DNA of 64,000 nucleotides from Leucobacter sp. CX169 (GTDB lineage: Bacteria > Actinomycetota > Actinomycetes > Actinomycetales > Microbacteriaceae): NCBI RefSeq assembly GCF_017161405.1, contig NZ_CP071051.1, positions 372,001 to 436,000 on the forward strand, written 5' to 3'. The notes under the pieces are model-generated. The model was not told where the DNA came from. It saw only the letters and a list, made by a program, of their open reading frames with translations, and made no database searches. The stretch's first letter is position 1. Each line of letters starts with the position of its first letter. Of the stretch, positions 1 to 64,000 are shown one piece after another. Made by a program: the position numbers and the translations under genes.

Positions 1-879
1 CCAGGCATCCGACCAGCCGGTCGATCCCTCTTCGGGGAGCGTGCCCTCGAGCTTGGGGTTCTCCGACAGCTTGCGCAGGATCTCCCACGAGGTGCCAACC
101 ACGACGTCGCCGCCGTTGAACGCGGTGATCTGCTTCACCGGGTCAGCCCAGTAGTCGCCGATGATCTCGTTCTGCTGCTTGAGCAGGTCGACGGCGGCAG
201 CGAGCTGCTTCTCGTCGAGCGCATACGGGTTCTTGATGCCGAGATCGGGCTGGGTCGCCATCAGGTAGACGGCAGCGTCGGCGATGTAGATCGGGGCGTC
301 ATACCCGATGATCTGACCGGCGTAGGGGCTGTCTGCCTCCCACGCGACGTCCCAGCTGGTGGGGGCTTCCTTGACCACGTCGGTGTTGTACTGCAGGATG
401 TTTGCGCCGCGGCCGATCGGCACGCCGTAGCTCTTGCCGTTCAGCGTGTCATAGACCTGTCCCTGCATGCCCTCGACGATGTCGTCGCCGAAGTTCGGGA
501 TGAGTTCCTGGTTGATCGGCTGAACGTCGCCGCCGACGATGAGGCGGAGGCTTGCGTCACCCGACGCCGACACGAGGTCGTACTCGCCCGTGCGCATGAG
601 GGTCACCATCTCGTCGCTGGTACCAGCGACGCGGCGGTTGACGACGCAACCGGTCTCTTCGGTGAACGCGTCGGTCCAGGCCGGCTCGACGAAGCCCGAC
701 CAAGCCACGATGTTGACCTGACCCTCATTCTCGCCGAGTTCGGTGACCATGGGGATGTCGGGCACGTCAATCTTCAGCTCGCCGGGCGCCGCGTCGCCGC
801 CGGCATCGGTGCTTGCGCACCCCGAGAGCATGAGGCCCATGGCTGCCGCGATTGCGGGCAGAGCCAACAATTTCTTCAT
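1..879 (-). CDS. Polyamine-type ABC transporter substrate-binding lipoprotein (partial, C-terminus beyond window)
   Basis: The first 293 residues are present; the frame is still open at the left edge. The N-terminus has a charged MKK start, a hydrophobic stretch and a lipobox LSGC with Cys21, so the mature protein should be a membrane-anchored lipoprotein. The segment VNIVAWSGFVEPAWTDAFTEE, followed by a GVPIGRGANILQYNTD stretch, is typical of PotD/PotF spermidine/putrescine binding proteins (about 350 residues). It is followed on the minus strand towards position 1, where the permeases would be expected. The ATPase gene lies upstream at 990-2075. The family is clear; the actual ligand (polyamine, GABA-like or other amine) is inferred. 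Confidence 0.88.
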   Translation of the reverse strand, partial: MKKLLALPAIAAAMGLMLSGCASTDAGGDAAPGELKIDVPDIPMVTELGENEGQVNIVAWSGFVEPAWTDAFTEETGCVVNRRVAGTSDEMVTLMRTGEYDLVSASGDASLRLIVGGDVQPINQELIPNFGDDIVEGMQGQVYDTLNGKSYGVPIGRGANILQYNTDVVKEAPTSWDVAWEADSPYAGQIIGYDAPIYIADAAVYLMATQPDLGIKNPYALDEKQLAAAVDLLKQQNEIIGDYWADPVKQITAFNGGDVVVGTSWEILRKLSENPKLEGTLPEEGSTGWSDAW

Positions 880-989
880 CAGAACTCCTTTGTGTGATGG
901 GTTTCGCCGAGGTGGCGAGGATCGAGTTGTTGTCGGGGCGGATGCCCCGGCCCCGGCTCGATCCAGGCCGGGAGGTTGGATGGGGCGGG

Positions 990-2075
990 TTACGCGGCGG
1001 CGGCAGCGGAGACGCTGCCGGGGATCGCGGTCGCGAACTCGCGGGGGAACGTCACTGAGACCCGATCGCCACGGCGGATGCCGGTCTCGACGGAGGGGGC
1101 GTGCGCGTTCTGCTGTTCCGCGATGAAGCGGACGCCAGCCTTGGTCTCCACGAGGAACCGGGTGTGCGGTCCCGCATAGACGGTCTCGGCGACGGTGCCC
1201 GCGAGCGAGACCATCCCGCCGCCGACGGGCGCTCCCGCAGCCACGAGTGAGACGCGCTCGGGCCGGATCGAGTGCGTCTCGGGGCGGCCGAACAGCTGCT
1301 CTGAAAGTGCTGCGGGGATCAGGTTCGTGACGCCGAGGAAGCTCGCGACAAACTCGGTCTGAGGGAACTCGTAGACCTCGCGGGGGCTGCCGACCTGCTC
1401 GATGTGGCCGTTGTTGTAGACGGCGACGCGATCTGAGAGGGTGAGCGCTTCTTCCTGGTCATGGGTGACGAAGATGAAGGTGATGCCGACCTCCCGCTGG
1501 ATCTGCTTGAGCTCGATCTGCATCTGCTCGCGCAGCTGCTTGTCGAGGGCGCCAAGCGGCTCGTCGAGCAGCAGCACCTTGGGGCGCAAGATGAGCGCGC
1601 GAGCGAGCGCAATGCGCTGGCGCTGGCCGCCCGAGAGCTGCGAGGGCAGGCGGTCGGCGACGTGGCCGAGCTGCACCTGTTCCAGGGTCTCGCGGACCAG
1701 GCGGTCGCGCTCGGCCTTCGGGACCTTGCGCACGCGCAGGCCGTAGGCCACGTTCTCGGCGATTGAGAAATGCGGGAACAGCGCGTAGTCCTGGAAGACG
1801 GTGTTGACGTTGCGGTCGAAGGGCGCGGCCTTCGTGACGTCTTCGCCGTGCAGCAGGATCTTGCCGGCGGTCGGCTCCTCGAAGCCGGCGATCATGCGCA
1901 GCACGGTCGTCTTGCCTGAGCCCGACGGGCCGAGCATGGAGAAGAACTCGCCGGCGCGGATGTCGATGTCGAGGTCGCGCACCGCGGTGAGTTCACCGAA
2001 TCGCTTGGTGACGCCCTGAACCGAGACGGCGATATCCGCGTGCTCGTGGGGTGTGGTGGGGGTGGTGTCAGTCAT
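990..2075 (-). CDS. Polyamine-type ABC transporter ATP-binding protein (PotA-like)
   Basis: A 361-residue cytoplasmic ATPase that would energise import with the neighbouring binding protein. Walker A GPSGSGKT is at residues 49-56, the signature LSGGQRQR starts at 147, Walker B VLLLDEP is at 167-173 and the switch histidine is in FVTHDQEEA. A C-terminal TOBE-like region follows, as in PotA, whose usual length is 350-380. The ATG at 2075 is preceded by GAGGAG 11 bases upstream. It is the first gene of the minus-strand unit that continues into the binding protein at 879. It is divergent from the GntR regulator at 2263, which probably controls it. Confidence 0.92.
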   Translation of the reverse strand: MTDTTPTTPHEHADIAVSVQGVTKRFGELTAVRDLDIDIRAGEFFSMLGPSGSGKTTVLRMIAGFEEPTAGKILLHGEDVTKAAPFDRNVNTVFQDYALFPHFSIAENVAYGLRVRKVPKAERDRLVRETLEQVQLGHVADRLPSQLSGGQRQRIALARALILRPKVLLLDEPLGALDKQLREQMQIELKQIQREVGITFIFVTHDQEEALTLSDRVAVYNNGHIEQVGSPREVYEFPQTEFVASFLGVTNLIPAALSEQLFGRPETHSIRPERVSLVAAGAPVGGGMVSLAGTVAETVYAGPHTRFLVETKAGVRFIAEQQNAHAPSVETGIRRGDRVSVTFPREFATAIPGSVSAAAAA

Positions 2076-2119
2076 GGTGACGTGCGCTCCTCAACGTCGT
2101 TGTCGATACTGAAATGGAC

Positions 2120-2138
2120 TCTAACATATGAAATTAGA
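2120..2138. promoter_or_regulatory. Candidate operator in the transporter/GntR divergent region
   Basis: An inverted repeat with arms TCTAA and TTAGA spaced by nine bases lies in an unusually AT-rich patch. The minus-strand hexamer TATGTT at 2125-2130 inside it could be the -10 of the transporter gene. Three near-copies of a hexamer (TTTAGG, TTTAGG, TTCAGG) follow at about 2142-2158. A GntR-family autorepressor or transport repressor would be expected to bind here. This is inference from position and symmetry only. Confidence 0.4.
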
Positions 2139-2262
2139 TGATTTAGGTTTAGGTTCAGGTGGGGCGGTTACGATTCGGTCACGGGAATGCGCCGAGAGCC
2201 ACCAGGTCAGGCGCCGCCTCGTGTGCCACACTCGACACGTGCAAGGAATGGAAGGGCTGGGG

Positions 2263-3081
2263 ATGCCGCAGGTACAGAGCCGTTCCAGCCGTCTGCAGGT
2301 CGCCGCGTTCGCGCCGATCGGCGAGGAGGGCCGCACTGCTCTCGTGGAGATGCAGCTCGCCCAGGCCATCTCCGCAGGCGCATTTGGTGACGGTGAACGG
2401 CTGCCCAGTGAGCCGGAGCTCGCGCGCCTGATGGGCGTCGCGGTCGTGACCGTGCGCGAGGCGCTCGTCTCGCTGCGCCACCGGGGACTGATCGATACGC
2501 GCCGGGGCCGCAACGGCGGCAGCTTCGTCCGCTCGAGCCTCGTCTCAGCGGAGACCTACAACGCGCAGTCGCTGATGGCGATGCCGCGCGTCGCATTGTC
2601 CGACCTCGGCCTCCACTACGAGATGATCTCGGCCGCCTGCGCCGAGTACGCGTGCCTGCGTGCGACGCCGGACGAACTCGCCGTGGTGCGTGACATCCTC
2701 GTCGAGACCCGGGACCTGCCGCGCGAGGACTGGCGACGACGGGTCACTGACGTGCAGCTCGAGCTTGCCGGACTGAGCCAATCGGTGCGGCTGACCCAGG
2801 AACATGTCCGGATCCAGGCCGAGGTCACCCCCCTGCTCGCGCTGCAGGACGCCGAGGAGCAGGAGCGTCTCGCCACTCACGACTCTCTGATCGCCCAGAT
2901 CGATGCGACCCAGGCGCGCGACGTGACGCAGGCCCGCGGGATTGTGCGCGAAAGCGTGCGCCGGTCGATGCGCTGGCTCGTTGGCTTCCGCGCGCTCCTG
3001 CTGCAGAGCACCACGGAGGACGAGCTTCGTGCCACACTTGAGTCTCGCGCGCGGGTCGTCGACGTCGACGTCGCGCAGTAA
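2263..3081 (+). CDS. GntR/FadR-family transcriptional regulator
   Basis: A 272-residue regulator. The N-terminal winged helix-turn-helix spans about residues 28-90 and carries the GntR motif GERLPSEPELARLMGV, followed by VTVREALVSLRHRGLI and a basic wing RRGRNGG. The rest resembles an all-helical FCD effector domain. The ATG at 2263 has GAAGGG about six bases upstream; the frame is open back to 2128, but that start lies in the probable operator. It is divergent from the polyamine-type transporter and followed at 23-37 bp by the cache protein. It is likely an amine- or metabolite-responsive regulator of the transporter; the effector is unknown. Confidence 0.85.
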   Translation: MPQVQSRSSRLQVAAFAPIGEEGRTALVEMQLAQAISAGAFGDGERLPSEPELARLMGVAVVTVREALVSLRHRGLIDTRRGRNGGSFVRSSLVSAETYNAQSLMAMPRVALSDLGLHYEMISAACAEYACLRATPDELAVVRDILVETRDLPREDWRRRVTDVQLELAGLSQSVRLTQEHVRIQAEVTPLLALQDAEEQERLATHDSLIAQIDATQARDVTQARGIVRESVRRSMRWLVGFRALLLQSTTEDELRATLESRARVVDVDVAQ

Positions 3082-3118
3082 ACATCATTTCGGGCAGGAT
3101 CCAATGGGGGAGGTAGCC

Positions 3119-3835
3119 GTGACGCAGCACGATACGGCCGGGGAGACCCGCGGGCTGGTCGTCGTTGACGCCTTCTTCGGCGCGGTGTTCAAGCAGCTCG
3201 AGCGCTGGCGGCCCGAGCTCGAGGCGCAGCTGTCGGCGCGCATGGCCGCTGGGCCACTCTCGGGCGCCCAGCTGAGCGAGCTGGTCGAGGACGAGGCGAA
3301 CCGCCTGCTTCAGGACGATGCGCTTCCTCTTTATGGGGCAGGATTTTGCGCCAGCGACGCGATTGTTGCCAGCGGAAGCCCCCTCTCCTGGTGGCAGGGC
3401 CCCGACCGCTCGCCGCTCGTCGCGTCCACCTTCGGAGTAGGCCAGGGGGCCATCGATCTGCGCCGCCTCGAGTGGTATCGCGTGCCCGAGGCAACCGGCC
3501 AGCGTCACGTGGCCGGCCCCTTCGTCGACTACCTCTGCTCGAACGAGATCACCATGACCTCGGCGGTGCCGCTCACCCTCGACGGCGTCTTCGCGGGCGT
3601 GATCTGCGCCGACGTACTGGTGGCGACCCTTGAGCGGGAACTGCTCCCGCAGCTCGGCGACGGCGCAACCCTGTTGAGCTCAGCCGGCCGTGTGATCGTC
3701 TCGGCCGACCCGAGTTGTGAAACCGGCGATCTGTTCACCGAGATTGACATTGCTGGGGGCGAGCGCGAGCTCGCCGGTGCGCGGGTGGAGTCATCGTCCG
3801 ACTCGTCCTTCGTGATCATTGCGCCCGCCGAGTAG
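3119..3835 (+). CDS. Soluble cache/PDC-type sensor domain protein
   Basis: A 238-residue protein without signal peptide or membrane segment. The middle resembles a cache/PDC ligand-binding fold: GQRHVAGPFVDYLCSNEITM followed by TSAVPLTLDGVFAGVICADV, which is the usual 'product strand then Asp' pattern. I chose the GTG at 3119 because GGGGGAGG sits five to six bases before it; an ATG at 3104 is possible. It is co-directional with the GntR gene and probably co-transcribed. A stand-alone cache domain beside a GntR regulator and amine transporter suggests a ligand-sensing partner. That role is inferred, and the exact amine-binding residue pattern is not obvious. Confidence 0.6.
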   Translation: MTQHDTAGETRGLVVVDAFFGAVFKQLERWRPELEAQLSARMAAGPLSGAQLSELVEDEANRLLQDDALPLYGAGFCASDAIVASGSPLSWWQGPDRSPLVASTFGVGQGAIDLRRLEWYRVPEATGQRHVAGPFVDYLCSNEITMTSAVPLTLDGVFAGVICADVLVATLERELLPQLGDGATLLSSAGRVIVSADPSCETGDLFTEIDIAGGERELAGARVESSSDSSFVIIAPAE

Positions 3836-3914
3836 CAGACTCACGGCGCGCACGCTCCACCGCGGCGGGATCTTCTCAGCCTTGCCCGACGGCCGCAGAG
3901 TAGGCTGACGAATC

Positions 3915-4820
3915 GTGCTCGACTCCCCGGAATCCCTCGAATACGTCTCCACGATTGCGCTCTACTCGGCGATGATCGTGTACGCGATCGCCTTCGTGTT
4001 CTATGCCGTCGACCTCGCGAACCGCAGCGGGGACCAGATCGCCGAAACGAAGGGGCGCACGCGCTTCGTGCGCATCGCATTCTCGCTCACCGTGCTCGCC
4101 TGGCTCTTGCACCTCGGGGCCACTGTGCTGCGCGGCATTGGTGCCGAGCGCGTCCCGTGGGCGAACATGTACGAGTTCGCCCTCACGGCGACGCTCTCCG
4201 CAGTGTTCATCTTCCTGCTCGTGCAGTTCTTCGTCGACATTCGGTTCCTCGGCACCCTCGTCACGGGCGTCGCGATCCTGTTCCTCGGGGTCACCAAGAT
4301 CAACTACTACGTGCCGATCGTGCCGCTGCCGCCGGCGCTCGACTCGTACTGGCTCGTCATTCACATCATTGTGGCGGTGCTTGCGGTCGGGTTCTTCACG
4401 ATCTCGTTCGGCCTTTCGGTCATGCAGCTCATGCAGTCCCGCCGCGAGGCGCGTCTGGCGGCCGGTGCCGATACGAAGCTCCGCTTCCTCGGCGGCATCC
4501 CTGGCGCGGACCGGCTCGAAGATCTTGGCTACCGCGTTGCGATCATCGGCTTCGTGTTCTGGACTTTCACCCTGATCGCCGGCTCAATCTGGGCTGAGCA
4601 CGCCTGGGGTCGGTACTGGGGTTGGGACACCAAAGAGGTCTGGACCTTTGTGATCTGGGTGCTCTACGCCGGCTATATCCACGCCCGTGCGACCCGCGGT
4701 TGGCGCGGCACTCGCTCGGCATGGCTCGCGATCATCGCGTACGCCGCGGTCGTCTTCAATTTCTCCATCGTCAACGTCTTCTTCAAGGGCCTGCACGCCT
4801 ACTCCGGCCTGCCCCAGTAA
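3915..4820 (+). CDS. ccsB: Cytochrome c biogenesis protein CcsB (ResC/CcsA family)
   Basis: A 301-residue multi-pass membrane protein of the System II haem-handling family, which delivers haem for covalent attachment to exported apocytochrome c with CcsA/ResB. The tryptophan-rich WWD motif WGRYWGWDTK is at residues 231-240. Conserved candidate haem-ligand histidines are at about 66, 150, 229 and 294. The start is a GTG without a clear Shine-Dalgarno sequence; TAGGCT lies eight bases upstream, so a leaderless transcript is possible. The ResB partner is not in this window, at least not nearby. Family assignment is firm. Confidence 0.93.
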   Translation: MLDSPESLEYVSTIALYSAMIVYAIAFVFYAVDLANRSGDQIAETKGRTRFVRIAFSLTVLAWLLHLGATVLRGIGAERVPWANMYEFALTATLSAVFIFLLVQFFVDIRFLGTLVTGVAILFLGVTKINYYVPIVPLPPALDSYWLVIHIIVAVLAVGFFTISFGLSVMQLMQSRREARLAAGADTKLRFLGGIPGADRLEDLGYRVAIIGFVFWTFTLIAGSIWAEHAWGRYWGWDTKEVWTFVIWVLYAGYIHARATRGWRGTRSAWLAIIAYAAVVFNFSIVNVFFKGLHAYSGLPQ

Positions 4821-4833
4821 AGGAACCACCCCA

Positions 4834-5292
4834 GTGACCCCCAAGAAACTCTTCAAGATCGTCGCCGTCGCCGAGATGGTGACGTGGACCGGCCTCATCG
4901 TCGGCATGATCTTCAAGTACGCATTCGGGAACGACAACGTGGTGCCAATCACGGGAGGCATCCACGGCTTCGTGTTCCTCTGCTACGGCGTGACCACGGT
5001 CTTCGTCTGGGTGAACCAGAAGTGGAAGCCCGGCGTCGGCATCGTCGGCCTCTTCTCGACGATCGTCCCGTACGCAACTGTCCCGTTCGAGCTCTGGGCG
5101 CAGAAGCGCGGTCTGCTCGAGGGCCCCTGGCGTCTCGTGCCCGGCGGCGAGGCACCCCAGAACTTCCCGGAGCACGTCGAAGCCTGGGTCTTGCGTCGCC
5201 CGGTCATCGCCATCGCGCTGGTCGTCGTCGCCATCGTCGCAGTGTTCGCCACGCTGCTCTGGCTCGGCCCTCCCGGCGGCCCCCGCGGCTAG
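4834..5292 (+). CDS. DUF3817 family integral membrane protein
   Basis: A 152-residue protein with an N-terminal pattern typical of DUF3817: LFKIVAVAEMVTWTGLIVGM, then GGIHGFVFLCYGVTTVFVW. Four hydrophobic segments are visible, the last (IAIALVVVAIVAVFATLLW) close to the C-terminus. GTG at 4834 is preceded by AAAGGAA, and the gap to ccsB is only 13 bp, so the two are probably co-transcribed. No biochemical function is established for this family; it is often seen near housekeeping membrane genes in actinobacteria. Confidence 0.8.
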   Translation: MTPKKLFKIVAVAEMVTWTGLIVGMIFKYAFGNDNVVPITGGIHGFVFLCYGVTTVFVWVNQKWKPGVGIVGLFSTIVPYATVPFELWAQKRGLLEGPWRLVPGGEAPQNFPEHVEAWVLRRPVIAIALVVVAIVAVFATLLWLGPPGGPRG

Positions 5293-5318
5293 TCGTCGCG
5301 CTGCAGCTCGCGAGCACC

Positions 5319-5361
5319 CAGCAGGATCCTGCCCCGAAACTTCTCGGGCAGGATCCTGCTG
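5319..5361. terminator. Bidirectional hairpin between DUF3817 gene and manC
   Basis: Arms at 5319-5337 and 5344-5361 are reverse complements over 18 pairs with a single bulged C, around a six-base loop. It sits between two convergent genes, so it likely terminates both. Each arm contains the palindrome CAGGATCCTG, the core of the word discussed in the findings. Confidence 0.75.
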
Positions 5362-5364
5362 GCG

Positions 5365-6486
5365 TTAGAGCAGGTGACCGCCGCCCGAGAGGCGCATGCG
5401 GTTGACGAGATTCTTCACGTCCTGCGCGCGGTCCTTCGTCGTGACGAGCAGCACATCGGCCGTGTCCACGACGACGACGTTCTCGACGCCGACGAGGGCG
5501 ACGAGCCGGTTGCTCTCCGAGACGACGATGCCGCTTGAACCGTCGGACAGCACCTGCGCGCCATCGCCGAGCACCGCGAGGTCACTCGAGCGGCCGCGGG
5601 TCAGCAGCGTCGCGACGCTCGCGAAGTCCCCGACGTCGTCCCACTCGAAGTGGGCGGCAACGCAGACCATCTTGCCCCGGGCCGCGGCGGGCTCGGCCAC
5701 TGTGTAGTCAATGGCGATCTTTGGCAGCGCGGGCCAGAGCCGCTCGCGCACGGCCGCCGCGCGGTCCGTCTCCCAGGCCGCGGCGATCTCGCGCAGGTCG
5801 GCGACCATCTGGGGGTCGGCGAGCGCCATCTGGTCGAGCAGCACGCTCGCGCGCGCGATGAACATGCCGGCGTTCCAGAGAAAGTCGCCGCGCGAGAGGT
5901 AGTCGCGCGCGGTCTCCTCGTCCGGCTTCTCGACGAACTGGCGCACGTCGTAGACGTCGAAGGGGGCGATGTCGCCGCGGGCCTCGCCGCTTTCGATGTA
6001 GCCGAAGCCGGTCGAGGGCTCGGTGGGGTGGATCCCGATGGTTGCGATGTAGCCCTGATCGGCCGCCCGCACCGCGGTGCGCACGGCGCGCTCGAACAGG
6101 ACGGTGCCGCGGATCACGTGGTCTGCGGCGAAGGAGCCGACGATCGCGTCGGGGTCGCGGCGCTCGAGAATGGCGGCGGCCAGTCCGATCGCGGCCGAGG
6201 AGTCCTTCGGTTCGCTCTCGGTCACGAGATTGCCGGGGTCGAGTTCGGGGAGCTGTTCGAGGACTGAGGGACTGTGGGCGTTGCCCGTGACGACCATGAT
6301 GCGTTCGGCACCGACAAGTGGGGTCAGGCGATCCCAGGTGGCGCGCAGGAGTGAGGTGCCGCTGCCGGTGAGGTCGAGGAGAAACTTGGGTGCATTGGCG
6401 CGAGAAAGCGGCCACAGCCTCGAACCAACCCCGCCAGCAGGGATGATGCAGGTGAAGCGGCTGATTGCATCGTCGGTGCAGGTCAT
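5365..6486 (-). CDS. manC: Mannose-1-phosphate guanylyltransferase
   Basis: A 373-residue nucleotidyltransferase predicted to make GDP-mannose from mannose 1-phosphate and GTP for glycan and lipoglycan synthesis. The pyrophosphorylase signature AGGVGSRLWPLSR lies at about residues 17-29, followed by the active-site lysine context APKFLLDL. FVEKPD and the substrate motif DFLWNAGMF follow. It lacks the C-terminal isomerase cupin of bifunctional ManC/AlgA, so it is monofunctional. I chose ATG 6486 (AGGG nine bases upstream) over the open frame to 6576, which would add an unconserved, promoter-like segment. Confidence 0.88.
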   Translation of the reverse strand: MTCTDDAISRFTCIIPAGGVGSRLWPLSRANAPKFLLDLTGSGTSLLRATWDRLTPLVGAERIMVVTGNAHSPSVLEQLPELDPGNLVTESEPKDSSAAIGLAAAILERRDPDAIVGSFAADHVIRGTVLFERAVRTAVRAADQGYIATIGIHPTEPSTGFGYIESGEARGDIAPFDVYDVRQFVEKPDEETARDYLSRGDFLWNAGMFIARASVLLDQMALADPQMVADLREIAAAWETDRAAAVRERLWPALPKIAIDYTVAEPAAARGKMVCVAAHFEWDDVGDFASVATLLTRGRSSDLAVLGDGAQVLSDGSSGIVVSESNRLVALVGVENVVVVDTADVLLVTTKDRAQDVKNLVNRMRLSGGGHLL

Positions 6487-6573
6487 GGTCCCAACCCTAC
6501 CGATCGCGGGCTGAACGGGACTTGCGATTCGCTCGGCATGAAGATACTGGCGGGGGCAGCCCGCGAACAGTGC

Positions 6574-6579
6574 CATAAT
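6574..6579 (+). promoter_or_regulatory. Possible -10 of the sdh operon promoter
   Basis: CATAAT within CCATAATAAAA is the only AT-rich hexamer in the 216-bp region between manC and sdhC. Transcription from it would give a leader of about 110 nt. That leader contains a small hairpin (CCGGGC/GCCCGG, about 6659-6678) just before the Shine-Dalgarno sequence. No convincing -35 box is visible. Confidence 0.35.
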
Positions 6580-6702
6580 AAAAGGCGCAGTGATCTCTCA
6601 GGATCCGCGGCGGGGGCGTCTCGTGGCGGGTGACCTACACGGGTCGCTGCATCAGTCTGCCGGGCGTGCGAGGCCCGGAGAGTTCACCTGAGGAGGATGC
6701 TC

Positions 6703-7122
6703 GTGTCACCCCAATCGGCAAAAACCGCGGAAGCGGCTGCGAAGCGGAAAGTGCGCCCCGGCGGCACGCTGTACCGCGGCAACGAGGGCATGTGGTCCTG
6801 GGTGTTGCACCGCATCACCGGCGTCGCCATCTTCTTCTTCCTTCTCGTGCACGTGCTCGACACTGCGCTCATCCGGGTCAGCCCCGAGGCGTACAACGCG
6901 GTCATCGGCACCTACCAGACGCCGCTCATGGGCGTCGGCGAGGTTGCCCTGGTCGGAGCGATCGTGTTCCACGCCTTCAACGGCATTCGGATCATCTTGG
7001 TCGACTACTGGAGCAAGGGCACGATGTACCAGCGCGCCATGTTCTGGTTCGTCATCGCCGCATGGGTCATCACCATGCTCGGGTTCGTGCCTCGGCACCT
7101 GATCAACGTGTTCAGCCACTAG
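6703..7122 (+). CDS. sdhC: Succinate dehydrogenase cytochrome b556 subunit
   Basis: A 139-residue membrane anchor subunit of complex II with three hydrophobic helices. The family motif WSWVLHRITGVAIFFF contains the conserved His-Arg near helix I, and FHAFNGIRIILVDYW holds the second helix pattern. I prefer GTG 6703, six bases after AGGAGG, over ATG 6697, which abuts the Shine-Dalgarno sequence directly. First gene of sdhCDAB; it helps bind haem b and menaquinone in the cytoplasmic membrane. Confidence 0.92.
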   Translation: MSPQSAKTAEAAAKRKVRPGGTLYRGNEGMWSWVLHRITGVAIFFFLLVHVLDTALIRVSPEAYNAVIGTYQTPLMGVGEVALVGAIVFHAFNGIRIILVDYWSKGTMYQRAMFWFVIAAWVITMLGFVPRHLINVFSH

Positions 7123-7141
7123 GCGCGGGAGGGACATCACC

Positions 7142-7585
7142 ATGACTACAACGATTGAATCCCCGCGAAGCGGCTCGGTACGTAAGTCCGGCACGAACTG
7201 GGAAAAGTGGGGCTGGATCTACATGCGCGCCTCGGGCGTGCTGCTCGTCGTGCTGATCTTCGGACACCTGTTCGTCAACCTGATGGTCGGCGAGGGCGTC
7301 AAGGCGATCGACTTCGCGTTCGTGGGCGGCAAGTACGCCACCCCGTTCTGGCAGATCTGGGACTGCCTCATGCTCTGGCTCGCGCTGATCCACGGCTCGA
7401 ACGGAATGCGCACCATCGTGAACGACTACGTCGCGAAGCCGGCGGTCGCGAAGGCGCTGAAGGTTGCGCTCTTCCTCGCCGCAGCTCTCCTGATCATCCT
7501 CGGCACCCTCGTGATCTTCACCTTCGATCCGTGCCCCGCCGGCGCCGACCCCGCGCTCGTCGCGTCGTTCTGCCCGGTTTCTTAA
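7142..7585 (+). CDS. sdhD: Succinate dehydrogenase hydrophobic membrane anchor
   Basis: A 147-residue protein with three membrane helices, recognised by [23 protein letters not shown] and the histidines in FGHLFVN and [17 protein letters not shown], the latter being the usual haem/quinone-side motif. The ATG is preceded by GGGAGGG. It follows sdhC after 19 bp and precedes sdhA. Together with SdhC it anchors the catalytic subunits to the membrane. Confidence 0.92.
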
Positions 7586-7610
7586 AGCTTTCGAACGGAG
7601 TAGCAAACTC

Positions 7611-9422
7611 GTGACCACCAACATGCACGCGGACGAAGAGACTCAGGTCGTCGACGGCGTCACCTACCACCAGTACGACGTCGTGATCGTCGGTGCCGGC
7701 GGTGCCGGCATGCGTGCCGCCATCGAGGCTGGCCCCAAGGCGAAGACCGCGGTCATCTCCAAGCTCTACCCCACCCGCTCGCACACGGGTGCGGCGCAGG
7801 GCGGCATGGCCGCGGCGCTCGCCAACGTTGAGGACGACAACTGGGAGTGGCACACCTTTGACACGGTGAAGGGCGGCGACTACCTGGTAGACCAGGACGC
7901 GGCCGAGATCCTGGCCAAGGAAGCCATCGACGCGGTCATCGACCTCGAGAACATGGGCCTGCCGTTCAACCGCACGCCCGAGGGCAAGATCGACCAGCGC
8001 CGCTTCGGTGGGCACACGCGCGATCACGGCAAGGCCGCGGTTCGCCGCGCCTGCTACGCCGCTGACCGCACGGGCCACATGATCCTGCAGACGCTGTTCC
8101 AGAACTGCGTCAAGCTCGGCATCAACTTCTACAACGAGTTCTACGTGCTCGACCTCGTCATGACCGATGTCGACGGCGAGAAGCGCCCCTCGGGCGTCGT
8201 CGCCATCGAGCTCGCCACGGGCGACCTGCACGTCTTCCAGGCCAAGTCGATCGTCTTCGCGACCGGCGGCTTCGGCAAGATCTTCAAGACGACGTCGAAC
8301 GCTCACACCCTCACGGGCGACGGCGTCGGCATCATCTGGCGCAAGGGCCTGCCCCTCGAGGACATGGAGTTCTACCAGTTCCACCCGACCGGCCTGGCGG
8401 GCCTCGGCATCCTCCTCACCGAGGGTGCCCGCGGCGAGGGCGCGATCCTGCGCAACGCCTCGGGCGAGCGCTTCATGGAGCGGTACGCGCCGACCATTAA
8501 GGACCTCGCCCCCCGCGACATCGTGGCTCGCTCGATGGTGCAGGAAGTCCTCGACGGCCGCGGCGCCGGCCCCCACAAGGACTACGTCTACCTCGACTGC
8601 ACCCACCTGGGCGCCGAGGTGCTCGAGACGAAGCTCCCCGACATCACCGAGTTCGCGCGCACCTACCTCGGCGTCGACCCGGTGACCGAGCCTGTGCCCG
8701 TCTTCCCGACCGCGCACTACGCCATGGGCGGCATCCCGACGAACGTTGCGGCCGAGGTTCTCTCGGACAACAACACGGTCGTGCCCGGCCTGTACGCCGC
8801 GGGCGAGTGCGCCTGCGTTTCGGTGCACGGCTCGAATCGCCTCGGCACCAACTCGCTGCTCGACATCAACGTGTTCGGTAAGCGCGCTGGCAACAACGCG
8901 TCGGACTACGCGGCTACGGCCGAGTTCGTCCCGCTGCCGAACGACCCGGCCAAGGAGATCCGCGAGCTCGTCGAGACGCTGCGTTCGAGCACCGGCACCG
9001 AGAGCATCGCGACGATTCGCCGTGAGCTGCAGGAGTCGATGGACCGCGGCGCCCAGGTCTTCCGCACGGAAGAGTCACTCACCGAGGTGCTCGGCGTGAT
9101 CCATGGCCTGCGCCTGCGGTACAAGAACATTGCGGTGCAGGATCGCGGCAAGCGTTTCAACACGGACCTGCTGGAGGCGATCGAGCTGGGCTTCCTGCTC
9201 GACCTCGCCGAGGTGCTCGTGTTTGCTGCGCGCAACCGCAAGGAGAGCCGCGGCGGCCACATGCGCGACGACTACCCCAAGCGTGACGACGAGAAGTACA
9301 TGAAGCACACCATGGCGTACCTCTCGGGCGACCCGCACTCGGCCGATCCCGAGGATCACATTCGACTCGACTGGAAGCCGGTCACGATGACGCGCTACCA
9401 GCCCATGGAGAGGAAGTACTAG
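7611..9422 (+). CDS. sdhA: Succinate dehydrogenase flavoprotein subunit
   Basis: A 603-residue catalytic subunit oxidising succinate to fumarate. The FAD dinucleotide-binding motif [14 protein letters not shown] is at about residues 24-37, and the FAD-attachment histidine is His58 in [11 protein letters not shown]. The substrate-site motif [14 protein letters not shown] and the [13 protein letters not shown] signature are all present. It starts with GTG 7611 and ends three bases before sdhB. Length and motifs are typical of an intact enzyme. Confidence 0.97.
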
Positions 9423-9425
9423 GTC

Positions 9426-10190
9426 ATGAGCACCGAAACGACCACGCCGTCGGCTCCCGTCGACAATGCGCCCAAGCCGTTCACCGTCACGCTGCTGATC
9501 CGGCGCTTTGATCCTGAGATCGACGAGCAGGCGCGCTGGGAAGACTTCGACGTCGAGATGTACCCGACCGATCGTATTCTTGACGCCCTGCACCGCATCA
9601 AGTGGGACCAGGACGGCTCGCTGACGTTCCGCCGCTCGTGCGCGCACGGCATCTGCGGTTCCGATGCGATGCGCATCAACGGACGCAACCGCCTCGCGTG
9701 CAAGACGCTGATCAAGGACCTCGATATTTCGAAGCCCATCTACGTCGAGGCGATCAAGGGCCTGCCGCTCGAGAAGGACCTCATCGTCGACATGGAGCCC
9801 TTCTTCGAGTCGTTCCGCAAGGTGCAGCCGTTCCTCGTGGCGAGCTCGAAGCCTGAGGACGGCAAGGAGCGCATTCAGGACGCTGCCTCGCGCGAGCGCT
9901 TCGACGACACCACCAAGTGCATCCTCTGCGCCGCGTGCACGTCGAGCTGCCCCGTGTTCTGGACGGACGGGCAGTACTTCGGCCCGGCCGCGATCGTGAA
10001 CGCGCACCGCTTCATCTTCGACTCGCGCGACGAGAATGCCCAGGTCCGCCTCGACATCCTCAACGACACTGAGGGCGTGTGGCGCTGCCGCACGACCTTT
10101 AACTGCACGGATGCGTGCCCGCGAGGGATCCAGATCACCAAGGCTATCGCTGAGGTCAAGTCTGCGATCATCTCGGGGAAGACCTCGTAA
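9426..10190 (+). CDS. sdhB: Succinate dehydrogenase iron-sulfur subunit
   Basis: A 254-residue electron-transfer subunit. [2Fe-2S] ligands are Cys72, Cys77, Asp80 and Cys92, with Asp in the third position as in other SdhB proteins. The [4Fe-4S] motif is CILCAACTSSCP, and the 3Fe-4S and second cluster cysteines are in CRTTFNCTDACPRGI. It passes electrons from SdhA to the quinone site. Last gene of the operon; a strong hairpin begins 14 bp after its stop. Confidence 0.97.
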   Translation: MSTETTTPSAPVDNAPKPFTVTLLIRRFDPEIDEQARWEDFDVEMYPTDRILDALHRIKWDQDGSLTFRRSCAHGICGSDAMRINGRNRLACKTLIKDLDISKPIYVEAIKGLPLEKDLIVDMEPFFESFRKVQPFLVASSKPEDGKERIQDAASRERFDDTTKCILCAACTSSCPVFWTDGQYFGPAAIVNAHRFIFDSRDENAQVRLDILNDTEGVWRCRTTFNCTDACPRGIQITKAIAEVKSAIISGKTS

Positions 10191-10200
10191 CTCAATCCAT

Positions 10201-11160
10201 ATGACAGCGACGCCTCGCGTTCCGCGGCCCTCGGGCCAGGGAAGCGAGGCGTCGCTGTTTGTGCGGTTGCGCGTGCTCGCGTTGCTCGTCTGGGGCGTGA
10301 TCACGCACATGCGACCGGTGCGTGCGTACGGGCACTTCGTCAACGTCGGCGGGAGCGTCCTGACGGCTGGTATGAGCTATCAGGCGCTCTTCGCTGTGTT
10401 TGCGGCGGTGTGGGTGGGCTTTGGTGTCTTCGGCATCCTACTCAGCTCGCAGCCCGAGATGCTCGACGCGGTGGTTCGGCAGATCAACCAGTTGGTGCCC
10501 GGATTGCTGGGCGATGACGGGGTGATCTCGATGCAGACCTTGCTCGACGACCGAGGCTTCGACTGGACGCGCATCGTGGCGAGTGCGTCGCTGCTCTGGG
10601 TCGCCGTATCGTGGTTCACCGGTACCCGGCGCTCGATTCGCATCATTTTCGGGCTGGAGGTACGCCAGTACCGCAATGCCGTGCTGCTCAAGCTGCGGGA
10701 CCTTGCCCTCGCGATCGGGTTCTCGCTTGCCATCCTCGCCTCTTCGGCGCTGACGGTACTGGGCGCAGACCTCTCATCAAGCTTGTTGGAGCTGTTCGGT
10801 CTGCGCGAGGACCACTGGCTCGTGGGCGGCGTCGGTACCTCCGCACGGCTGGCCGCGATGTACGTCTTTGACGTCCTACTGCTCGTCGCCATTCACTACT
10901 GGCTCGCCGAGATTCGTATTTCGTTCTGGGCGCTGCTGCGCGGCTGCGCTCTGGGAGCACTGGGCATGCTCGTGCTCAAGGTGCTCGGCGGGTTGCTGCT
11001 GGGCGGCGCCAGCAGCAACCCCCTCCTTGCCTCGTTCGCAGTCTTCATCGGTTTGCTGATCTGGTTCAACCTCATCTGCCGGATGCTGCTGCTGACGTCC
11101 ACCTGGATCGCGACGGGTCAGGATCGCACGCTCGGTCTTCCTGCACGGACGCTGGAGTAG
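10201..11160 (+). CDS. YihY/BrkB-family inner-membrane protein (start uncertain)
   Basis: A protein of up to 319 residues with about six membrane helices and the family pattern GGSVLTAGMSYQALFAVFAAVW near the N-terminus and later RSIRIIFGLE. The YihY/BrkB family has no firmly established activity and is now described as a probable membrane export or integrity protein. The ATG at 10201 would place the first 20 codons inside the sdh terminator. The in-frame GTG at 10261, giving VRLRVLALLVWG, is therefore a serious alternative. It has no close partner; deoA follows 42 bp later with its own promoter-like motif. Confidence 0.82.
   Translation: MTATPRVPRPSGQGSEASLFVRLRVLALLVWGVITHMRPVRAYGHFVNVGGSVLTAGMSYQALFAVFAAVWVGFGVFGILLSSQPEMLDAVVRQINQLVPGLLGDDGVISMQTLLDDRGFDWTRIVASASLLWVAVSWFTGTRRSIRIIFGLEVRQYRNAVLLKLRDLALAIGFSLAILASSALTVLGADLSSSLLELFGLREDHWLVGGVGTSARLAAMYVFDVLLLVAIHYWLAEIRISFWALLRGCALGALGMLVLKVLGGLLLGGASSNPLLASFAVFIGLLIWFNLICRMLLLTSTWIATGQDRTLGLPARTLE
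10204..10258 (+). terminator. sdh operon terminator hairpin
   Basis: Perfect 15-base arms at 10204-10218 and 10244-10258 (ACAGCGACGCCTCGC and its complement). Further TTCC/GGAA pairing extends the stem inwards after one bulge. A short T-rich stretch (GTTTGT) follows. The hairpin lies 14 bp after the sdhB stop and overlaps the first possible start of the next gene. Confidence 0.72.
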
Positions 11161-11190
11161 CTCACGCTGTTGCCCGCTGCGCTGGCGCAG

Positions 11191-11196
11191 TAGCCT
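11191..11196 (+). promoter_or_regulatory. Leaderless -10 element before deoA
   Basis: TAGCCT ends exactly six bases before the deoA ATG, the spacing expected when transcription starts at the A of the start codon. No Shine-Dalgarno sequence is present. The same arrangement recurs at five other genes of the window. Confidence 0.5.
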
Positions 11197-11202
11197 GGGC
11201 GC

Positions 11203-12513
11203 ATGGCGAACACGGAACAGACCAGAGTAGAGCCCTTCGACGTCGTCGACTTGATCACCGAGAAACGGTTCGGACGCGAGCTCGACACCGACGCGATCGA
11301 CTGGCTGGTCGACGCGTTCGTCCGAGAGGTCGTCGCCCCGGAGCAAATGAGCGCGCTGCTCATGGCCATCATGATCCAAGGGATGGACCGGCGCGAGATC
11401 AAAGATCTCACTGCCGCGATGATCGCGAGCGGCGAGACGATGGATTTCACGAACCTGGGTCGCCCGGCCATCGACAAGCACTCGACGGGCGGAGTGGGGG
11501 ACAAGATCACGCTGCCGCTCGTCCCGCTGGTCGCGTCGTTCGGCGTCGCGGTACCCCAGCTCTCGGGCCGCGGGCTCGGGCACACGGGCGGCACGCTCGA
11601 CAAGCTTGAGAGTATTCCGGGCTGGCGGGCCAACATCACGAACGAGGAGATGCGGCACGCGCTCAGCACCATCGGCGGCGTCATCTGCGCGGCCGGTTCG
11701 GGGCTCGCGCCCGCGGACCGGCGTATGTACGCGCTCAGGGATGTGACTGGCACGGTCGCGGCGGTGCCGCTCATCGCGTCGTCCATCATGTCCAAGAAGA
11801 TCGCGGAGGGAGCGCACGGCCTGGTGCTCGACGTGAAGTTCGGCTCGGGCGCCTTCCTACCGGCCATCGAAGACGCGCGCGAGCTCGCCGCGGCGATGAC
11901 CCGGCTGGGGGCCGACTCGGGATTGCTTACGGTCGCCCTGCTCACCGACATGGATGCGCCCCTCGGCCGCGCGGTGGGAAACGCGAATGAGGTGATCGAG
12001 TCTGTCGAGGTCCTCGCCGGAGGCGGACCGGGCGACGTGATCGAGCTCACACTGGCGCTCGCGCGGGAAATGCTGGACCTGGCGGGGATGCCCGACGCCG
12101 ACCCCGCGGCAGCGCTCGCGGACGGGCGCGCGATGGATTCCTGGAGGCGCATGATCGCGAGCCAGGGCGGCGACCCGGACGCACCCCTCACGGTTGCACG
12201 TGAAACACAGACCGTACTCGCCCCGGCTGACGGGATTGTGCAGCGCGTTGACGCCCGCGCGGTGGGCGTCGCCGCCTGGCGACTCGGCGCCGGACGGGCC
12301 CGGCCCGGTGACCCGATCGACCACTCGGCGGGCGTCGAGGTGCTCGTGAAGCCCGGCGATCGGGTGCGCGCTGGCCAACCTATGCTTGTGGCGGCATGTG
12401 ATCATGAGGGGCGCATGGCGCGGGGTCTCGAGCTCTTGCCTGGAGCGGTCACGCTGGGCGACACTGCCCCGCCCGACCGCCCGATCGTGGCGGAGCGCGT
12501 CGTCGGCGAGTAG
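11203..12513 (+). CDS. deoA: Thymidine phosphorylase
   Basis: A 436-residue pyrimidine-nucleoside phosphorylase, splitting thymidine or deoxyuridine with phosphate into base and deoxyribose 1-phosphate in the cytosol. The family signature SGRGLGHTGGTLDKLE is at about residues 119-134, and the phosphate-binding DKHSTGGVGDK precedes it. The C-terminal alpha/beta domain is complete. The start is probably leaderless. It sits upstream of adenosine deaminase and a phosphosugar mutase, consistent with nucleoside salvage. Confidence 0.95.
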   Translation: MANTEQTRVEPFDVVDLITEKRFGRELDTDAIDWLVDAFVREVVAPEQMSALLMAIMIQGMDRREIKDLTAAMIASGETMDFTNLGRPAIDKHSTGGVGDKITLPLVPLVASFGVAVPQLSGRGLGHTGGTLDKLESIPGWRANITNEEMRHALSTIGGVICAAGSGLAPADRRMYALRDVTGTVAAVPLIASSIMSKKIAEGAHGLVLDVKFGSGAFLPAIEDARELAAAMTRLGADSGLLTVALLTDMDAPLGRAVGNANEVIESVEVLAGGGPGDVIELTLALAREMLDLAGMPDADPAAALADGRAMDSWRRMIASQGGDPDAPLTVARETQTVLAPADGIVQRVDARAVGVAAWRLGAGRARPGDPIDHSAGVEVLVKPGDRVRAGQPMLVAACDHEGRMARGLELLPGAVTLGDTAPPDRPIVAERVVGE

Positions 12514-12641
12514 CGGTCTCGACCGGGCCGGGGAACTTCTTGTGTACGCCGCCTGAATGCCCGTTTCGCCTGGGCGGGGCGGCGGTACGCTAGATGGTGG
12601 GCGCGCCTTGCCCAGCCATCCCTGCCGAGCGGAGCCCTGCC

Positions 12642-13802
12642 ATGGAGAACATCGAAGACTTCGACGACGAGCCGAGCATGTTGCTGCCGGGCGGCGTCAG
12701 CATTGAGGCGCTGCCGAAGATCAGCCTGCACGACCACCTCGATGGTGGCCTGCGGCCCGAGACGATTATTGACATCGCGAAGCGCGAGGGGCTGCCGCTG
12801 CCGACGGAGGACGCGGACGAGCTCGCGCAGTGGTTCATTGACCAGTGCACCGGCGGCACGCTGCCCGAGTACCTGGAGACGTTTGAGCTCACCCTCTCTG
12901 TCATGCAGCACCCCGAGGACCTGCGTCGCGTCGCGCACGAGTGGGTGCTCGACCTGGCCGACGAGGGCGTGATCTATGGTGAGGCTCGCTGGGCCCCCGA
13001 ACAGCACTTGCGCGGCGGACTCACGCTCGAGGCCGTCGTCGAGTCGGTGCAGGCCGGCCTCGAGGACGGCATGGCGCAGGTCATGGCGGAGGAGGGCGAG
13101 ATCCACGTGAACCAGGTGCTCTGCGCGATGCGTCAGGGCGACCGCAGCCTCGAGATCGCTCGGCTCGCGCTGCACCACCGCGACAGCGGCGTTGTCGGCT
13201 TCGACCTCGCGGGCCCCGAGGAGGGATTCCCCGCAAGCAACCACCGCGAGGCGCTTGAGCTGCTCGCGCAGCACCAGTTCCCGACGACCATTCACGCCGG
13301 CGAGGCTGACGGGCTTGACTCCGTGCGCGGGGCCCTCGTCGACGGGCGCGCGCTGCGCCTCGGCCACGGGATCCGGCTCGCCGAAGACGTGAAGATCGAG
13401 ACGCAGGACGACGACGCCATGCAGGTGTCGCTGGGCCGGGTCGCCCAGTGGGTACGGGATCGCGGCATTGTGCTCGAGTGCTGCCCGTCGTCCAACGTGC
13501 AGACCGGCGCATTCTCGCAGTGGGGTGACACGCTCGCCAACCACCCGTTCGACCTGTTCTACCAGCTCGGCATGGCAGTCACGGTCGGCCCCGACAACCG
13601 CCTCATGAGTGGCACCTCGGTGAGCCGCGAGCTCGCGCTGCTCGCCGAAGTGTTCGCCTATGATTTGGGCGACCTGCAGCAGTTCCAGGTGAACGCCGCG
13701 ATGGCTGCCTTCCTGCCCCTCGAGGACCGCAAGGCCCTCGTGGACGAGATCGAAGAGGGCTTCATCGAGGCCGTGCAGCAGTCGCGCCTCGCGCGCGGCT
13801 AG
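12642..13802 (+). CDS. add: Adenosine deaminase
   Basis: A 386-residue metal-dependent hydrolase converting adenosine or deoxyadenosine to (deoxy)inosine. The zinc HxH is in ISLHDHLDGG; the later ligands and catalytic residues are in TIHAGEADG, LGHGIRLAED and ECCPSSNVQTGA. ATG 12642 has CGGAG upstream. The frame is also open from GTG 12597, which lies five bases after TACGCT, so a longer leaderless form adding 15 residues is possible. Function is firm from motif order and length. Confidence 0.93.
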   Translation: MENIEDFDDEPSMLLPGGVSIEALPKISLHDHLDGGLRPETIIDIAKREGLPLPTEDADELAQWFIDQCTGGTLPEYLETFELTLSVMQHPEDLRRVAHEWVLDLADEGVIYGEARWAPEQHLRGGLTLEAVVESVQAGLEDGMAQVMAEEGEIHVNQVLCAMRQGDRSLEIARLALHHRDSGVVGFDLAGPEEGFPASNHREALELLAQHQFPTTIHAGEADGLDSVRGALVDGRALRLGHGIRLAEDVKIETQDDDAMQVSLGRVAQWVRDRGIVLECCPSSNVQTGAFSQWGDTLANHPFDLFYQLGMAVTVGPDNRLMSGTSVSRELALLAEVFAYDLGDLQQFQVNAAMAAFLPLEDRKALVDEIEEGFIEAVQQSRLARG

Positions 13803-14105
13803 CGGCCCTGCATCGGGTATTCCTGCTGCGCCTCTGCTCAGCTCCGTCCCCCCCCCGCTCCCCCATGTCCCCCCTTGCCGTCGAGGCGTCGCAATCTGCT
13901 GCTTCAGGTCGCTCGAAGCAGCAGATTGCGACGCCTCGCTGAGGGTTTGGGCGTAAGGCTGGGGTCGGGGGCTCTGGCGGGGACTCTGGCAGGCGGGGAC
14001 TCTGGCGGGTCGAGCGCCGGGCAGGCAAGCGAGAGCGCAGGGACGTGCGCGGAAAGGCTCCCGCTGGGAAACACGACGCGCGGAACTTGGCGGCGAGGGT
14101 CGCGC
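13803..14105. other. Intergenic region with C-tracts and a long palindrome
   Basis: This 303-bp region lies between convergent add and nnrD. It holds three C runs (13848-13856, 13860-13864, 13869-13874) that could form a G-quadruplex on the minus strand, then the 57-bp palindrome listed separately, then about 165 bp of GC-rich sequence with imperfect repeats of GGGGACTCTGGC. No convincing gene was seen. Confidence 0.6.
13882..13938. repeat. Long palindromic repeat, copy A
   Basis: Perfect 24-base arms (13882-13905 and 13915-13938) around a nine-base loop; the inner arm reads CGCAATCTGCTGCTTC. Two further copies occur at 29818-29874 and, split by an insertion sequence, at 53884-55231. Its position between convergent genes suits a bidirectional terminator or a REP-like element. 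Confidence 0.85.
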
Positions 14106-15191
14106 TCAGTCCGCCGAATCGATCTCGGCGGCGGCCCGCGCCGCGTAGCGCGGAGGCGTAGCGGGCGCTGCGCGGCGTGCGCGCTCCTGCGAGAGGCGCC
14201 TGATCGCCGAGGGAATCGCGTCCACGACATCGAGCGCGGTGATCGGCGCGCCGACGGCATGCTCCGGGTCCGCTGAGTCGTCCCCCGATGCGATCCGCGC
14301 CGCGAGGTCATGCACGAGGGCGGCAGTTGCGGCCAGCGGGGCGAGGACCTCAGCGTCGGCGATCACTGCGGCCGAGTGGCGCGCGACGAGCGCCCCCAGG
14401 ATCCCGGCGAGCACGTCGCCCGTACCCGCCGCGGCGAGCCACGGGGTCGCCGGGCCCACCGTGATCACGCCGCCGCCAGGGCTCGCGACCAGGGTGGTAG
14501 AACCCTTGAGCAGGATCGTCGCCGACAGCCGCGCGGCGAGCCGGCCCGCCGCGACCGGAGCGATCGAGGGATCGAGCGCGGCCCCGCCCGAGAGGTGGCC
14601 GAATCCGGCGCGATCCCACAGCCTCAGGAACTCGCCGCCATGCGGGGTGAGGACCGCGGGCGCCGACGATGCCGTCCGCTGGAGCGTGCAGTCGAGCGCG
14701 CCGGCATCCACGACGAGCGGGATTGTTCCCTGCATCAGGCGAGCGACTGCCTCCTGTTCGAGGAAGGAGCGATCCGCCGCGTCCGTGCCGGAGCCAAGCA
14801 CCCAGGCGTCGCACGGGCCCTCGCCAAAGAGCGTTTCGGGGCGCGTCGCCAGCACCGCAGCGGAGGGCGACGGCAACCCTGTCTCGGGCTCGCCGTCGTC
14901 AAGCACCGGCACGTAGCGGACCATGCCGATGCCGGTGCGCCAGCTGGCGCTGACGCCAAGCACCGCGGCGCCCGGGTAGCGGGCGGAACCGATGCGCAGT
15001 GCCAGCACGCCGCGGCTGACCTTGTGGTCGCAGGCGCTCGGCGGTCGCAGCCACTCCTGCGCGTGTGACGCCGACCAATGCTCGCCCACGGTCTCGGTGC
15101 CCGCCGCAGCTCGGCGGCCCGCGCCTGCCCCACCGGATCCAGTCGAACTCGGCGGTGATCCTGCCGCTGAGGTGAGCTCTGCGTCAGACAT
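14106..15191 (-). CDS. nnrD: ADP-dependent NAD(P)H-hydrate dehydratase
   Basis: About 361 residues of the ribokinase-like fold that repairs hydrated NAD(P)H. Recognised by SARYPGAAVLGVSASWRTGIGMVRYV near the start, VLTPHGGEFLRL, and the nucleotide site ILLKGSTTLVA followed by LAAAGTGDVLAGILGAL. The N-terminal epimerase domain of fused NnrE-NnrD proteins is absent. Residues 1-50 are low-complexity and variable, so the true start may be later than ATG 15191 (a GTG at 15200 is also possible). It follows the mutase gene by fewer than 20 bp and is probably co-transcribed. Confidence 0.85.
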   Translation of the reverse strand: MSDAELTSAAGSPPSSTGSGGAGAGRRAAAGTETVGEHWSASHAQEWLRPPSACDHKVSRGVLALRIGSARYPGAAVLGVSASWRTGIGMVRYVPVLDDGEPETGLPSPSAAVLATRPETLFGEGPCDAWVLGSGTDAADRSFLEQEAVARLMQGTIPLVVDAGALDCTLQRTASSAPAVLTPHGGEFLRLWDRAGFGHLSGGAALDPSIAPVAAGRLAARLSATILLKGSTTLVASPGGGVITVGPATPWLAAAGTGDVLAGILGALVARHSAAVIADAEVLAPLAATAALVHDLAARIASGDDSADPEHAVGAPITALDVVDAIPSAIRRLSQERARRAAPATPPRYAARAAAEIDSAD

Positions 15192-15208
15192 CTCGGGCAC
15201 CCGGCCGG

Positions 15209-16957
15209 TTAGGCCGCCGCGCGGTCCAGGGTCTCGCGGGCGGCGGCGGTGAGCGCATCGAGTGCGGCGTCGGCGGTCGCGCGGCGCTCGGCCACGGTGC
15301 CCACGTCACTGAACGTGTCGAGGTACACCTTGAGCTTCGGTTCGGTGCCGCTTGGTCGGATCATGACGCGTGACCCGTCTGCGAGGTCGTAGCGGAGCAC
15401 GTTGGAGGGAACCGCTGCGCGGCCCGGCTCGAGCAGGTCCGTGATCTCCCGAACCGCAACGGCACCGAAGGCCGCCGGCGGCGCGGTGCGAATGCGCTCG
15501 GCGAGGACCTCGACGGCGGCGGGGGAGTCGAGGCGGACCGTGATCTGCCCGCTCGAGAAGTGCCCGAAGCGCTCGCTGGCGGCGTCCAGGTGGTCCCACA
15601 TCGTCAGGCCGGACGTGCTCAGTTGCAGGGCGAGGGTGATGAGGTCGGCGCTCGCCGAGATGCCATCCTTGTCGCGCACGAGATCGGGGCGGGTGAGGTA
15701 GCCCAGCGCCTCCTCAAAGCCGAAGACGAGGTGGGGTACGCGGGAGACCCACTTGAACCCCGAGAGCGTTTCGGCGTAGTCCAGGTCGTAGTCCGCTGCG
15801 ACCGCCCGCAGGGCCGGCGAGGAGACGATCGTGCAGGCGAGTGTGCCACCCTCATCGCTCGCCATGCGGTGGCGCTCTGCAGCCTGCCACCCCAGGATCA
15901 GGCCGAGCTGATTCCCCGTGAGGCGGCGGTAACCTGCCGCCTCGGTCGGATCGGGCAGCGCGATCGCGAGCCGGTCCGCGTCAGGGTCGTGCGCCACGAT
16001 CAGGTCGGCGCCCACTTCGCGCGCGGTGCGATAGGCGAGATCGAGCGCGCCTGGCTCTTCCGGGTTCGGGAAGTCAACCGTGGGGAAGGCCCCGTCGGGG
16101 CGATCCTGCTCGGGCACGACCTTGACCTCGGGAAGACCCGCGGCCGCATAGACGCGGCGGGCAGTGTCGGAACCGACGCCGTGCATCGCGGTGTAGACGA
16201 TGGTGAGCGGCGCGTGCGTCGCGGGCACGCTCGCACGCACGCTCTTGGCGGTGGCGCTCACGTAGGCGTCTTCGACCTCGGGGCCCGCGACGCGGTAGTC
16301 CGTGTCGCGGGGGAACGTGGCAAGCGGGGTGTCAAGCACGGCGTCGATGTGCGCGGCAATCTCGGCATCGACGGGCGGCGCGATCTGGGAACCGCCGTCG
16401 GCGTCGCCGAGGTACACCTTGTACCCGTTGTCGCGCGGCGGGTTGTGGCTCGCGGTGACCATGACGCCGGCGGAGGCGCCGAGCAGGCGCACGGCGAACG
16501 CGGTGACGGGGGTGGGAAGCGGCCCGGGCAACAGGATCGCCTGTACGCCCGCGCCCGCCATGATCTCGGCGGTGTCGCGCGCGAACACGTCGGAGTTCAC
16601 GCGCGCGTCGTAGCCGATCACGATCGAAGGAGGAGATGAGGTCTCGCCGCGCGCTGCTCGGGCGAGCAGGAACGCGGCGAACCCGGCGCTCGTCTGGCCG
16701 ACGATGACGCGATTCATCCGGTTGCTGCCGGCGCCGAGCTCGCCGCGGAGGCCGGCCGTGCCAAACGCCAGGCGAGAACCGAAGCGGGACTCGAGCTCGG
16801 CCGCGGCCGCTGATACGACGGCCGCGTCCGGATCCTGTGCGGACCGCACGAGCGCCTCAGCCTCGGCCCGGGTGACGGCGTCGGGATCCTGCGCGGCCCA
16901 GTCGGTGGCGGCCTGGATGAGGCCCTGCAGTGCCGAGTTCTCGGGGGTGTTCGTCAT
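15209..16957 (-). CDS. Phospho-sugar mutase (phosphoglucomutase/phosphomannomutase family)
   Basis: A 582-residue alpha-D-phosphohexomutase-type enzyme. The active serine is in MVTASHNPP, the metal loop is DPDADRLA, the sugar-binding loop GFEEALGY and the phosphate-binding loop RPSGTEPKLKVY, in the normal order. Its length fits the PgcA/PMM2-like group that also includes phosphopentomutase-like activities. With deoA, add and punA nearby, a role in nucleoside sugar salvage is possible, but glucose 1-phosphate interconversion is equally likely. ATG 16957 has GGAGG eight bases upstream. Confidence 0.88.
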   Translation of the reverse strand: MTNTPENSALQGLIQAATDWAAQDPDAVTRAEAEALVRSAQDPDAAVVSAAAAELESRFGSRLAFGTAGLRGELGAGSNRMNRVIVGQTSAGFAAFLLARAARGETSSPPSIVIGYDARVNSDVFARDTAEIMAGAGVQAILLPGPLPTPVTAFAVRLLGASAGVMVTASHNPPRDNGYKVYLGDADGGSQIAPPVDAEIAAHIDAVLDTPLATFPRDTDYRVAGPEVEDAYVSATAKSVRASVPATHAPLTIVYTAMHGVGSDTARRVYAAAGLPEVKVVPEQDRPDGAFPTVDFPNPEEPGALDLAYRTAREVGADLIVAHDPDADRLAIALPDPTEAAGYRRLTGNQLGLILGWQAAERHRMASDEGGTLACTIVSSPALRAVAADYDLDYAETLSGFKWVSRVPHLVFGFEEALGYLTRPDLVRDKDGISASADLITLALQLSTSGLTMWDHLDAASERFGHFSSGQITVRLDSPAAVEVLAERIRTAPPAAFGAVAVREITDLLEPGRAAVPSNVLRYDLADGSRVMIRPSGTEPKLKVYLDTFSDVGTVAERRATADAALDALTAAARETLDRAAA

Positions 16958-17100
16958 GGTCGGTTCCTCCACGAATATGCGGTGCGAGGACGGGTGGTCG
17001 GCGCGATCCGCGAGGTCGATTCACGCTAGCACGGGCTTGCTGGCGGGGCGCTGCGACGGGTCAGAATCGGGCGAATGGGGAACCTGCTGCTGGAGAGTGG

Positions 17101-18447
17101 CTACTTCGCCGCCAACGCCGCGGAAACCCGCCGCGCCTCGCGCAGCCCGCCCTCGATCGCCCCGTCGATGAAGCCGCCCCAGAGACTCGCCGTGTCGGTG
17201 CTCGCGAAGTGGACGACGCCGCTCGGCTGTTGCAGCTCGGCGAGGTCGCGCGTCAGCTGACCCGGGCGGTGCGTCATCCAGGTGGTGCGCGAGAGCGGGT
17301 CTTTCATCCAGTCGTGCGCCGTGACCTCGATGACCTCGAGCCCCGGGCGGATCGCGTCGACCGCGGCCTGCACCTCCGCGATGCTCGTGACGTCGAGCTG
17401 CGTGTGGTCCGGGCCGAATCCGACGAGGACGGTGTGCGGCGTGCCGTCGGGATCCTGTCCGGGGTACTCGCTCTTGAGCACGGAGATCGAGTGGCGCTGA
17501 CTCGCGTAGGCGAAGAAGCGGGTCACGTCGCCGCGCACCTTGATCCAGATCTTCAGCCCCTGCGAGGCGACGGTTTCCTGCGCTGCCTTGCGCCAGACCG
17601 CGGGCAGTTCCGGCTCGAACCGGATCCCTGAGGCCGCATTGATCGGCAGCGTGTTCACGATCCGGCGTGTCCGGATGCGCTCGCCGCTCGCCGTCTCGAC
17701 GACCGCGCCGTCCGCATCCTGCGTCACAGCAGTCACGGTGGTGCCCAGCCGAATCTCGCCGGGCACGTCCTCCGCGATGGCGGCGGTCCACGCGGACATG
17801 CCGCCGGCTACTCGGTAGGTGGCTGACGCTTCGTGCATGAGCTGCCAGTGTCCGCCGGTCGCGGCGACCCAGCGGAGCGCGCTCGACAGGCCCACCTCGT
17901 CCAGGCGCGCGTTGACGTGCCCGACCCAGACGGATTCGTTCGCACTTCGCGCCTCGTCGTCAAGGCCGAGGGCGTCGAAGCGGTCCTGGATGCTCAAGGC
18001 GTCGAGCGTTTGAATCTCGCCGACCGTGGGCTCGACGCCCCGCGGGATCGCGGTGCGCACGTCGTCGATGATGCGCTGCTGCCCGTCGTCGATGAGTGTC
18101 ATGAACTCGGCGATGCTGCCCTTGCGTGGCGCGTCGCCCGCACCCAGCCAGTAGGCCTCTTCCGCGGCGGGGCTGCGCACGATTTCACGGCCGTACCGGG
18201 TCATTTCGGCCCAGGTATGCGGCTGTACCCAGTGCACCCAGGTGCCGCCGAGCTCGAGGTCGTGCCCCATGCGTGAATCGGTCCAGGTGCGCCCGCCTAC
18301 GCGGTCGCGTGCCTCGAGCAGGATCACGCGGTGGCCGGCGTGGCCGAGCTCGCGCGCGGCGACCAGCCCAGCAAAGCCGGCTCCGATCACGACAACGTCG
18401 GCTTCCTCTGCGCGAGCGTCTGCGGACGACGGGGTGTTGGGTGTCAT
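17101..18447 (-). CDS. Flavin-containing amine oxidase (putrescine/monoamine oxidase type)
   Basis: A 448-residue FAD enzyme. The dinucleotide fold VVVIGAGFAGLVAARELGHA is at about residues 18-37, followed by EARDRVGGRTW; GGTWVHWVQPHTW marks the substrate-side region, and the C-terminal FAD motif is in TDTASLWGGFIDGAIEGG. These are features of the MAO/putrescine oxidase family, which produce an aldehyde, ammonia and hydrogen peroxide. It starts nine bases after the paralogous gene at 18457-19707 on the same strand, so both are probably one operon. The substrate is not determined by sequence. Confidence 0.88.
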   Translation of the reverse strand: MTPNTPSSADARAEEADVVVIGAGFAGLVAARELGHAGHRVILLEARDRVGGRTWTDSRMGHDLELGGTWVHWVQPHTWAEMTRYGREIVRSPAAEEAYWLGAGDAPRKGSIAEFMTLIDDGQQRIIDDVRTAIPRGVEPTVGEIQTLDALSIQDRFDALGLDDEARSANESVWVGHVNARLDEVGLSSALRWVAATGGHWQLMHEASATYRVAGGMSAWTAAIAEDVPGEIRLGTTVTAVTQDADGAVVETASGERIRTRRIVNTLPINAASGIRFEPELPAVWRKAAQETVASQGLKIWIKVRGDVTRFFAYASQRHSISVLKSEYPGQDPDGTPHTVLVGFGPDHTQLDVTSIAEVQAAVDAIRPGLEVIEVTAHDWMKDPLSRTTWMTHRPGQLTRDLAELQQPSGVVHFASTDTASLWGGFIDGAIEGGLREARRVSAALAAK

Positions 18448-18456
18448 GATCCTGCC

Positions 18457-19707
18457 CTATGCCGTGACGAGCGCGGGCGTGCCCGACAGGACCGGCGCGA
18501 GCGCGCTCGCTGCCCGGACGCCCGACATGACGGCGCCGTTGAGCGACTGCGCAAGCCCCGTGTGCTCGCCGGCGATAGCGACGCGTCCCGCCGCGGTCTC
18601 GAAGGCGCGCGCTTCCTCGGCGGTCCAGTCGAGGGAGGCGGCGGAGTAGGACCCGCGGGCCCAGGGGTCGTTCGACCAGTCGGTGAGGAGCGGCTGGCCG
18701 TCGAGTACGAGCTCGGGGCGCATGCGCTGGAGCTCGGCCAACCAGGTCGCGTGGCCTGAGGCGGTGTCGAGCGCGTCGAGCGCGATACGGCCGCCCGCGA
18801 AGCTCGAGAGCGCGTTGATCCGGTGCTCGCCGTCGGCCGACATCGAACGCCACGACCACCAGTTGTGGGTGTCGCTCGCCAGCGCGACGTCGTTGTCGAC
18901 TGCGCTGAGAGGCACGCCCAACTTGGCAGCGGTGCCCATCAGGCGGTGATCGAGGGCGGCCTGCTGCAACGGGCTCAGCACAAAGCCGAGCTCGAGCTCG
19001 CGCAGCAGCGGCAGCGGGACGGAGATCACTGCGGCGTCGCCGTCGATCGTGGTGCCATCGGCGAGCCGCACCTGTACGCCAGTCGCCGACTGGTCGACAC
19101 CGGCCACGGGGCTCTCGAGGCGCACGGCGTCGCCAAGCCTGCGCGCCAGCTCGATGCTGAGCGACTGGTTGCCGTGCAGGAAGCGGCCGGCGTCTTCGAC
19201 GTATCCGCCGGATGCCGCGGATTCGTGCAGCAGCGACGCTTCTGCGCTCGCGAGGGCAGGATCAATGGCCAGCGAGGTCGACATGCGGCGGTACTGGTGG
19301 TGTGATTCGAAGCCCGAGCCGAGCGCCGCCTCGTGGACGTCGCGAACGGAGACCCGGGTGGCCCCGTCGGCGAGCATGGCGCGTAGCGTCGTGACGAGGA
19401 GCGCGGCCGTCTCGTTCATTTCGGCGACGCTCTGGTGGGTGCCGTGCATGGTGCGACGGCCGTAGCGGACGTTGTGCGTGAGCAGGGGCACCTCGAGCTC
19501 GGCGGACAGGCGCCGGATTGCGAACTCGGTCGGGAAGACGTACTCGCCGCCGCGCTCGGTGACCTGACCATTGTCGAGCTGCTGCGACCAGGTGCGGCCG
19601 CCGACGCGGTCGCGGGCCTCCAGCACGATCGGGTCGTAGCCGGCGCGGCGAAGCTCCCACGCCGCAGTGAGTCCGGAAAGCCCTGCCCCGACAATGATGA
19701 CCTGCAT
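18457..19707 (-). CDS. Second flavin-containing amine oxidase
   Basis: A 416-residue paralogue of its neighbour with the fold VIIVGAGLSGLTAAWELRRA at residues 3-22 and EARDRVGGRTW. The substrate region (ERGGEYVFPTEFAIRRLSAE) and the C-terminal GEHTGLAQSLNGAVMSGVRAA differ clearly from the neighbour, so a different amine substrate is likely. ATG 19707 is preceded by GAGGGG seven bases upstream. First gene of the two-gene unit; divergent from an Lrp-type regulator 162 bp away. Confidence 0.88.
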   Translation of the reverse strand: MQVIIVGAGLSGLTAAWELRRAGYDPIVLEARDRVGGRTWSQQLDNGQVTERGGEYVFPTEFAIRRLSAELEVPLLTHNVRYGRRTMHGTHQSVAEMNETAALLVTTLRAMLADGATRVSVRDVHEAALGSGFESHHQYRRMSTSLAIDPALASAEASLLHESAASGGYVEDAGRFLHGNQSLSIELARRLGDAVRLESPVAGVDQSATGVQVRLADGTTIDGDAAVISVPLPLLRELELGFVLSPLQQAALDHRLMGTAAKLGVPLSAVDNDVALASDTHNWWSWRSMSADGEHRINALSSFAGGRIALDALDTASGHATWLAELQRMRPELVLDGQPLLTDWSNDPWARGSYSAASLDWTAEEARAFETAAGRVAIAGEHTGLAQSLNGAVMSGVRAASALAPVLSGTPALVTA

Positions 19708-19869
19708 GCTGTGCCCCTCGTGAGTGTGCCGGGGAGCGCATCGAGGCACACGGGGCCCGACAGTTTCGCCAGCGGAACTGAATTCTTTGACGACTCTAGC
19801 TGAGTTCTGCCGGGCAGCGTAAACATATTTGCCGAACTCGTCGTGATTTGCTGCAATACTGTCAGGGTG
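19708..19869. promoter_or_regulatory. Divergent promoter region, amine oxidases/Lrp regulator
   Basis: A relatively AT-rich segment (about 19775-19865) separates the two divergent units. For the regulator, TACTGT at 19857-19862 lies seven bases before ATG 19870, suiting a leaderless start. The region is the likely binding site of the Lrp-type protein. No single strong dyad was found. Confidence 0.4.
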
Positions 19870-20805
19870 ATGCCTCCCGCCGCCCCGCACGACTCTCCCG
19901 AAGAGCGCGTCATCACGGCTTTGCGACGAGACGGCAGAATCTCGTTCTCCGCGCTCGCCGCCCGCACGGGGCTCGGACGGGCGCAGGTGTCGGAGATCGC
20001 GCGTGGGTTGATTGCCGATGAGCAGTTGCGCTTCACCACGAGTGTCTCGCCGCTACAGTTCGGCTTTGCAGTGGAAGGGCACCTCGTGCTGGCGGTGCGC
20101 GGCGGCGCGGAGGCGCTCGCCGCAGAGCTGGTCGCCTCGCCGCTCACCACGTTCGTGTCGCTCACGACCGGGGAAACCGCCATCTGCGCGCAACTGCGCT
20201 GCCGGGACCGGACCGAGCTCGCCGAGCTGCTTGACCGAGTGCGCTCGCACCCTGCCGTGCTGAACAGCGGCGTGCACCTCTACGACCGGGTGCACCGCAA
20301 CGTCTACGCGCCCGTCCGCGCCAGCGACGAGCCCGACCGGCTCGACGCCACCGACATCCGGCTCGCGTCCGCGCTCGAGCGGGATGGGCGGGCGTCCGTG
20401 CGAGCGCTCGCGACCGAGCTCGGGCTGCCCGAGGGGTCGGTGCGGCACCGGCTCGGCCGCCTCTTCGGCGCAGATATTGTGCGCGTGGTCGCGGTGCCGA
20501 CCCGCGACACCGGCCGGGCAGTGACACTCGGCTTCGGCGTGCAGCACATCGGATCTGCCGATCAGGCCGCGGCCGAGCTCATTCTGCTCGGCGCGGACTT
20601 CGTAGCGACGGCGGTTGGCGACTGGGGTGTTTTGGGCACGACGCAGTTCCCGACGCTTGCTGCGGCCCAGCGCTTCATCGCCGAGGTGCGGCATCAGGCG
20701 TGGGTCGCCGGGCTCAGCACCTGGCTGCACCTCGAGATTCTGAAAGAGGACTACAGCGTCTCCCAGCGCGGCGCGGGGGAGCGCGCGCCCGCTACAGGCG
20801 GCTAA
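19870..20805 (+). CDS. Lrp/AsnC-family regulator with two DNA-binding units
   Basis: A 311-residue protein built from two Lrp-like halves. The first helix-turn-helix is in EERVITALRRDGRISFSAL followed by ARTGLGRAQVSEIARGL. A second is in LASALERDGRASVRALATEL followed by GLPEGSVRHRLGRLFGADIV. A RAM-like effector segment follows each. Such fused double Lrp proteins are common in actinobacteria and usually control a neighbouring catabolic operon. It is divergent from the amine oxidases, its likely target. Its end overlaps the convergent punA end by 14 bp. Confidence 0.82.
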   Translation: MPPAAPHDSPEERVITALRRDGRISFSALAARTGLGRAQVSEIARGLIADEQLRFTTSVSPLQFGFAVEGHLVLAVRGGAEALAAELVASPLTTFVSLTTGETAICAQLRCRDRTELAELLDRVRSHPAVLNSGVHLYDRVHRNVYAPVRASDEPDRLDATDIRLASALERDGRASVRALATELGLPEGSVRHRLGRLFGADIVRVVAVPTRDTGRAVTLGFGVQHIGSADQAAAELILLGADFVATAVGDWGVLGTTQFPTLAAAQRFIAEVRHQAWVAGLSTWLHLEILKEDYSVSQRGAGERAPATGG

Positions 20806-21604
20806 TCACTCCCGCGAGCAACTCGCCGAGTCGTCCCTCTGCCGCACGGCCCGCCTCGAGGACCTCCTCGTGGCTGAGCGGGGTCTCCTGGATGCCCGCG
20901 GCCAGGTTCGTGACGAACGAGAAACCGAGAATCTCCATGCCAGCCTGACGCGCCGCGATCGCCTCGAGCGCGGTGGACATGCCGACGGTCTGGCCGCCGA
21001 TGATCTGGAGGTAGCGCACCTCGGCAGGGGTCTCGTAGTGCGGTCCGGGCAGCTGGACGTAGACGCCCTCCTGCAGTTCGGGGACGGCAGTGCGCGCGAG
21101 GTCGCGGAGGCGCTGCGAGTACAGATCGGTCAGGTCGACGAAGTTTGCGCCCTCGATGGGCGAGGTGGCGGTGAGGTTGAGGTGGTCGCTAATGAGGACC
21201 GCCTCGCCCGCGGCGAACTTGGGGTCGAGGCCCCCGGCGCCGTTCGTGAGGATGAGGATCTTCGCGCCCGCCGCCGCCGCAGTGCGGACGCCGTGCACGA
21301 CCGCACGCACGCCGTGGCCCTCGTAGAAGTGGGTGCGCGCGCCAATGACGAGGGCGTGGCGCCCGTCGGGCAGCCTGATCGAAGTGAGCTTCCCGCCGTG
21401 ACCCGCGACTGCGGAAGCGTGGAAGCCCGGGACCTGCTCGGCCGGAATCTCGGAGACGACCTCGCCGAGGAGGCCCGCGGCCTTGCCCCAGCCGCTGCCG
21501 AGCACGAGCGCGAGATCGTGGCGCGGGACGCCGCTGAGTTCCGCGAGCACGCGGGCGGCTTCGGTTGCGAGGGCGGTGGGGTCGGTTGCGGGTGCGTCGC
21601 TCAT
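20792..21604 (-). CDS. punA: Purine nucleoside phosphorylase
   Basis: A 270-residue trimeric-class PNP that releases purine bases from (deoxy)inosine or guanosine. Phosphate-binding LVLGSGWG is near residue 34; RTHFYEGHG, LTNGAGGLDP, the substrate motif LPGPHYETPAEVR and the FVTNLAAG motif complete the family pattern. ATG 21604 has no Shine-Dalgarno sequence. TACACT on the minus strand (21611-21616) ends six bases upstream, so the transcript is probably leaderless. With add and deoA it forms a dispersed nucleoside salvage set. Confidence 0.93.
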   Translation of the reverse strand: MSDAPATDPTALATEAARVLAELSGVPRHDLALVLGSGWGKAAGLLGEVVSEIPAEQVPGFHASAVAGHGGKLTSIRLPDGRHALVIGARTHFYEGHGVRAVVHGVRTAAAAGAKILILTNGAGGLDPKFAAGEAVLISDHLNLTATSPIEGANFVDLTDLYSQRLRDLARTAVPELQEGVYVQLPGPHYETPAEVRYLQIIGGQTVGMSTALEAIAARQAGMEILGFSFVTNLAAGIQETPLSHEEVLEAGRAAEGRLGELLAGVISRL

Positions 21605-21698
21605 GGGGAAAGTGTATTTGAGATGGGGGCGGACGGGCTGGGCGGTTCGCACCCAAGTTGTGCCGATCCCGACTTTCACTGTACGTTGGTGGCAGATC

Positions 21699-21762
21699 GA
21701 CTGAACACAGTGTTCAGTCATCGGGATTGACTGTTCAGTATGGGCAAAGCCGCCACTGAACA
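21699..21762. promoter_or_regulatory. Operator array before the XRE-cupin regulator
   Basis: A perfect palindrome at 21699-21719 has ten-base arms GACTGAACAC and GTGTTCAGTC around a central A. Two more half-sites follow: TGTTCAGT at 21732-21739 and ACTGAACA at 21755-21762. The array sits 34-97 bp before the regulator start, as expected for autoregulation and control of the downstream transporter genes. Binding is inferred. Confidence 0.7.
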
Positions 21763-21795
21763 GAACACACGGAAAGCAACGAGGGTTTCTGAGTA

Positions 21796-22374
21796 ATGAG
21801 TGTCGAACGAGATCTTGGTGAGCGGGTCGCGCAGTTCCGCGAGCTCCGCGGCCTCAGCATGCGCGCGCTCGCCGCAGCGGCCGGAGTCAGCCCGAGCTTT
21901 TTGAGTCAGCTCGAGAATGGCCGGACGAACGCGAGCGTGGCCTCACTGCGCAAGATCGCCGGCGCGTTGGGGGTCACCCCGGCGACCCTGCTCGACGCAT
22001 CGACGGGCCACACCCGCGGGGTGCTGCGCGCGGCCGACCGGCCGACGCTGCCACTCGAGGGCGCCGAGAAGTTCGTCGTATCGCTGGCTCCGCTGCGAAA
22101 CCTCGAGGTCTACGCCGGAAGCTTTGCGCCCGGCGGCAGCACCGGCCCCGACGCCTACACCCATGGGAACGCGCAGGAGTTCTTCGTCGTCGTAGCGGGC
22201 ACGATCACCCTCGAGCTGGGCGACGAGCGTTACGTCATGCACAAGGACGACTCGATCGAGTTCCTCAGCTCGATGCCGCACCGGATGGTCAACGAGTCCG
22301 ACGGCATCGCCGAAGTGCTCTGGATCAACAGCCCTCCCACCGAGGCTGAAGCGATCCACCGGGCCGAGCCCTAA
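21796..22374 (+). CDS. XRE-family regulator with C-terminal cupin (PuuR-like)
   Basis: A 192-residue regulator. The helix-turn-helix is at about residues 8-62 (RVAQFRELRGLSMRALAAAA followed by GVSPSFLSQLENGR). The cupin effector domain spans roughly 110-185 with HGNAQEFFVVVAG and PHRMVNES. This layout matches PuuR and related repressors of polyamine or amino-acid catabolism. It is the first gene of a long plus-strand unit, 46 bp ahead of a PotD-like gene, with an operator array upstream. Confidence 0.88.
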   Translation: MSVERDLGERVAQFRELRGLSMRALAAAAGVSPSFLSQLENGRTNASVASLRKIAGALGVTPATLLDASTGHTRGVLRAADRPTLPLEGAEKFVVSLAPLRNLEVYAGSFAPGGSTGPDAYTHGNAQEFFVVVAGTITLELGDERYVMHKDDSIEFLSSMPHRMVNESDGIAEVLWINSPPTEAEAIHRAEP

Positions 22375-22420
22375 CTACTTTCTCTCCCCACCCACTCCAC
22401 CCCGATCGAAGGAGATCACC

Positions 22421-23536
22421 ATGTCCACGAAGCACCGCAAGATCGCGCTGGCCGTTTCCGGCCTCGCGGTTGCAGGACTCCTGGCGGGCTGCTCCGGCGC
22501 CCAGCAGGCCGTCGAGGTTGACCTCGGCAGCGGACCGGCAGTCGCCGGCACCGTCAAGGAGGGGGCCCTCAAGGGACTCACTCTGACCCTCGCCTCCTGG
22601 GGCGGCCTCTACCAGGAGGGCCAGGTCGAGGCGGCTTCGGTGCCCTTCGCGAAGGCGTCGGGCGCCACCATGCTTGACGACGGACCGACCGAGTACGCGA
22701 AGATCAAAGCTCAGGTCGACAACAACGCAGTCACCTGGGACATCGTCGACACCGACATCATCTGGGCAGACAAGAACTGCGGCGAAGAGGGCCTCCTGAT
22801 GGACCTCGACACCACCATCGTCGACACCTCGAACATCCCCGAGGGCCTCGTCGGCGACTGCTACGTCCCCGCAATGCAGTACGCCAACGTCTTCATGTAC
22901 AACGACGACAAGTTCTCGGACACCCCCACGAGCTGGGCTGACTTCTTCGACACCGAGAAGTTCCCGGGCAAGCGCGCGATCGCTGGCTTCGAGGACATCG
23001 GCCCCGGCGTCTACGAGGCCGCGCTGCTCGCCGATGGCGTTCCCGCAGACGAGCTCTACCCCCTCGACATGGATCGCGCGTACCAGAAGCTCGACACCAT
23101 CAAGGACTCGCTGATCTACTGGAAGACCGGCGCCGAGTCGCAGCAGATGCTCGAAACGGGCGAAGCGGACATGGCGATCGTCTGGTCGGGCCGCGCCTTC
23201 GGCGCTGCCGAGAACGGCGCGAACTACAAGCCCGTCTGGAACCAGGCGCTCGTCATTGCTGACGCACTCGCTGTCCCGAAGAACGCCAAGAACCCCGAGG
23301 CGGCCTTCGCGTACATCAACTTCTACCTCGGCGCCGACCCGCAGGCACGCCTCACCGAGATCACCTCGTACTCGCCGGTGCACATGGACGCGAAGCCGGA
23401 GCTCAGCGAGCTCGGCAACGAGTACCTCATCACCAACCCCGAGATCGCCGAGCAGCTCGTTCCGACCGACGCGAGCTGGTGGGCGAAGAACTACGATGCT
23501 GAGCTCGAGCGCTGGCTCGAATGGATGCAGGGCTAA
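22421..23536 (+). CDS. Polyamine-type ABC transporter substrate-binding lipoprotein (system 2)
   Basis: A 371-residue lipoprotein with lipobox LAGC at about residues 21-24 and PotD-like features: LTLTLASWGGLYQEGQVEAA and the WKTGAESQQMLETGEADMAI region. The start has a good Shine-Dalgarno sequence, GAAGGAG. It closely resembles the binding protein of system 3 at 40776-41903 (both have a KEGAL/KAGAL segment, then GQxEA and PFAKASGATM), indicating paralogous systems. The permeases and ATPase follow immediately. The ligand is probably an amine or polyamine. Confidence 0.92.
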   Translation: MSTKHRKIALAVSGLAVAGLLAGCSGAQQAVEVDLGSGPAVAGTVKEGALKGLTLTLASWGGLYQEGQVEAASVPFAKASGATMLDDGPTEYAKIKAQVDNNAVTWDIVDTDIIWADKNCGEEGLLMDLDTTIVDTSNIPEGLVGDCYVPAMQYANVFMYNDDKFSDTPTSWADFFDTEKFPGKRAIAGFEDIGPGVYEAALLADGVPADELYPLDMDRAYQKLDTIKDSLIYWKTGAESQQMLETGEADMAIVWSGRAFGAAENGANYKPVWNQALVIADALAVPKNAKNPEAAFAYINFYLGADPQARLTEITSYSPVHMDAKPELSELGNEYLITNPEIAEQLVPTDASWWAKNYDAELERWLEWMQG

Positions 23537-23539
23537 CTC

Positions 23540-24418
23540 ATGACTGAGACCGCACTCCTCGGGGGGCGCGAGCGACCAAAGCTCCGCTCCTCGGGGCGGG
23601 CGCTGCTCCTGCTGCTGCCCGCGTACGCCCTCTTGATTGGTGTCTTTGCGTACCCCGTGCTGGAAAGCATGGTCCGCAGCTTCACCGAGCCAGTGCCCGG
23701 CATGGACAACTATGTGTGGGCGCTCTCAAACAAGAACAACCTGGCCGTGATCGGCCGTACCTTCGGGAACGGCCTCATTGCGACCGTGGTCTGCCTCGTG
23801 CTCGCGTACCCGTACGCCTACCTCATGACCATCGTCGGGAAGCGGGCTCGCGCCGTCCTGATCGTGATCGCGCTCATCCCCTTCTGGACGTCGCTCATGA
23901 TCCGCACGTTCGCCTGGATCGTTCTGCTGCAGGACGGTGGCGTCGTAAACTCGCTGCTCGGCCTCATCGGCATCGGCCCGCTCGAACTGTTGCGCACGAA
24001 CACTGGCGTGATCATCGGCCTGAGCCAGGTGCTCATGCCCTTCATGGTCCTGCCGCTGTACGCCGTCATGAGCGGCATCGATCTGCGCCTCGTCACCGCG
24101 GCGCGTTCCCTCGGGGCAAGCCCGTTCAGCGCCTTCATGCGGGTCTTCGTGCCGCTCTCGATCCCCGGGATCGCGGCGGGATCGCTGCTCGTGTTTATCC
24201 AGGCGCTCGGCTTCTACGTGACTCCGGCGCTCCTCGGATCCCCGTCTGACAGCATGCTCGCTCAGTCCATCTACGCGCAGGTCAGCGGCCTGCTGCAGTG
24301 GGGTCGAGGCGGCGCGCTCGGCGTGATCCTGCTGGTGATCACCCTGCTGTTGCTCGGGATCATCGGTCTCGTCTCCAAGCTCGGAAGCAAGCGCGGAATT
24401 GCGGTGAAGGTCTTCTAA
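23540..24418 (+). CDS. ABC transporter permease, PotB-like (system 2)
   Basis: A 292-residue inner-membrane protein with about six helices. The EAA-like loop that contacts the ATPase is seen in LVTAARSLGASPFSAFMRVFV followed by PLSIPGIAAG. It starts three bases after the binding-protein stop, and its stop overlaps the next permease start (TAATG). It forms the translocation pore with the PotC-like partner. Confidence 0.93.
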   Translation: MTETALLGGRERPKLRSSGRALLLLLPAYALLIGVFAYPVLESMVRSFTEPVPGMDNYVWALSNKNNLAVIGRTFGNGLIATVVCLVLAYPYAYLMTIVGKRARAVLIVIALIPFWTSLMIRTFAWIVLLQDGGVVNSLLGLIGIGPLELLRTNTGVIIGLSQVLMPFMVLPLYAVMSGIDLRLVTAARSLGASPFSAFMRVFVPLSIPGIAAGSLLVFIQALGFYVTPALLGSPSDSMLAQSIYAQVSGLLQWGRGGALGVILLVITLLLLGIIGLVSKLGSKRGIAVKVF

Positions 24419-25207
24419 TGTTGAAAGCACATCCCCTCACCAAGACCATCCTCTGGATTCTGGCCGGCCTGGTCTCGATCTGGCTGGTCGCCCCGAGCCT
24501 GATCGTGATTCCCCTGAGCTTCACCGACAAGGTCTCGCTCGTCTTCCCGCCCTCGGGCTGGTCACTCCGGTGGTACGAATCGTTCTTTACTGACCCGGCC
24601 TGGACGATGGCACTCGGCAACTCGCTGCTCATCGGCGTGCTGGTCGCTGTCGTGGCCACCGTGCTTGGCCTGCTCGCCTCCCTCGGCCTGCGCCGGATGA
24701 CGAACAAGAAGCTCGCCGCCGGACTGACCGCCGGCATGCTCGCCCCGATGGTCGTCCCCGGCATTGTCGTCGCAATCGGCCTCTACGCGGTGTTCCTGAA
24801 GGCCGGACTCGTGGGTACCCTGATCGGTTTCGTCCTCGCGCACACCGTGCTGGCGCTGCCGTTCACGGTGGTCGCGATCACCGCGGGCTTCGCGGGCTTC
24901 GATTCCCGGCTGGAACTCGCGGCCATGAGCCTCGGGGCGAGCCGGGTGACCACCTTCTTCAAAGTCACCCTGCCGAACATCGTCCCCGGCATGGTCTCGG
25001 GGGCGCTCTTCGCCTTCGTGACTTCGTTTGACGAGGTTATGCTCTCGCTCTTCATCAAGAGCCCGTACTTGAACACCCTCCCGGTGCTCATGTACTCGAG
25101 CGTGACGCGCGACACCGACCCGACGCTGGCGGCAGCCGCCACCGTCATTCTCCTCATCACCACGGCCCTGGTCATCCTGGGTCTGAGCCTCTCCGGAAGG
25201 AAAAAGC

Positions 25208-25227
<20 letters not shown>
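24418..25227 (+). CDS. ABC transporter permease, PotC-like (system 2)
   Basis: A 269-residue membrane protein. The EAA loop is in LELAAMSLGASRVTTFFKVT followed by LPNIVPGMVSG, and the C-terminal FVTSFDEVMLSLFI is typical of PotC proteins. I chose ATG 24418, which overlaps the preceding TAA, over upstream in-frame starts inside the potB-like gene. It overlaps the ATPase gene by 20 bp, suggesting translational coupling. Confidence 0.92.
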
Positions 25228-26224
<997 letters not shown>

Positions 26225-26271
26225 TTCTACCCAGATTTCACGCAACGACGCACACAAGAGAAAGAAGCACC

Positions 26272-27642
26272 ATGATTAACGGCAACGTGTCCCACTGGTG
26301 GCAGGACATCGGGGCACCCCAGTCGCGGCCTGCGCTGCCCGGGGACCTGACCGCGGACGTCGCTATCGTCGGCGCCGGCTACACGGGCCTGTGGACGGCC
26401 TACTACCTGAAGCAGGCAAAGCCTGAGCTTCGCGTCGTCATTATTGAGCAGCGCCACGTGGGCTATGGCGCCTCGGGTCGCAACGGCGGCTGGTTGACGA
26501 ACGCGATCACCGGTGGCCGTGAGCAGTACGTCAAGTCGCACGGACGGGACGCCGCCGAGCGGTTCCAGCGGGCGATGAACGACACGGTCGACGAGGTCAT
26601 CCGGGTCGCCGCGGCAGAGGGCATCGACGCCGACATCAAGAAGGGTGGCGAGTTCAACGTCGCTTACACCCCGGCCCAGGAGGCGCGCATTCGCGGGTTC
26701 GCGGCGGCCGAGCAGGCGTGGAAGTCCACCGATCTGCAACTGCTCGAGGCGAGCGAGGCAAAGGCCAAGATCAACGTCGCGAACACGCGTGCCGCCGTCT
26801 GGCACCCGCACAGCGCGCGGATCCAGCCCGCAAAGCTCGCCAAGGGCCTGGCCGACACGGTCGAGCGCATGGGCGTCGAGATCTACGAGAACACGCGCGC
26901 CGAAGAGATCACACCACACCGCGTGCGCACCACGCACGGGACGGTTTCGGCCGACTACATTGTGCGCGCGACCGAGGGCTTCACCGCCGGCCTCAAGGGC
27001 CTGAAGCGCCTCTGGCTGCCGATGAACTCGTCGCTGATCGCGACCGAGCCGCTCGCGCAGAGCGTGTGGGACGAGCTGAACTGGAGCCAGGGCGAGGTGC
27101 TCGGCGACTTCGCTCACGTCTACATGTATGCGCAGCGCACCGCTGACGACCGCATCGCCATCGGCGGCCGTGGGGTGCCCTACAAGTTCGGCTCGAAGAC
27201 CGACCTCGACGGCAATACGCCTGAGGAAACGGCCAAGACCCTCAGCGAGATCCTGCACCGCTTCTTCCCCGCGACGCAAGGAGCGGCCATCGACCACGTG
27301 TGGTCTGGCGTGCTGGGTGTGCCGCGAGACTGGGCCGCGACCGTCGGTCTCGACCGCGAGACGGGAATTGCCTGGGGCGGCGGGTACGTCGGCACTGGCG
27401 TCACTACGACGAACCTCTCGGGCCGCACGATCACCGACCTGATCCTGGGGAACAAGACCGAACTGACGACGCTGCCGTGGGTCAACCACAAGGTGCGCAA
27501 GTGGGAGCCGGAGCCGCTGCGCTGGCTCGCTACCAAGGGTCTGTATGCTGCCTATGGAATGGCGGATCGGGCGGAGCTGAACGGGCGAGAGACGACCTCG
27601 CCGATCGCGCACATTGCAGACGTTGTTACGGGGCGCGGCTAG
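26272..27642 (+). CDS. FAD-dependent amine/amino-acid oxidase (PuuB/DadA-like)
   Basis: A 456-residue DAO-family flavoprotein. The FAD fold VAIVGAGYTGLWTAYYLKQA is at about residues 28-47, followed by QRHVGYGASGRNGGWL, a pattern typical of gamma-glutamylputrescine oxidase and related enzymes. It follows the transporter by 47 bp and precedes a cupin and an amidohydrolase. In Escherichia coli, PuuB oxidises gamma-glutamylputrescine, but no PuuA, PuuC or PuuD gene is nearby here. The real substrate may therefore be another amine or N-substituted amino acid. Confidence 0.82.
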   Translation: MINGNVSHWWQDIGAPQSRPALPGDLTADVAIVGAGYTGLWTAYYLKQAKPELRVVIIEQRHVGYGASGRNGGWLTNAITGGREQYVKSHGRDAAERFQRAMNDTVDEVIRVAAAEGIDADIKKGGEFNVAYTPAQEARIRGFAAAEQAWKSTDLQLLEASEAKAKINVANTRAAVWHPHSARIQPAKLAKGLADTVERMGVEIYENTRAEEITPHRVRTTHGTVSADYIVRATEGFTAGLKGLKRLWLPMNSSLIATEPLAQSVWDELNWSQGEVLGDFAHVYMYAQRTADDRIAIGGRGVPYKFGSKTDLDGNTPEETAKTLSEILHRFFPATQGAAIDHVWSGVLGVPRDWAATVGLDRETGIAWGGGYVGTGVTTTNLSGRTITDLILGNKTELTTLPWVNHKVRKWEPEPLRWLATKGLYAAYGMADRAELNGRETTSPIAHIADVVTGRG

Positions 27643-27686
27643 GCGAGGGAGCCGAGCCGCCACACGAGTAGAGAAGATCGATTTTT

Positions 27687-28040
27687 ATGACTGATACCAG
27701 CACGCACGCACTGCTCAACCCGGCCGCGGCCGACCTGGGGGCGCACGCCCCGAAGCCGACCGCGACCACCCCCGGCATGACCGAGGCGACCCTGGTTCTC
27801 TGGACCAACGGCCGTGTTGAGACCGGACTGTGGGAGTCCAACGCGGGCAGCTTCACGGCAACGCGCGAGGGCTACTCGGAGATCTGCACCATTATCTCGG
27901 GTGAGGCAACGATTACCGGTGCGGGTGAGGAACCGATCACCTACCGCGCGGGCGACATGGTCGCGATGCCGTCCGGGTGGGTCGGCGTCTGGGACGTTCC
28001 CGTCGCCGTGCGTAAGCACTACACGACGATTAACGATTAG
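27687..28040 (+). CDS. Small cupin-domain protein (DUF861/EutQ-like)
   Basis: A 117-residue single cupin. The motif VETGLWESNAGSFTATREGY followed by SEICTIISGEATIT, then YRAGDMVAMPSGWVGVWDVP, is typical of the DUF861 cupins often encoded with FAD oxidases of the PuuB type. The canonical metal-binding histidines are largely replaced, so it may bind a small molecule without metal. Such proteins are suspected enamine/imine hydrolases or binding proteins; that is not established here. It lies in the same operon. Confidence 0.75.
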   Translation: MTDTSTHALLNPAAADLGAHAPKPTATTPGMTEATLVLWTNGRVETGLWESNAGSFTATREGYSEICTIISGEATITGAGEEPITYRAGDMVAMPSGWVGVWDVPVAVRKHYTTIND

Positions 28041-28052
28041 CGAGGGCCGACG

Positions 28053-29672
28053 ATGACGACGCAGGAGCCGCGCGGGGGAGACCTCGCGATCGTCGGCGCG
28101 CGGCTGCGCACCAACACGGCCGATCACGGCGACGCGACCGCGATCCTCGCGGTTGACGGCAGGATCCGACTCGTCGGCAGCGACGCCGAGGTGCGCGAGG
28201 CGGCTGAGACCGCCGGCATCGAGGTGCGCGATCTCGCTGGCGCGACCGTCACTCCCGGACTCTTCGACGGCCACACCCACCCGGTGTGGGCCGCCGAGGT
28301 GACGGCCGGAGTGAACCTGGGCGGGCTCGAGACCGTTGCCGAGATCTGCGCAGCACTTGCTGCTGAGGCGGAGCGCGTGCCCGTGGACCGCTGGGTGCGC
28401 GGCTGGAACCTCGAGTACGAGCCGTTCGAGGAGACCGGCATGCTCGCCTCGCTCATCGAGGAGGCCGTGGGCGGCCGCCCCACGGCGCTCATGTGTTACG
28501 ACATGCACACGGCGCTCGTGACTCGCGCGGCCCTCGAGGCCGCCGGCGTCACTGGCGCGCAGCACTTCGAGGACGCGAGCGAGATCGTCGTCGACGCGGA
28601 TGGCGTGCCCACGGGCGAGCTGCGCGAGCCGAGCGCCTATCAGTTCGTACTCGCCGCGGCGCCGGTGCTCAGCGCGGAAGAGACCCTCGAAGCGAACCGC
28701 GAAATGCTCGAGCGCCTTGCAGCGGTCGGGCTCACGGGCGGCGCAATCATGGACGGCAACGCGGGCACCATCGAGGTGCTCGCGGAGCTCGAGGCACGCG
28801 GACAGCTCATCCAGCGCTTCACCGTGCACCACTGGCACACCGTCGATGCCGACGACGCCGAGGTCGCGCGCATCATCGCGGGGAAGGATCGCCGAGGCCG
28901 CCTGTGGCAGGCCGGTGCGATCAAGCTGTTCAGCGACGGCGTGGTCGATACTGGCACCGCCTGGCTGCACACGGTCGACGCGTGCGGCGATGGCCGTGCC
29001 GGGTTCTGGCCCGACTGGAACCGGTACGTCGAGGTGGTTCAGGCCTACCACGACGCGGGAATGCTCATCGCGACCCACGCGGTCGGTGACTACGCCGTCA
29101 GCCAGGTGCTCGACGTATATGCGGCGTTGCCCCAGCGGGACGGGCTGCCGTTCCACTCGATCGAGCACCTCGAGGTGCTCGCGGACAGCGACCTCGAGCA
29201 GTTGAAGGGCTCGGGCGTCACCGCGTCGATGCAGCCGCTGCACATGCAGTGGCGCGCGGCTGACGGCAGCGACAACTGGACGGTGCGCCTCGGCGAGGGC
29301 CGCGACGCGACGGGCTACCGCGCGCGCAGCGTGCTCGACGTCGGCGCCACCCTGGTGCTTGGCTCGGACTGGCCGGTCGCGCAGTACGACCCGCGCCTCG
29401 GCATGGCGTGGGCGCGCGGGCGTCACACCCCCGGCGACCCGAACGCCCGCGTGTTCGAGCCGGGCGAGCGCCTGAGCGGCGAGGAAGCGCTGCTGGCGTA
29501 CACGCTCTGGCCGGCAGAGGCCCGGGGTCACTTGGACCGCGGCGCGCTCGCGCCCGGAATGGTCGCGGACTTCACGGTGTGGGCGCAGGATCCGGTCCTG
29601 ACCGACGCCGACGCGCTGCCCGATCTCGCGATCGTGGCGACGATCGTCGACGGAAAGGTCGTCTTCGGCTAG
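28053..29672 (+). CDS. YtcJ-like metal-dependent amidohydrolase
   Basis: A 539-residue amidohydrolase_3 protein. Metal-binding HxH is in PGLFDGHTHPVW at about residues 73-78; WVRGWNLEYEPFEE, IKLFSDGVVDTGTAWLHT, THAVGDYAV and the C-terminal GSDWPVAQYDPRLGMAWARG complete the family pattern. These enzymes hydrolyse amide or N-formyl bonds of varied substrates. Last gene of the system 2 unit, 12 bp after the cupin gene, so it likely acts on the imported compound or its oxidation product. A T-tailed terminator follows. Confidence 0.85.
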   Translation: MTTQEPRGGDLAIVGARLRTNTADHGDATAILAVDGRIRLVGSDAEVREAAETAGIEVRDLAGATVTPGLFDGHTHPVWAAEVTAGVNLGGLETVAEICAALAAEAERVPVDRWVRGWNLEYEPFEETGMLASLIEEAVGGRPTALMCYDMHTALVTRAALEAAGVTGAQHFEDASEIVVDADGVPTGELREPSAYQFVLAAAPVLSAEETLEANREMLERLAAVGLTGGAIMDGNAGTIEVLAELEARGQLIQRFTVHHWHTVDADDAEVARIIAGKDRRGRLWQAGAIKLFSDGVVDTGTAWLHTVDACGDGRAGFWPDWNRYVEVVQAYHDAGMLIATHAVGDYAVSQVLDVYAALPQRDGLPFHSIEHLEVLADSDLEQLKGSGVTASMQPLHMQWRAADGSDNWTVRLGEGRDATGYRARSVLDVGATLVLGSDWPVAQYDPRLGMAWARGRHTPGDPNARVFEPGERLSGEEALLAYTLWPAEARGHLDRGALAPGMVADFTVWAQDPVLTDADALPDLAIVATIVDGKVVFG

Positions 29673-29695
29673 GTTCGTTCGCTCCGGCAGGATCC

Positions 29696-29733
29696 GTGCC
29701 GCCGATCGCTCTCGCGGTCGGCGGCACTTTTCT
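29696..29733 (+). terminator. Rho-independent terminator of the system 2 operon
   Basis: A 14-base-pair stem (GTGCCGCCGATCGC against GCGGTCGGCGGCAC, one G-U pair) with a four-base loop is followed directly by TTTTCTGTTT. It lies 23 bp after the amidohydrolase stop. Confidence 0.85.
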
Positions 29734-29743
29734 GTTTCGCGCT

Positions 29744-29794
29744 CTTCGTCCCTGGACCTTCTTCGTCCCTGGACCTTCTTCGTCCCTGGCCCTC
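29744..29794. repeat. 17-bp tandem repeat, three units
   Basis: Unit CTTCGTCCCTGGACCTT occurs at 29744-29760 and 29761-29777 exactly and at 29778-29794 with two changes. It lies between the terminator and palindrome copy B and has no evident function. Confidence 0.85.
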
Positions 29795-29817
29795 GAAACC
29801 CCCGCCGACCCCGCCCT

Positions 29818-29874
29818 CGAGGGGTCGCAATCTGCTGCTTGGATTGAATTGATGCAGCAGATTGAGACGTCTCG
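29818..29874. repeat. Long palindromic repeat, copy B
   Basis: Outer arms of 21 bases match at 18 positions around a 15-base loop; CGCAATCTGCTGC and its counterpart are conserved with copies A and C. Unlike copy A it lies between co-directional genes. Confidence 0.8.
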
Positions 29875-30006
29875 ACGGGGAGAAAGGTGGTCGCGGGCCT
29901 CGGAACCGGCCACCGAGCCGAGCGTGCAGTTTGCAAACGAAGAAGTCCCGCGCCCGTTGGCATAGGTGTGCGGCGCTCGCGTCTGCTGCCGCGCACCGGA
30001 CGGCGG

Positions 30007-30012
30007 TAGACT
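30007..30012 (+). promoter_or_regulatory. Leaderless -10 element before the quinone dehydrogenase
   Basis: TAGACT ends six bases before ATG 30019. There is no Shine-Dalgarno sequence. The hexamer and spacing are identical to those at 48416 before hadA. Confidence 0.5.
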
Positions 30013-30018
30013 GACGCC

Positions 30019-31458
30019 ATGGCGAACCCGTTCGAACGCAAGCACCGAATCGCAATCCTTGGCGGCGGCCCTGGCGGGTACGAGGCGGCCCTCGCGGGCG
30101 CGCAGCTCGGCGCAGAGGTCACCCTGGTCGAGCGGGCGGGGGTCGGCGGCTCTGCCGTGCTGACCGACGTCGTCCCCTCGAAGAGCCTGATCGCGACGGC
30201 CGAGGCCGTGAGCGCGGTGCAGGGCGCCGGGACGCTCGGCGTGCAGGCCTTCCTGCCCGGACAGGGGGGTCACCCCATCCGCCCCGAAATCGCGGTCAAT
30301 CTCGCCGCGGTTAACCAGCGCCTCATCGCGATGGCTGGCGCGCAGTCGACCGACATGCTCGCAACTCTCACCGAGGCTGGCGTGCGCGTCGTGCAAGGCG
30401 AGGGGCGCCTCGACGGCCCCGACGCTGTGATCGTCTCGACCGCGCTCGGCACAGATGGCACCGACTTTGAGCGCCTCGAGGCCGACACGATCGTCGTCTC
30501 GGTCGGCGCGAGCCCCCGCGAACTCGACTCGGCAAAGCCCGACGGCGAACGCATTCTGACGTGGACCCAGCTCTACGACCTGAAGGCGATTCCCGAGCAC
30601 CTCATTGTTGTCGGATCGGGCGTCACCGGAGCCGAGTTCGCCAGCGCCTACCGCGCGCTCGGCGCCGAGGTCACCCTCGTGTCGAGCCGCGACCAGGTGT
30701 TGCCTGGTGAGGACTCCGACGCCGCCGCGGTGATCGAGAAGGTCTTCAAGCGCAGCGGCATGCACGTGCTGAACAAGTCGCGGGCCGAGTCGGTCACGCG
30801 CACCGAGACCGGTGTGCGCGTCGAGCTCGCCGACGGCCGCGTCGTCGAGGGCTCGCACTGCCTCATGGCGGTCGGCTCCATCCCGAACACCACAGGCATC
30901 GGACTGCGTGCCGCGGGCGTGCAGCTCACTGAGAGCGGCCACATCCAGGTGAACAAGGTCGCGCGCACCTCGGTGCCGTCGATTTACGCGGCAGGCGACT
31001 GCACGAACTTCTTCCCGCTGGCCTCGGTCGCCGCGATGCAGGGGCGCACCGCGATCATGCACGCGCTCGGTGACTTCGTGCGCCCGATCGACCTGAACAA
31101 CGTCGCCTCGAACGTGTTCACTCAGCCCGAGATCGCCACGGTCGGCTGGAGCGAGCAGGATGTCGCCGAGGCGCAGGACATCTCGCGCACCGTGATGCAG
31201 AAGCTCCCGCTCGCGATCAACCCGCGCGCCAAGATGCTCGGCATCACCGACGGCTTCGTCAAGATCTACGCCTCGCAGGGATCGGGCGTGGTCGTCGGCG
31301 GCGTGGTCGTCGCCCCGAAGGCGAGCGAGCTGATCTTCGCGCTCGCGCTCGCGGTTGAACATCGTCTCACCGTTGATCAGGTCGCGTCGGCCTTTACGGT
31401 CTACCCGTCACTCACCGGATCGATGGGTGACGCCGCCCGGGCGCTGCACGTTCGATGA
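30019..31458 (+). CDS. NAD(P)H-quinone dehydrogenase (lipoamide dehydrogenase-like, no redox cysteines)
   Basis: A 479-residue pyridine-nucleotide disulfide oxidoreductase homologue. FAD fold RIAILGGGPGGYEAALAGAQ is at about residues 8-27, and the NAD fold is LIVVGSGVTGAEFASAYRAL. The usual CxxxxC pair is missing: the segment reads GVGGSAVLTDVVPSKSLIAT, and the C-terminal active-site histidine region reads VYPSLTGSMGDAAR. This is the actinobacterial group described as NAD(P)H-quinone dehydrogenase (mycobacterial LpdA type), not a true lipoamide dehydrogenase. It overlaps the next gene by four bases. Confidence 0.88.
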   Translation: MANPFERKHRIAILGGGPGGYEAALAGAQLGAEVTLVERAGVGGSAVLTDVVPSKSLIATAEAVSAVQGAGTLGVQAFLPGQGGHPIRPEIAVNLAAVNQRLIAMAGAQSTDMLATLTEAGVRVVQGEGRLDGPDAVIVSTALGTDGTDFERLEADTIVVSVGASPRELDSAKPDGERILTWTQLYDLKAIPEHLIVVGSGVTGAEFASAYRALGAEVTLVSSRDQVLPGEDSDAAAVIEKVFKRSGMHVLNKSRAESVTRTETGVRVELADGRVVEGSHCLMAVGSIPNTTGIGLRAAGVQLTESGHIQVNKVARTSVPSIYAAGDCTNFFPLASVAAMQGRTAIMHALGDFVRPIDLNNVASNVFTQPEIATVGWSEQDVAEAQDISRTVMQKLPLAINPRAKMLGITDGFVKIYASQGSGVVVGGVVVAPKASELIFALALAVEHRLTVDQVASAFTVYPSLTGSMGDAARALHVR

Positions 31459-31838
31459 GCGAGCTCATCGGCCGCCGCGCGTTCCTCACTGGAGTTGGGA
31501 TCGCCGGACTTGGCGCCGCCGCCCTGCTCGTGGGCTGCGCGCCGACCGAACTCACCCCCGTGCCTTCCGACGACGACGCGAAAGACATCGCCGTCACCGT
31601 GCAGGTATCGGACAACCGATTCGAGCCGGCTGAGGTCACGATCAAGCCGGGCCAAGCGGTGCGCTGGGAGTTCCTCGGCACGGCCAAACACGACGTGGTC
31701 TCCGACGACCGGAGCTTCGTGAGCGAGCTCATGCGGGACGGCAGCTACACCCACGTTTTCGATGCGCCGGGCGAGTTCCCGTACCTGTGTTCCATCCACG
31801 CGGAGATGCGTGGCGTCGTTACGGTCGCCAGCCTCTAG
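31455..31838 (+). CDS. Cupredoxin (plastocyanin-like) lipoprotein
   Basis: A 127-residue exported copper protein. The N-terminus has a Tat-like RRAFLTG followed by a hydrophobic stretch and lipobox LVGC near residue 28. Candidate type 1 copper ligands are His in TAKHDVVS and Cys, His and Met in YLCSIHAEMRG. It overlaps the quinone dehydrogenase gene (ATGA), so the two are coupled. An electron-transfer role at the outer membrane face is plausible but inferred. Confidence 0.82.
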   Translation: MSELIGRRAFLTGVGIAGLGAAALLVGCAPTELTPVPSDDDAKDIAVTVQVSDNRFEPAEVTIKPGQAVRWEFLGTAKHDVVSDDRSFVSELMRDGSYTHVFDAPGEFPYLCSIHAEMRGVVTVASL

Positions 31839-31839
31839 C

Positions 31840-31853
31840 CTGGCCCGGGCCAG
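31840..31853. terminator. GC-rich palindrome between convergent genes
   Basis: CTGGCCCGGGCCAG is a perfect 14-bp palindrome, one base after the cupredoxin stop and followed by CCGATTTT. It may terminate the plus-strand unit. Confidence 0.4.
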
Positions 31854-31868
31854 CCGATTTTGGCGGCG

Positions 31869-32441
31869 CTAGTGAATCAGCGCCTTAAGTAGCATGATGC
31901 TCACCCCGAGCGCCGCGGTCACTGCGCTCGCGGCGATGCGCAGCGAGGTCCGTTTCGTCCAGCCGGCCGAGCCGAAGTAGCCGAGTATGCCGAGCAATGC
32001 GACGTCGACCCAGAGGGCCGCCCAGGTCGCGGTGTCGCCACTGATGAGCTTGAGTACGCCGGCGAAGATGATGGCGAGGGGCACGATCGCGGCGAGCAGG
32101 AGACCGGCGGAGTGCGTGAGCGCGTGGCCTAGCGCATCACGAAACTCGCTGAGCTCTCGGGATTGGTTCGTGCGTTCGGGCGCCGGGCCGGATCCTGCCT
32201 GCTCATCGCGCACGCCGGACGCGCTGAGCCGTGCGACGACATGAGCGAACACGTGGGCGACCCAGAACACGACGACCGTGCCCGAGACCTTGAGGAATGT
32301 GTCCCAGGAACTCTGGTCGCCCCTGCTGACGACGATCAGGAGCGCAGACACCAGGATGAGGCCGTAGATCGCGGACTCCGAGGCGAGGTCACGGCGCAAG
32401 ACGCGCGCACGGGCCCTGGGCTTCGGACGAGCCTCGGTCAC
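31869..32441 (-). CDS. Hypothetical membrane protein with four predicted helices
   Basis: A 190-residue protein with helices at about residues 24-40, 48-70, 108-132 and 140-158 and a final hydrophobic tail. The N-terminus is strongly basic ([14 protein letters not shown]), suggesting it stays cytoplasmic. Its GTG start overlaps the end of the luciferase-like gene by four bases, so the two are translationally coupled. I do not recognise a characterised family; a VIT-like or DUF integral membrane protein is possible. Confidence 0.7.
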
Positions 32442-33424
32442 GAAGCCGACCCGGCCCCGGTGAGTCGGATCGAGGTGAGGCGTTCCTCGAGCGACGCCGA
32501 CGCGTGCACCGTGATGAGTTCGTCGGCATTCGAGTACGCGGCGAAGCCAGCGAGCTGTTCGCGCACGCGCTCGGGGCCGCCGACGGCGCGGTGGGTGAGC
32601 ATGCCGAGAATCTCCTGCCCCGCGGGCGTTTCACGCAGCGTCTCGGCCTCTTCAACGGTCAAATCCCGCTCGCGCCCACGCGAGAGGAAGCGCCGGATCC
32701 GGTCGACCTTCACGTGCTCGAAGCGGGCGTCCGCCTCTTCGTCTGTCTCGGCCGCGACCACGTTGATGGCGGTGTACACGTAGGGCTCGGGGTGGGCCTC
32801 GCTCGGGCGGTACGCCTCGCGATAGTGCGCGACGGCTCCGCGCAACGCCTGCGGCGCGAAGTGCGACGCAAACGCGTAGGGCAGGCCGAGTTGGGCTGCG
32901 AGGCTGGCCCCAAACATGCTCGAGCCCAGGATCGTGAGGGGCACGTTGGTGCCGCGGCCGGGGTAGGCGTTCACGGCGTCGCGGGGGAGGTCGTCCCCGA
33001 GGAGGCGCTGCAGCTCGATCACGTCTTGCGGAAAACTGTCGGAGGCCTGCGGACTGCGGCGTAGCGCGCGGAACGTCGCGCCGTCGCCACCGGGGGCGCG
33101 GCCGAGCCCGAGGTCGATCCGGTTCGGGTGTAGCTCGGCGAGCGTGCCGAACTGTTCGGCGATGACGAGTGGGGAGTGATTCGGCAGCATGATCCCGCCG
33201 GAGCCGACCCGAATCGTGCTCGTGTGCGCGGCGACGTGGGCGATGAGCACCGCGGTCGCGCTCGATGCGATCGACGGCATGTTGTGGTGCTCGGCGTACC
33301 AAACGCGGCGATAGCCCGCGGCCTCGGCGACCTGTGCGGCGTCGACGCACGCGGCAAGCGCTGGGCCCACCCCGTCATCGCCGACGGACGCAAGATCGAG
33401 CAGAGAGAGGGGAGGGAGGGTCAT
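32438..33424 (-). CDS. Luciferase-like flavin-dependent monooxygenase
   Basis: A 328-residue LLM-class protein. Family features are SLLDLASVG at the start, [50 protein letters not shown] and [20 protein letters not shown]. These match the MsnO8/YhbW subgroup, whose substrates are mostly unknown. ATG 33424 gives the usual N-terminus; the open frame to 33493 adds an unconserved extension. Confidence 0.85.
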
Positions 33425-33468
33425 ATGAGCTCGCAACGTCCGTGGGTTCGGCGGTATTCCGCGGACAG

Positions 33469-33491
33469 GCGATGACCTCCGCGGTCGTCGC
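33469..33491 (-). terminator. Possible hairpin downstream of the first ankyrin gene
   Basis: Nine-base arms GCGATGACC and GGTCGTCGC (one G-U pair) with a five-base loop lie 24 bp after the ankyrin stop on the minus strand. There is no T tail. Confidence 0.35.
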
Positions 33492-33515
33492 AAGTCTACG
33501 GGCGCTGCAGCGGCT

Positions 33516-34298
33516 CTATCGCGTCAGGAAGCGGTCAATCTCCGCGACGAGGTTCCAGCGCCCGCTATTCACGGCGAGGTCTCGGGGCGAAACCCCGCCG
33601 CCCGAGGGCAGCCGCGGGTCCGCCCCGGCCTCGAGCAGCATGCGGACGACCTGCGCCGCCCCGTCCCCGCCGTCCCCCAGCACGATCGCCTCGTGCAGGG
33701 CGGTCCAGCCAAAATTGTTCATGTGGTCGAGCGGCACCCCCGCATCGATCAGGATCCGCACCGTGTCGATGTGGGCGTGTTCGCTTGCGGGGATGAGCGC
33801 GGTTCCCGCGAATCGATTCAGGCTGTTGACGTCGGCTCCGTGTGCCAGCGTCGCCACGAGGATCTCGTTGAATCCCTCGGCGCCGGCGTAGAGAAACGCC
33901 GAGTCCTCGATGCCGTCCTTCGCGTTCGGGTCGGCGCCCGCGTCAAGCAGCAGCAGTGCGATCTCGATCGAGTTCGCCTTCGTCGCCGCGACGAGCGGGG
34001 TCTGACCGAGCTCGTTCCGGCTCTCCAGGTCCGCCCCCGCCGCGATGGCCGCATCCGCAGCGGGCGCGTCGCTCGCGCCCACTGCGACGAACAATGCGGC
34101 GGTCGCCGATGCGCGCTCCTCGGCGGTGGGCGGCGCGGGCATGGGTGCCGGCGCCGGCTCGGACGCGGGCGCCGGCTGCGTGGGGGCCGCCGGGGCGTCC
34201 GCCGCGCAGGCGGTGGCGGCCAGCGCGACGGACGCGGTCAGGGCGAGGGAGATCGCCGCCCGACGGAGCCCGCTGCCCCGCTTGCTACGCCAGGGCAA
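33516..34298 (-). CDS. Exported ankyrin-repeat protein 1
   Basis: About 260 residues. A basic segment ([12 protein letters not shown]) and the hydrophobic stretch [17 protein letters not shown] form a signal peptide with a weak lipobox, followed by an Ala/Pro linker. Four or five ankyrin repeats follow: [56 protein letters not shown] and [20 protein letters not shown]. The start is uncertain; the TTG at 34298 overlaps the end of the GlcG-like gene by 14 bp (TTG 34310 is also possible). It is probably coupled to that gene and acts outside the membrane in protein contacts. Confidence 0.78.
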
Positions 34299-34842
34299 CT
34301 TCAGCTTCAATCGCCGCGAGGCCCGCCGCCGCGCACTGTTGGTCCGCCATACCCGACGGTGCCCCGCCAACCCCGATACCTGCGATCGAGGCGTCGCCGA
34401 GTTTCACGCTGACCCCACCCGGCATGAAGAGCGTGCCGGGGAGGCGGTGCAGGCCGTTCTCGTCCGCGCGCTCCACTAGGTCGCTCGTGCTCGCACCGAA
34501 CGCTGCGGAGGTGTACGCCTTCTGCTGGGCCGCCTCGATGGTGTGCTCGGCGGCGTTGTTGCCGCGCACCAGCGCCTGCAGCTGGCCATTGCGGTCGACG
34601 ACCGCGACGGTCACGAAGCCTAGACCGTCGGCCTCGCACTGCGCGAGCGCGGCCTGGGCGGCGACGGTCGCCGTCTGTGCGCTCAGGCGAGCGGACGAAA
34701 CGGTGTTGCCCTCGTGCACCACGGTCGCGGCAGCTGCCGAGGTTTGCGGCTTCTCCGCCGTGGCGCTCGTGCAGCCAACGAGCCCGGCAGATGCGGCCAG
34801 AAGCGTTGCGGCGGTGACGATCAGTGTGCGGTTCGTAGTCAT
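34285..34842 (-). CDS. GlcG/HbpS-like haem-binding domain lipoprotein
   Basis: A 185-residue lipoprotein with lipobox LVGC near residue 24. The GlcG/HbpS fold covers about residues 50-180: AQAALAQCEADGLGFVTVAV followed by VDRNGQLQALVR, then AQQKAYTSAAFGASTSDL, LPGTLFMPGGVSV and AGIGVGGAPSGMADQQCA. In Streptomyces, HbpS is an extracellular haem-binding protein that modulates the SenS/SenR two-component system. Here a kinase and regulator are divergent, 188 bp away, so an equivalent sensor role is inferred. Haem binding itself cannot be read from the sequence. Confidence 0.82.
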   Translation of the reverse strand: MTTNRTLIVTAATLLAASAGLVGCTSATAEKPQTSAAAATVVHEGNTVSSARLSAQTATVAAQAALAQCEADGLGFVTVAVVDRNGQLQALVRGNNAAEHTIEAAQQKAYTSAAFGASTSDLVERADENGLHRLPGTLFMPGGVSVKLGDASIAGIGVGGAPSGMADQQCAAAGLAAIEAEVALA

Positions 34843-34979
34843 GTGAATCCCAGCTGCTTTGTGGTGGATACCCGTGTACAACGGGCCGGAGCCCCGCAGT
34901 CGATCGCGGTGCTCCGTCGTGCATACCCACTCTCCTCGGCACAATACCGCCCCGCATCGACCGATCGGCCCTCATGCGC

Positions 34980-34995
34980 TCAATCAATTGATTGA
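34980..34995. promoter_or_regulatory. 16-bp palindromic operator, copy 1
   Basis: TCAATCAATTGATTGA is a perfect palindrome in an otherwise GC-rich region. Its centre lies about 43.5 bp before the ATG of the histidine kinase gene. A copy with one mismatch lies about 44.5 bp before the second ankyrin gene. The NarL-type regulator encoded here is the obvious candidate to bind it. Confidence 0.7.
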
Positions 34996-35030
34996 TCCAT
35001 TCGCCCGCGGCGTGGGCAATACTGGGGGCG

Positions 35031-36209
35031 ATGGCCATCCCACTCTCACCCGACGCGCGCGCCGCCCGCGGCCTCGCCGCGATGAACCTCGCGGTGGATA
35101 TTGGCTTCGCTGCCCTCCTGCTGATCTGCTCACTCCGCTACTTCAGTAACCACCCGTTCGGGTCGCTCGGCGTGCTCGTGCTCGTGTTGGCTCTGGGTTC
35201 GGGGGCCGCATACGCCTTCGCCGCCGTGGCCGCGCGGGCAGCAGCGGGTCTCGCCCGGCAGCGCGCAGGGATCCTGATTGCGACGGGGCTCTGGCTGCCG
35301 CTCGTGGTCATCGCACCCTCGTACGGCTGGTGCGCGTTCGCGCTCTTTGTCGCGGTCTATCGGGTGCTGCGCGGGGCATCGGCGCTGATCGCATCGGCGC
35401 TGATCGTGATTTCAGTGAGCGTCGGCCTGCTGCTGATGTCGAAGGGCGAGGACCTCGGGCTGGTTCTGGGCCCGTTCCTCGGCGGGTTTGTGCTGACTCT
35501 CGCCTATCGTGGGCTCACCCAGTCGCTCGACGACGGCCGTCAACTGATCGCCCAGCTCGTCGACACCCGGGCGCAGTTGGCGCAGTCGGAGCGAGAGGCG
35601 GGCGGACTGGCCGAACGCGGGCGGGTGGCGAGCGAGCTCCACGACACTGTGGTCCAGCGCACCGCAAGTGCGTTGCTGCTTTTGGAGTCGGAGGAGCTGC
35701 AGCGAGGCTCTTCTCCCGCGGTGGTGCAGGCGCAGGAGTTACTGCGGGTGAGCCTGACGGAGACCCGGCAGCTCATGCACGGGCTCGTTCTGGCCGGGGT
35801 GGCGCGCGAGCCGCTCGCCGCCTCGATGCAGGAGCTCGGGCGCAAGTACGACGCGTCGGTCGAGGTCATCGGTGACGAGCGCGTGGTCGCGGAGTCCACC
35901 GCACATGCCTTGCTGCGCGTCGCCCAGGAGGCGCTCATCAACGCGAACAAGCACGCGGACGCCCCGGCACGCAAGCTCACGCTGACCTTCTTCGGCGACG
36001 CGGTGGGTGTGGACATCGCCGACAACGGCGTGGGTTTCGATCCTGATCTCCGTGACCCGAGCGGTGCCGGGTATGGCCTGCGCGCCATGGCTTGGCGGGT
36101 CGAGAATCTGGGCGGAGTGTTCACCCTGGAAAGTGCCGCGGGTGCCGGCACGGTGGTCGCGGGAGTGATTCCCAACCATCGAAACGAGCCGGCGGAAGGC
36201 GCAGCATGA
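35031..36209 (+). CDS. Sensor histidine kinase, HisKA_3 (NarX/DesK/SenS type)
   Basis: A 392-residue membrane kinase. About five hydrophobic segments fill residues 18-160. The H box is VASELHDTVVQRTASALLLL with the phospho-accepting His in ELHDT, and the ATPase domain has ANKHADAPA, VDIADNGVGFDPD and GYGLRAMAWRVENLGG. There is no large extracellular domain, so sensing probably relies on membrane or exported partners. ATG 35031 follows GGGGG; an earlier in-frame TTG at 34992 lies inside the operator and is rejected. Its stop overlaps the regulator start. Confidence 0.9.
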   Translation: MAIPLSPDARAARGLAAMNLAVDIGFAALLLICSLRYFSNHPFGSLGVLVLVLALGSGAAYAFAAVAARAAAGLARQRAGILIATGLWLPLVVIAPSYGWCAFALFVAVYRVLRGASALIASALIVISVSVGLLLMSKGEDLGLVLGPFLGGFVLTLAYRGLTQSLDDGRQLIAQLVDTRAQLAQSEREAGGLAERGRVASELHDTVVQRTASALLLLESEELQRGSSPAVVQAQELLRVSLTETRQLMHGLVLAGVAREPLAASMQELGRKYDASVEVIGDERVVAESTAHALLRVAQEALINANKHADAPARKLTLTFFGDAVGVDIADNGVGFDPDLRDPSGAGYGLRAMAWRVENLGGVFTLESAAGAGTVVAGVIPNHRNEPAEGAA

Positions 36210-36832
36210 TCCGCATCCTGCTCGTCGACGATCACCCCGTGCTGCGCCACGGTATTCAGTCGCTGCTCGCGACGCAGCGCGACTTCGAGGTCGTCGCGGA
36301 TGCTGGGAACGCGGCAGACGCGGTGGCGCTCGCCACGCGCGAGAGTGTTGACGTTGTTCTCATGGACCTGGACCTCGGTTCGGGCGAGGAGGGCGGGATC
36401 GCGGCCACGCGCAAGATCGTCCGCGCCTGTCCCCAGACGCGCGTCATTGTCTTCACGGCGTACGACTCGGACGCGGACATCGTGCGCGCGGTCGAGGCTG
36501 GTGCGGTCGGCTACCTCGTCAAGGACAGCCGCCCGGCCGAACTCTTCGGGGCGATTCGGGCGGCGGCGGGTGGGGCGGCGGCGCTCGCCGGCCCGATCGC
36601 GGCGCGGCTGCTCGAACGGATGCAGCACCCGGGGGACGTCCTCACCGGGCGCGAGCTCGAGGTGTTGGAGCTCGCCGCCGCCGGCCTGGCGAATCGAGCT
36701 CTCGCCGCGAAGCTCATGGTGAGCGAGGCGACCGTGAAGACGCATCTGCACCATATTTTCACCAAGCTGGACGTCGATAGCCGGCAGGCGGCGGTCGCGA
36801 GCGCGATCAAGAGCGGGCTCATTCGGCTGTAG
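36206..36832 (+). CDS. NarL/LuxR-family response regulator
   Basis: A 208-residue regulator. The receiver domain has acidic residues in ILLVDDHPVLRHG, the phospho-accepting Asp in VVLMDLDLGS (about residue 54), Thr in VIVFTAYDSD and Lys in GYLVKDSRP. The LuxR-type helix-turn-helix is in LTGRELEVLELAAAGLANRA followed by LMVSEATVKTHLHHIFTKLD. The start overlaps the kinase stop (ATGA). It likely acts on the 16-bp palindrome at 34980 and 37769. Confidence 0.92.
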   Translation: MIRILLVDDHPVLRHGIQSLLATQRDFEVVADAGNAADAVALATRESVDVVLMDLDLGSGEEGGIAATRKIVRACPQTRVIVFTAYDSDADIVRAVEAGAVGYLVKDSRPAELFGAIRAAAGGAAALAGPIAARLLERMQHPGDVLTGRELEVLELAAAGLANRALAAKLMVSEATVKTHLHHIFTKLDVDSRQAAVASAIKSGLIRL

Positions 36833-36841
36833 CTGGGTCGT

Positions 36842-36874
36842 GCGCGAATCGGCGGCCTACCCGCCGAGCGCGCG
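36842..36874. terminator. Possible bidirectional hairpin between regulator and second ankyrin gene
   Basis: GCGCG and CGGCGG pair with CCGCCG and CGCGC around CCTAC in the 24-bp convergent gap and the last ankyrin codons. There is no T tail, and the assignment rests on symmetry and position. Confidence 0.4.
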
Positions 36875-37732
36875 AATCACTTGCGCTGAGGCGAGGTGCC
36901 CCGCGTGCTCCGCGATCTCGAGGGCGCTGCGCCCCTGAGTGTCGACGCTGTCTGCGGGAGCGCCCGCCCGCAGCGCGAGGGCCACCCCGTTCGCGTCCCC
37001 TACCGCGGCCGCTGCGAGCAACGCCGGCACCGGATCGGCCGGCAGCGGCGTGGCCGCAAGCGCCTCGAGCAGCGCGGCCTGGGTGGGGTACCCCTTCGAG
37101 TAGGCCATCTGGAGCGGAGTGAGGCCCTCGAATCCGGAGGGTGCCTGGAACTGGACGCCGCCGGCGACGAGCACCCGCACGGTCGCGTGGTAGGTCGGGT
37201 CGTCGCGGCCGAGCCAGACCGCCTCGTGGATCGCCTGGTAGCCGATCCGGTTGACGTGATCGAGGGGAGTTCCCGCTTGGATCAGCTCGCCCACGACGTC
37301 CCAATGCCCACGCTCCGCGGCGCGGATGAGGCCGGTGCCGACCCAGCTGTCGAGGTCGTGCACGTTCGCGCCGTGTGCGAGCGTGAGGCGCAGCAACTCG
37401 AGCCGGCCCTCACTCGTGGCGATGAGATACGCGGACTGTACGGTGTCGTCCTTCGCGTTCACGTCGGCGCCCTGTTCGATGAGCTGTTTCGCGGCGTCGA
37501 CGTCGTTGGCCCAGGCCGCGGCGCGGAGGCGAGCGTCGAGCTCGGCCTGGGGCAGCTCTGGCGGTACCTCGGTGGGTTTGGGCGCAGGGGTGGGCGAGGG
37601 GGTCGAAGCCGGCGCGGACGGTGAAGGTGTCGTCTGCTCGGTGGCGATGGGCTCGGCCGCGCAGGCGGAGAGCGCCAACGGCAGCGCGAGCAAGAGGAGG
37701 GCCGGCCAGCGCCGACGGGTCGAAGTGTTCAC
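36857..37732 (-). CDS. Exported ankyrin-repeat lipoprotein 2
   Basis: About 291 residues. The signal peptide STRRRWPALLLLALPLALSAC has lipobox LSAC, followed by a Ser/Pro-rich linker and six or so ankyrin units: AWANDVDAAKQLIEQGADVN, SAYLIATSEGRLELLRLTLA, GTGLIRAAERGHWDVVGELI, GYQAIHEAVWLGRDD and GRSALEIAEHAGHLASAQVI. GTG 37732 is chosen because TAGCGT lies seven bases upstream and the palindrome then falls at the same distance as before the kinase gene; GTG 37741 is the alternative. It is a paralogue of ankyrin protein 1 and probably part of the same regulon. Confidence 0.82.
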   Translation of the reverse strand: MNTSTRRRWPALLLLALPLALSACAAEPIATEQTTPSPSAPASTPSPTPAPKPTEVPPELPQAELDARLRAAAWANDVDAAKQLIEQGADVNAKDDTVQSAYLIATSEGRLELLRLTLAHGANVHDLDSWVGTGLIRAAERGHWDVVGELIQAGTPLDHVNRIGYQAIHEAVWLGRDDPTYHATVRVLVAGGVQFQAPSGFEGLTPLQMAYSKGYPTQAALLEALAATPLPADPVPALLAAAAVGDANGVALALRAGAPADSVDTQGRSALEIAEHAGHLASAQVIRALGG

Positions 37733-37768
37733 ATCTTGCACGCTACGTCGCGGGCGAGGCGCCCCGCG

Positions 37769-37784
37769 TCAATCAATTGATGGA
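37769..37784. promoter_or_regulatory. 16-bp palindromic operator, copy 2
   Basis: TCAATCAATTGATGGA matches copy 1 at 15 of 16 positions. Its centre is about 44.5 bp before GTG 37732 of the second ankyrin gene, the same placement as copy 1 before the kinase gene. This supports a shared activator site overlapping the -35 region. Confidence 0.65.
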
Positions 37785-37810
37785 CCTCAGGGAGTGCCCA
37801 GGAGTACGCA

Positions 37811-37853
37811 TCGAAACGGGGAGGTGGGCGTGTGCCCATCCTCCCCGTTTCGA
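37811..37853 (-). terminator. Strong hairpin after the system 3 transporter operon
   Basis: Arms TCGAAACGGGGAGGTGGGC and its complement pair over 19 bases with one bulged T and a GTGT loop. It lies 31 bp after the ATPase stop on the minus strand. There is no T tail, but the stem is one of the strongest in the window. Confidence 0.65.
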
Positions 37854-37883
37854 CGCGCTGATCCTGCTGGTCGGCCGCGCCGT

Positions 37884-39074
37884 CTACGTTGCGGACTCTC
37901 CCGCATCGCCGGTGTCGACGAGCAGCACGCCAGAGGATATGTCCCACATCATTGCGACGTTGTCCCCGCGGTTGTGGATGCGTGCGTCCTGACCGAGGCG
38001 AACCGCACCCTCAGTGCCGTCAGGAAGCCTCACCGTGTATCGCCGAGACGCTCCCAGGTAGGTGACGTCGAGGATGGTGACAGGAATCGAGTTCTGTGAT
38101 TCGCCGATTGGCGTGCCCGCGGACTCTAGTCGCAGATTCTCGGGACGGATGAGGATCGCAAGGTTCTCGTGTGCCGACTGCCCATCTGCAACCACTCGGT
38201 GCCCGGCGATCTCGAGCGCGGTCTGTCGCTCGCCAACCGTGATCCCCTTCCCCAGGAGCACGGTGGACTCGCCGAGGAACCGCCCGACAAACAGCGTCTG
38301 CGGTGCCTCGTACAGGTCCTCCGACGTCCCGACCTGCTCGATCCTGCCGTTGTTGAAGACTGCGATGCGGTCCGACATGGACAGTGCTTCCTCCTGATCG
38401 TGCGTCACGTACACAAACGTCGATCCCACCTCGCGGTGGATGCGCTTGATCTCGGTCTGCAACCACTCGCGGAGCTTCTTGTCGAGGGCACCGAGGGGCT
38501 CATCCATCAGCAGCACGCGCGGTTCGTACACGAGCGCTCGCGCCAGAGCGACTCGCTGCTGCTGGCCGCCGGAGAGTTCTGACGGGTAGCGATCTCCGAA
38601 GTCGCCCATTCGCACCATGCCGAGTGCCGTCGCGACCTTCTCTTTTTGCGCGGCCTTGCTGAGCTTGCGGCGCTGCAGGGGGTACGCGATGTTCTCGGCG
38701 ACGGTCTTGTGTGGGAACAGGGCGTAGTTCTGGAACACCATGCCGATGTCGCGCTTGTGCGGTGGGAGCTTCGCCACGGGCTTGCCATAGATATGCAGCA
38801 GGCCTTCCGTGACCGAGGTGAAGCCCGCGATCATGTTGAGCGTGGTCGTCTTGCCTGACCCGGACGGGCCGAGGAAGGTCATGAACTCGCCCGGCTCGAT
38901 CACCAGGTCGATCTCGTCGACCACGGTGCTCTCGCCGTAGCGCTTCGTCACCGAGTTCAAGCTGATCCCGGCGTCGCCGATGGCGTGGATCGCGGAGGTG
39001 TTCAGACCCTCAGTCCGCAGCTCCTGCTCATGTCCTTCGGGCAGGGGGTTGTCGTTGTGTGTCAGAGCGTTCAC
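37884..39074 (-). CDS. ABC transporter ATP-binding protein, PotA-like (system 3)
   Basis: A 396-residue ATPase. Walker A GPSGSGKTT is at about residues 68-76, then LSGGQQQRVALARALVYEPR and VLLMDEPLGALD, and FVYVTHDQEEALSMSDR. The TOBE-like C-terminus is complete. An N-terminal extension of about 30 residues (NDNPLPEGHEQELRTEG) is unusual for PotA. The GTG start overlaps the preceding permease stop by four bases. Last gene of the minus-strand DBCA unit. Confidence 0.92.
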   Translation of the reverse strand: MNALTHNDNPLPEGHEQELRTEGLNTSAIHAIGDAGISLNSVTKRYGESTVVDEIDLVIEPGEFMTFLGPSGSGKTTTLNMIAGFTSVTEGLLHIYGKPVAKLPPHKRDIGMVFQNYALFPHKTVAENIAYPLQRRKLSKAAQKEKVATALGMVRMGDFGDRYPSELSGGQQQRVALARALVYEPRVLLMDEPLGALDKKLREWLQTEIKRIHREVGSTFVYVTHDQEEALSMSDRIAVFNNGRIEQVGTSEDLYEAPQTLFVGRFLGESTVLLGKGITVGERQTALEIAGHRVVADGQSAHENLAILIRPENLRLESAGTPIGESQNSIPVTILDVTYLGASRRYTVRLPDGTEGAVRLGQDARIHNRGDNVAMMWDISSGVLLVDTGDAGESAT

Positions 39075-39856
39075 GCTACCGGTCGCTTTCTTTTCCGCGT
39101 GGCGAACTGCGCGATGAGCATCACGATCACCGAGGTGAGCATCGTGATTACCGCCACCGCGGCCACTGTTGGGTCATTGCTTTGCGTGACGCTGTTGAAG
39201 ATTTTCACTGGCAGCGTCTGCAAGGAGGGGCTCTGAATGAAGAGGGACAGAATTACTTCATCGAACGAGGTGACGAAGGCGAAGAGTGCACCCGCAGTCA
39301 CCCCCGGCGCGATCAAGGGCAACGTAATGCTGAAGAACGTTTGTACCCGCCCTGCACCCAGGCTTGCCGAGGCCTGTTCGAGTCGAGGGTCAACCCCCTG
39401 TAGCGATGCCATCACGTTGGTGATCACGAGCGGCATCGACACGATGGTGTGTGCAAGGACGAACCCGGGGAGCGTGCCCAGGAGGTCGAGCCGCAGGAAC
39501 AGTGAGTAGAGGCCGACTGCGAGCACAATGCCAGGCACGATCAGGGGGAGGAGGAAGTAGCCCTCAAGCAGGCCCTTCCCGCGAAACTTCACCTTTGCCA
39601 AGCCCAGGGAAGCGAGCACGCCCACCGACGTTGCAATCACCATGGTGAGCACGGCGACCTGGAGCGAGGAGAAGAGTGCCTTCATCCAGTTCGGGTCCGT
39701 GAAGAAGTTCTCGTACCACCTGGTCGAGAACCCCTTGGGCGGGAAGTTGAACGACGAGGCCTCGTTGAACGACATCGGCACGATGACGAGCGTGGGAAGG
39801 ATCAACCACAGCACGATGATGACGGCGAATGCGCCGAGCAGCCGTTTCGTCGTCAT
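39071..39856 (-). CDS. ABC transporter permease, PotC-like (system 3)
   Basis: A 261-residue six-helix membrane protein. The EAA-type loop is in LEQASASLGAGRVQTFFSIT followed by LPLIAPGVTAG, and FVTSFDEVILSLFI near the C-terminus matches the system 2 PotC-like protein. Its start overlaps the end of the partner permease by one base. Confidence 0.92.
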   Translation of the reverse strand: MTTKRLLGAFAVIIVLWLILPTLVIVPMSFNEASSFNFPPKGFSTRWYENFFTDPNWMKALFSSLQVAVLTMVIATSVGVLASLGLAKVKFRGKGLLEGYFLLPLIVPGIVLAVGLYSLFLRLDLLGTLPGFVLAHTIVSMPLVITNVMASLQGVDPRLEQASASLGAGRVQTFFSITLPLIAPGVTAGALFAFVTSFDEVILSLFIQSPSLQTLPVKIFNSVTQSNDPTVAAVAVITMLTSVIVMLIAQFATRKRKRPVA

Positions 39857-40770
39857 CAGCGATCCACCCCCGGGAACAGACTGCCGTTCCTATTGAATCG
39901 CGACACCAAGACGAGGATCGCGATCGTGCAGGCGAGCAGAAAAATACCGAGCGCAGTGCCCTGGCCCCACATGAGGAAGACGCTGATCTGCTGCTGGATG
40001 AGCGCCGAAATCATGATCTCCTTCGACGAACCCAGCAACGCCGGGATGATGTAGAAGCCGAGGCCCAGGATGAAGACCGTCACTCCACCCGAGAAGATTC
40101 CGGGCTTGGACAGCGGCAGATACACCGTGAAGAAGGCCGTCACCGGGTTTGCCCCGAGGTTGGATGCGGCGGGCAACAGACGCTTGTCGATCTTTGACAT
40201 CGATGAGTACAAAGGCAGCACCATGAACGGGAGCAAGACCTGGCTCATGCCGAGGGCGACGCCGAACGTCGTGCGGATCAGCGGGATCGGGCCGATCCCG
40301 AACCACACCTCGAGTAGGCCGTTGATCGGTCCGGTGTCTTGGAGCAACACCATCCAGGCGAGGGTGCGCACCAGGATCGAGGTCCACAGCGGCATCATGA
40401 TGAAGAGCTGCATCATGTTGCGTGTGCGGTCCGACACGATGGTCATCAGGTAGGCGTAGGGGTAGGCAAGCAACAGGCACACGAAGGTGACCAGGATCGC
40501 TGTTCCGAAGGTGCGGAGTACGACGTTGAGGTTGGCCTCGGTGCTAAAGAGCCAGACGTAGTTCTGCAGTCCCGGCACGGGATCGGTGACGGAGCGAATA
40601 AACACATCGATGAGCGGCGCGAGGAAGAACAGGGTAACGATCATGAATGCGGGTATCAGCAGAAGGAACGGACGCCAGTTCTTTGGCCCCCGAGTCTTCG
40701 CCCCTGCCGCATCCGTGCCGGAGGCGCCGTCCACTCGCGCGACGCCCCCGGTAGCAGTGTTTTCGGTCAT
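39856..40770 (-). CDS. ABC transporter permease, PotB-like (system 3)
   Basis: A 304-residue membrane protein. It has the EAA-like loop LLPAASNLGANPVTAFFTVY followed by LPLSKPGIFSGG, and the segment AYPYAYLMTIV is shared with system 2. ATG 40770 (MTENTATGG) is chosen; upstream in-frame starts reach into the binding-protein gene. The N-terminal 25 residues before the first helix are polar and cytoplasmic. Confidence 0.92.
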   Translation of the reverse strand: MTENTATGGVARVDGASGTDAAGAKTRGPKNWRPFLLLIPAFMIVTLFFLAPLIDVFIRSVTDPVPGLQNYVWLFSTEANLNVVLRTFGTAILVTFVCLLLAYPYAYLMTIVSDRTRNMMQLFIMMPLWTSILVRTLAWMVLLQDTGPINGLLEVWFGIGPIPLIRTTFGVALGMSQVLLPFMVLPLYSSMSKIDKRLLPAASNLGANPVTAFFTVYLPLSKPGIFSGGVTVFILGLGFYIIPALLGSSKEIMISALIQQQISVFLMWGQGTALGIFLLACTIAILVLVSRFNRNGSLFPGVDR

Positions 40771-40775
40771 GGTGA

Positions 40776-41903
40776 TTAGTTTCCGGTCGCCCAGCCGGCC
40801 CATGCCGCAGAGAGTGCATCGTAGTTCTCGACCCAGAAGTCGACGTTGGGCGCGATTCCGGTATCCAGGTGCTCGGTGGTCATCCACTCAGCGAGCTGCT
40901 TATCCAGCTTCGGCTTGGCGTCAATGTTCACCCCGCCGTACGAGGTGAGCTCGCTCATCTTGGCCTGCTGCTCGGCGCCGATGGAGTAGTTCACCGCTGC
41001 GAAGGCGGCCTGCTTGTCCTTGACACCCTTCGGGATGCCGTTCGAATCGACCATGATCATCCACTGGTCCCACATCGGTGCAACCGGTGCCCCGGCCGCT
41101 GCGGCTCCGTAGCCGCGGCCCGACCAGACGAGACCCATCACCGCTTCTCCGGATTCAAGCTGCTGCTGCGCCTGCGCGCCAGTGGTCCAACCGATCACGT
41201 TGTCGCCGAGATCCTTGTACATGTCGAAGGCGCCTTCGATGTCGTCAGTCGACAGATCGGTGACGTCCTTGCCCTGCGCCGTGAGAGCAAACTCGACCGT
41301 CTGAGGATCGACGTAGGTGGACTGGCTCACGGTGCGCTTCCCGGGGAACTTCTCCGTGTCGAAGAAGTCGGCGGCGCTCGTGGGCGGGTTGTCCCCAAAC
41401 TTGTCGGTGTTGTAGACAACAACGAGGCCATACAGAATCTGAGGAACCATGCACTTGTCGGTGATCGTGCCCTCGGGCACCTTCGAAATATCGATCTGGC
41501 TGTAGTCAATCTCTTCGTACAGGGTTCCGCAGCCACGGGCGGTGTCGAACTGCGTCGTGTTCACGATGTCCCAGCTCACGTTGCCGGCGTCCACCATGGC
41601 CTTCAGCTTCCCGGCATCGAACGCGTCTTGGTTCATCGTCGCGCCGGAAGCCTTCGCGAACGGGTCCCAGAGTGCTTCGGTCTGGCCGTCCTGGAAGACT
41701 CCGCCGGACCCGGCGAACGTGAGTGTGACGCCGTCGAGCGCGCCGGCCTTGATCTCACCGGCGACGGGCGTGCCAAGGTTGTGATCTGCTGCGGGCTCCG
41801 GCTCGGAGGCTCCGCTACAGCCGACCAGAGTCAGCGCGAGGGCTGCCGCGCCAGCGACCAGACCCAGGCCTCGTCGAGCTTTTGTGTTGTTCACAGTGGA
41901 CAT
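40776..41903 (-). CDS. Polyamine-type ABC transporter substrate-binding lipoprotein (system 3)
   Basis: A 375-residue lipoprotein with lipobox LVGC near residue 29. LTFAGSGGVFQDGQTEALWD and WTTGAQAQQQLESGEAVMGL mark the same subtype as system 2. ATG 41903 follows GAGGAAG; an in-frame start at 41915 is possible. First gene of the minus-strand operon, divergent from the PucR regulator 409 bp away. Confidence 0.92.
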   Translation of the reverse strand: MSTVNNTKARRGLGLVAGAAALALTLVGCSGASEPEPAADHNLGTPVAGEIKAGALDGVTLTFAGSGGVFQDGQTEALWDPFAKASGATMNQDAFDAGKLKAMVDAGNVSWDIVNTTQFDTARGCGTLYEEIDYSQIDISKVPEGTITDKCMVPQILYGLVVVYNTDKFGDNPPTSAADFFDTEKFPGKRTVSQSTYVDPQTVEFALTAQGKDVTDLSTDDIEGAFDMYKDLGDNVIGWTTGAQAQQQLESGEAVMGLVWSGRGYGAAAAGAPVAPMWDQWMIMVDSNGIPKGVKDKQAAFAAVNYSIGAEQQAKMSELTSYGGVNIDAKPKLDKQLAEWMTTEHLDTGIAPNVDFWVENYDALSAAWAGWATGN

Positions 41904-42312
41904 GTGCTTCCTCACTTCATCGTGATGGATATCACCGACGACCCGGCAACTCGGTCGGTGCTCATCGGTGGTTTCAGTCGACCAGCCGGATCAGTTCGCC
42001 CGGCGGCTGCCCTGAAGCTACCAGCGAAATTCACCCAGACCATGGCCCCTGTGACCGCTTCGTTACCGCGTCAGCGATCTTTCATAGCTTCGTATACAGC
42101 CCGCTCTCGACATCGTACGAAGATAGGGATTTGGCGGCAGCGAGTGCGCATGGATCCCGCTCGGGCTCAGTCCTGCCTACGATGAGATGAGCAGCGATGG
42201 CAGTTCGAGGAGGAACGCGCATGGAAGTTGTGGACGTTGGGATGTCGCTTCGCGACAACTCCCGCGCGCCGCAATTCGATGCGGACCTCACGGCTGCGGC
42301 GGAACGGGACGC
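41904..42312. promoter_or_regulatory. Divergent control region, system 3 transporter/PucR
   Basis: This 409-bp region has no convincing gene. An inverted repeat CTTCGTA (42088-42094) and TACGAAG (42116-42122), in an AT-richer patch, is a candidate PucR site. TACGAT at 42178-42183 could be a -10 box, giving a leader of about 120 nt. A short in-frame upstream extension of the PucR frame begins at 42187 but has unconserved composition. Confidence 0.4.
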
Positions 42313-43767
42313 ATGAAGTTCACGGTCAAGTCACTCATCGAGCTTCCCATCGCGCGCACGGTATCTCTGACCCCGGGGGTGGGGGAGGACCGGCCGATCA
42401 CCTGGGCGCATGTCTGCGAGCTCGCAGAGCCAGGGCGATGGCTTGGGGCAGGCACGCTCGTGATGACGACCGGGATCGGGGTTCCGGCGACAACCGCCGA
42501 GCAGTGCACGTACCTCGACGGCATGTACGCCGCGGGAATCAGTGCGGTGACGGTCGACCCGGAACTCATCGAAGTTCCCTTCACCGCTGAGGCGCTTGAG
42601 CACGCTGCGGAACTAGGGTTTCCTGTGCTGCAGACAGAGCATGACGTGCCCTTTGCGGTGGTGGGAAAGGCCGTGGCGGAGAGCGTGCAGCAGGGCCGCT
42701 CTGCCAGAGTCCAGCAGACCGAGCAAATGTATGCGGCACTCGCGGCTCACCCGGATAGTGCCCCGATTGAAGACCTGCTCGATGCGCTCGGTGAAATGCT
42801 GGGCGGGCCGCTGACGCTTCACCAACGCGGCAGTCTCGGCATCTCGAATGCACCAGGGACGATGCAGCGCATCGCGACGGGCGTTGTCGCAATTGCGACC
42901 CATGCTCCCGCAAGCCCCGAGCTGAAGTTCGAGTACCCGCACACGATGAATCGCACCCTCCTGCAGCATGTCGCCAGCATCGTGAGTAGCGCGCTGTCAA
43001 TACAGGCGGCAAACCATCGCAGTGAGTGGTTGCATGGCTCACTCCTGCTCGCGGACCTCTGCGACGATTCAGTGGCAAGCGGACCCGCAGAGAATCTCGT
43101 GGCCGCGCATGGGGTGCTGCCGCCCTATTTCCTCGCGGTGCTGCAGAGTGAGGGAGCGCTCGCGACGATCGACCGAGCACACGCGACCTTTGCGATGCTC
43201 AGGATCCCTGCACTCGCAACCACCAAGGACGCGCAGGTGCTGCTGTTGACCGGAAGGAACGACGCGCTTGAGGAGGCGCTGGCTGCGCTCGCTGACGAGC
43301 AGACGCGTATCGGAGTCAGTGCGACGTTTCTCGGGCTGGCAGAGTTGCAGCCCGCGCTGCGGCAGGCCCGCAGCGCCCTGATCCGGAACCATCAAAGCGG
43401 TCGCGTGATGCACTTTGAGGAGCACGAGAACGCCTCATTGTTCTTGCCGAACAGCACTGAGCAACTACGGCATATTGCGCGGCAAGTGCTGGGCCCGCTG
43501 CAAACCTACGACCAGCAGCGGGGGACCTCGCTCACGCACACACTCAGGGTGTTTCTTGAAGAAAACTGCAGCTGGGTGCGAGCATCAGAACGACTCTTCG
43601 TGCATCGACAGACGCTGATCGCGCGAGTTTCCCGCATTGAGAAGATCATCGACCGGGACCTCTCGGCGATGGAAGACACCGCAGAGTGCTGGCTCGCGGT
43701 GCAGGCAGCCATTCGATGTGGGGACCTCGCGCCAAACCGTGACGAGAGGCCCGGGGCCGAAGCGTAG
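42313..43767 (+). CDS. PucR-family transcriptional regulator
   Basis: A 484-residue regulator. The N-terminal PucR purine-catabolism-type domain is in LAEPGRWLGAGTLVMTTGIG and FTAEALEHAAELGFPVLQTE. The central part resembles the GGDEF-like CdaR fold. The C-terminal helix-turn-helix is in LTHTLRVFLEENCSWVRASE followed by RLFVHRQTLIARVSRIEKII. PucR-type proteins often activate purine, amino-acid or polyamine catabolism. It is divergent from transporter system 3, its likely target. ATG 42313 is preceded by a weak GGGAC. Confidence 0.87.
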   Translation: MKFTVKSLIELPIARTVSLTPGVGEDRPITWAHVCELAEPGRWLGAGTLVMTTGIGVPATTAEQCTYLDGMYAAGISAVTVDPELIEVPFTAEALEHAAELGFPVLQTEHDVPFAVVGKAVAESVQQGRSARVQQTEQMYAALAAHPDSAPIEDLLDALGEMLGGPLTLHQRGSLGISNAPGTMQRIATGVVAIATHAPASPELKFEYPHTMNRTLLQHVASIVSSALSIQAANHRSEWLHGSLLLADLCDDSVASGPAENLVAAHGVLPPYFLAVLQSEGALATIDRAHATFAMLRIPALATTKDAQVLLLTGRNDALEEALAALADEQTRIGVSATFLGLAELQPALRQARSALIRNHQSGRVMHFEEHENASLFLPNSTEQLRHIARQVLGPLQTYDQQRGTSLTHTLRVFLEENCSWVRASERLFVHRQTLIARVSRIEKIIDRDLSAMEDTAECWLAVQAAIRCGDLAPNRDERPGAEA

Positions 43768-43776
43768 GGTTCCGCG

Positions 43777-45543
43777 CTACTCCGCGTCGATCACCGAGAG
43801 CAGCACGTGCCCGCTCGGCACGGTCGTGCCGGCCTCGGCGTTGATGCTGCTGATGATGCCATCACGGTGCGCGAAGATCGACTGCTCCATCTTCATCGCC
43901 TCGAGCACGACGACGAGGTCGCCGGCGGAAACCTGCTGGCCCTCTTCGACCGCGATCTTGACGACCGTGGCCTGCATGGGCGCGGAGACCGAGTCGCCGG
44001 TTGCCGTGGCGACCGAGCTGCCGTGCGCGCGGCGGGGAGCGGGACCACGAGTGACCTCGAGGTCAGACAGAGGCAGCAGCGAGGTCGGCATGGTGACCTC
44101 GACGCGGCGGCCCTCGACCTCGACGACGACGCTCTGGCGGCTCGCGGCGACGCCGAGCGGCGGCACCTCACCCTCCCAAGGCTCGATATCGTTCTCAAAC
44201 TCCTGCTCGATCCAGAGCGTGTACACGCCGAACGTGCCGTCCTGCGCGGTGAACGCCGGATCGCGTACGATCTTGCGGTGGAACGGAAGCACGGTCGGCA
44301 GGCCGGTGATCTCGAACTCGTCGAGCGCGCGGCGGGCACGCTCAAGCGCCTGCTCGCGGGTCGCGCCCGTCACGATGAGCTTGCCGAGCATCGAGTCGAA
44401 GGATCCCGAGATGACGTCACCTGCGGCAACGCCCGTGTCGACGCGCACGCCGGGGCCACTCGCCGCCTTGAACTGCGTAACGGGGCCGGGGGCGGGGAGG
44501 AAGCCGTTGCCCGGATCCTCGCCGTTCAGGCGGAACTCGAACGAGTGGCCGTGGGGGACGGGGTCGGAATAGTCGAGGACGCCGCCCTCCGCGATGCGGA
44601 ACTGTTCGCGCACGAGGTCGATGCCCGTGATCTCCTCGGAGACCGGGTGCTCGACCTGCAGGCGGGTGTTGACCTCGAGGAACGAGACCGTGCCATCACG
44701 TGCGACGAGGAACTCGCAGGTGCCGGCGCCGACGTAGTTCACGGCCTTCAGGATTTCCTTCGACGCGCGCACGAGCTCGGCGTTCTGCGCATCGGTGAGG
44801 AACGGCGCGGGCGCCTCTTCCACGAGCTTCTGGTGGCGACGCTGCAGCGAGCAGTCGCGGGTCGAGACGACGACGACGTTGCCGTGCTGGTCGGCGAGGC
44901 ACTGGGTCTCGACGTGGCGGGGCTTCTCCAGATACTTCTCGACGAAGCACTCGCCGCGGCCGAAAGCCGACACGGCCTCGCGGGTGGCCGATTCGAAGAG
45001 CTCGGCGACCTCGTCGCGCTCGTAGGCGACCTTGAGGCCGCGGCCGCCGCCGCCGAAGGCCGCCTTGATCGCGACGGGCAGGCCGTGCACATCGACGAAG
45101 TCGAGGACCTCGGACGCGTCCTTGACGGGGTCGCTCGTGCCGGGGGCGAGCGGCGCGTTGACGCTCTCGGCCACGTGGCGCGCGGACACCTTGTCGCCGA
45201 GCTGCTCGATTGCCTCGGGGCTCGGGCCGATCCAGGTCATTCCGGCGGCGATGACGGCGCGCGCGAACTCGGCGTTCTCGGCGAGGAAGCCATAGCCGGG
45301 GTGCACGGCGTCGGCGCCAGAGCGGCGAGCTGCGGCGAGAATCTTGTCGATGACGAGGTACGTCTCGGCGCTCGTCGTGCCGACCAGCGCGTACGCCTCG
45401 TCGGCGAGCTGCGCGTGCATGGCATCTCGATCCTGGTCCGCGTAGACGGCGACGGAGGCGATCCCGCTGTCGTGGGCTGCGCGAATAATGCGGACGGCGA
45501 TCTCGCCACGGTTGGCGATGAGCACTTTACGGATGCGAGACAT
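43777..45543 (-). CDS. Acetyl-/propionyl-CoA carboxylase alpha chain (biotin carboxylase plus biotin carrier)
   Basis: A 588-residue protein. The biotin carboxylase domain starts at [20 protein letters not shown]; the ATP-grasp motif is in [20 protein letters not shown], and [36 protein letters not shown] and the carboxylase C-terminal domain follow. The biotin-carrier domain ends the protein, with biotinylated Lys in EAMKMEQ about 36 residues from the C-terminus. It would make malonyl- or methylmalonyl-CoA with a separate beta subunit not seen here. ATG 45543 gives the standard N-terminus. Confidence 0.95.
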
Positions 45544-45735
45544 GGGCCCAAGCCTATTCGAGTGCCAATGGTGATCCTTGGATATGAGCAACAAACCTTT
45601 CACCAGATCGTTGCCGGAGCAGACAGTTCGGGCGTAGCGGGCGGACCACTCGCGCCATTACGCTGAGCACACAGCACACGCTCGGCGCCGAGCAATCCTG
45701 CACCGGCCCGCCCTGATATCGAAGGAACCGCCACG

Positions 45736-46335
45736 ATGAACCTTGACGACATCCTGAAGAACATCCCCGTCAGCGACATTGCCGAGAAGCTCGGGGTCGA
45801 TCAGAGCACGGCGGAGGCCGCCATTCAGCAGGCGGTGCCTGCGCTGCTCGGCGGCATGACGGTCAACGCGCAGTCGAGCGAGGGTGCGCAGAAGCTCGAG
45901 TCCGCGCTCGCCAAGCACCAGACGCCCGAGGCGAAGATCGACCTCAATGCCATCGACACCGAGGACGGCGAGAAGATCGTCGGCCACGTGTTCGGCGAGA
46001 AGAAGGGCGACGTCGTCGCGGCACTGGGCGCTCAGGCGGACGGCGGCGGCATGGGCGACATCATCGGCAAGCTTCTCCCGATGCTCGCCCCGATCGTGAT
46101 GGGCCTGCTCGCCAACAGCATGTCGAAGGGCAATGACAACAACGCCCAGGCTGAGTCCGCTGGCGGCGGCATCGGCGATCTGCTCGGCGGCCTGCTGGGC
46201 GGCGGAGACAACAACAGCAGCACGGGCGGTGGCCTGGGGGACCTGCTGGGCGGCCTACTCGGCGGCGGCAACAACAACTCGGGCGGTGGCCTGGGCGATC
46301 TCCTCGGCGGCCTCCTCGGTGGCGGCAAGAAGTAA
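45736..46335 (+). CDS. DUF937 protein with Gly-Leu repeat tail
   Basis: A 199-residue protein. Residues 1-100 match DUF937 (LDDILKNIPVSDIAEKLGVD followed by QSTAEAAIQQAVPALLGGM). The C-terminal 60 residues contain three repeats of GGGLGDLLGGLLGGG at about 143-157, 164-178 and 183-197, separated by Asn/Ser linkers. No signal peptide is visible. The function of the family is unknown; the tail could self-assemble. ATG 45736 has GAAGGAA upstream. It is a single-gene unit with its own terminator. Confidence 0.82.
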   Translation: MNLDDILKNIPVSDIAEKLGVDQSTAEAAIQQAVPALLGGMTVNAQSSEGAQKLESALAKHQTPEAKIDLNAIDTEDGEKIVGHVFGEKKGDVVAALGAQADGGGMGDIIGKLLPMLAPIVMGLLANSMSKGNDNNAQAESAGGGIGDLLGGLLGGGDNNSSTGGGLGDLLGGLLGGGNNNSGGGLGDLLGGLLGGGKK

Positions 46336-46345
46336 CACCCCTGAC

Positions 46346-46394
46346 GCCCGGGCAGGATCCGGTCGCTTCCCGCGGCCACGGATCCTGCTCGGGC
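46346..46394. terminator. Bidirectional hairpin after the DUF937 gene
   Basis: Arms 46346-46361 and 46379-46394 (GCCCGGGCAGGATCCG against CGGATCCTGCTCGGGC) match with one mismatch and are followed by TTTCGT. It lies between convergent genes and again contains the GGATCC word in both arms. Confidence 0.75.
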
Positions 46395-46435
46395 TTTCGT
46401 CTGCCCGCGGGTGCGTGCGCGGCGTGAGGTGCCGA

Positions 46436-47158
46436 TTAGCGGGTGTACCGCAGGAAGACGAAGCCCTCGTCGTCGGTGAGCGCGTGCGCGAGAACGTAGG
46501 GCCTCGCGGCTTCGCCGGCGCCCTGCAGGATGCGGCCTGAACTGCCGCCCACCAGGTGTGGTGAGACGGTCAGACAGAGTTCGTCGACCAGGTTCGCCTC
46601 GAGCAGCGCCCCGAACAGGTGGGGGCCGCCCTCAGAGAGCAGTTGCGTCAGGCCGCGTGCGGCGAGCTGATCGCGGGCGTTGGAGAGGTCGACGCGGCCG
46701 CTCGCCCCGGGGTCACACACGAGCACGTCCGCCACCGGATCGAGTGCGCGGCGCTGCTCGACGGGGGAGGCCGAGTGCGTGACCACTATTGGCCGCGCCG
46801 CGGCCTCGGTGAAGACGCCCAGTCCGGGGTCGAGCGCGAGGTCGCCGCTCACGATCACGATCGGCGGCACCGCCTCGAGGCCCCGGTCGGCCCGCCAGGC
46901 AGCATCCCTCGCGCCGGGCCGCACCCCCGCGTAGCCCTCGGAGCGCACAGTTCCGGCGCCGACCAGGATCGCGTCGCTCATCGCTCGGAGCACCTGCATG
47001 AGCCGTCGGTCGGTAACTCCGCCCAGGCCCCCGCTGTGGCCATCGACGGTGAGCGCGCCGTCGGCGCTCGAGACGAAGTTCACGCGAATGCTCGGCTCGT
47101 CGCGTCCGGCAAGCGCGTAGGCGGCGAACAGCTCCTCGCGGGTGAGCGCAGGTGTCAT
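46436..47158 (-). CDS. RibD C-terminal-type reductase (pyrimidine or dihydrofolate reductase-like)
   Basis: A 240-residue RibD_C protein of the DHFR-like fold. Motifs are SIRVNFVSSADGALTVDGHS, LRAMSDAILVGAGTVRSEGY, LTQLLSEGGPHLFGALLEAN and LTVSPHLVGG. Stand-alone actinobacterial members include mycobacterial Rv2671, reported to reduce dihydrofolate. It overlaps the FolP2-like gene (ATGA), which makes a folate- or pterin-related role attractive. That link is inference from context. A GTG at 47161 is an alternative start. Confidence 0.82.
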   Translation of the reverse strand: MTPALTREELFAAYALAGRDEPSIRVNFVSSADGALTVDGHSGGLGGVTDRRLMQVLRAMSDAILVGAGTVRSEGYAGVRPGARDAAWRADRGLEAVPPIVIVSGDLALDPGLGVFTEAAARPIVVTHSASPVEQRRALDPVADVLVCDPGASGRVDLSNARDQLAARGLTQLLSEGGPHLFGALLEANLVDELCLTVSPHLVGGSSGRILQGAGEAARPYVLAHALTDDEGFVFLRYTR

Positions 47159-48060
47159 CACTCGTTCCCCTCCGGGCGCATGTTGTGCACGAGCGCGACC
47201 GAATCGCGCCAGCCCCAGATGCTCTCGACCATGCGGGCGGCATCGACGCTCTCGCGGACGTTGTGCACGCGCAGCAGCCGTGCCCCCTGCAGCGCGCAGT
47301 ACACCGCGGCGGCGAGGGATCCGGGCAGGCGCTCGTCCCGCGCGCGCCCCAACGACTCCCCGATGAAGTCCTTGTTCGAGAGCGCGACGAGCAGCGGCAG
47401 CCCGCTATTCGCGAGTTCGCCGAGGCGCCGGGTCAGCTCAAGCGAGTGTCGAGTGTTTTTGTTCAGGTCGTGCCCCGGGTCGATGATCAGCCGCTCGCGG
47501 GGCACACCGCGAGATTCCGCGAGGGCGACCCGCTCGTCGAGAAACGCGCGGACCTCGGCCACGACGTCGTCATAGTGCGGCATCGGGAGCTGAGTGCGTG
47601 GCGACGCGCGGCTGTGCGCCACGACCAGTGTGGCGTCGCTGTCCGCGACCACGTCAGCCATTGCCGGGTCATGCACCCCGGTGGTGTCGTTGATGACGGC
47701 GGCGCCGGCGGCGATCGCCCGCCGGGCAACCTCAGGCTGGAAGGTGTCGACGCTGACGGCACCGAGCTGCGCGAGCTCGCGCACCAACGGGATGACACGC
47801 TCGCACTCCTCGTCGATCGGGAGAGGCGGGCCAGGCGCGAACCTCACGCCGCCGACGTCCACAAGATCGGCGCCGGCCTCGAACGCTGCGGCGCCCGCCG
47901 CAACGGCCGCGTCGAGCGCGAACGTCGCCCCCTGGTCGTAGAACGAGTCGGGCGTGCGGTTGACGACCGCCATCACCGCGATTCGGCGAGAGAGATCGAT
48001 ATTGCGGTCGCCAAACCGGCGAACGGGGTGCTCGATGGCCGCCTCGACTGCCGCGGTCAC
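47158..48060 (-). CDS. folP2: Dihydropteroate synthase homologue, FolP2 type
   Basis: A 300-residue TIM-barrel protein. IAVMAVVNRTPDSFYDQGAT replaces the usual NVTPDSFSDGG, and the second motif reads VDVGGVRFAPG rather than GGESTRPG; LIIDPGHDLNKNTRHSLELT replaces the DPGxGF motif. These are the hallmarks of mycobacterial FolP2, which reportedly lacks normal dihydropteroate synthase activity. The GTG start overlaps the stop of a small upstream gene, and its stop overlaps the RibD_C gene. An activity other than folate synthesis is likely but unknown. Confidence 0.85.
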   Translation of the reverse strand: MTAAVEAAIEHPVRRFGDRNIDLSRRIAVMAVVNRTPDSFYDQGATFALDAAVAAGAAAFEAGADLVDVGGVRFAPGPPLPIDEECERVIPLVRELAQLGAVSVDTFQPEVARRAIAAGAAVINDTTGVHDPAMADVVADSDATLVVAHSRASPRTQLPMPHYDDVVAEVRAFLDERVALAESRGVPRERLIIDPGHDLNKNTRHSLELTRRLGELANSGLPLLVALSNKDFIGESLGRARDERLPGSLAAAVYCALQGARLLRVHNVRESVDAARMVESIWGWRDSVALVHNMRPEGNE

Positions 48061-48263
48061 GCGTCGACCAGACGGTCGAGCGGAACGCCCGGATCAGCGA
48101 GCTCTGGGCTCACGCGCTCGTCGCCCTCGATGCGGTCGGCCGCGACGCCGGTCAGCGCGCGGGTGCCGTGCCCCTCAGTCCTGGCGAAAGTGCCCTCCGC
48201 TCGAAGCGTTTGCGCTGCTGATGCCGCGGCGACTGCGGCGCCTGCGATCACGATCTCAGACAT
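48057..48263 (-). CDS. Small unknown protein, first gene of the FolP2 unit
   Basis: A 68-residue protein beginning MSEIVIAGAAVAAASAAQTL. The start has an excellent Shine-Dalgarno sequence (GGGAGG, six to seven bases upstream), and its stop overlaps the FolP2 GTG (GTGA), so it is very probably translated. The N-terminus recalls the FAD-binding strand-turn-helix of ferredoxin-reductase-type proteins, but the glycines of GxGxxG are mostly Ala and the rest is too short for that fold. It may be a decayed fragment or a novel small partner. I do not recognise a family. Confidence 0.6.
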   Translation of the reverse strand: MSEIVIAGAAVAAASAAQTLRAEGTFARTEGHGTRALTGVAADRIEGDERVSPELADPGVPLDRLVDA

Positions 48264-48415
48264 TGTCGGCCTCCCTGTGCTCACGGTAGGACGGCGGTGT
48301 GGGGGTGTCAAGCGTGTGCGTGCAGGCGGCACTCAGCCCCGGTTTGCTCGCACTCGCGGGCCCGACGCGATTGCGCCGGACCGGAAGCGGCACATCCCAA
48401 ACCGGCCACACCGGG

Positions 48416-48421
48416 TAGACT
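48416..48421 (+). promoter_or_regulatory. Leaderless -10 element before hadA
   Basis: TAGACT ends six bases before GTG 48428, with no Shine-Dalgarno sequence. Hexamer and spacing match those before the quinone dehydrogenase at 30007. Confidence 0.5.
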
Positions 48422-48427
48422 GAGATC

Positions 48428-48886
48428 GTGTCGGTGAACCCTGAAATTCAAGGCAAGACGTACCCTCCAACGCGGCCCTATCTGGTCGGTCGCGAGAAGG
48501 TGCGTGAGTTTGCGCGCGCGGTGATGAGTGAGTCACCCGTCCACTACGACGTGGTCGCGGCGCAGCACGCGGGCTACCCCGATGTGGTCGCTCCGCCGAC
48601 CTTCGCGGTCGTGGTGCAGGAGTTCACGCTGCAGCAGCTGCTCGCCGACCCGTCGGCCGGCGTTGACTTCACTCGTGTGGTGCACGGCGATCAGCGCTTC
48701 ACCTACACGCGCCCCATCGTGGCGGGCGACGAGCTGTTTGCTCGGCTCACCATTGCCGCGGTCAAGCAGCTCGGCGGCCACTCGATGGTGACTGCCTCGA
48801 GCGATATTCGCGACGCCACCGGCGCGCACGTCGTCACCGCGATTTCCACGCTCGTGGTGCGCGGCGCTGAGGAGGACGCGGCATGA
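48428..48886 (+). CDS. MaoC-like dehydratase, HadA-type subunit
   Basis: A 152-residue hot-dog-fold protein. YLVGREKVREFARAV, the substrate segment DVVAPPTFAVVVQEFTLQQL, VVHGDQRFTYTRPIVAGDEL and VTASSDIRDATGAHVVTAIS match the FAS1-like dehydratase (HadA) half. It lacks the catalytic Asp-His dyad that sits in the HadB partner. It overlaps the next gene by four bases. The complex would dehydrate 3-hydroxyacyl thioesters; in this lineage the exact pathway is unclear. Confidence 0.87.
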   Translation: MSVNPEIQGKTYPPTRPYLVGREKVREFARAVMSESPVHYDVVAAQHAGYPDVVAPPTFAVVVQEFTLQQLLADPSAGVDFTRVVHGDQRFTYTRPIVAGDELFARLTIAAVKQLGGHSMVTASSDIRDATGAHVVTAISTLVVRGAEEDAA

Positions 48887-49323
48887 GCATTGCACCCAAG
48901 TTCGACGCCCTCGTCATCGGCGAGGTCATCGTCGACCGCGAACTCCACTTCACCCGCGACCGTCTGGTGCGGTATGCCGGGGCCTCGGGGGACTTCAACC
49001 CCATTCACTACCGCGACGACGTCGCGCAGTCCGTCGGCCTGCCCGGCGTGCTTGCCCACGGCATGCTCACGATGGGCGCCGCGGCATCGCCCGTGCTCGA
49101 CTGGCTGGGCGGCCAGGGCAGCGTCGTTGATTACCAGGTCCGCTTCACGCGGCCGGTGCCGGTCGACGCCGACGGCGGGGCGACCGTGCGCGTCACCGCG
49201 ACCGTCGGAACAGTCGACGCTGAGGCACAGACGGCCAGGATCGACCTGCGGGTCGTCTTCGCCGATCAGACCGTGCTCGGCAAGTCGCAGCTCGTCCTCG
49301 CCTTCGCCCCGCACTCGGCGTAG
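48883..49323 (+). CDS. MaoC-like dehydratase, HadB-type catalytic subunit
   Basis: A 146-residue hot-dog-fold protein. The hydratase-2 motif YAGASGDFNPIHYRDDVAQS carries the catalytic Asp and His, followed by GLPGVLAHGMLTMG. It overlaps hadA and ends directly before murB. The hadA-hadB-murB order is conserved in many actinobacteria, which supports the assignment. Confidence 0.9.
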   Translation: MSIAPKFDALVIGEVIVDRELHFTRDRLVRYAGASGDFNPIHYRDDVAQSVGLPGVLAHGMLTMGAAASPVLDWLGGQGSVVDYQVRFTRPVPVDADGGATVRVTATVGTVDAEAQTARIDLRVVFADQTVLGKSQLVLAFAPHSA

Positions 49324-50490
49324 GTGACGATGACGGATCAGGACCTGTTGAACCTGGAGCGCGCCCCGAGGCTCAGCGAACTCACGACCCTGCGGGTCGG
49401 CGGACCGGCCGAGCGCGTGCTCGAGGCGCAGACCTCGGACGATCTCGTTCGCCTCGCCCAACAGCTCTGGGCCGAGGGCGAGGACTGGCTGCTGCTCGGC
49501 GGCGGCTCGAACACGGTGGTCGCCGATGAGGGTTACCCCGGCTCGGTGCTGCTCGTGCGCAGCTCGGGCATCGAGCTAGTGGCGGGCGGTGTGCCCGACG
49601 GCATGGTTCGGCTGCGCGTGCAGGCGGGGCACGACTGGGACTCGCTCGTCGAGGCTTGTGTCGAGCGCGGTTGGTCCGGTCTCGAGGCGCTTTCCGGGAT
49701 CCCGGGCCGTGCCGGCGCGGCCCCGGTGCAGAACATCGGCGCCTACGGCCAGGAGCTCTCGGACGCCCTGCACTCGATCACCTTCCTCGACCGGGTGTCG
49801 GGCGAGGTGCGCCGCATCGCGGCCGCCGACCTCGAGCTCGGGTACCGCACCTCGGCGATCAAACAGGGTCTCGAGGGCGTCGTGCTCTCGATCGACGTGC
49901 AGCTCACCGAGAACCGTGATGTACCGAACCCCATGAGCGCCCCGATCGCGTACGGCCAGCTCGCTGACGCGCTCGGCGTGACGATCGGCCAGCGGGTCTC
50001 GATCCGTGAGCTACGACGCACGGTGCTGCGCTTGCGCGCGTCAAAGGGCATGGTGCTCGACGACAGCGACCACGACACGTGGAGCGCCGGCTCGTTCTTC
50101 ACCAACCCGATCGTGTCGGAGCGGTTCGCGCGCACCCTCCCGGCGAACGCCCCGCGCTTCCCGATCGCCGACCCGGTTCCGGCGCCCGCCGTGACGAGCC
50201 TCGACGAGCTCGCCGCTGGTGTGCCGCTGCGGGTGCCCGAGCCCGAGCCGCCGCACCTGGTCAAGCTTTCGGCGGCCTGGCTGATCGAGCACTCCGGCAT
50301 CTCGCGCGGCTATCGGCTGCCCGGTTCGGGCGCCGCAATCTCGTCCAAGCACACGCTCGCCCTCACCAACCAGGGAAATGCGACGGCGGCGGACGTGGCG
50401 CAGCTTGCCCGCCTCGTCGTGCAGCGCGTGCAGTCGGAGTTCGGCGTCGTGCTGGTGCCCGAGCCGAACCTGTTTGGGATCGAGCTCTAG
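49324..50490 (+). CDS. murB: UDP-N-acetylenolpyruvoylglucosamine reductase
   Basis: A 388-residue flavoprotein that makes UDP-MurNAc for peptidoglycan. FAD-binding LLLGGGSNTVVADEGYPG is at about residues 57-74; the substrate motif SGIPGRAGAAPVQNIGAYGQ, the catalytic Ser region SAGSFFTNPIV and C-terminal KHTLALTNQGNATAADV and EPNLFG are present. The GTG at 49324 or the ATG at 49330 may be used. Third gene of the hadA-hadB-murB unit. Confidence 0.96.
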   Translation: MTMTDQDLLNLERAPRLSELTTLRVGGPAERVLEAQTSDDLVRLAQQLWAEGEDWLLLGGGSNTVVADEGYPGSVLLVRSSGIELVAGGVPDGMVRLRVQAGHDWDSLVEACVERGWSGLEALSGIPGRAGAAPVQNIGAYGQELSDALHSITFLDRVSGEVRRIAAADLELGYRTSAIKQGLEGVVLSIDVQLTENRDVPNPMSAPIAYGQLADALGVTIGQRVSIRELRRTVLRLRASKGMVLDDSDHDTWSAGSFFTNPIVSERFARTLPANAPRFPIADPVPAPAVTSLDELAAGVPLRVPEPEPPHLVKLSAAWLIEHSGISRGYRLPGSGAAISSKHTLALTNQGNATAADVAQLARLVVQRVQSEFGVVLVPEPNLFGIEL

Positions 50491-50510
50491 CTCGAGCTCG
50501 TGCGGCTGCC

Positions 50511-51851
50511 CTACGCCAGCCGGTCGAGCGCGCCCCGCAGGTCGCGGATCAGGTCGTCCGGAGACTCCAGGCCGACCGACAAGCGCAGCAGGCCCTGCTC
50601 GATGCCGAGCCGCTCGTTCGTCTCGTTGTCGAACGACGCGTGCGTCGACGTGCGCGGGTGCAGGATCATCGAGCGGGTGTCGCCGATGCCGGTCATGCGC
50701 GAGAACACGCGCACGCCGTTGAACACCTCGCGGGCGCCGTCCACGCCCCCGCGCACGGTCACGCCGAACACCGATCCGGTGCGGCCCGCATAATCCCGCT
50801 GGGCGAGAGCGTGCAGCGGATGCTCCGGCAAGCCGGCGTAGTGCACGGCCTCGACCTCGGGCTGCTCGGCGAGCCAGGCGGCGATCGTGAGCGTGGAATC
50901 GACGTGGCGCTCCATCCGCAGTGACAGCGTCTCGAGGCCCTGGTGCAGCAGGAACCCGTTGAAGGGCGAGAGGCTCGGGCCGATGTCGTTGACGACGGCC
51001 TCGCGCGCGGCCTGCGCATAGGCGGCGTCGCCGAAGCGGTCGCGCAGCGAGCGCACGCCCGGCCGCGGGGCCCGCGTGACGAGCGGGTAGCGGTCACCGG
51101 TCGCGTCCCAGTCGAAGCTTCCGCCGTCGACGATGATGCCCGAGACCGCGGCGCCGTTGCCGGTGAGGAACTTCGTGCTCGAGTGCACGACGATGTTCGC
51201 CCCGTGCTCGATCGGGCGAATGAGCGCCGGGGTGCCCACCGTGTTGTCGACGACGAGGGGCAGGCCGTGCCGACGCGCCACCTCCGCGATGCGCGACAGG
51301 TCGGTGATGTCGCCGAGCGGGTTCGGTACGGTCTCGGTGTAGATCGCGCGGGTCTGGGGCGTGATCGCGCGCTCCCACTCGGCGTCATCAGCCGAGTCCC
51401 AGACGTACGACACGTCGATCCCGAACCGACGAAAACTGCGCCCGAACAGGATCCGGGTGCCGCCGTAAATCGAGGCGGTCGAGACGATGTGCTCGCCAGC
51501 CCCGGCGAGCGCGAAGAGCGCCGCGCTGATAGCGGCCTGCCCGGACGAGACGGCGACGGCCGCGACCCCGCCCTCGAGCGAGGCGAGGCGGCGCTCGGCC
51601 ACGGCGTTCGTCGGATTGCCCTGGCGCGAGTAGATCGGGCCGCGGGAGTCCCCGCTGAAGCGGGCGGCGCCGTCGTCGAAGTCGTCGAAGACGTAGCCCG
51701 CCGAGAGCGCGATCGGCGGCACGCGCAGGCCGTGCGCGGGGTCGGGCTCCGCGCCGGCGTGCACCTGGCGGGTCTCGAAGGCGTACCCGTCCCAGTCGTG
51801 TTCGGGGCTCAATGCGCTGGCGGGCCGGGTGGCCTCGGTGACGGTGCTCAT
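50511..51851 (-). CDS. metY: O-acetylhomoserine (thiol)-lyase family enzyme
   Basis: A 446-residue PLP enzyme of the Cys/Met metabolism family, expected to form homocysteine from O-acetylhomoserine and sulfide. It has YSRQGNPTNAVAERRLASLE, the Lys-bearing VVHSSTKFLTGNGAAVSGII and FNGFLLHQGLETLSLRMERH, in the MetY order. ATG 51851 overlaps the upstream malY-like stop (ATGA), so both are translated together. Length is normal. Confidence 0.92.
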   Translation of the reverse strand: MSTVTEATRPASALSPEHDWDGYAFETRQVHAGAEPDPAHGLRVPPIALSAGYVFDDFDDGAARFSGDSRGPIYSRQGNPTNAVAERRLASLEGGVAAVAVSSGQAAISAALFALAGAGEHIVSTASIYGGTRILFGRSFRRFGIDVSYVWDSADDAEWERAITPQTRAIYTETVPNPLGDITDLSRIAEVARRHGLPLVVDNTVGTPALIRPIEHGANIVVHSSTKFLTGNGAAVSGIIVDGGSFDWDATGDRYPLVTRAPRPGVRSLRDRFGDAAYAQAAREAVVNDIGPSLSPFNGFLLHQGLETLSLRMERHVDSTLTIAAWLAEQPEVEAVHYAGLPEHPLHALAQRDYAGRTGSVFGVTVRGGVDGAREVFNGVRVFSRMTGIGDTRSMILHPRTSTHASFDNETNERLGIEQGLLRLSVGLESPDDLIRDLRGALDRLA

Positions 51852-53092
51852 GCGGATGCTCCCGGGGGAATCGGTGACGGGGTCGTGCCTGCGGCGACCC
51901 GGGCGATCCGTTCGATCGCCTCTCGCAGGGTCTCCGGGGCGCAGGCGACGTTGATGCGCACAAAGCCGCGGCCCGGGGCGCCGAAATCGGCGCCGTCGCC
52001 GAGGGCCACCTTCCCCTCTGACAGGATCCTGCCGTGGGGGTTGTCGCCGAAGCCGGCCGCTCGCAGGTCCACCCAGGCGAGGTACCCGGCGCGGGGCCGC
52101 ACGAAGTGGGCCGCCGGGAGGTGCTCGGTGAGGAGGCGCTCGAGCAGGTCGAGGTTCGCGGTGATCTGGTCGATCGTGCTGTCGAGCCAGCCGCGGGCAT
52201 CGCGGAACGCGGCGGTGTTTGCGTGCAGCCCCAGGATGCTCGCGCGGAAGGGGACCTCCGGCGGCAAGGCTCGGATGACCGCGTCGCTCGCCTCGTCTGA
52301 GGCCACCATGACCGAGCACTTCGTGCCCGCGAGGTTCCAGCCCTTGCTCGCCGAGGTCACCGTGATGGACGGGGTGGCGGCGCGGGCCGCGATCGGGGCG
52401 AACGGGATGAACGTCTCGCCGGGGTGGGTGAGCGGTGCGTGGATCTCGTCGGAGATAACGAACACGTTGTGGCGTGTGGCGAGCTCGGCCAGCGCCGTCA
52501 GCTCATCGGCGGTGTGCAGCAGCCCGTGAGGGTTGTGCGGGTTGCACAGCAGGATCCCGTCGAGCCCGCCCAGGCCGTCCGCGTCGGCGGCCGAGCGTTC
52601 GAGGGCCGCGAGGTCGAGGCGCACCGCGCCTGGTTCGGCGCCGGCGGGCTGGGCCAGCGGGATCTCGACGATCTCGATCGGGAGCTCCTCGAGCATTTCG
52701 AAGAACGAGGGGTAGACCGGGGTAGTGACGGCGATGCGGCCGCCAGCCGCGGGGAGCACGTGCCGGAAGGTCTCGACGATGCCGACGCTCACGTCGGTGG
52801 TGACGTGGACGTGCGCCGGGTCGACGTCCCAGCCCCACCGGTCGCGCGCGAAGTAGGCGAAGGCCGGCGCGAGCGGGCCCGCGTCGCCGATGTAGCCAAA
52901 GTCGGATGCGTTCACGCGCTCGATCAGGGTCTCGCGCACCTCGGCCGCGACCTCGAAGTCCATCTCCGCTACGAACAGCGGCAGCACGTCCGCGGGGTAG
53001 CGGGTCCACTTCACGCTCGTGCGGTCCCGGCGCAGCTGCGCGGGCGTGGGGATGGTACAGCCGGGTTCGGCGGAGGTGGTGGCGCTGCTCAT
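51848..53092 (-). CDS. MalY/PatB-type aminotransferase or cystathionine beta-lyase
   Basis: A 414-residue fold-type I PLP protein. LPLFVAEMDFEVAAEVRETL near the N-terminus, LCNPHNPHGLLHTADELTAL, VFVISDEIHAPLTHPGETFI and the PLP-Lys motif TVTSASKGWNLAGTKCSVMV match MalY/PatB C-S lyases. First gene of a two-gene unit with metY, fitting methionine and homocysteine metabolism. No regulator is adjacent. Confidence 0.9.
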   Translation of the reverse strand: MSSATTSAEPGCTIPTPAQLRRDRTSVKWTRYPADVLPLFVAEMDFEVAAEVRETLIERVNASDFGYIGDAGPLAPAFAYFARDRWGWDVDPAHVHVTTDVSVGIVETFRHVLPAAGGRIAVTTPVYPSFFEMLEELPIEIVEIPLAQPAGAEPGAVRLDLAALERSAADADGLGGLDGILLCNPHNPHGLLHTADELTALAELATRHNVFVISDEIHAPLTHPGETFIPFAPIAARAATPSITVTSASKGWNLAGTKCSVMVASDEASDAVIRALPPEVPFRASILGLHANTAAFRDARGWLDSTIDQITANLDLLERLLTEHLPAAHFVRPRAGYLAWVDLRAAGFGDNPHGRILSEGKVALGDGADFGAPGRGFVRINVACAPETLREAIERIARVAAGTTPSPIPPGASA

Positions 53093-53260
53093 GGCTCTAT
53101 GGTGCTCCGCGGCCTGGGTGCGCGCCAGCGGCCAGGTAAGCGGGCGTCACACTTCGGTGCTGCTCGCATGCCATAGACCATTGACAGGATTCCCCATAGT
53201 TGTTGAGATGAGCTACAGCTCGGTGCTCTGTTGCGCCCTGCTTGAGCGAGGGAGCCCAAC

Positions 53261-53848
53261 TTGGACGCGAAGCCGAAGGCGTGGATTCCTCTGGTCGCGG
53301 TACTCGCGGTTAGCGCGGCGCTGATCGGGGCGATCGCGGTGACTCTTCCGACTGCCCGATACCAGGGCCTGGTATGGAACAACCATGGGATGACTCCCGA
53401 CCTTGCCCTGCTGAACGAGCCCAGGACCGCCACGGATGAGCCGCCCGCGTACCTCGTTGAACACTTGGACCCCGCGGATCCGTCGCGCTACGTCGCAGAT
53501 AGTGTTCGACACTTGGGCGAGTATGAAGGAGTGAGCCTCTGGGCCGCGCGCACTGCGGACGGCAACGTCTGCTTCGTGGCGAGCACGGCCGACAAGGGTG
53601 CAGGGGGCAGCTGCGGCTCGATTCGCCTGTTCAATCAGAGCGGATCTGGTCTGGGCTACTCGGGCATTTCAGACAGGCCGATGCTCATCGCGGCTCTCGT
53701 CCCGGACCGTGCGCTGCCCGATGAGGCGACGGGACTGGAACGGCCTTTCCCAGGGGTAGTGGTCGTGCCAGAGGGGACGAAACGGGGCACAGTGCTCGAG
53801 GTGCCGGTGATGCGTGGAACCCCGATCCCGGTACACGTGTTCCAGTAA
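53261..53848 (+). CDS. Hypothetical secreted or membrane-anchored protein
   Basis: A 195-residue protein starting at TTG 53261, seven bases after GAGGGAG. Residues 8-27 (WIPLVAVLAVSAALIGAIAV) form one membrane segment; the rest is extracytoplasmic, with two cysteines in GNVCFVAS and GGSCGSIRL that could form a disulfide. No known family is recognised; the shape resembles small anchored proteins found in Microbacteriaceae. It stands alone, upstream of the IS element. Confidence 0.65.
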   Translation: MDAKPKAWIPLVAVLAVSAALIGAIAVTLPTARYQGLVWNNHGMTPDLALLNEPRTATDEPPAYLVEHLDPADPSRYVADSVRHLGEYEGVSLWAARTADGNVCFVASTADKGAGGSCGSIRLFNQSGSGLGYSGISDRPMLIAALVPDRALPDEATGLERPFPGVVVVPEGTKRGTVLEVPVMRGTPIPVHVFQ

Positions 53849-53883
53849 CGGCTCGCCGCCCTCAATCTCGCCGCTTCCCTCAT

Positions 53884-53913
53884 CGAGGCGTCGCAATCTG
53901 CTGCTTCAGCTAC
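53884..53913. repeat. Long palindromic repeat copy C, left half
   Basis: The left arm (53884-53907) is identical over 24 bases to copy A. The loop then reads AGCTAC up to the insertion sequence, the TAC being the target duplication. The right half resumes at 55202. Confidence 0.85.
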
Positions 53914-55201
53914 GGTGGTCTCAGGTTGTTAGCGCAACACTGCGAATGAGTTCGTCCAGCATGACAGCTGGTTTGCGATATCCGTGAATGCGGCGGGGCC
54001 GAATATTGAGCAGCCGCTGCGTTTCCGCGAGTTCCTCGTCACTGACCTCATTGAAGTTCGTGCTCTTGGGATAGAAATCCCGAATCAGCCCGTTCGTGTT
54101 CTCGTTCGTTCCGCGCTGCCAAGGCGAGTGTGGATCACAAAAATAGATCGGGCAGCCCGTCGCGACCGTGAACTTCGCGTGAGACGCCATTTCAGACCCT
54201 TGATCCCAAGTGATCGTGCGCATCAGCTCTTTCGGGAGGCCCTGGATCATGCTCGACAACACGTCCATGACGGTCGCGCTGTCACGCCTGCCCGGGAGAC
54301 GACCGATCAACGTGGCGCGTGTGGTCCGCTCTGCCAGGGTCACGATGCCCGAGTTCCCCGGACCAACCACCAGATCCCCCTCCCAATGCCCGGGAACCGC
54401 GCGATCGTTCACCTCCGCAGGACGCTCACTCAAACGGGCGCCCTCAAGCCAGGGACGACTGTTGCGGGCGGGAAGCTTTGACTGTGGTTTGCGTGTCGTG
54501 CGCCCCGACCGCAACGCTTTCTCAACCGTGAGCTCGTGCCGTAGCGCTCCCTTGCCCTGAACGTAGAGTGCCTGGTAGATCGTCTCGTGGGACACGTGCA
54601 TCTCCGGCCGGTCGGGGAACTCGAGGCGTAGCTCGCCCGCGACTTGCTCAGGCGAGTACTTGTCGTTCAATCGTGCCACGACCTCGGCCCGCAGCTCAGG
54701 GGCAGTGAGTTTCCCCGCCCGAGGACGGGGCCGCAACACCAGCGCCTGGTAGTGGGCGAGCTCAGCGTTGTAATGCTCGTCTCCCCAGTCCTCAACAACG
54801 TGCTTGCTGATCTCGCGTGACACGGTCGATGGACTCACCTTGAGTTCCCGAGCAATTTCCCGAACCCCGAGCGGCAGAGTCAGCGACCGCGCCACCTGAA
54901 TAAACGACCGGCCAGCCAACGTCAGTCGACGATATGACTGGCCTTGCGCGGCCGGAATCGTCGCACTCATCGGCATAGAGACGACCCCGCCACCCAGCTT
55001 TGGAGAAATGAAATTCATGCCAGCAAGCATTGCCCATCGCTTCACCGCTGTCGCGCTCAACCCCAGCTCAGTATGGATATCCTGCGCGGAAACTCCACGA
55101 ATGAGCAGCCCATACGCAGCTGCCCGCATTTCCCAGGGGATCTTTATTCCCACAACACACGTCCTTCCGGAAGAGTGTTGCGCTAGCTATCTGAGACCGC
55201 C
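53914..55201. mobile_element. IS30-family insertion sequence, apparently intact
   Basis: A 1288-bp element bounded by 28-bp inverted repeats (53914-53941 and 55174-55201) matching at 24 positions; the ends start GGTGGTCTCAG/GGCGGTCTCAG and share GCGCAACACT inwards. TAC is duplicated on both sides (53911-53913, 55202-55204), the usual IS30-type three-base duplication or shorter. One full transposase gene fills it. The element lies exactly in the middle of palindrome copy C. Confidence 0.9.
53921..55153 (-). CDS. IS30-family transposase
   Basis: A 410-residue DDE transposase. An N-terminal helix-turn-helix (GVSAQDIHTELGLSATAVKR) and a second one (GVREIARELKVSPSTVSREI) precede the catalytic core. 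The core has Asp in PGHWEGDLVVG, Asp in TITWDQGSEM and Glu in RGTNENTNGLIRDFYPK, the IS30 arrangement, and ends with the typical RPRRIHGYRKPAVML. It starts at a GTG and has no frameshift, so the element should be competent. Confidence 0.95.
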   Translation of the reverse strand: MGIKIPWEMRAAAYGLLIRGVSAQDIHTELGLSATAVKRWAMLAGMNFISPKLGGGVVSMPMSATIPAAQGQSYRRLTLAGRSFIQVARSLTLPLGVREIARELKVSPSTVSREISKHVVEDWGDEHYNAELAHYQALVLRPRPRAGKLTAPELRAEVVARLNDKYSPEQVAGELRLEFPDRPEMHVSHETIYQALYVQGKGALRHELTVEKALRSGRTTRKPQSKLPARNSRPWLEGARLSERPAEVNDRAVPGHWEGDLVVGPGNSGIVTLAERTTRATLIGRLPGRRDSATVMDVLSSMIQGLPKELMRTITWDQGSEMASHAKFTVATGCPIYFCDPHSPWQRGTNENTNGLIRDFYPKSTNFNEVSDEELAETQRLLNIRPRRIHGYRKPAVMLDELIRSVALTT

Positions 55202-55231
55202 TACTTGGAAGCCGCAGATTGAGACTTCTCG
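55202..55231. repeat. Long palindromic repeat copy C, right half
   Basis: After the TAC duplication and TTG, the right arm at 55208-55231 pairs with the left arm at 20 of 24 positions. Removing the element restores a hairpin with a nine-base loop, as in copy A. Confidence 0.8.
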
Positions 55232-55265
55232 GCGACGTGCGCGGGTGCGACTCCTCGCTGACGCA

Positions 55266-55303
55266 CAAACGGGGCCCGGCGCAAGTCCGCCGAGCCCCGT
55301 TTG
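55266..55303 (-). terminator. Terminator hairpin after the sugar ABC operon
   Basis: Sixteen-base arms (CAAACGGGGCCCGGCG against CGCCGAGCCCCGTTTG, one G-U pair) around a six-base loop, 10 bp after the binding-protein stop on the minus strand. There is no strong T tail. Confidence 0.6.
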
Positions 55304-55313
55304 AAGATGCGCG

Positions 55314-56243
55314 CTACTTCGTGACGAGCGTTCCGGGGAGCTCGACCTGAGCCTTCGTCGGCGCCTGGCCGTCCACGACCTGGGCCTGGATCAGCTCGGC
55401 GACCTGCTTGGAGATCGCGGGCCAGTCCTGCTTCACCGTCGCGACGAAGGGGCCACCCTTCTTGATCTCGGCGAGCGCGAAGTCCTGGCCGTCGACGCCG
55501 ACGACCGAGATGCCGGTCTTGCCGGCCGCGTCGAGCGCCTGGGTGGCGCCGAGCGCGGGCTCGTCCCAGCCGCCCCAGATGCCGGTGAACTTGTCGCCGG
55601 CCGTCGAGAGCAGGTCCTGCACCGAGGCGCGCGCGTCATCGACGGGCCCGGGCACGTTGACGTGCTTTTCTTCGAGAATGGTGATGCCGGCGGCCTCGAA
55701 GGTCGCGCGAGCGCCCTCGGCACGGGCCTTCACCCCGGGGTGCGGGTCGTGCGTCAGCATGACCACCGAGCCGGATCCGCCCATCGCGTCGATGAGGGCC
55801 GTGGCGCTCTGCTCGCCGAGATCGATGTTGTCGCTCGTGACGTTCGCGGCGATGCCCTCGGCGGGTGCGGCGTCGATTGCGAAGACCGGGATGCCCGCGT
55901 CGGCGGCCGACTTCAGGCCGAGCGACAGCTGCGTCGGGTCGCCCATGCCGAGCACGATGGCGTCGGGCTGCTGCGCCGCGGCGTCCTGGAACGCGCTGTT
56001 CAGCTTGTTCATGTCGCCGGCGGTGTCGACCACGCTGACGTTCCAGCCGCGGCTCTTGCCCTCCTCCTCGAAGAGGTCAATGACCTCCTTGGTGGCGGCG
56101 TTGCCGAGGTACGGCGTCACGACGGCGACGGTGAGGGCGTCGTCGCCCGCGCCCTCGGGGGTCGCTTCGCTCGCGCAGCCGGTCAGCGCGAGGCCTGCGG
56201 CGAGCGCGAGGCTGGCCGTGGCGATCCGGGTAAACGTCTTCAT
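55314..56243 (-). CDS. Sugar ABC transporter substrate-binding lipoprotein (RbsB-like)
   Basis: A 309-residue type I periplasmic-binding-fold protein with lipobox LTGC near residue 23. LTVAVVTPYLGNAATKEVID, the hinge segments PDAIVLGMGDPTQLSLGLKS and VFAIDAAPAEGIAANVTSDN, and GIWGGWDEPALGATQALDAA match the ribose/xylose/inositol group. Last gene of the minus-strand operon, 33 bp after the kinase. The sugar is not determined; the adjacent kinase favours a pentose or sugar alcohol. Confidence 0.88.
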   Translation of the reverse strand: MKTFTRIATASLALAAGLALTGCASEATPEGAGDDALTVAVVTPYLGNAATKEVIDLFEEEGKSRGWNVSVVDTAGDMNKLNSAFQDAAAQQPDAIVLGMGDPTQLSLGLKSAADAGIPVFAIDAAPAEGIAANVTSDNIDLGEQSATALIDAMGGSGSVVMLTHDPHPGVKARAEGARATFEAAGITILEEKHVNVPGPVDDARASVQDLLSTAGDKFTGIWGGWDEPALGATQALDAAGKTGISVVGVDGQDFALAEIKKGGPFVATVKQDWPAISKQVAELIQAQVVDGQAPTKAQVELPGTLVTK

Positions 56244-56276
56244 GGTGCTCCTGTTCGGGTGGGGGTCGGGGTGAGC

Positions 56277-57839
56277 TCAGCGTGTGAGCTGGTGGAAGGT
56301 GGGGGTCAGCGCCGCGTAGAGCGCGCGGTGAGTGGCGAGGCGTTCGGTGAGCGGCCCGCGGGCGGGGCCGGGCCGGGTCTCGGTCAGGATCCTGCCGGCG
56401 GTCCCGTGCGCGGACAGCAACGGCTCGATCTGGTGGCTGAGCCCGATGGCGTCCGCCGCGGCGCGGGCGGCGGAGCGGCTGCCGGGGTCTTCCTCGGCGC
56501 TGCCCGCGGTGTCGCCCGTCACCATCGTGGCGCCGAAGACGTCGGCGCAGATCTGCCGCCAGGCGGGGCTGTCCGAGCCGCCGCCGACGAGGGGAAGTCG
56601 GTCCTGGGTGATCCCCATCGCATCGGACGCGTGGCGCAGCCCCATCGCTACCCCGGTGAGGACCCCGAGGTAGAGGTCTTCGGGGGTGGTCTGCTCGGTC
56701 ACGCCGACGAAGGCGCCGCGCAGCGCGCCGTCGCGCACTGGGGTGCGCTCGCCGCCGAGGCCGGGGAGCACGAGCGGGCGCGCGGCCAGTGCCGCCGGAT
56801 CGCTGACGCGGGCGGCGATGCGCGCCTCGGCGACTGCGAAGTCGCAGCCCGGCAGGAAGGTCTCGAGCGCCCAGGCCGACGCCGAGCCGGCGGACTGCAC
56901 CGCACCGATGCGCAGGCGGGTATCCCAGCCGGGCATCACGAGCGAGTGGATCGGGGAGGGCTCGGCCTGGGGCGAGCCCGGCTCGGCGGCGGGGGTCACC
57001 GCGGCGAGCCAGCCCGATCCGCCGAGGTAGAGGTAGGCGTCGCCGGGGGTGGAGCCCGCGAGCCCGTCCGTGGTCGCGCCCGCATCGCCGGTGGCGTGCG
57101 CGATCGGGATGCCCGCGGGCAGGCCGAGCTCTGCCGCCGCCGCCGGGTCGAGGGCGCCCGCGACAGACTCGGGGCCGGATCCGGACAGCCGGGGAAGCTG
57201 ATCGAAGCGGGCGCCCGAAACCGCGAGAACCTCGGCGTCCCAGTCGCGGGTCTCGATGTTCAGGAGCCCGGTGGTGGAGGCCGTCACGACGTCGCAGAGC
57301 GCCGCCTCGGCGGTGGTTCCCGCCGCGCGCCAGGCGATGTAGCTGTGGGCGCCAAAGAGGAGGTGGGTCGCGACGGCGAGCGTCGCGGGCTCGTGCGCCG
57401 CAAGCCACGAGATTTTCGCCGCAACGTTCGAGACGTCCTGGTGGTTTCCGGTGCGTTCCTCCCAGCCGGGCAGCCGGTCGACGAGCGCGGCGTGCTCGAG
57501 GCCGGCGCGAGTGTCAGAGTAGAGCAGCACCGGGCGTACCGCCGAGCCCGCAAGAGCCTGCGTGCCAGTGCGAACCGGCACCAGGTCCTGCATCTGCCCG
57601 GTGACCCCGAGCGCTACGACGCGGTCGGCGAGCCCCGCCCCGGCGAGTTCACCGCACACCGTGCGCGCGGCCGCCCACCAGTCAGCGGGATCCTGCTCTG
57701 CGGACCCTGCGATGCCTGAACCGGTGATGGTCGGGTACCCAGCGAACGCGCTCAGCAGGGTGGTGCCGTCGGGGGAGACCGCCGCAAGCTTGACGCCGGA
57801 GGTGCCGAAGTCGAGGCCGACGATGACGGGGTCGGCCAC
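56277..57839 (-). CDS. FGGY-family carbohydrate kinase (xylulokinase-like)
   Basis: A 520-residue kinase. N-terminal phosphate motif VIVGLDFGTSGVKLAAVSPD, then VVALGVTGQMQDLVPV, the central AHATGDAGATTDGLAGSTPG and the C-terminal LPLVGGGSDSPAWRQICADV are in the FGGY order. The gene abuts the permease stop and start (position 57839 shared). It would phosphorylate the imported sugar or its isomer. No isomerase or regulator is adjacent, so the substrate remains open. Confidence 0.87.
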   Translation of the reverse strand: MADPVIVGLDFGTSGVKLAAVSPDGTTLLSAFAGYPTITGSGIAGSAEQDPADWWAAARTVCGELAGAGLADRVVALGVTGQMQDLVPVRTGTQALAGSAVRPVLLYSDTRAGLEHAALVDRLPGWEERTGNHQDVSNVAAKISWLAAHEPATLAVATHLLFGAHSYIAWRAAGTTAEAALCDVVTASTTGLLNIETRDWDAEVLAVSGARFDQLPRLSGSGPESVAGALDPAAAAELGLPAGIPIAHATGDAGATTDGLAGSTPGDAYLYLGGSGWLAAVTPAAEPGSPQAEPSPIHSLVMPGWDTRLRIGAVQSAGSASAWALETFLPGCDFAVAEARIAARVSDPAALAARPLVLPGLGGERTPVRDGALRGAFVGVTEQTTPEDLYLGVLTGVAMGLRHASDAMGITQDRLPLVGGGSDSPAWRQICADVFGATMVTGDTAGSAEEDPGSRSAARAAADAIGLSHQIEPLLSAHGTAGRILTETRPGPARGPLTERLATHRALYAALTPTFHQLTR

Positions 57840-58825
57840 TACAGCCGCCCGCGCTTGTTGATTCGGCTGAGGCTCACCGCGAGCACGATGATGACGCCGG
57901 TGAGCACTTGCTGGACGTAGCTGTTGACCTGGAGGATGTTCAGGCCGTTGCCGAGCACGCCGACGATACCGAGGCCGACGACGGTGCCGCCGATCGACGG
58001 CGTGCCGGCGCGCGACAGCGTGATCCCGAGGAAGACGGCCGCGATCGAGGAGAGCATGAACGGGTCGGCGGCGTTCGGGTGCGCCGAGGCGAGCCGGGCC
58101 GTGAGCACAATGCCCGCGAGGGCCGCGCCCGCACCCGAGACGAGGAACGCGCTAAAGCGCACCAGCTTCACGTTCACGCCCGTGAGGCGCGCCGCCTCGG
58201 GGCCGCCGCCGACGGCGTACCACTGCCGGCCGAGGACGGTGCGGGACAGCAAGAACCAGACCGTGAGGGCGAGCAGGATCGCGACCACCACCGGTACCGG
58301 GATGGGGCCAAGCTTGCCCTGGCCGAGCCAGACGAATGTGTCGGGCAGCCCGAAGACCGTGGTGCCCTCGGAGATGAGGAGCGCGAGGCCGGTGAAGGAG
58401 GTCATGGTCGCGAGCGTCGCGATAAACGCCGAGAGGCCGAGGTAGGCGACGAGGAAGCCGTTGAGTGCACCGGCGACAAGGCCCGCGGCCAGCCCGGCGG
58501 CGATGGCCAGCGCCGGGTGCAGCCCCGCGACGAGCAGCTGGGCGGTGAGCACGCCGGTCAGGCTCGCGAGCGCGCCGACCGAGAGGTCGAAGTCCCCGAC
58601 GACCATCACGACCGTCTGGACGGCGGCGATCATGGCGAGGATGGCGAGCTGCTCGAGGATGTTCGAGAAGTTCAGCGGGGTGAGGAACGCCTGCGGCTTG
58701 AGGATCGCGAACAGCGCGATGAGCCCCACGAGGCCGATCAGCGTGCCGAACGAGGCGAGGCGCGCGGTGGCGTTGCGGCGAGCTGCGCGGGGTGCGGGGG
58801 CTGCGGTGCGTTCGGTCGTCGTCAT
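57839..58825 (-). CDS. Sugar ABC transporter permease (RbsC-like)
   Basis: A 328-residue membrane protein with eight to ten helices. VVMVVGDFDLSVGALASLTG, ALNGFLVAYLGLSAFIATLA and the ATPase-contact region AVGGGPEAARLTGVNVKLVR are typical of BPD_transp_2 permeases for monosaccharides. The start overlaps the ATPase stop (ATGA). One gene only, so it presumably works as a homodimer. Confidence 0.93.
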   Translation of the reverse strand: MTTTERTAAPAPRAARRNATARLASFGTLIGLVGLIALFAILKPQAFLTPLNFSNILEQLAILAMIAAVQTVVMVVGDFDLSVGALASLTGVLTAQLLVAGLHPALAIAAGLAAGLVAGALNGFLVAYLGLSAFIATLATMTSFTGLALLISEGTTVFGLPDTFVWLGQGKLGPIPVPVVVAILLALTVWFLLSRTVLGRQWYAVGGGPEAARLTGVNVKLVRFSAFLVSGAGAALAGIVLTARLASAHPNAADPFMLSSIAAVFLGITLSRAGTPSIGGTVVGLGIVGVLGNGLNILQVNSYVQQVLTGVIIVLAVSLSRINKRGRL

Positions 58826-60324
58826 GCGGATGTCCTCGTGCAGAGATGGAGCAGCGATGCCTCGGTGAGGGACGCGGCGGGAACGGTGTCGACCAGGCGG
58901 CCGTCCGAGAGTACGGATACTTCGTCCGCGACGCCGATGAGCTCGGGCAGCTCGCTCGACACCACGACGATGGCGACGCCGCTGTCCGCGAGGTCGCGAA
59001 TCAGCTGATAGATCTCGGACTTCGTGCCGATATCGATGCCGCGGGTCGGCTCGTCGAGCAGGAGCACCCGCGGGGTTCGCCCGAGCATCTTCGCGAGCAC
59101 GACCTTCTGCTGATTCCCGCCCGAAAGCTCCGCCACGGGTTGCTGCACCGAGATGGCGGAGATCGCGAGATCGGTCTTGCCCCGCTCGGCAGCTTTGCGC
59201 TCGCGGCGAGGCGAGGCTACGCCGAGGGTGCTGAGCGTGCGAGGGTCGGCAAGGGCGATGTTCTGCAGGATCGTCGCGTTCATCACGAGCCCCTGGCTGC
59301 GGCGTTCCTCGGGCACGAGGACGATGCCGGCGTCCATCCGGCGGGCGAGGCGCAGGCGCGTCACATCGGTTCCCGAGAGATCGATGCTGCCGCTCGCGGG
59401 CCGCTCGGCCCCGGCGATGAGACGCAGCAGCTCGCTGCGGCCAGCACCTGCGAGGCCGGCGACGCCGAGCACCCGGCCGGCGCGGGCCTCGATCGAGACG
59501 CCGTCGAGGGTGCGGCCGGTGAGTGTGTGGGTGCGCAGCACGACGGGGGAGTCTTCCGGGAGGCCGGCGGCACGCGCAGGGTACACCTGGCCGTGCTCGC
59601 GCCCGATCATCGCGGTGACGACCTCATCGAGCGAGGTCTCGGCAATCGGTCGCGTCCACACGTGCGCACCGCCGCGCAGCACCGTCGCGGTGTCGGCGAG
59701 CGCGAAGACCTCGTCCAAGCGGTGCGAGACGTACAGGATCGCGGTGCCGGCCGAGCGCAGCCGCCGCAGGACCGCGAAGAGCTGCTCCGCCTCGGTGTCG
59801 GTGAGCGCGGCCGTCGGCTCGTCCAGGATGAGGATACGGGCATCGCGGGCCAGGGCGCGCGCGAGCGCCACCATGGTCTGCTGCACCGCGGAGAGCTCGC
59901 CAACGGGGACGTCGAGCGGCAGCCGCTGCCCCAGCTTCGCCAGCTCGATCTCGGCGGCCGCGTTCAGCGAGCGGCGGCGCAGGATCCCGCCGCGGCCGTG
60001 CGCTGGCATGCCCAGGAAGATGTTCTCGGCCACCCCGAGCGTCGGCACGAGCGCGAGCTCCTGCGGCAGCGCGACGACGCCGGCCGACTGCGCGTCTCGT
60101 ACTCCACGAAAGCGGCGGCGCTCGCCGCCGAGCACGATGTCCCCGGCGCTCGGCTCAATCACTCCGGCCAGGATCTTGATCAGCGTCGACTTCCCCGCGC
60201 CGTTCTCGCCGAGCAGCGCGTGGATGGATCCTGCGTGCAGCGCGATCGAGACGTCCGACAGCACGCGGACGGGGCCGTAGTCACGGCATACCTGATCGGT
60301 TGCGAGGGGGACGGCTTGGCTCAC
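58822..60324 (-). CDS. Sugar ABC transporter ATP-binding protein, two cassettes (RbsA-like)
   Basis: A 500-residue protein with duplicated ABC cassettes. The first has Walker A GENGAGKST at about residues 39-47 and LILDEPTAALTDTEA. The second has the degenerate GLAGAGRSE, LSGGNQQKVVLAKML and LLLDEPTRGIDIGTKSE. This matches RbsA/MglA/XylG. First gene of the operon; divergent from the NUDIX gene, with 105 bp between. Confidence 0.94.
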   Translation of the reverse strand: MSQAVPLATDQVCRDYGPVRVLSDVSIALHAGSIHALLGENGAGKSTLIKILAGVIEPSAGDIVLGGERRRFRGVRDAQSAGVVALPQELALVPTLGVAENIFLGMPAHGRGGILRRRSLNAAAEIELAKLGQRLPLDVPVGELSAVQQTMVALARALARDARILILDEPTAALTDTEAEQLFAVLRRLRSAGTAILYVSHRLDEVFALADTATVLRGGAHVWTRPIAETSLDEVVTAMIGREHGQVYPARAAGLPEDSPVVLRTHTLTGRTLDGVSIEARAGRVLGVAGLAGAGRSELLRLIAGAERPASGSIDLSGTDVTRLRLARRMDAGIVLVPEERRSQGLVMNATILQNIALADPRTLSTLGVASPRRERKAAERGKTDLAISAISVQQPVAELSGGNQQKVVLAKMLGRTPRVLLLDEPTRGIDIGTKSEIYQLIRDLADSGVAIVVVSSELPELIGVADEVSVLSDGRLVDTVPAASLTEASLLHLCTRTSA

Positions 60325-60417
60325 GGGGTTCTTTCACGTCTGGTCGCCTCGCTCGGGTGGAGGCACTCTCCCGAGAATACCGGGAAGTCGGGGGCGAGGG
60401 CGCATGGGGCTTCCGCA

Positions 60418-60423
60418 TAGGCT
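60418..60423 (+). promoter_or_regulatory. Leaderless -10 element before the NUDIX gene
   Basis: TAGGCT ends six bases before ATG 60430 and no Shine-Dalgarno sequence is present, the same arrangement as at deoA, hadA and the quinone dehydrogenase. Confidence 0.5.
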
Positions 60424-60429
60424 GGCCAG

Positions 60430-60834
60430 ATGACACGGATCGAGGTGGTGGGCGCGGTGATCGTCCGTGGCGGCCTGGTGTTGTGTGCCCAGCGAGGCCC
60501 CGGCGGCAGCCAGGCCGGCCGGTGGGAGTTCCCGGGCGGCAAGGTCGAATCGGGGGAACCGCCCCGGGCCGCGCTCGCGCGCGAGATCGTCGAGGAGCTG
60601 GGTGCCGCGGTCACGGTCGGGGACCGGATCGAGACGACCGAGCACGAAGAGGCGTTCGGCACGATCGTGCTGACGACCTTCTACTGCACACTCATAGCGG
60701 GCGAAGCCGAGCCGGCCCTGACTGAGCACGTCGATGCGCGCTGGCTCGCGCCGTCCGAGCTGATGGACCTCGATTGGGCTCCGGCCGACGTGCCCGCGGT
60801 ACGTCGTGTCGCGAGGGACCTCGGCCGACTCTAG
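60430..60834 (+). CDS. NUDIX hydrolase, MutT-like (8-oxo-dGTP diphosphatase type)
   Basis: A 134-residue NUDIX protein. The box GKVESGEPPRAALAREIVEE followed by LG (residues about 40-61) is complete, with the metal-binding REIVEEL core. The preceding GRWEFPGGK is typical of MutT/CTP-pyrophosphohydrolase groups that clean oxidised or methylated nucleotides. Single gene, leaderless start. Substrate choice within the family is not certain. Confidence 0.87.
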   Translation: MTRIEVVGAVIVRGGLVLCAQRGPGGSQAGRWEFPGGKVESGEPPRAALAREIVEELGAAVTVGDRIETTEHEEAFGTIVLTTFYCTLIAGEAEPALTEHVDARWLAPSELMDLDWAPADVPAVRRVARDLGRL

Positions 60835-61054
60835 ATTTCGTGGTCCGGGCTCGATCCCGGAATCCCGAGGCAGAACGCGCCCATTCCGAGTCCACGGCGA
60901 CTGAATGGGCGGCCGCCGAATAGACCCCGTCGCGAACTCCACGCATATCGGGCGCGGATTCCACGGTTTCCGACGGTGTTCGATTCGTGGCGGACTGGGC
61001 GCGTGGGAAACACTTGAGAACGCACACCCTGCCGCCGACGCCAGAAGGAGAGAA
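60835..61054. other. Intergenic region before system 4
   Basis: Two hairpins are visible. TCCGGG/CCCGGA (about 60843-60860) may end the NUDIX transcript. CGCCCATTC/GAATGGGCG (60878-60911, 16-base loop) may be a terminator or a control site. No clear promoter or gene was seen. Confidence 0.4.
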
Positions 61055-61939
61055 GTGACCTCGACGACACGAGTCATCGCACTCGGCCGAAAGAGCCGCC
61101 CGACCCGAGGCTCCCTGCTTCTTCTCATCCCGGGGATCGCGACCGTGGTCCTGCTCGGGATCCTGCCGTTGTTTATCGTGGCCCGGAACAGCGTGGCGGA
61201 GGCCGACAACTACGGCGGCATCATCGGCGGATTCACGCTTGAGCACTACCTCAAGCTGCTCGATCCCGTCTATTCGAAGACGATGCTGTACTCGATCGGC
61301 CTCGCCGCCCTCAACACGCTCGTCTGCGTCGTCATCGGCTACCTGACTTCGTACTACATCGTGTCCCGCCCCGAGGGGCGCCAGGGCTTCCTGCTGCTCC
61401 TCATCATCATTCCGTTTTGGACGGACTTCCTCGTGCGGACCTTCGCCTGGATCACGATCCTGGGCTCGGGGGGACCGATCGCCGGGGTGCTCGGGATATT
61501 CGGCATCAGCGGCTTCTCGCTCATCCCGAGTAACACCGCGGTGATCCTGGGACTGCTCTACTCGTTCCTGCCGACCGCCATCTTCCCGATCTACGCGTCG
61601 ATGCGTTCGATCGACGGGTCGCTGCGCGAGGCGGCCACTGACCTCGGCTGCAGCTGGTGGGGCGTGCACCGCCGTGTCATCCTGCCGCTGAGCATGCCCG
61701 GCATCCTCGGGGCAGCGATGCTGACCTTTATCCCCACGATGGGCGTCTTCGTGATCCCCGTGCTCCTGGGCGGTGGAAAGGATCCGCTCGTCGGCAACTT
61801 GATCGTCACGCTGTACACCGAGTTCCGCAACCAGCCGATGGGCGCCGCAGTGTCGATGGTGCTCCTCGTCCTTATGTTGATTTCTATGGCATTGATCGGC
61901 CTCGCGCTGAAGAAGCCGAACCGCAAGAAGGGTGCCTGA
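61055..61939 (+). CDS. ABC transporter permease, PotB-like (system 4)
   Basis: A 294-residue six-helix permease. LVRTFAWITILGSGGPIAGV and the EAA loop SLREAATDLGCSWWGVHRRV followed by ILPLSMPGILGA are PotB-like. GTG 61055 is preceded by AGAAGGAGAGAA; the frame is open from 60905, but the extra part crosses the hairpin and has no conserved pattern. First gene of a plus-strand unit ordered permease, permease, binding protein, ATPase. Confidence 0.92.
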   Translation: MTSTTRVIALGRKSRPTRGSLLLLIPGIATVVLLGILPLFIVARNSVAEADNYGGIIGGFTLEHYLKLLDPVYSKTMLYSIGLAALNTLVCVVIGYLTSYYIVSRPEGRQGFLLLLIIIPFWTDFLVRTFAWITILGSGGPIAGVLGIFGISGFSLIPSNTAVILGLLYSFLPTAIFPIYASMRSIDGSLREAATDLGCSWWGVHRRVILPLSMPGILGAAMLTFIPTMGVFVIPVLLGGGKDPLVGNLIVTLYTEFRNQPMGAAVSMVLLVLMLISMALIGLALKKPNRKKGA

Positions 61940-61942
61940 TTC

Positions 61943-62725
61943 ATGGACCGGATGGTGAACGGCATTGCGCGCGCCGTATTCGTATTCCTCTACATTCCGA
62001 TCTGCGCGGTCATCGTGTACTCGTTCAACGCGGCCGGCACCAGTACCCGCTTCGAGGGCCTGACGCTGCAGTGGTACGTCGACCTGTTCCAGGATGAGCA
62101 GCTCATGACCACCCTGCGCACGAGCGCGATCGTCGGCGTGCTCGCCGCGACCCTCGCCACCGCGATCGGCATCATGTTCGCGCTCGGGCTCCAGCGCTAC
62201 CGGGGCAAGGGCAAGACCGCGATGATCGGCATGATCGCCCTGCCGTTGATCGTTCCCGAGATTGTGCTGGGCGTGGCGCTGCTGAGCGTGTTTAGCTCGA
62301 CGAAGGTTCCGCTCGGGATCCTGACGCTCGTGCTCGGCCACCTCATCGTGGCCCTGCCGCTCGCGACGCTCGTGCTGATGAGCTCGGCATCGATGCTCGA
62401 TCCGAGTCTGCCCGAGGCGGCGACCGATCTCGGTTGCACCCCGTGGCAGACCTTCACCCGCGTGTACTTCCCGCTCTTGCGGCCCGCGGTCATGGCGGCC
62501 TGGTTACTGAGCTTCACCACCTCGTTCAGCAACATCGTGATGTCGACGTTCCTCAGCGGCGTCGGCTCGACGACCCTCCCGCTCAAGATCTACTCGAGCC
62601 TCAAGACCGGCCTGACGCCCAGCATCAATGCGCTCGGCGCGCTCTTGATCCTGCTCACCCTCGTCATCGTGCTCTCGGTCGGGATCCGGCAGATGCGTCG
62701 CATCCTCGTCGACTCCCGCTCGTAG
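61943..62725 (+). CDS. ABC transporter permease, PotC-like (system 4)
   Basis: A 260-residue membrane protein. The EAA loop is SLPEAATDLGCTPWQTFTRV followed by YFPLLRPAVMAAWLLSFTTS, and FSNIVMSTFLSGVGSTTLPL matches PotC-type ends. It starts three bases after the preceding stop. Both permeases share the AATDLGC signature, unlike systems 2 and 3, marking a separate subtype. Confidence 0.92.
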   Translation: MDRMVNGIARAVFVFLYIPICAVIVYSFNAAGTSTRFEGLTLQWYVDLFQDEQLMTTLRTSAIVGVLAATLATAIGIMFALGLQRYRGKGKTAMIGMIALPLIVPEIVLGVALLSVFSSTKVPLGILTLVLGHLIVALPLATLVLMSSASMLDPSLPEAATDLGCTPWQTFTRVYFPLLRPAVMAAWLLSFTTSFSNIVMSTFLSGVGSTTLPLKIYSSLKTGLTPSINALGALLILLTLVIVLSVGIRQMRRILVDSRS

Positions 62726-62769
62726 CGCCCCTCGTACTCACCCCGTTCACCCCTTTGAAAGGAATACCC

Positions 62770-63834
62770 ATGAAGAAGATTGCGTTCGCAACGGTCGGCA
62801 TCGTCGCCGCTCTCGCGCTCACCGCCTGCAGCGGCGGCACCTCCGGCGGCGATGCCGCGCCGTCGAAGGAACTCAACATCTACGCCTGGGACGGCGAGAT
62901 CCCCCAGACAGTGATCGACGCGTTCACCGAGGAGACCGGCATCAAGGTCAACCTCGACAACTTCGACAGCAACGAGACGATGATCTCGAAGCTCGCCGCG
63001 GGCGGCTCGGGCTACGACGTCGTCCAGCCCAGCCAGTACGCCGTGCAGCAGCTCGTCGGCCAGGAGCTGCTCGAGCCGCTTGACCACTCAAAGCTCGAAG
63101 GCCTCGAGAACATCGCCGAGAAGTTTGCTGACCCGAGCTACGACCCCGGCATGAAGCACTCAGTGCCGTGGGTCTGGGGCACTACCGGCCTGCTGTACAA
63201 CTCCACCTGCACCGGTGGCGAAGAGATCACGAGCTGGGAGTCGCTGTTCGACCCGAAGTGGCAGGGCAAGGTCTACATGCTGGACAACATGCTCGCCGCC
63301 TACATCGCGGGCCTGCAGGTCAACGGCTACGGCGCCGACAGCAAGGACGAGAAGGAGATCGCGAAGGCCACCGAGTCGCTCATCGAGCAGAAGAGCTTGC
63401 TCGCCGGCTACAACTCGACCAACTACGGCGAGCTCGTCGCAAATGGCGACGCTTGCATCTCTGAGGCTTGGGGTGGCAACAGCACCGCCAAGATCGTCGC
63501 GGACAACGAAGACGTCCACTACGTGATCCCCGAGGAGGGCGGCAGCCTCTGGGTTGACGGCCTCTCGATCGCGAAGGGGGCCCCGCACTCGGACGCTGCG
63601 TACAAGTTCATCAACTTCCTGCTCCAGCCCGAGATCGCCGCGATGGCGACGAACGATGGCGGCATGGCGACGCCGAACACGGGTGCACAGGAGTTCATCA
63701 CCGACAAGGGCCTGCTGACGAACGCGGCCGTCTACCCCACGGAAGAGCAGATCGCGGAGGCCGACTTCATCGTCGACCCGGGCGCGGCAATGAAGTTCTA
63801 CCAGGATGGCTGGACGCGAGTAAAGGCCTCCTAG
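62770..63834 (+). CDS. Polyamine-type ABC transporter substrate-binding lipoprotein (system 4)
   Basis: A 354-residue lipoprotein with lipobox LTAC near residue 20. LNIYAWDGEIPQTVIDAFTE followed by ETGIKVNLDNFDSNETMISK resembles PotD and the binding protein of system 1. Further in, PWVWGTTGLLYN and FWLD-like PEEGGSLWVDGLSIAKGAPH match spermidine/putrescine binders. ATG 62770 follows GAAAGGAATACCC. It lies between the permeases and the ATPase. Confidence 0.92.
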   Translation: MKKIAFATVGIVAALALTACSGGTSGGDAAPSKELNIYAWDGEIPQTVIDAFTEETGIKVNLDNFDSNETMISKLAAGGSGYDVVQPSQYAVQQLVGQELLEPLDHSKLEGLENIAEKFADPSYDPGMKHSVPWVWGTTGLLYNSTCTGGEEITSWESLFDPKWQGKVYMLDNMLAAYIAGLQVNGYGADSKDEKEIAKATESLIEQKSLLAGYNSTNYGELVANGDACISEAWGGNSTAKIVADNEDVHYVIPEEGGSLWVDGLSIAKGAPHSDAAYKFINFLLQPEIAAMATNDGGMATPNTGAQEFITDKGLLTNAAVYPTEEQIAEADFIVDPGAAMKFYQDGWTRVKAS

Positions 63835-63860
63835 TCGGAAACCGGAGACAGCTGAGGATC

Positions 63861-64000
63861 ATGGACACGCAGACACGCACCCCGCACACGGACACCATCA
63901 CGGCGACCCCCGCCGTCGAGCTGAAGGGGCTGACCAAGACATTTGGGAAGAACCTCGTGGTCGAACCGCTCAACCTCGAAATCGCCGAGAACGAGTTCTT
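63861..64000 (+). CDS. ABC transporter ATP-binding protein, PotA-like (system 4, partial)
   Basis: Only the first 46 or so residues are inside the window; the frame runs off the right edge before Walker A. The visible part, VELKGLTKTFGKNLVVEPLN followed by LEIAENEFF, is the standard start of an ABC ATPase. The ATG is preceded by CTGAGGATC. Assignment as PotA-like rests on the three upstream genes. Confidence 0.8.
   Translation, partial: MDTQTRTPHTDTITATPAVELKGLTKTFGKNLVVEPLNLEIAENEF

Follow-up and report, generated by a model that had tools for sequence, protein, structure and literature searches.

Do the genes for a GlcG/HbpS-like lipoprotein, a sensor kinase, a response regulator and two exported ankyrin proteins that lie together in Leucobacter sp. 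CX169 form one regulated surface system, and if so, what might that system sense? The question was raised by a preliminary description of the window (the whole 64,000-nucleotide stretch of DNA that was analysed), which proposed that these genes and two copies of one palindrome make up an extracellular redox- or haem-sensing system. All five genes and both palindromes were confirmed at the positions given there by open reading frames and domain models (Table 1). GlcG, Ank1 and Ank2 match, with the inferred starts, the G+LPP pattern, which we take to be a lipobox. The ank1 reading frame has no ATG and its likely start is TTG 34298, which falls within the end of glcG, in agreement with the overlap described earlier, and ank1 is probably translationally coupled to glcG. 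For ank2 an in-frame GTG at 37741 was proposed by the ORF tool and GTG 37732 by promoter comparison, and the latter is preferred because GTG 37741 overlaps the predicted -10. The two ankyrin genes are paralogous to each other (45% across some 146 aa). An identity of the two-component pair with MadRS was dropped, with scores of 163.4 of 300 bits for MadR and 78 of 500 bits for MadS against the NCBIfam cut-offs.

Table 1. Genes and predicted regulatory elements of the module (window positions).
Feature	Position	Strand	Remarks
ank1, exported ankyrin lipoprotein	33516..34298	-	several Ank models, lipobox pattern
glcG, GlcG/HbpS-like lipoprotein	34285..34842	-	PF03928 92 bits; lipobox pattern
GTYGATGYG, conserved towards glcG; may be the -10 region of glcG-ank1	34953..34961	-	5/6 loci, by eye
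operator 1 (predicted), exact 16-bp palindrome	34980..34995	.	between kinase and glcG genes
kinase-operon -10 (predicted), AATACT, at 22 nt past operator 1	35018..35023	+	
sensor kinase; multi-pass membrane part followed by HisKA_3 and HATPase_c	35031..36209	+	
NarL-type response regulator, Response_reg (PF00072) and GerE (PF00196)	36206..36832	+	
ank2, the other exported ankyrin lipoprotein; starts at GTG	36857..37732	-	Ank models, lipobox pattern
predicted -10 of ank2, TAGCGT, 23 nt after operator 2	37740..37745	-	
operator 2 (predicted), one-mismatch palindrome	37769..37784	.	before ank2

We consider it likely, from sequence comparison, that these genes constitute a surface-signalling module and regulon in which the palindrome allows the NarL-type regulator to activate glcG-ank1, ank2 and the operon that encodes it. 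Within the window the palindrome is found at only these two places with up to three mismatches, where dinucleotide shuffles give an expectation of 0.01, and with up to two mismatches the same two places are the only ones across the 2.94-Mb genome. The wider pattern TCAAYCRWWYGRTTGA occurs at one mismatch at three further genome places (89410, 1678974 and 2133031). The GC-rich background noted earlier is real, with 67.8% GC in the window and 25% at the site. Perfect 16-bp palindromes of any sequence number six in the window, with about 2.5 expected, and because such palindromes are not rare as such, it is recurrence and conservation that form the signal. These six, together with the paralogy of ank1 and ank2, are what would speak for a match produced by chance or local duplication and devoid of function. 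Both were rejected as highly improbable on the shuffle expectation, the conservation across genera, the sites at ank2 genes remote from the kinase and the fixed spacing to the -10.

The preliminary description placed the palindrome centre 43.5 bp before the kinase ATG and 44.5 bp before ank2, and both distances are correct provided that ank2 starts at GTG 37732. A -10-like TANNNT lies 22-23 nt past the palindrome in 11/11 ank2 promoters and in 16 of 17 DUF4822-type promoters, with an expectation of 0.02-0.04 at offsets 20-24. TANNNT was found at the -10 position in 0/6 kinase promoters and likewise in 0/6 glcG-side promoters; [GA]ATACT stands at the operator 1 offset (22 nt) in five of the six kinase promoters, as judged by eye. 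The TANNNT spacing is the geometry predicted for an activator overlapping the -35, and comparison, by way of this fixed spacing and of conservation, supports the earlier view that the palindrome lies at the -35 region and behaves like an operator. The arrangement is like that of NarL-type class II activators, with Response_reg and GerE domains and a palindromic site that would overlap the -35. The predicted operator sequence is not known to match that of any such activator.

At orthologous kinase-regulator loci the palindrome recurs as TCAAYC-N4-GRTTGA. The exact 16-mer, at up to one mismatch, matched 11/299 family genomes, one being this genome, and none of the five module genes was found at the 12 loci carrying it in the other ten; this search missed the orthologues because the operator centre has changed there. 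A perfect site is present in 19/19 kinase-bearing genomes of genus g15 vs 2/35 without the kinase (15 of the 19 had not been used in writing the pattern), and a backward control pattern matched 1/54 genomes of the genus, although the genomes compared are related and the counts are therefore not independent. Among ank2 orthologues, 10/11 in kinase-bearing genomes carry the site vs 0/3 in kinase-less ones, and six of the ten are located away from the kinase; the ank2 of G301 is without a site despite the kinase in its genome. No palindrome site was recognised in G024, G676 and G584. The computation shows the conservation of the palindrome, its spacing, and a co-occurrence that does not depend on linkage. 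By comparison both ankyrin genes, as had been proposed, appear to be members of the regulon, ank2 having its site even where it lies away from the kinase.

A variant of the palindrome extends the comparison to a second family, in which the best-scoring 30 of 69 loci, which are not a random sample, contain glcG in 30, an ankyrin gene in 28 and the variant palindrome in 29 cases. All 29 have TANNNT at 22-24, having been picked with no preference for it, and the gene order glcG-ank1 is conserved; an Arthrobacter record also contains a palindrome site. The expectation that the palindrome would be conserved at orthologues therefore holds in both groups, as TCAAYC-N4-GRTTGA in g15 and as the variant in the second family. 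The proposal that the ankyrin genes accompany the module stands for the second family (28/30 loci), whereas in g15 they adjoin the kinase in only 5/19 kinase loci. At the other 14, where neither glcG nor the ankyrin genes adjoin the kinase, the gene that follows the site encodes a DUF4822 protein or, in G252, is truncated where the contig stops. These DUF4822 targets had no place in the preliminary description.

Could the palindrome instead belong to another regulator, such as a repressor of the TetR or MarR type or a NarL-type paralogue, with the kinase-regulator pair merely one of its targets? Several sites away from the module would fit such an arrangement. In this genome a one-mismatch place of the TCAAYCRWWYGRTTGA type lies 59 bp ahead of an MMPL gene that is followed by a kinase gene (L118). 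One-mismatch places in G003 and G017 precede genes for ABC-transporter ATPases, beyond which lies a different kinase-regulator pair. Two g15 genomes, G335 and G342, carry a perfect site although no kinase match was found in them, the G342 locus (L208) containing none of the five module genes. Against this, the sites track the kinase-regulator pair in the g15 and ank2 counts given above, and the -35 position suits an activator. The recognition helix of the regulator, TVKTHLHH in the window, also varies with the half-site. One residue of it is H in 21/21 regulators of the TCAAYC clade, and in the 11 others it is A in 10 and M in one, while G003 and L234 combine an A helix with a TCAACC site. With these exceptions included, the predicted helix shifts together with the half-site between clades, and an owner other than the NarL-type regulator of the module is unlikely. 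These naturally paired changes lend themselves readily to testing how specific the regulator is.

What the NarL-type regulon might serve is less certain than its composition. The core of the module resembles the published HbpS-SenS-SenR system of Streptomyces, in that an exported PF03928 protein is encoded beside a membrane kinase and a NarL-type regulator. The solved structure nearest to GlcG is HbpS (3fpv, E 1.2e-28). T113 of HbpS is reported to be a haem residue, E78xxE81 an internal iron motif and K108 a surface residue, and H28 to be required both to form the octamer and to contact SenS-SenR (PMC4991794, PMC3754957). The GlcG proteins of the module retain T113, as in HbpS, in 14/14 cases, and two cysteines are equally invariant; E81, K108, D141 and H28 are lost in all 14, with R at the H28 position throughout. 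In the window GlcG itself E78 is kept, E81 is replaced by Q and K108 by H. Unlike HbpS, then, GlcG is a predicted lipoprotein with two invariant cysteines and without H28, E81 and K108. The system differs further from its counterpart in its exported ankyrin lipoproteins, in its DUF4822 branch of targets and in its conserved predicted operator, TCAAYC-N4-GRTTGA, the SenR consensus being the imperfect repeat CGGGCCGCGTCCCG (PMC4991794). The same paper reports that Arthrobacter aurescens and Leifsonia xyli have clusters of the HbpS-SenS-SenR type, and it nowhere uses the word ankyrin (PMC4991794).

Precedents for the ankyrin proteins come from AnkB of Pseudomonas aeruginosa, Cj1386 of Campylobacter jejuni and the ank-katE pair of Leptospira, and such ankyrin proteins are reported to be needed for catalase or to carry haem (PMC7567364, PMC11442138). 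Compared by description, those are small ankyrin-repeat proteins, some periplasmic, linked to haem or peroxide, and Ank1 and Ank2 share the repeats; unlike them, the proteins of this locus are predicted Gram-positive lipoproteins encoded with GlcG and a kinase. Surface ankyrin proteins have, to our knowledge, been little studied in Gram-positive bacteria. A description of a module combining GlcG/HbpS, ankyrin and two-component genes was not found in the open-licence literature, within its incomplete coverage.

One conserved palindrome appears to switch on the surface proteins together with the kinase and regulator. In the mechanism that we favour, the GlcG/HbpS-like lipoprotein would modulate the membrane kinase, by analogy with HbpS, and the kinase would phosphorylate the NarL-type regulator, as its family suggests. 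A dimer of the latter would bind TCAAYC-N4-GRTTGA, whose centre would lie some 42 bp upstream of the transcription start so that the site overlaps the -35, and would act there as a class II activator. Its targets would be ank2, the glcG-ank1 operon and, divergent from the latter, the kinase-regulator operon itself. Such a circuit would most likely serve to sense and handle extracellular haem or redox stress. This is plausible given the kept T113, with the iron and oligomerisation residues lost, and is less certain than the regulon. The regulon could also be right and its signal another one, with GlcG binding a different small molecule or only holding a complex together, and the ankyrin proteins serving cell-envelope stress or binding other surface proteins. 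We give this reading a little less than an even chance. The loss of those HbpS residues fits it, as does the position of the operator before DUF4822 secreted proteins of no assigned role in most g15 relatives. A structure named EfgA is also among the matches of GlcG, and EfgA is a GlcG-fold protein described as a formaldehyde sensor (PMC8153426); moreover, a catalase model was found in none of the nine window proteins scanned, a set that stops short of those from 37884 on. Weighing against it are T113 and the cysteine pair, invariant in 14/14 GlcG proteins, and the haem- or catalase-linked ankyrin precedents (PMC7567364, PMC11442138).

For the locus itself, what was no more than a loose comparison, an HbpS-like gene lying close to a kinase gene, has become a defined candidate regulon with operator, promoter geometry, targets and a two-family range, one that would link surface ankyrin proteins with HbpS-type sensing and provides the DUF4822 proteins with a candidate regulator. 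More tentatively, the module could represent a widespread actinobacterial extracellular haem/redox relay, in which the two-cysteine GlcG and the ankyrin lipoproteins form a single receptor complex for the kinase with ankyrin as a haem- or protein-binding arm, the regulator replenishes the receptor via one operator, and one lineage has re-targeted that operator to secreted proteins of the DUF4822 family. We hold this wider picture to be possible but doubtful; if true, the uncharacterised DUF4822 family would gain a regulatory context through the re-targeted operator.

Agromyces and seven records from Alphaproteobacteria contain homologues of Ank1 at 49-59% identity. Ten proteins neighbouring these homologues are mixed (carboxylase subunits, a macro domain, a deaminase and others) and therefore provide no functional clue. 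In one Hyphomicrobiales record a GlcG match adjoins an ankyrin match.

The five-gene layout and two palindromes reported in the preliminary description are present in the CX169 window (table below), and the three surface proteins, GlcG (GlcG/HbpS-like), Ank1 and Ank2, match a lipobox pattern. The two palindromes are the sole sites at two mismatches or fewer in a scan of the CX169 genome. A wider pattern with one mismatch allowed adds three places, one of them 59 bp 5' of an MMPL gene and one within a predicted gene. The MMPL-associated palindrome, TCAACCTTTTGGTTGA (one mismatch; L118:3411-3426, CX169 contig position 89410, outside the window), precedes an MMPL transporter gene and then a kinase paralogue gene, and could represent either an additional target or a paralogous regulator's site. 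A third CX169 ankyrin homologue with 43% identity to Ank1 (L016, contig position 1298070-1298645) also lies outside the window, with no palindrome near it.

Features of the CX169 kinase locus (window coordinates)
Feature	Position	Orientation	Remark
glcG (GlcG/HbpS-like lipoprotein)	34285-34842	minus	
ank1 (exported ankyrin)	33516-34298	minus	overlaps end of glcG
HisKA_3 kinase	35031-36209	divergent from glcG/ank1	
NarL-type regulator	36206-36832	divergent from glcG/ank1	
ank2 (second exported ankyrin)	36857-37732	convergent to kinase-regulator	
Palindrome TCAATCAATTGATTGA	34980-34995		
Copy of TCAATCAATTGATTGA	37769-37784		one mismatch

Elsewhere in the window, 30019-31838 holds a pyridine-nucleotide-disulphide oxidoreductase gene and then a gene with a cupredoxin domain; judged by eye, the protein encoded by the latter begins like a lipoprotein. 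Adjoining ank2, 37884-41915 reads by eye as coding for an ABC importer with an ATPase, two permeases and a binding lipoprotein; its substrates may be polyamines or iron.

Across 299 genomes of the family, CX169 included, kinase orthologues sharing 53-58% identity are found in four genomes of genus g15 and one of genus g18, five in all, below which identity falls to 41% or less. Genomes G014 (L059) and G290 (L060) carry the complete gene set; in both, TCAACCGATCGGTTGA stands in the kinase-glcG interval and ank2 is preceded by a near copy of it. When a kinase match at E 1e-50 or better is taken to define a kinase-bearing genome, 19 of the 54 g15 genomes qualify, while a perfect TCAAYCRWWYGRTTGA site occurs in 21 of the 54 and the backward control pattern in one. 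These 21 include every one of the 19 kinase genomes, four of which (G014, G290, G095 and G252) were already available when the TCAAYCRWWYGRTTGA pattern was composed. Neither of the remaining two, G342 and the 72% complete G335, has a kinase match. Fisher's test of site versus kinase gives p 1e-12, a rough guide as the genomes share kinship. The palindrome is thus conserved at orthologous loci, as the proposed check had asked.

The g15 kinase loci are of two types. Ankyrin genes occur at 5/19, with glcG, ank1 and ank2 in G014 and G290, glcG and ank1 in G303, and ank1 and ank2 with no glcG match in G325 and G316. The other 14 have the site 3' of the regulator gene, with one gene intervening in G312 and G327; a DUF4822 gene follows the site in 13/14, the gene in G252 being cut by the contig end. 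The g18 locus (G017) is of this second type. DUF4822 is found in 16 of the 54 g15 genomes, each with the kinase, and G014, G303 and G290 are the kinase genomes without it; a search of the CX169 genome gave no DUF4822 match and had no control that responded. The regulator tree places the DUF4822 loci in a single group (97/97), next to the ankyrin loci of g15, and CX169 falls outside both. G316 has a perfect site 5' of a DUF4822 gene on a different contig, and G325 has a one-mismatch site adjoining ank1, 5' of a DUF4822 gene. The secreted DUF4822 proteins encoded after the operator have one to three domain copies (L063:2999-4555 and other DUF4822 loci), and that of L063 has a weak LPXTG anchor match under the Pfam cut-off. 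The palindrome is also seen about 60 bp 5' of ABC-transporter ATPase genes in G003 (L067:4175-4190) and G017 (L115:4682-4697), which are 64% identical to each other, each with another kinase-regulator pair behind it.

The ank2 gene offers a test that is independent of linkage. Near full-length Ank2 orthologues (51-68% identity) are present in 14 g15 genomes. In kinase genomes, 10/11 ank2 genes have the site with 0 or 1 mismatch, 46-158 nt 5' of the estimated start, the only exception being G301, which lacks it despite its kinase. In kinase-less G315, G302 and G340 the best match 5' of ank2 has 5-6 mismatches. Four of the ten ank2 genes stand at the kinase locus (G325, G290, G316 and G014) and six do not: the separation is ~1.6 Mb in G346 and ~14 kb in G317, and in G323, G338, G337 (contigs <7 kb) and G252 the two genes are on different contigs. 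This supports the proposed regulon membership of ank2; we consider the regulon claim probable and strong for a computed case. No site at two mismatches or fewer was found at 11 further Ank1-like loci remote from the kinase; two other matches had no locus.

Promoter geometry agrees with the activator site overlapping -35 that had been predicted. TANNNT lies 22 or 23 nt past the palindrome in 11/11 ank2 and 16/17 DUF4822-type promoters, with 0.02-0.04 expected per promoter by chance (offsets 20-24). At the palindrome offset it occurs in none of six kinase and none of six glcG/ank1 promoters; by eye, [GA]ATACT stands at offset 22 in five of six kinase promoters and GTYGATGYG on the glcG side in five of six loci. 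The kinase and ank2 messages of the window are probably leaderless, because their start codons lie a few bases past the -10. Given leaderless starts, the palindrome centre would be near -42, as expected of a class II activator.

The module extends to a second family, f6. An order-level search of 396 genomes (kinase E 1e-50 or better) returned CX169 and seven f6 genomes, with glcG divergent from the kinase in 7/7 and an ankyrin match in 5/7, one a fragment. With an f6 kinase as query, 69 matches were obtained among 395 f6 genomes; the best 30, five of them overlapping with the earlier seven, were inspected and 37 of the 69 were left out. Among these best 30 loci, glcG is present at 30/30, an ankyrin match at 28/30 (a 68-residue fragment in L230), and, at 29/30, a palindrome near TCAGCC-N4-GGYTGA 5' of the kinase that is followed at 22-24 nt by TANNNT. 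L213 is the sole locus of the 30 without this palindrome, and its stretch stops short of the place where an ankyrin gene could be; L222 (G711) has no ankyrin match, longer stretch included. Ankyrin genes accompany the module at most of these 30 f6 loci; in g15, however, they adjoin the kinase at just 5/19. Plasmid NZ_AP024649.1 of Arthrobacter sp. StoSoilB13 carries glcG, ankyrin, kinase and regulator matches, with TCAGCCAAAAGGTGGA and then TAGCAT 23 nt on, so f6 is probably Micrococcaceae, the window's own family being Microbacteriaceae. Genus g50 has TCATCC-N4-GGATGA as its palindrome, followed after 22 nt by TAGCAT.

Operator and recognition helix vary together, with exceptions. In the TCAAYC clade the helix is TVKTHLHH or near, and its seventh place, which corresponds to a base-contacting lysine of NarL, is H in 21/21 regulators. 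In the other 11 of the tree set it is A in ten and M in G676, and it is A at all of the best 30 of 69 f6 loci, five of whose genomes are also in the tree set. Exceptions to this match are G003 and L234, with an A helix and a TCAACC site; in G024, G676 and G584 we recognised no site.

We compared the module with Streptomyces HbpS-SenS-SenR using the HbpS residues named in PMC3754957, where T113 is a haem residue. T113 is kept in 14/14 module GlcG proteins, E81, K108, D141 and H28 each in 0/14, and two cysteines occupy the A45 and Y146 positions in 14/14. According to PMC4991794, Arthrobacter aurescens and Leifsonia xyli have hbpS-senS-senR clusters, and the core cluster was therefore already known. 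The word ankyrin is absent from that paper, the ankyrin genes being a feature of the window module, and the SenR consensus given there differs from the module's operator. The module probably functions like HbpS-SenS-SenR and is probably a relative, but we do not class it as a member because the tested residue and operator features depart from that system. Ankyrin proteins of other systems are required for catalase or carry haem, according to PMC7567364 and PMC11442138. The likeliest signal is extracytoplasmic haem or redox stress, a hypothesis with roughly an even chance of being right.

Additionally, Ank1-like genes of g15 adjoin a different response-regulator gene at L150, L153, L158 and L159, whose product is 32-34% identical to the window regulator; this hints that ankyrins may also pair with a second regulator. 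Agromyces and alphaproteobacteria (L048-L055) too have Ank1-like proteins, with 49-59% identity, which suggests a separate ankyrin family that is either old or has been transferred.
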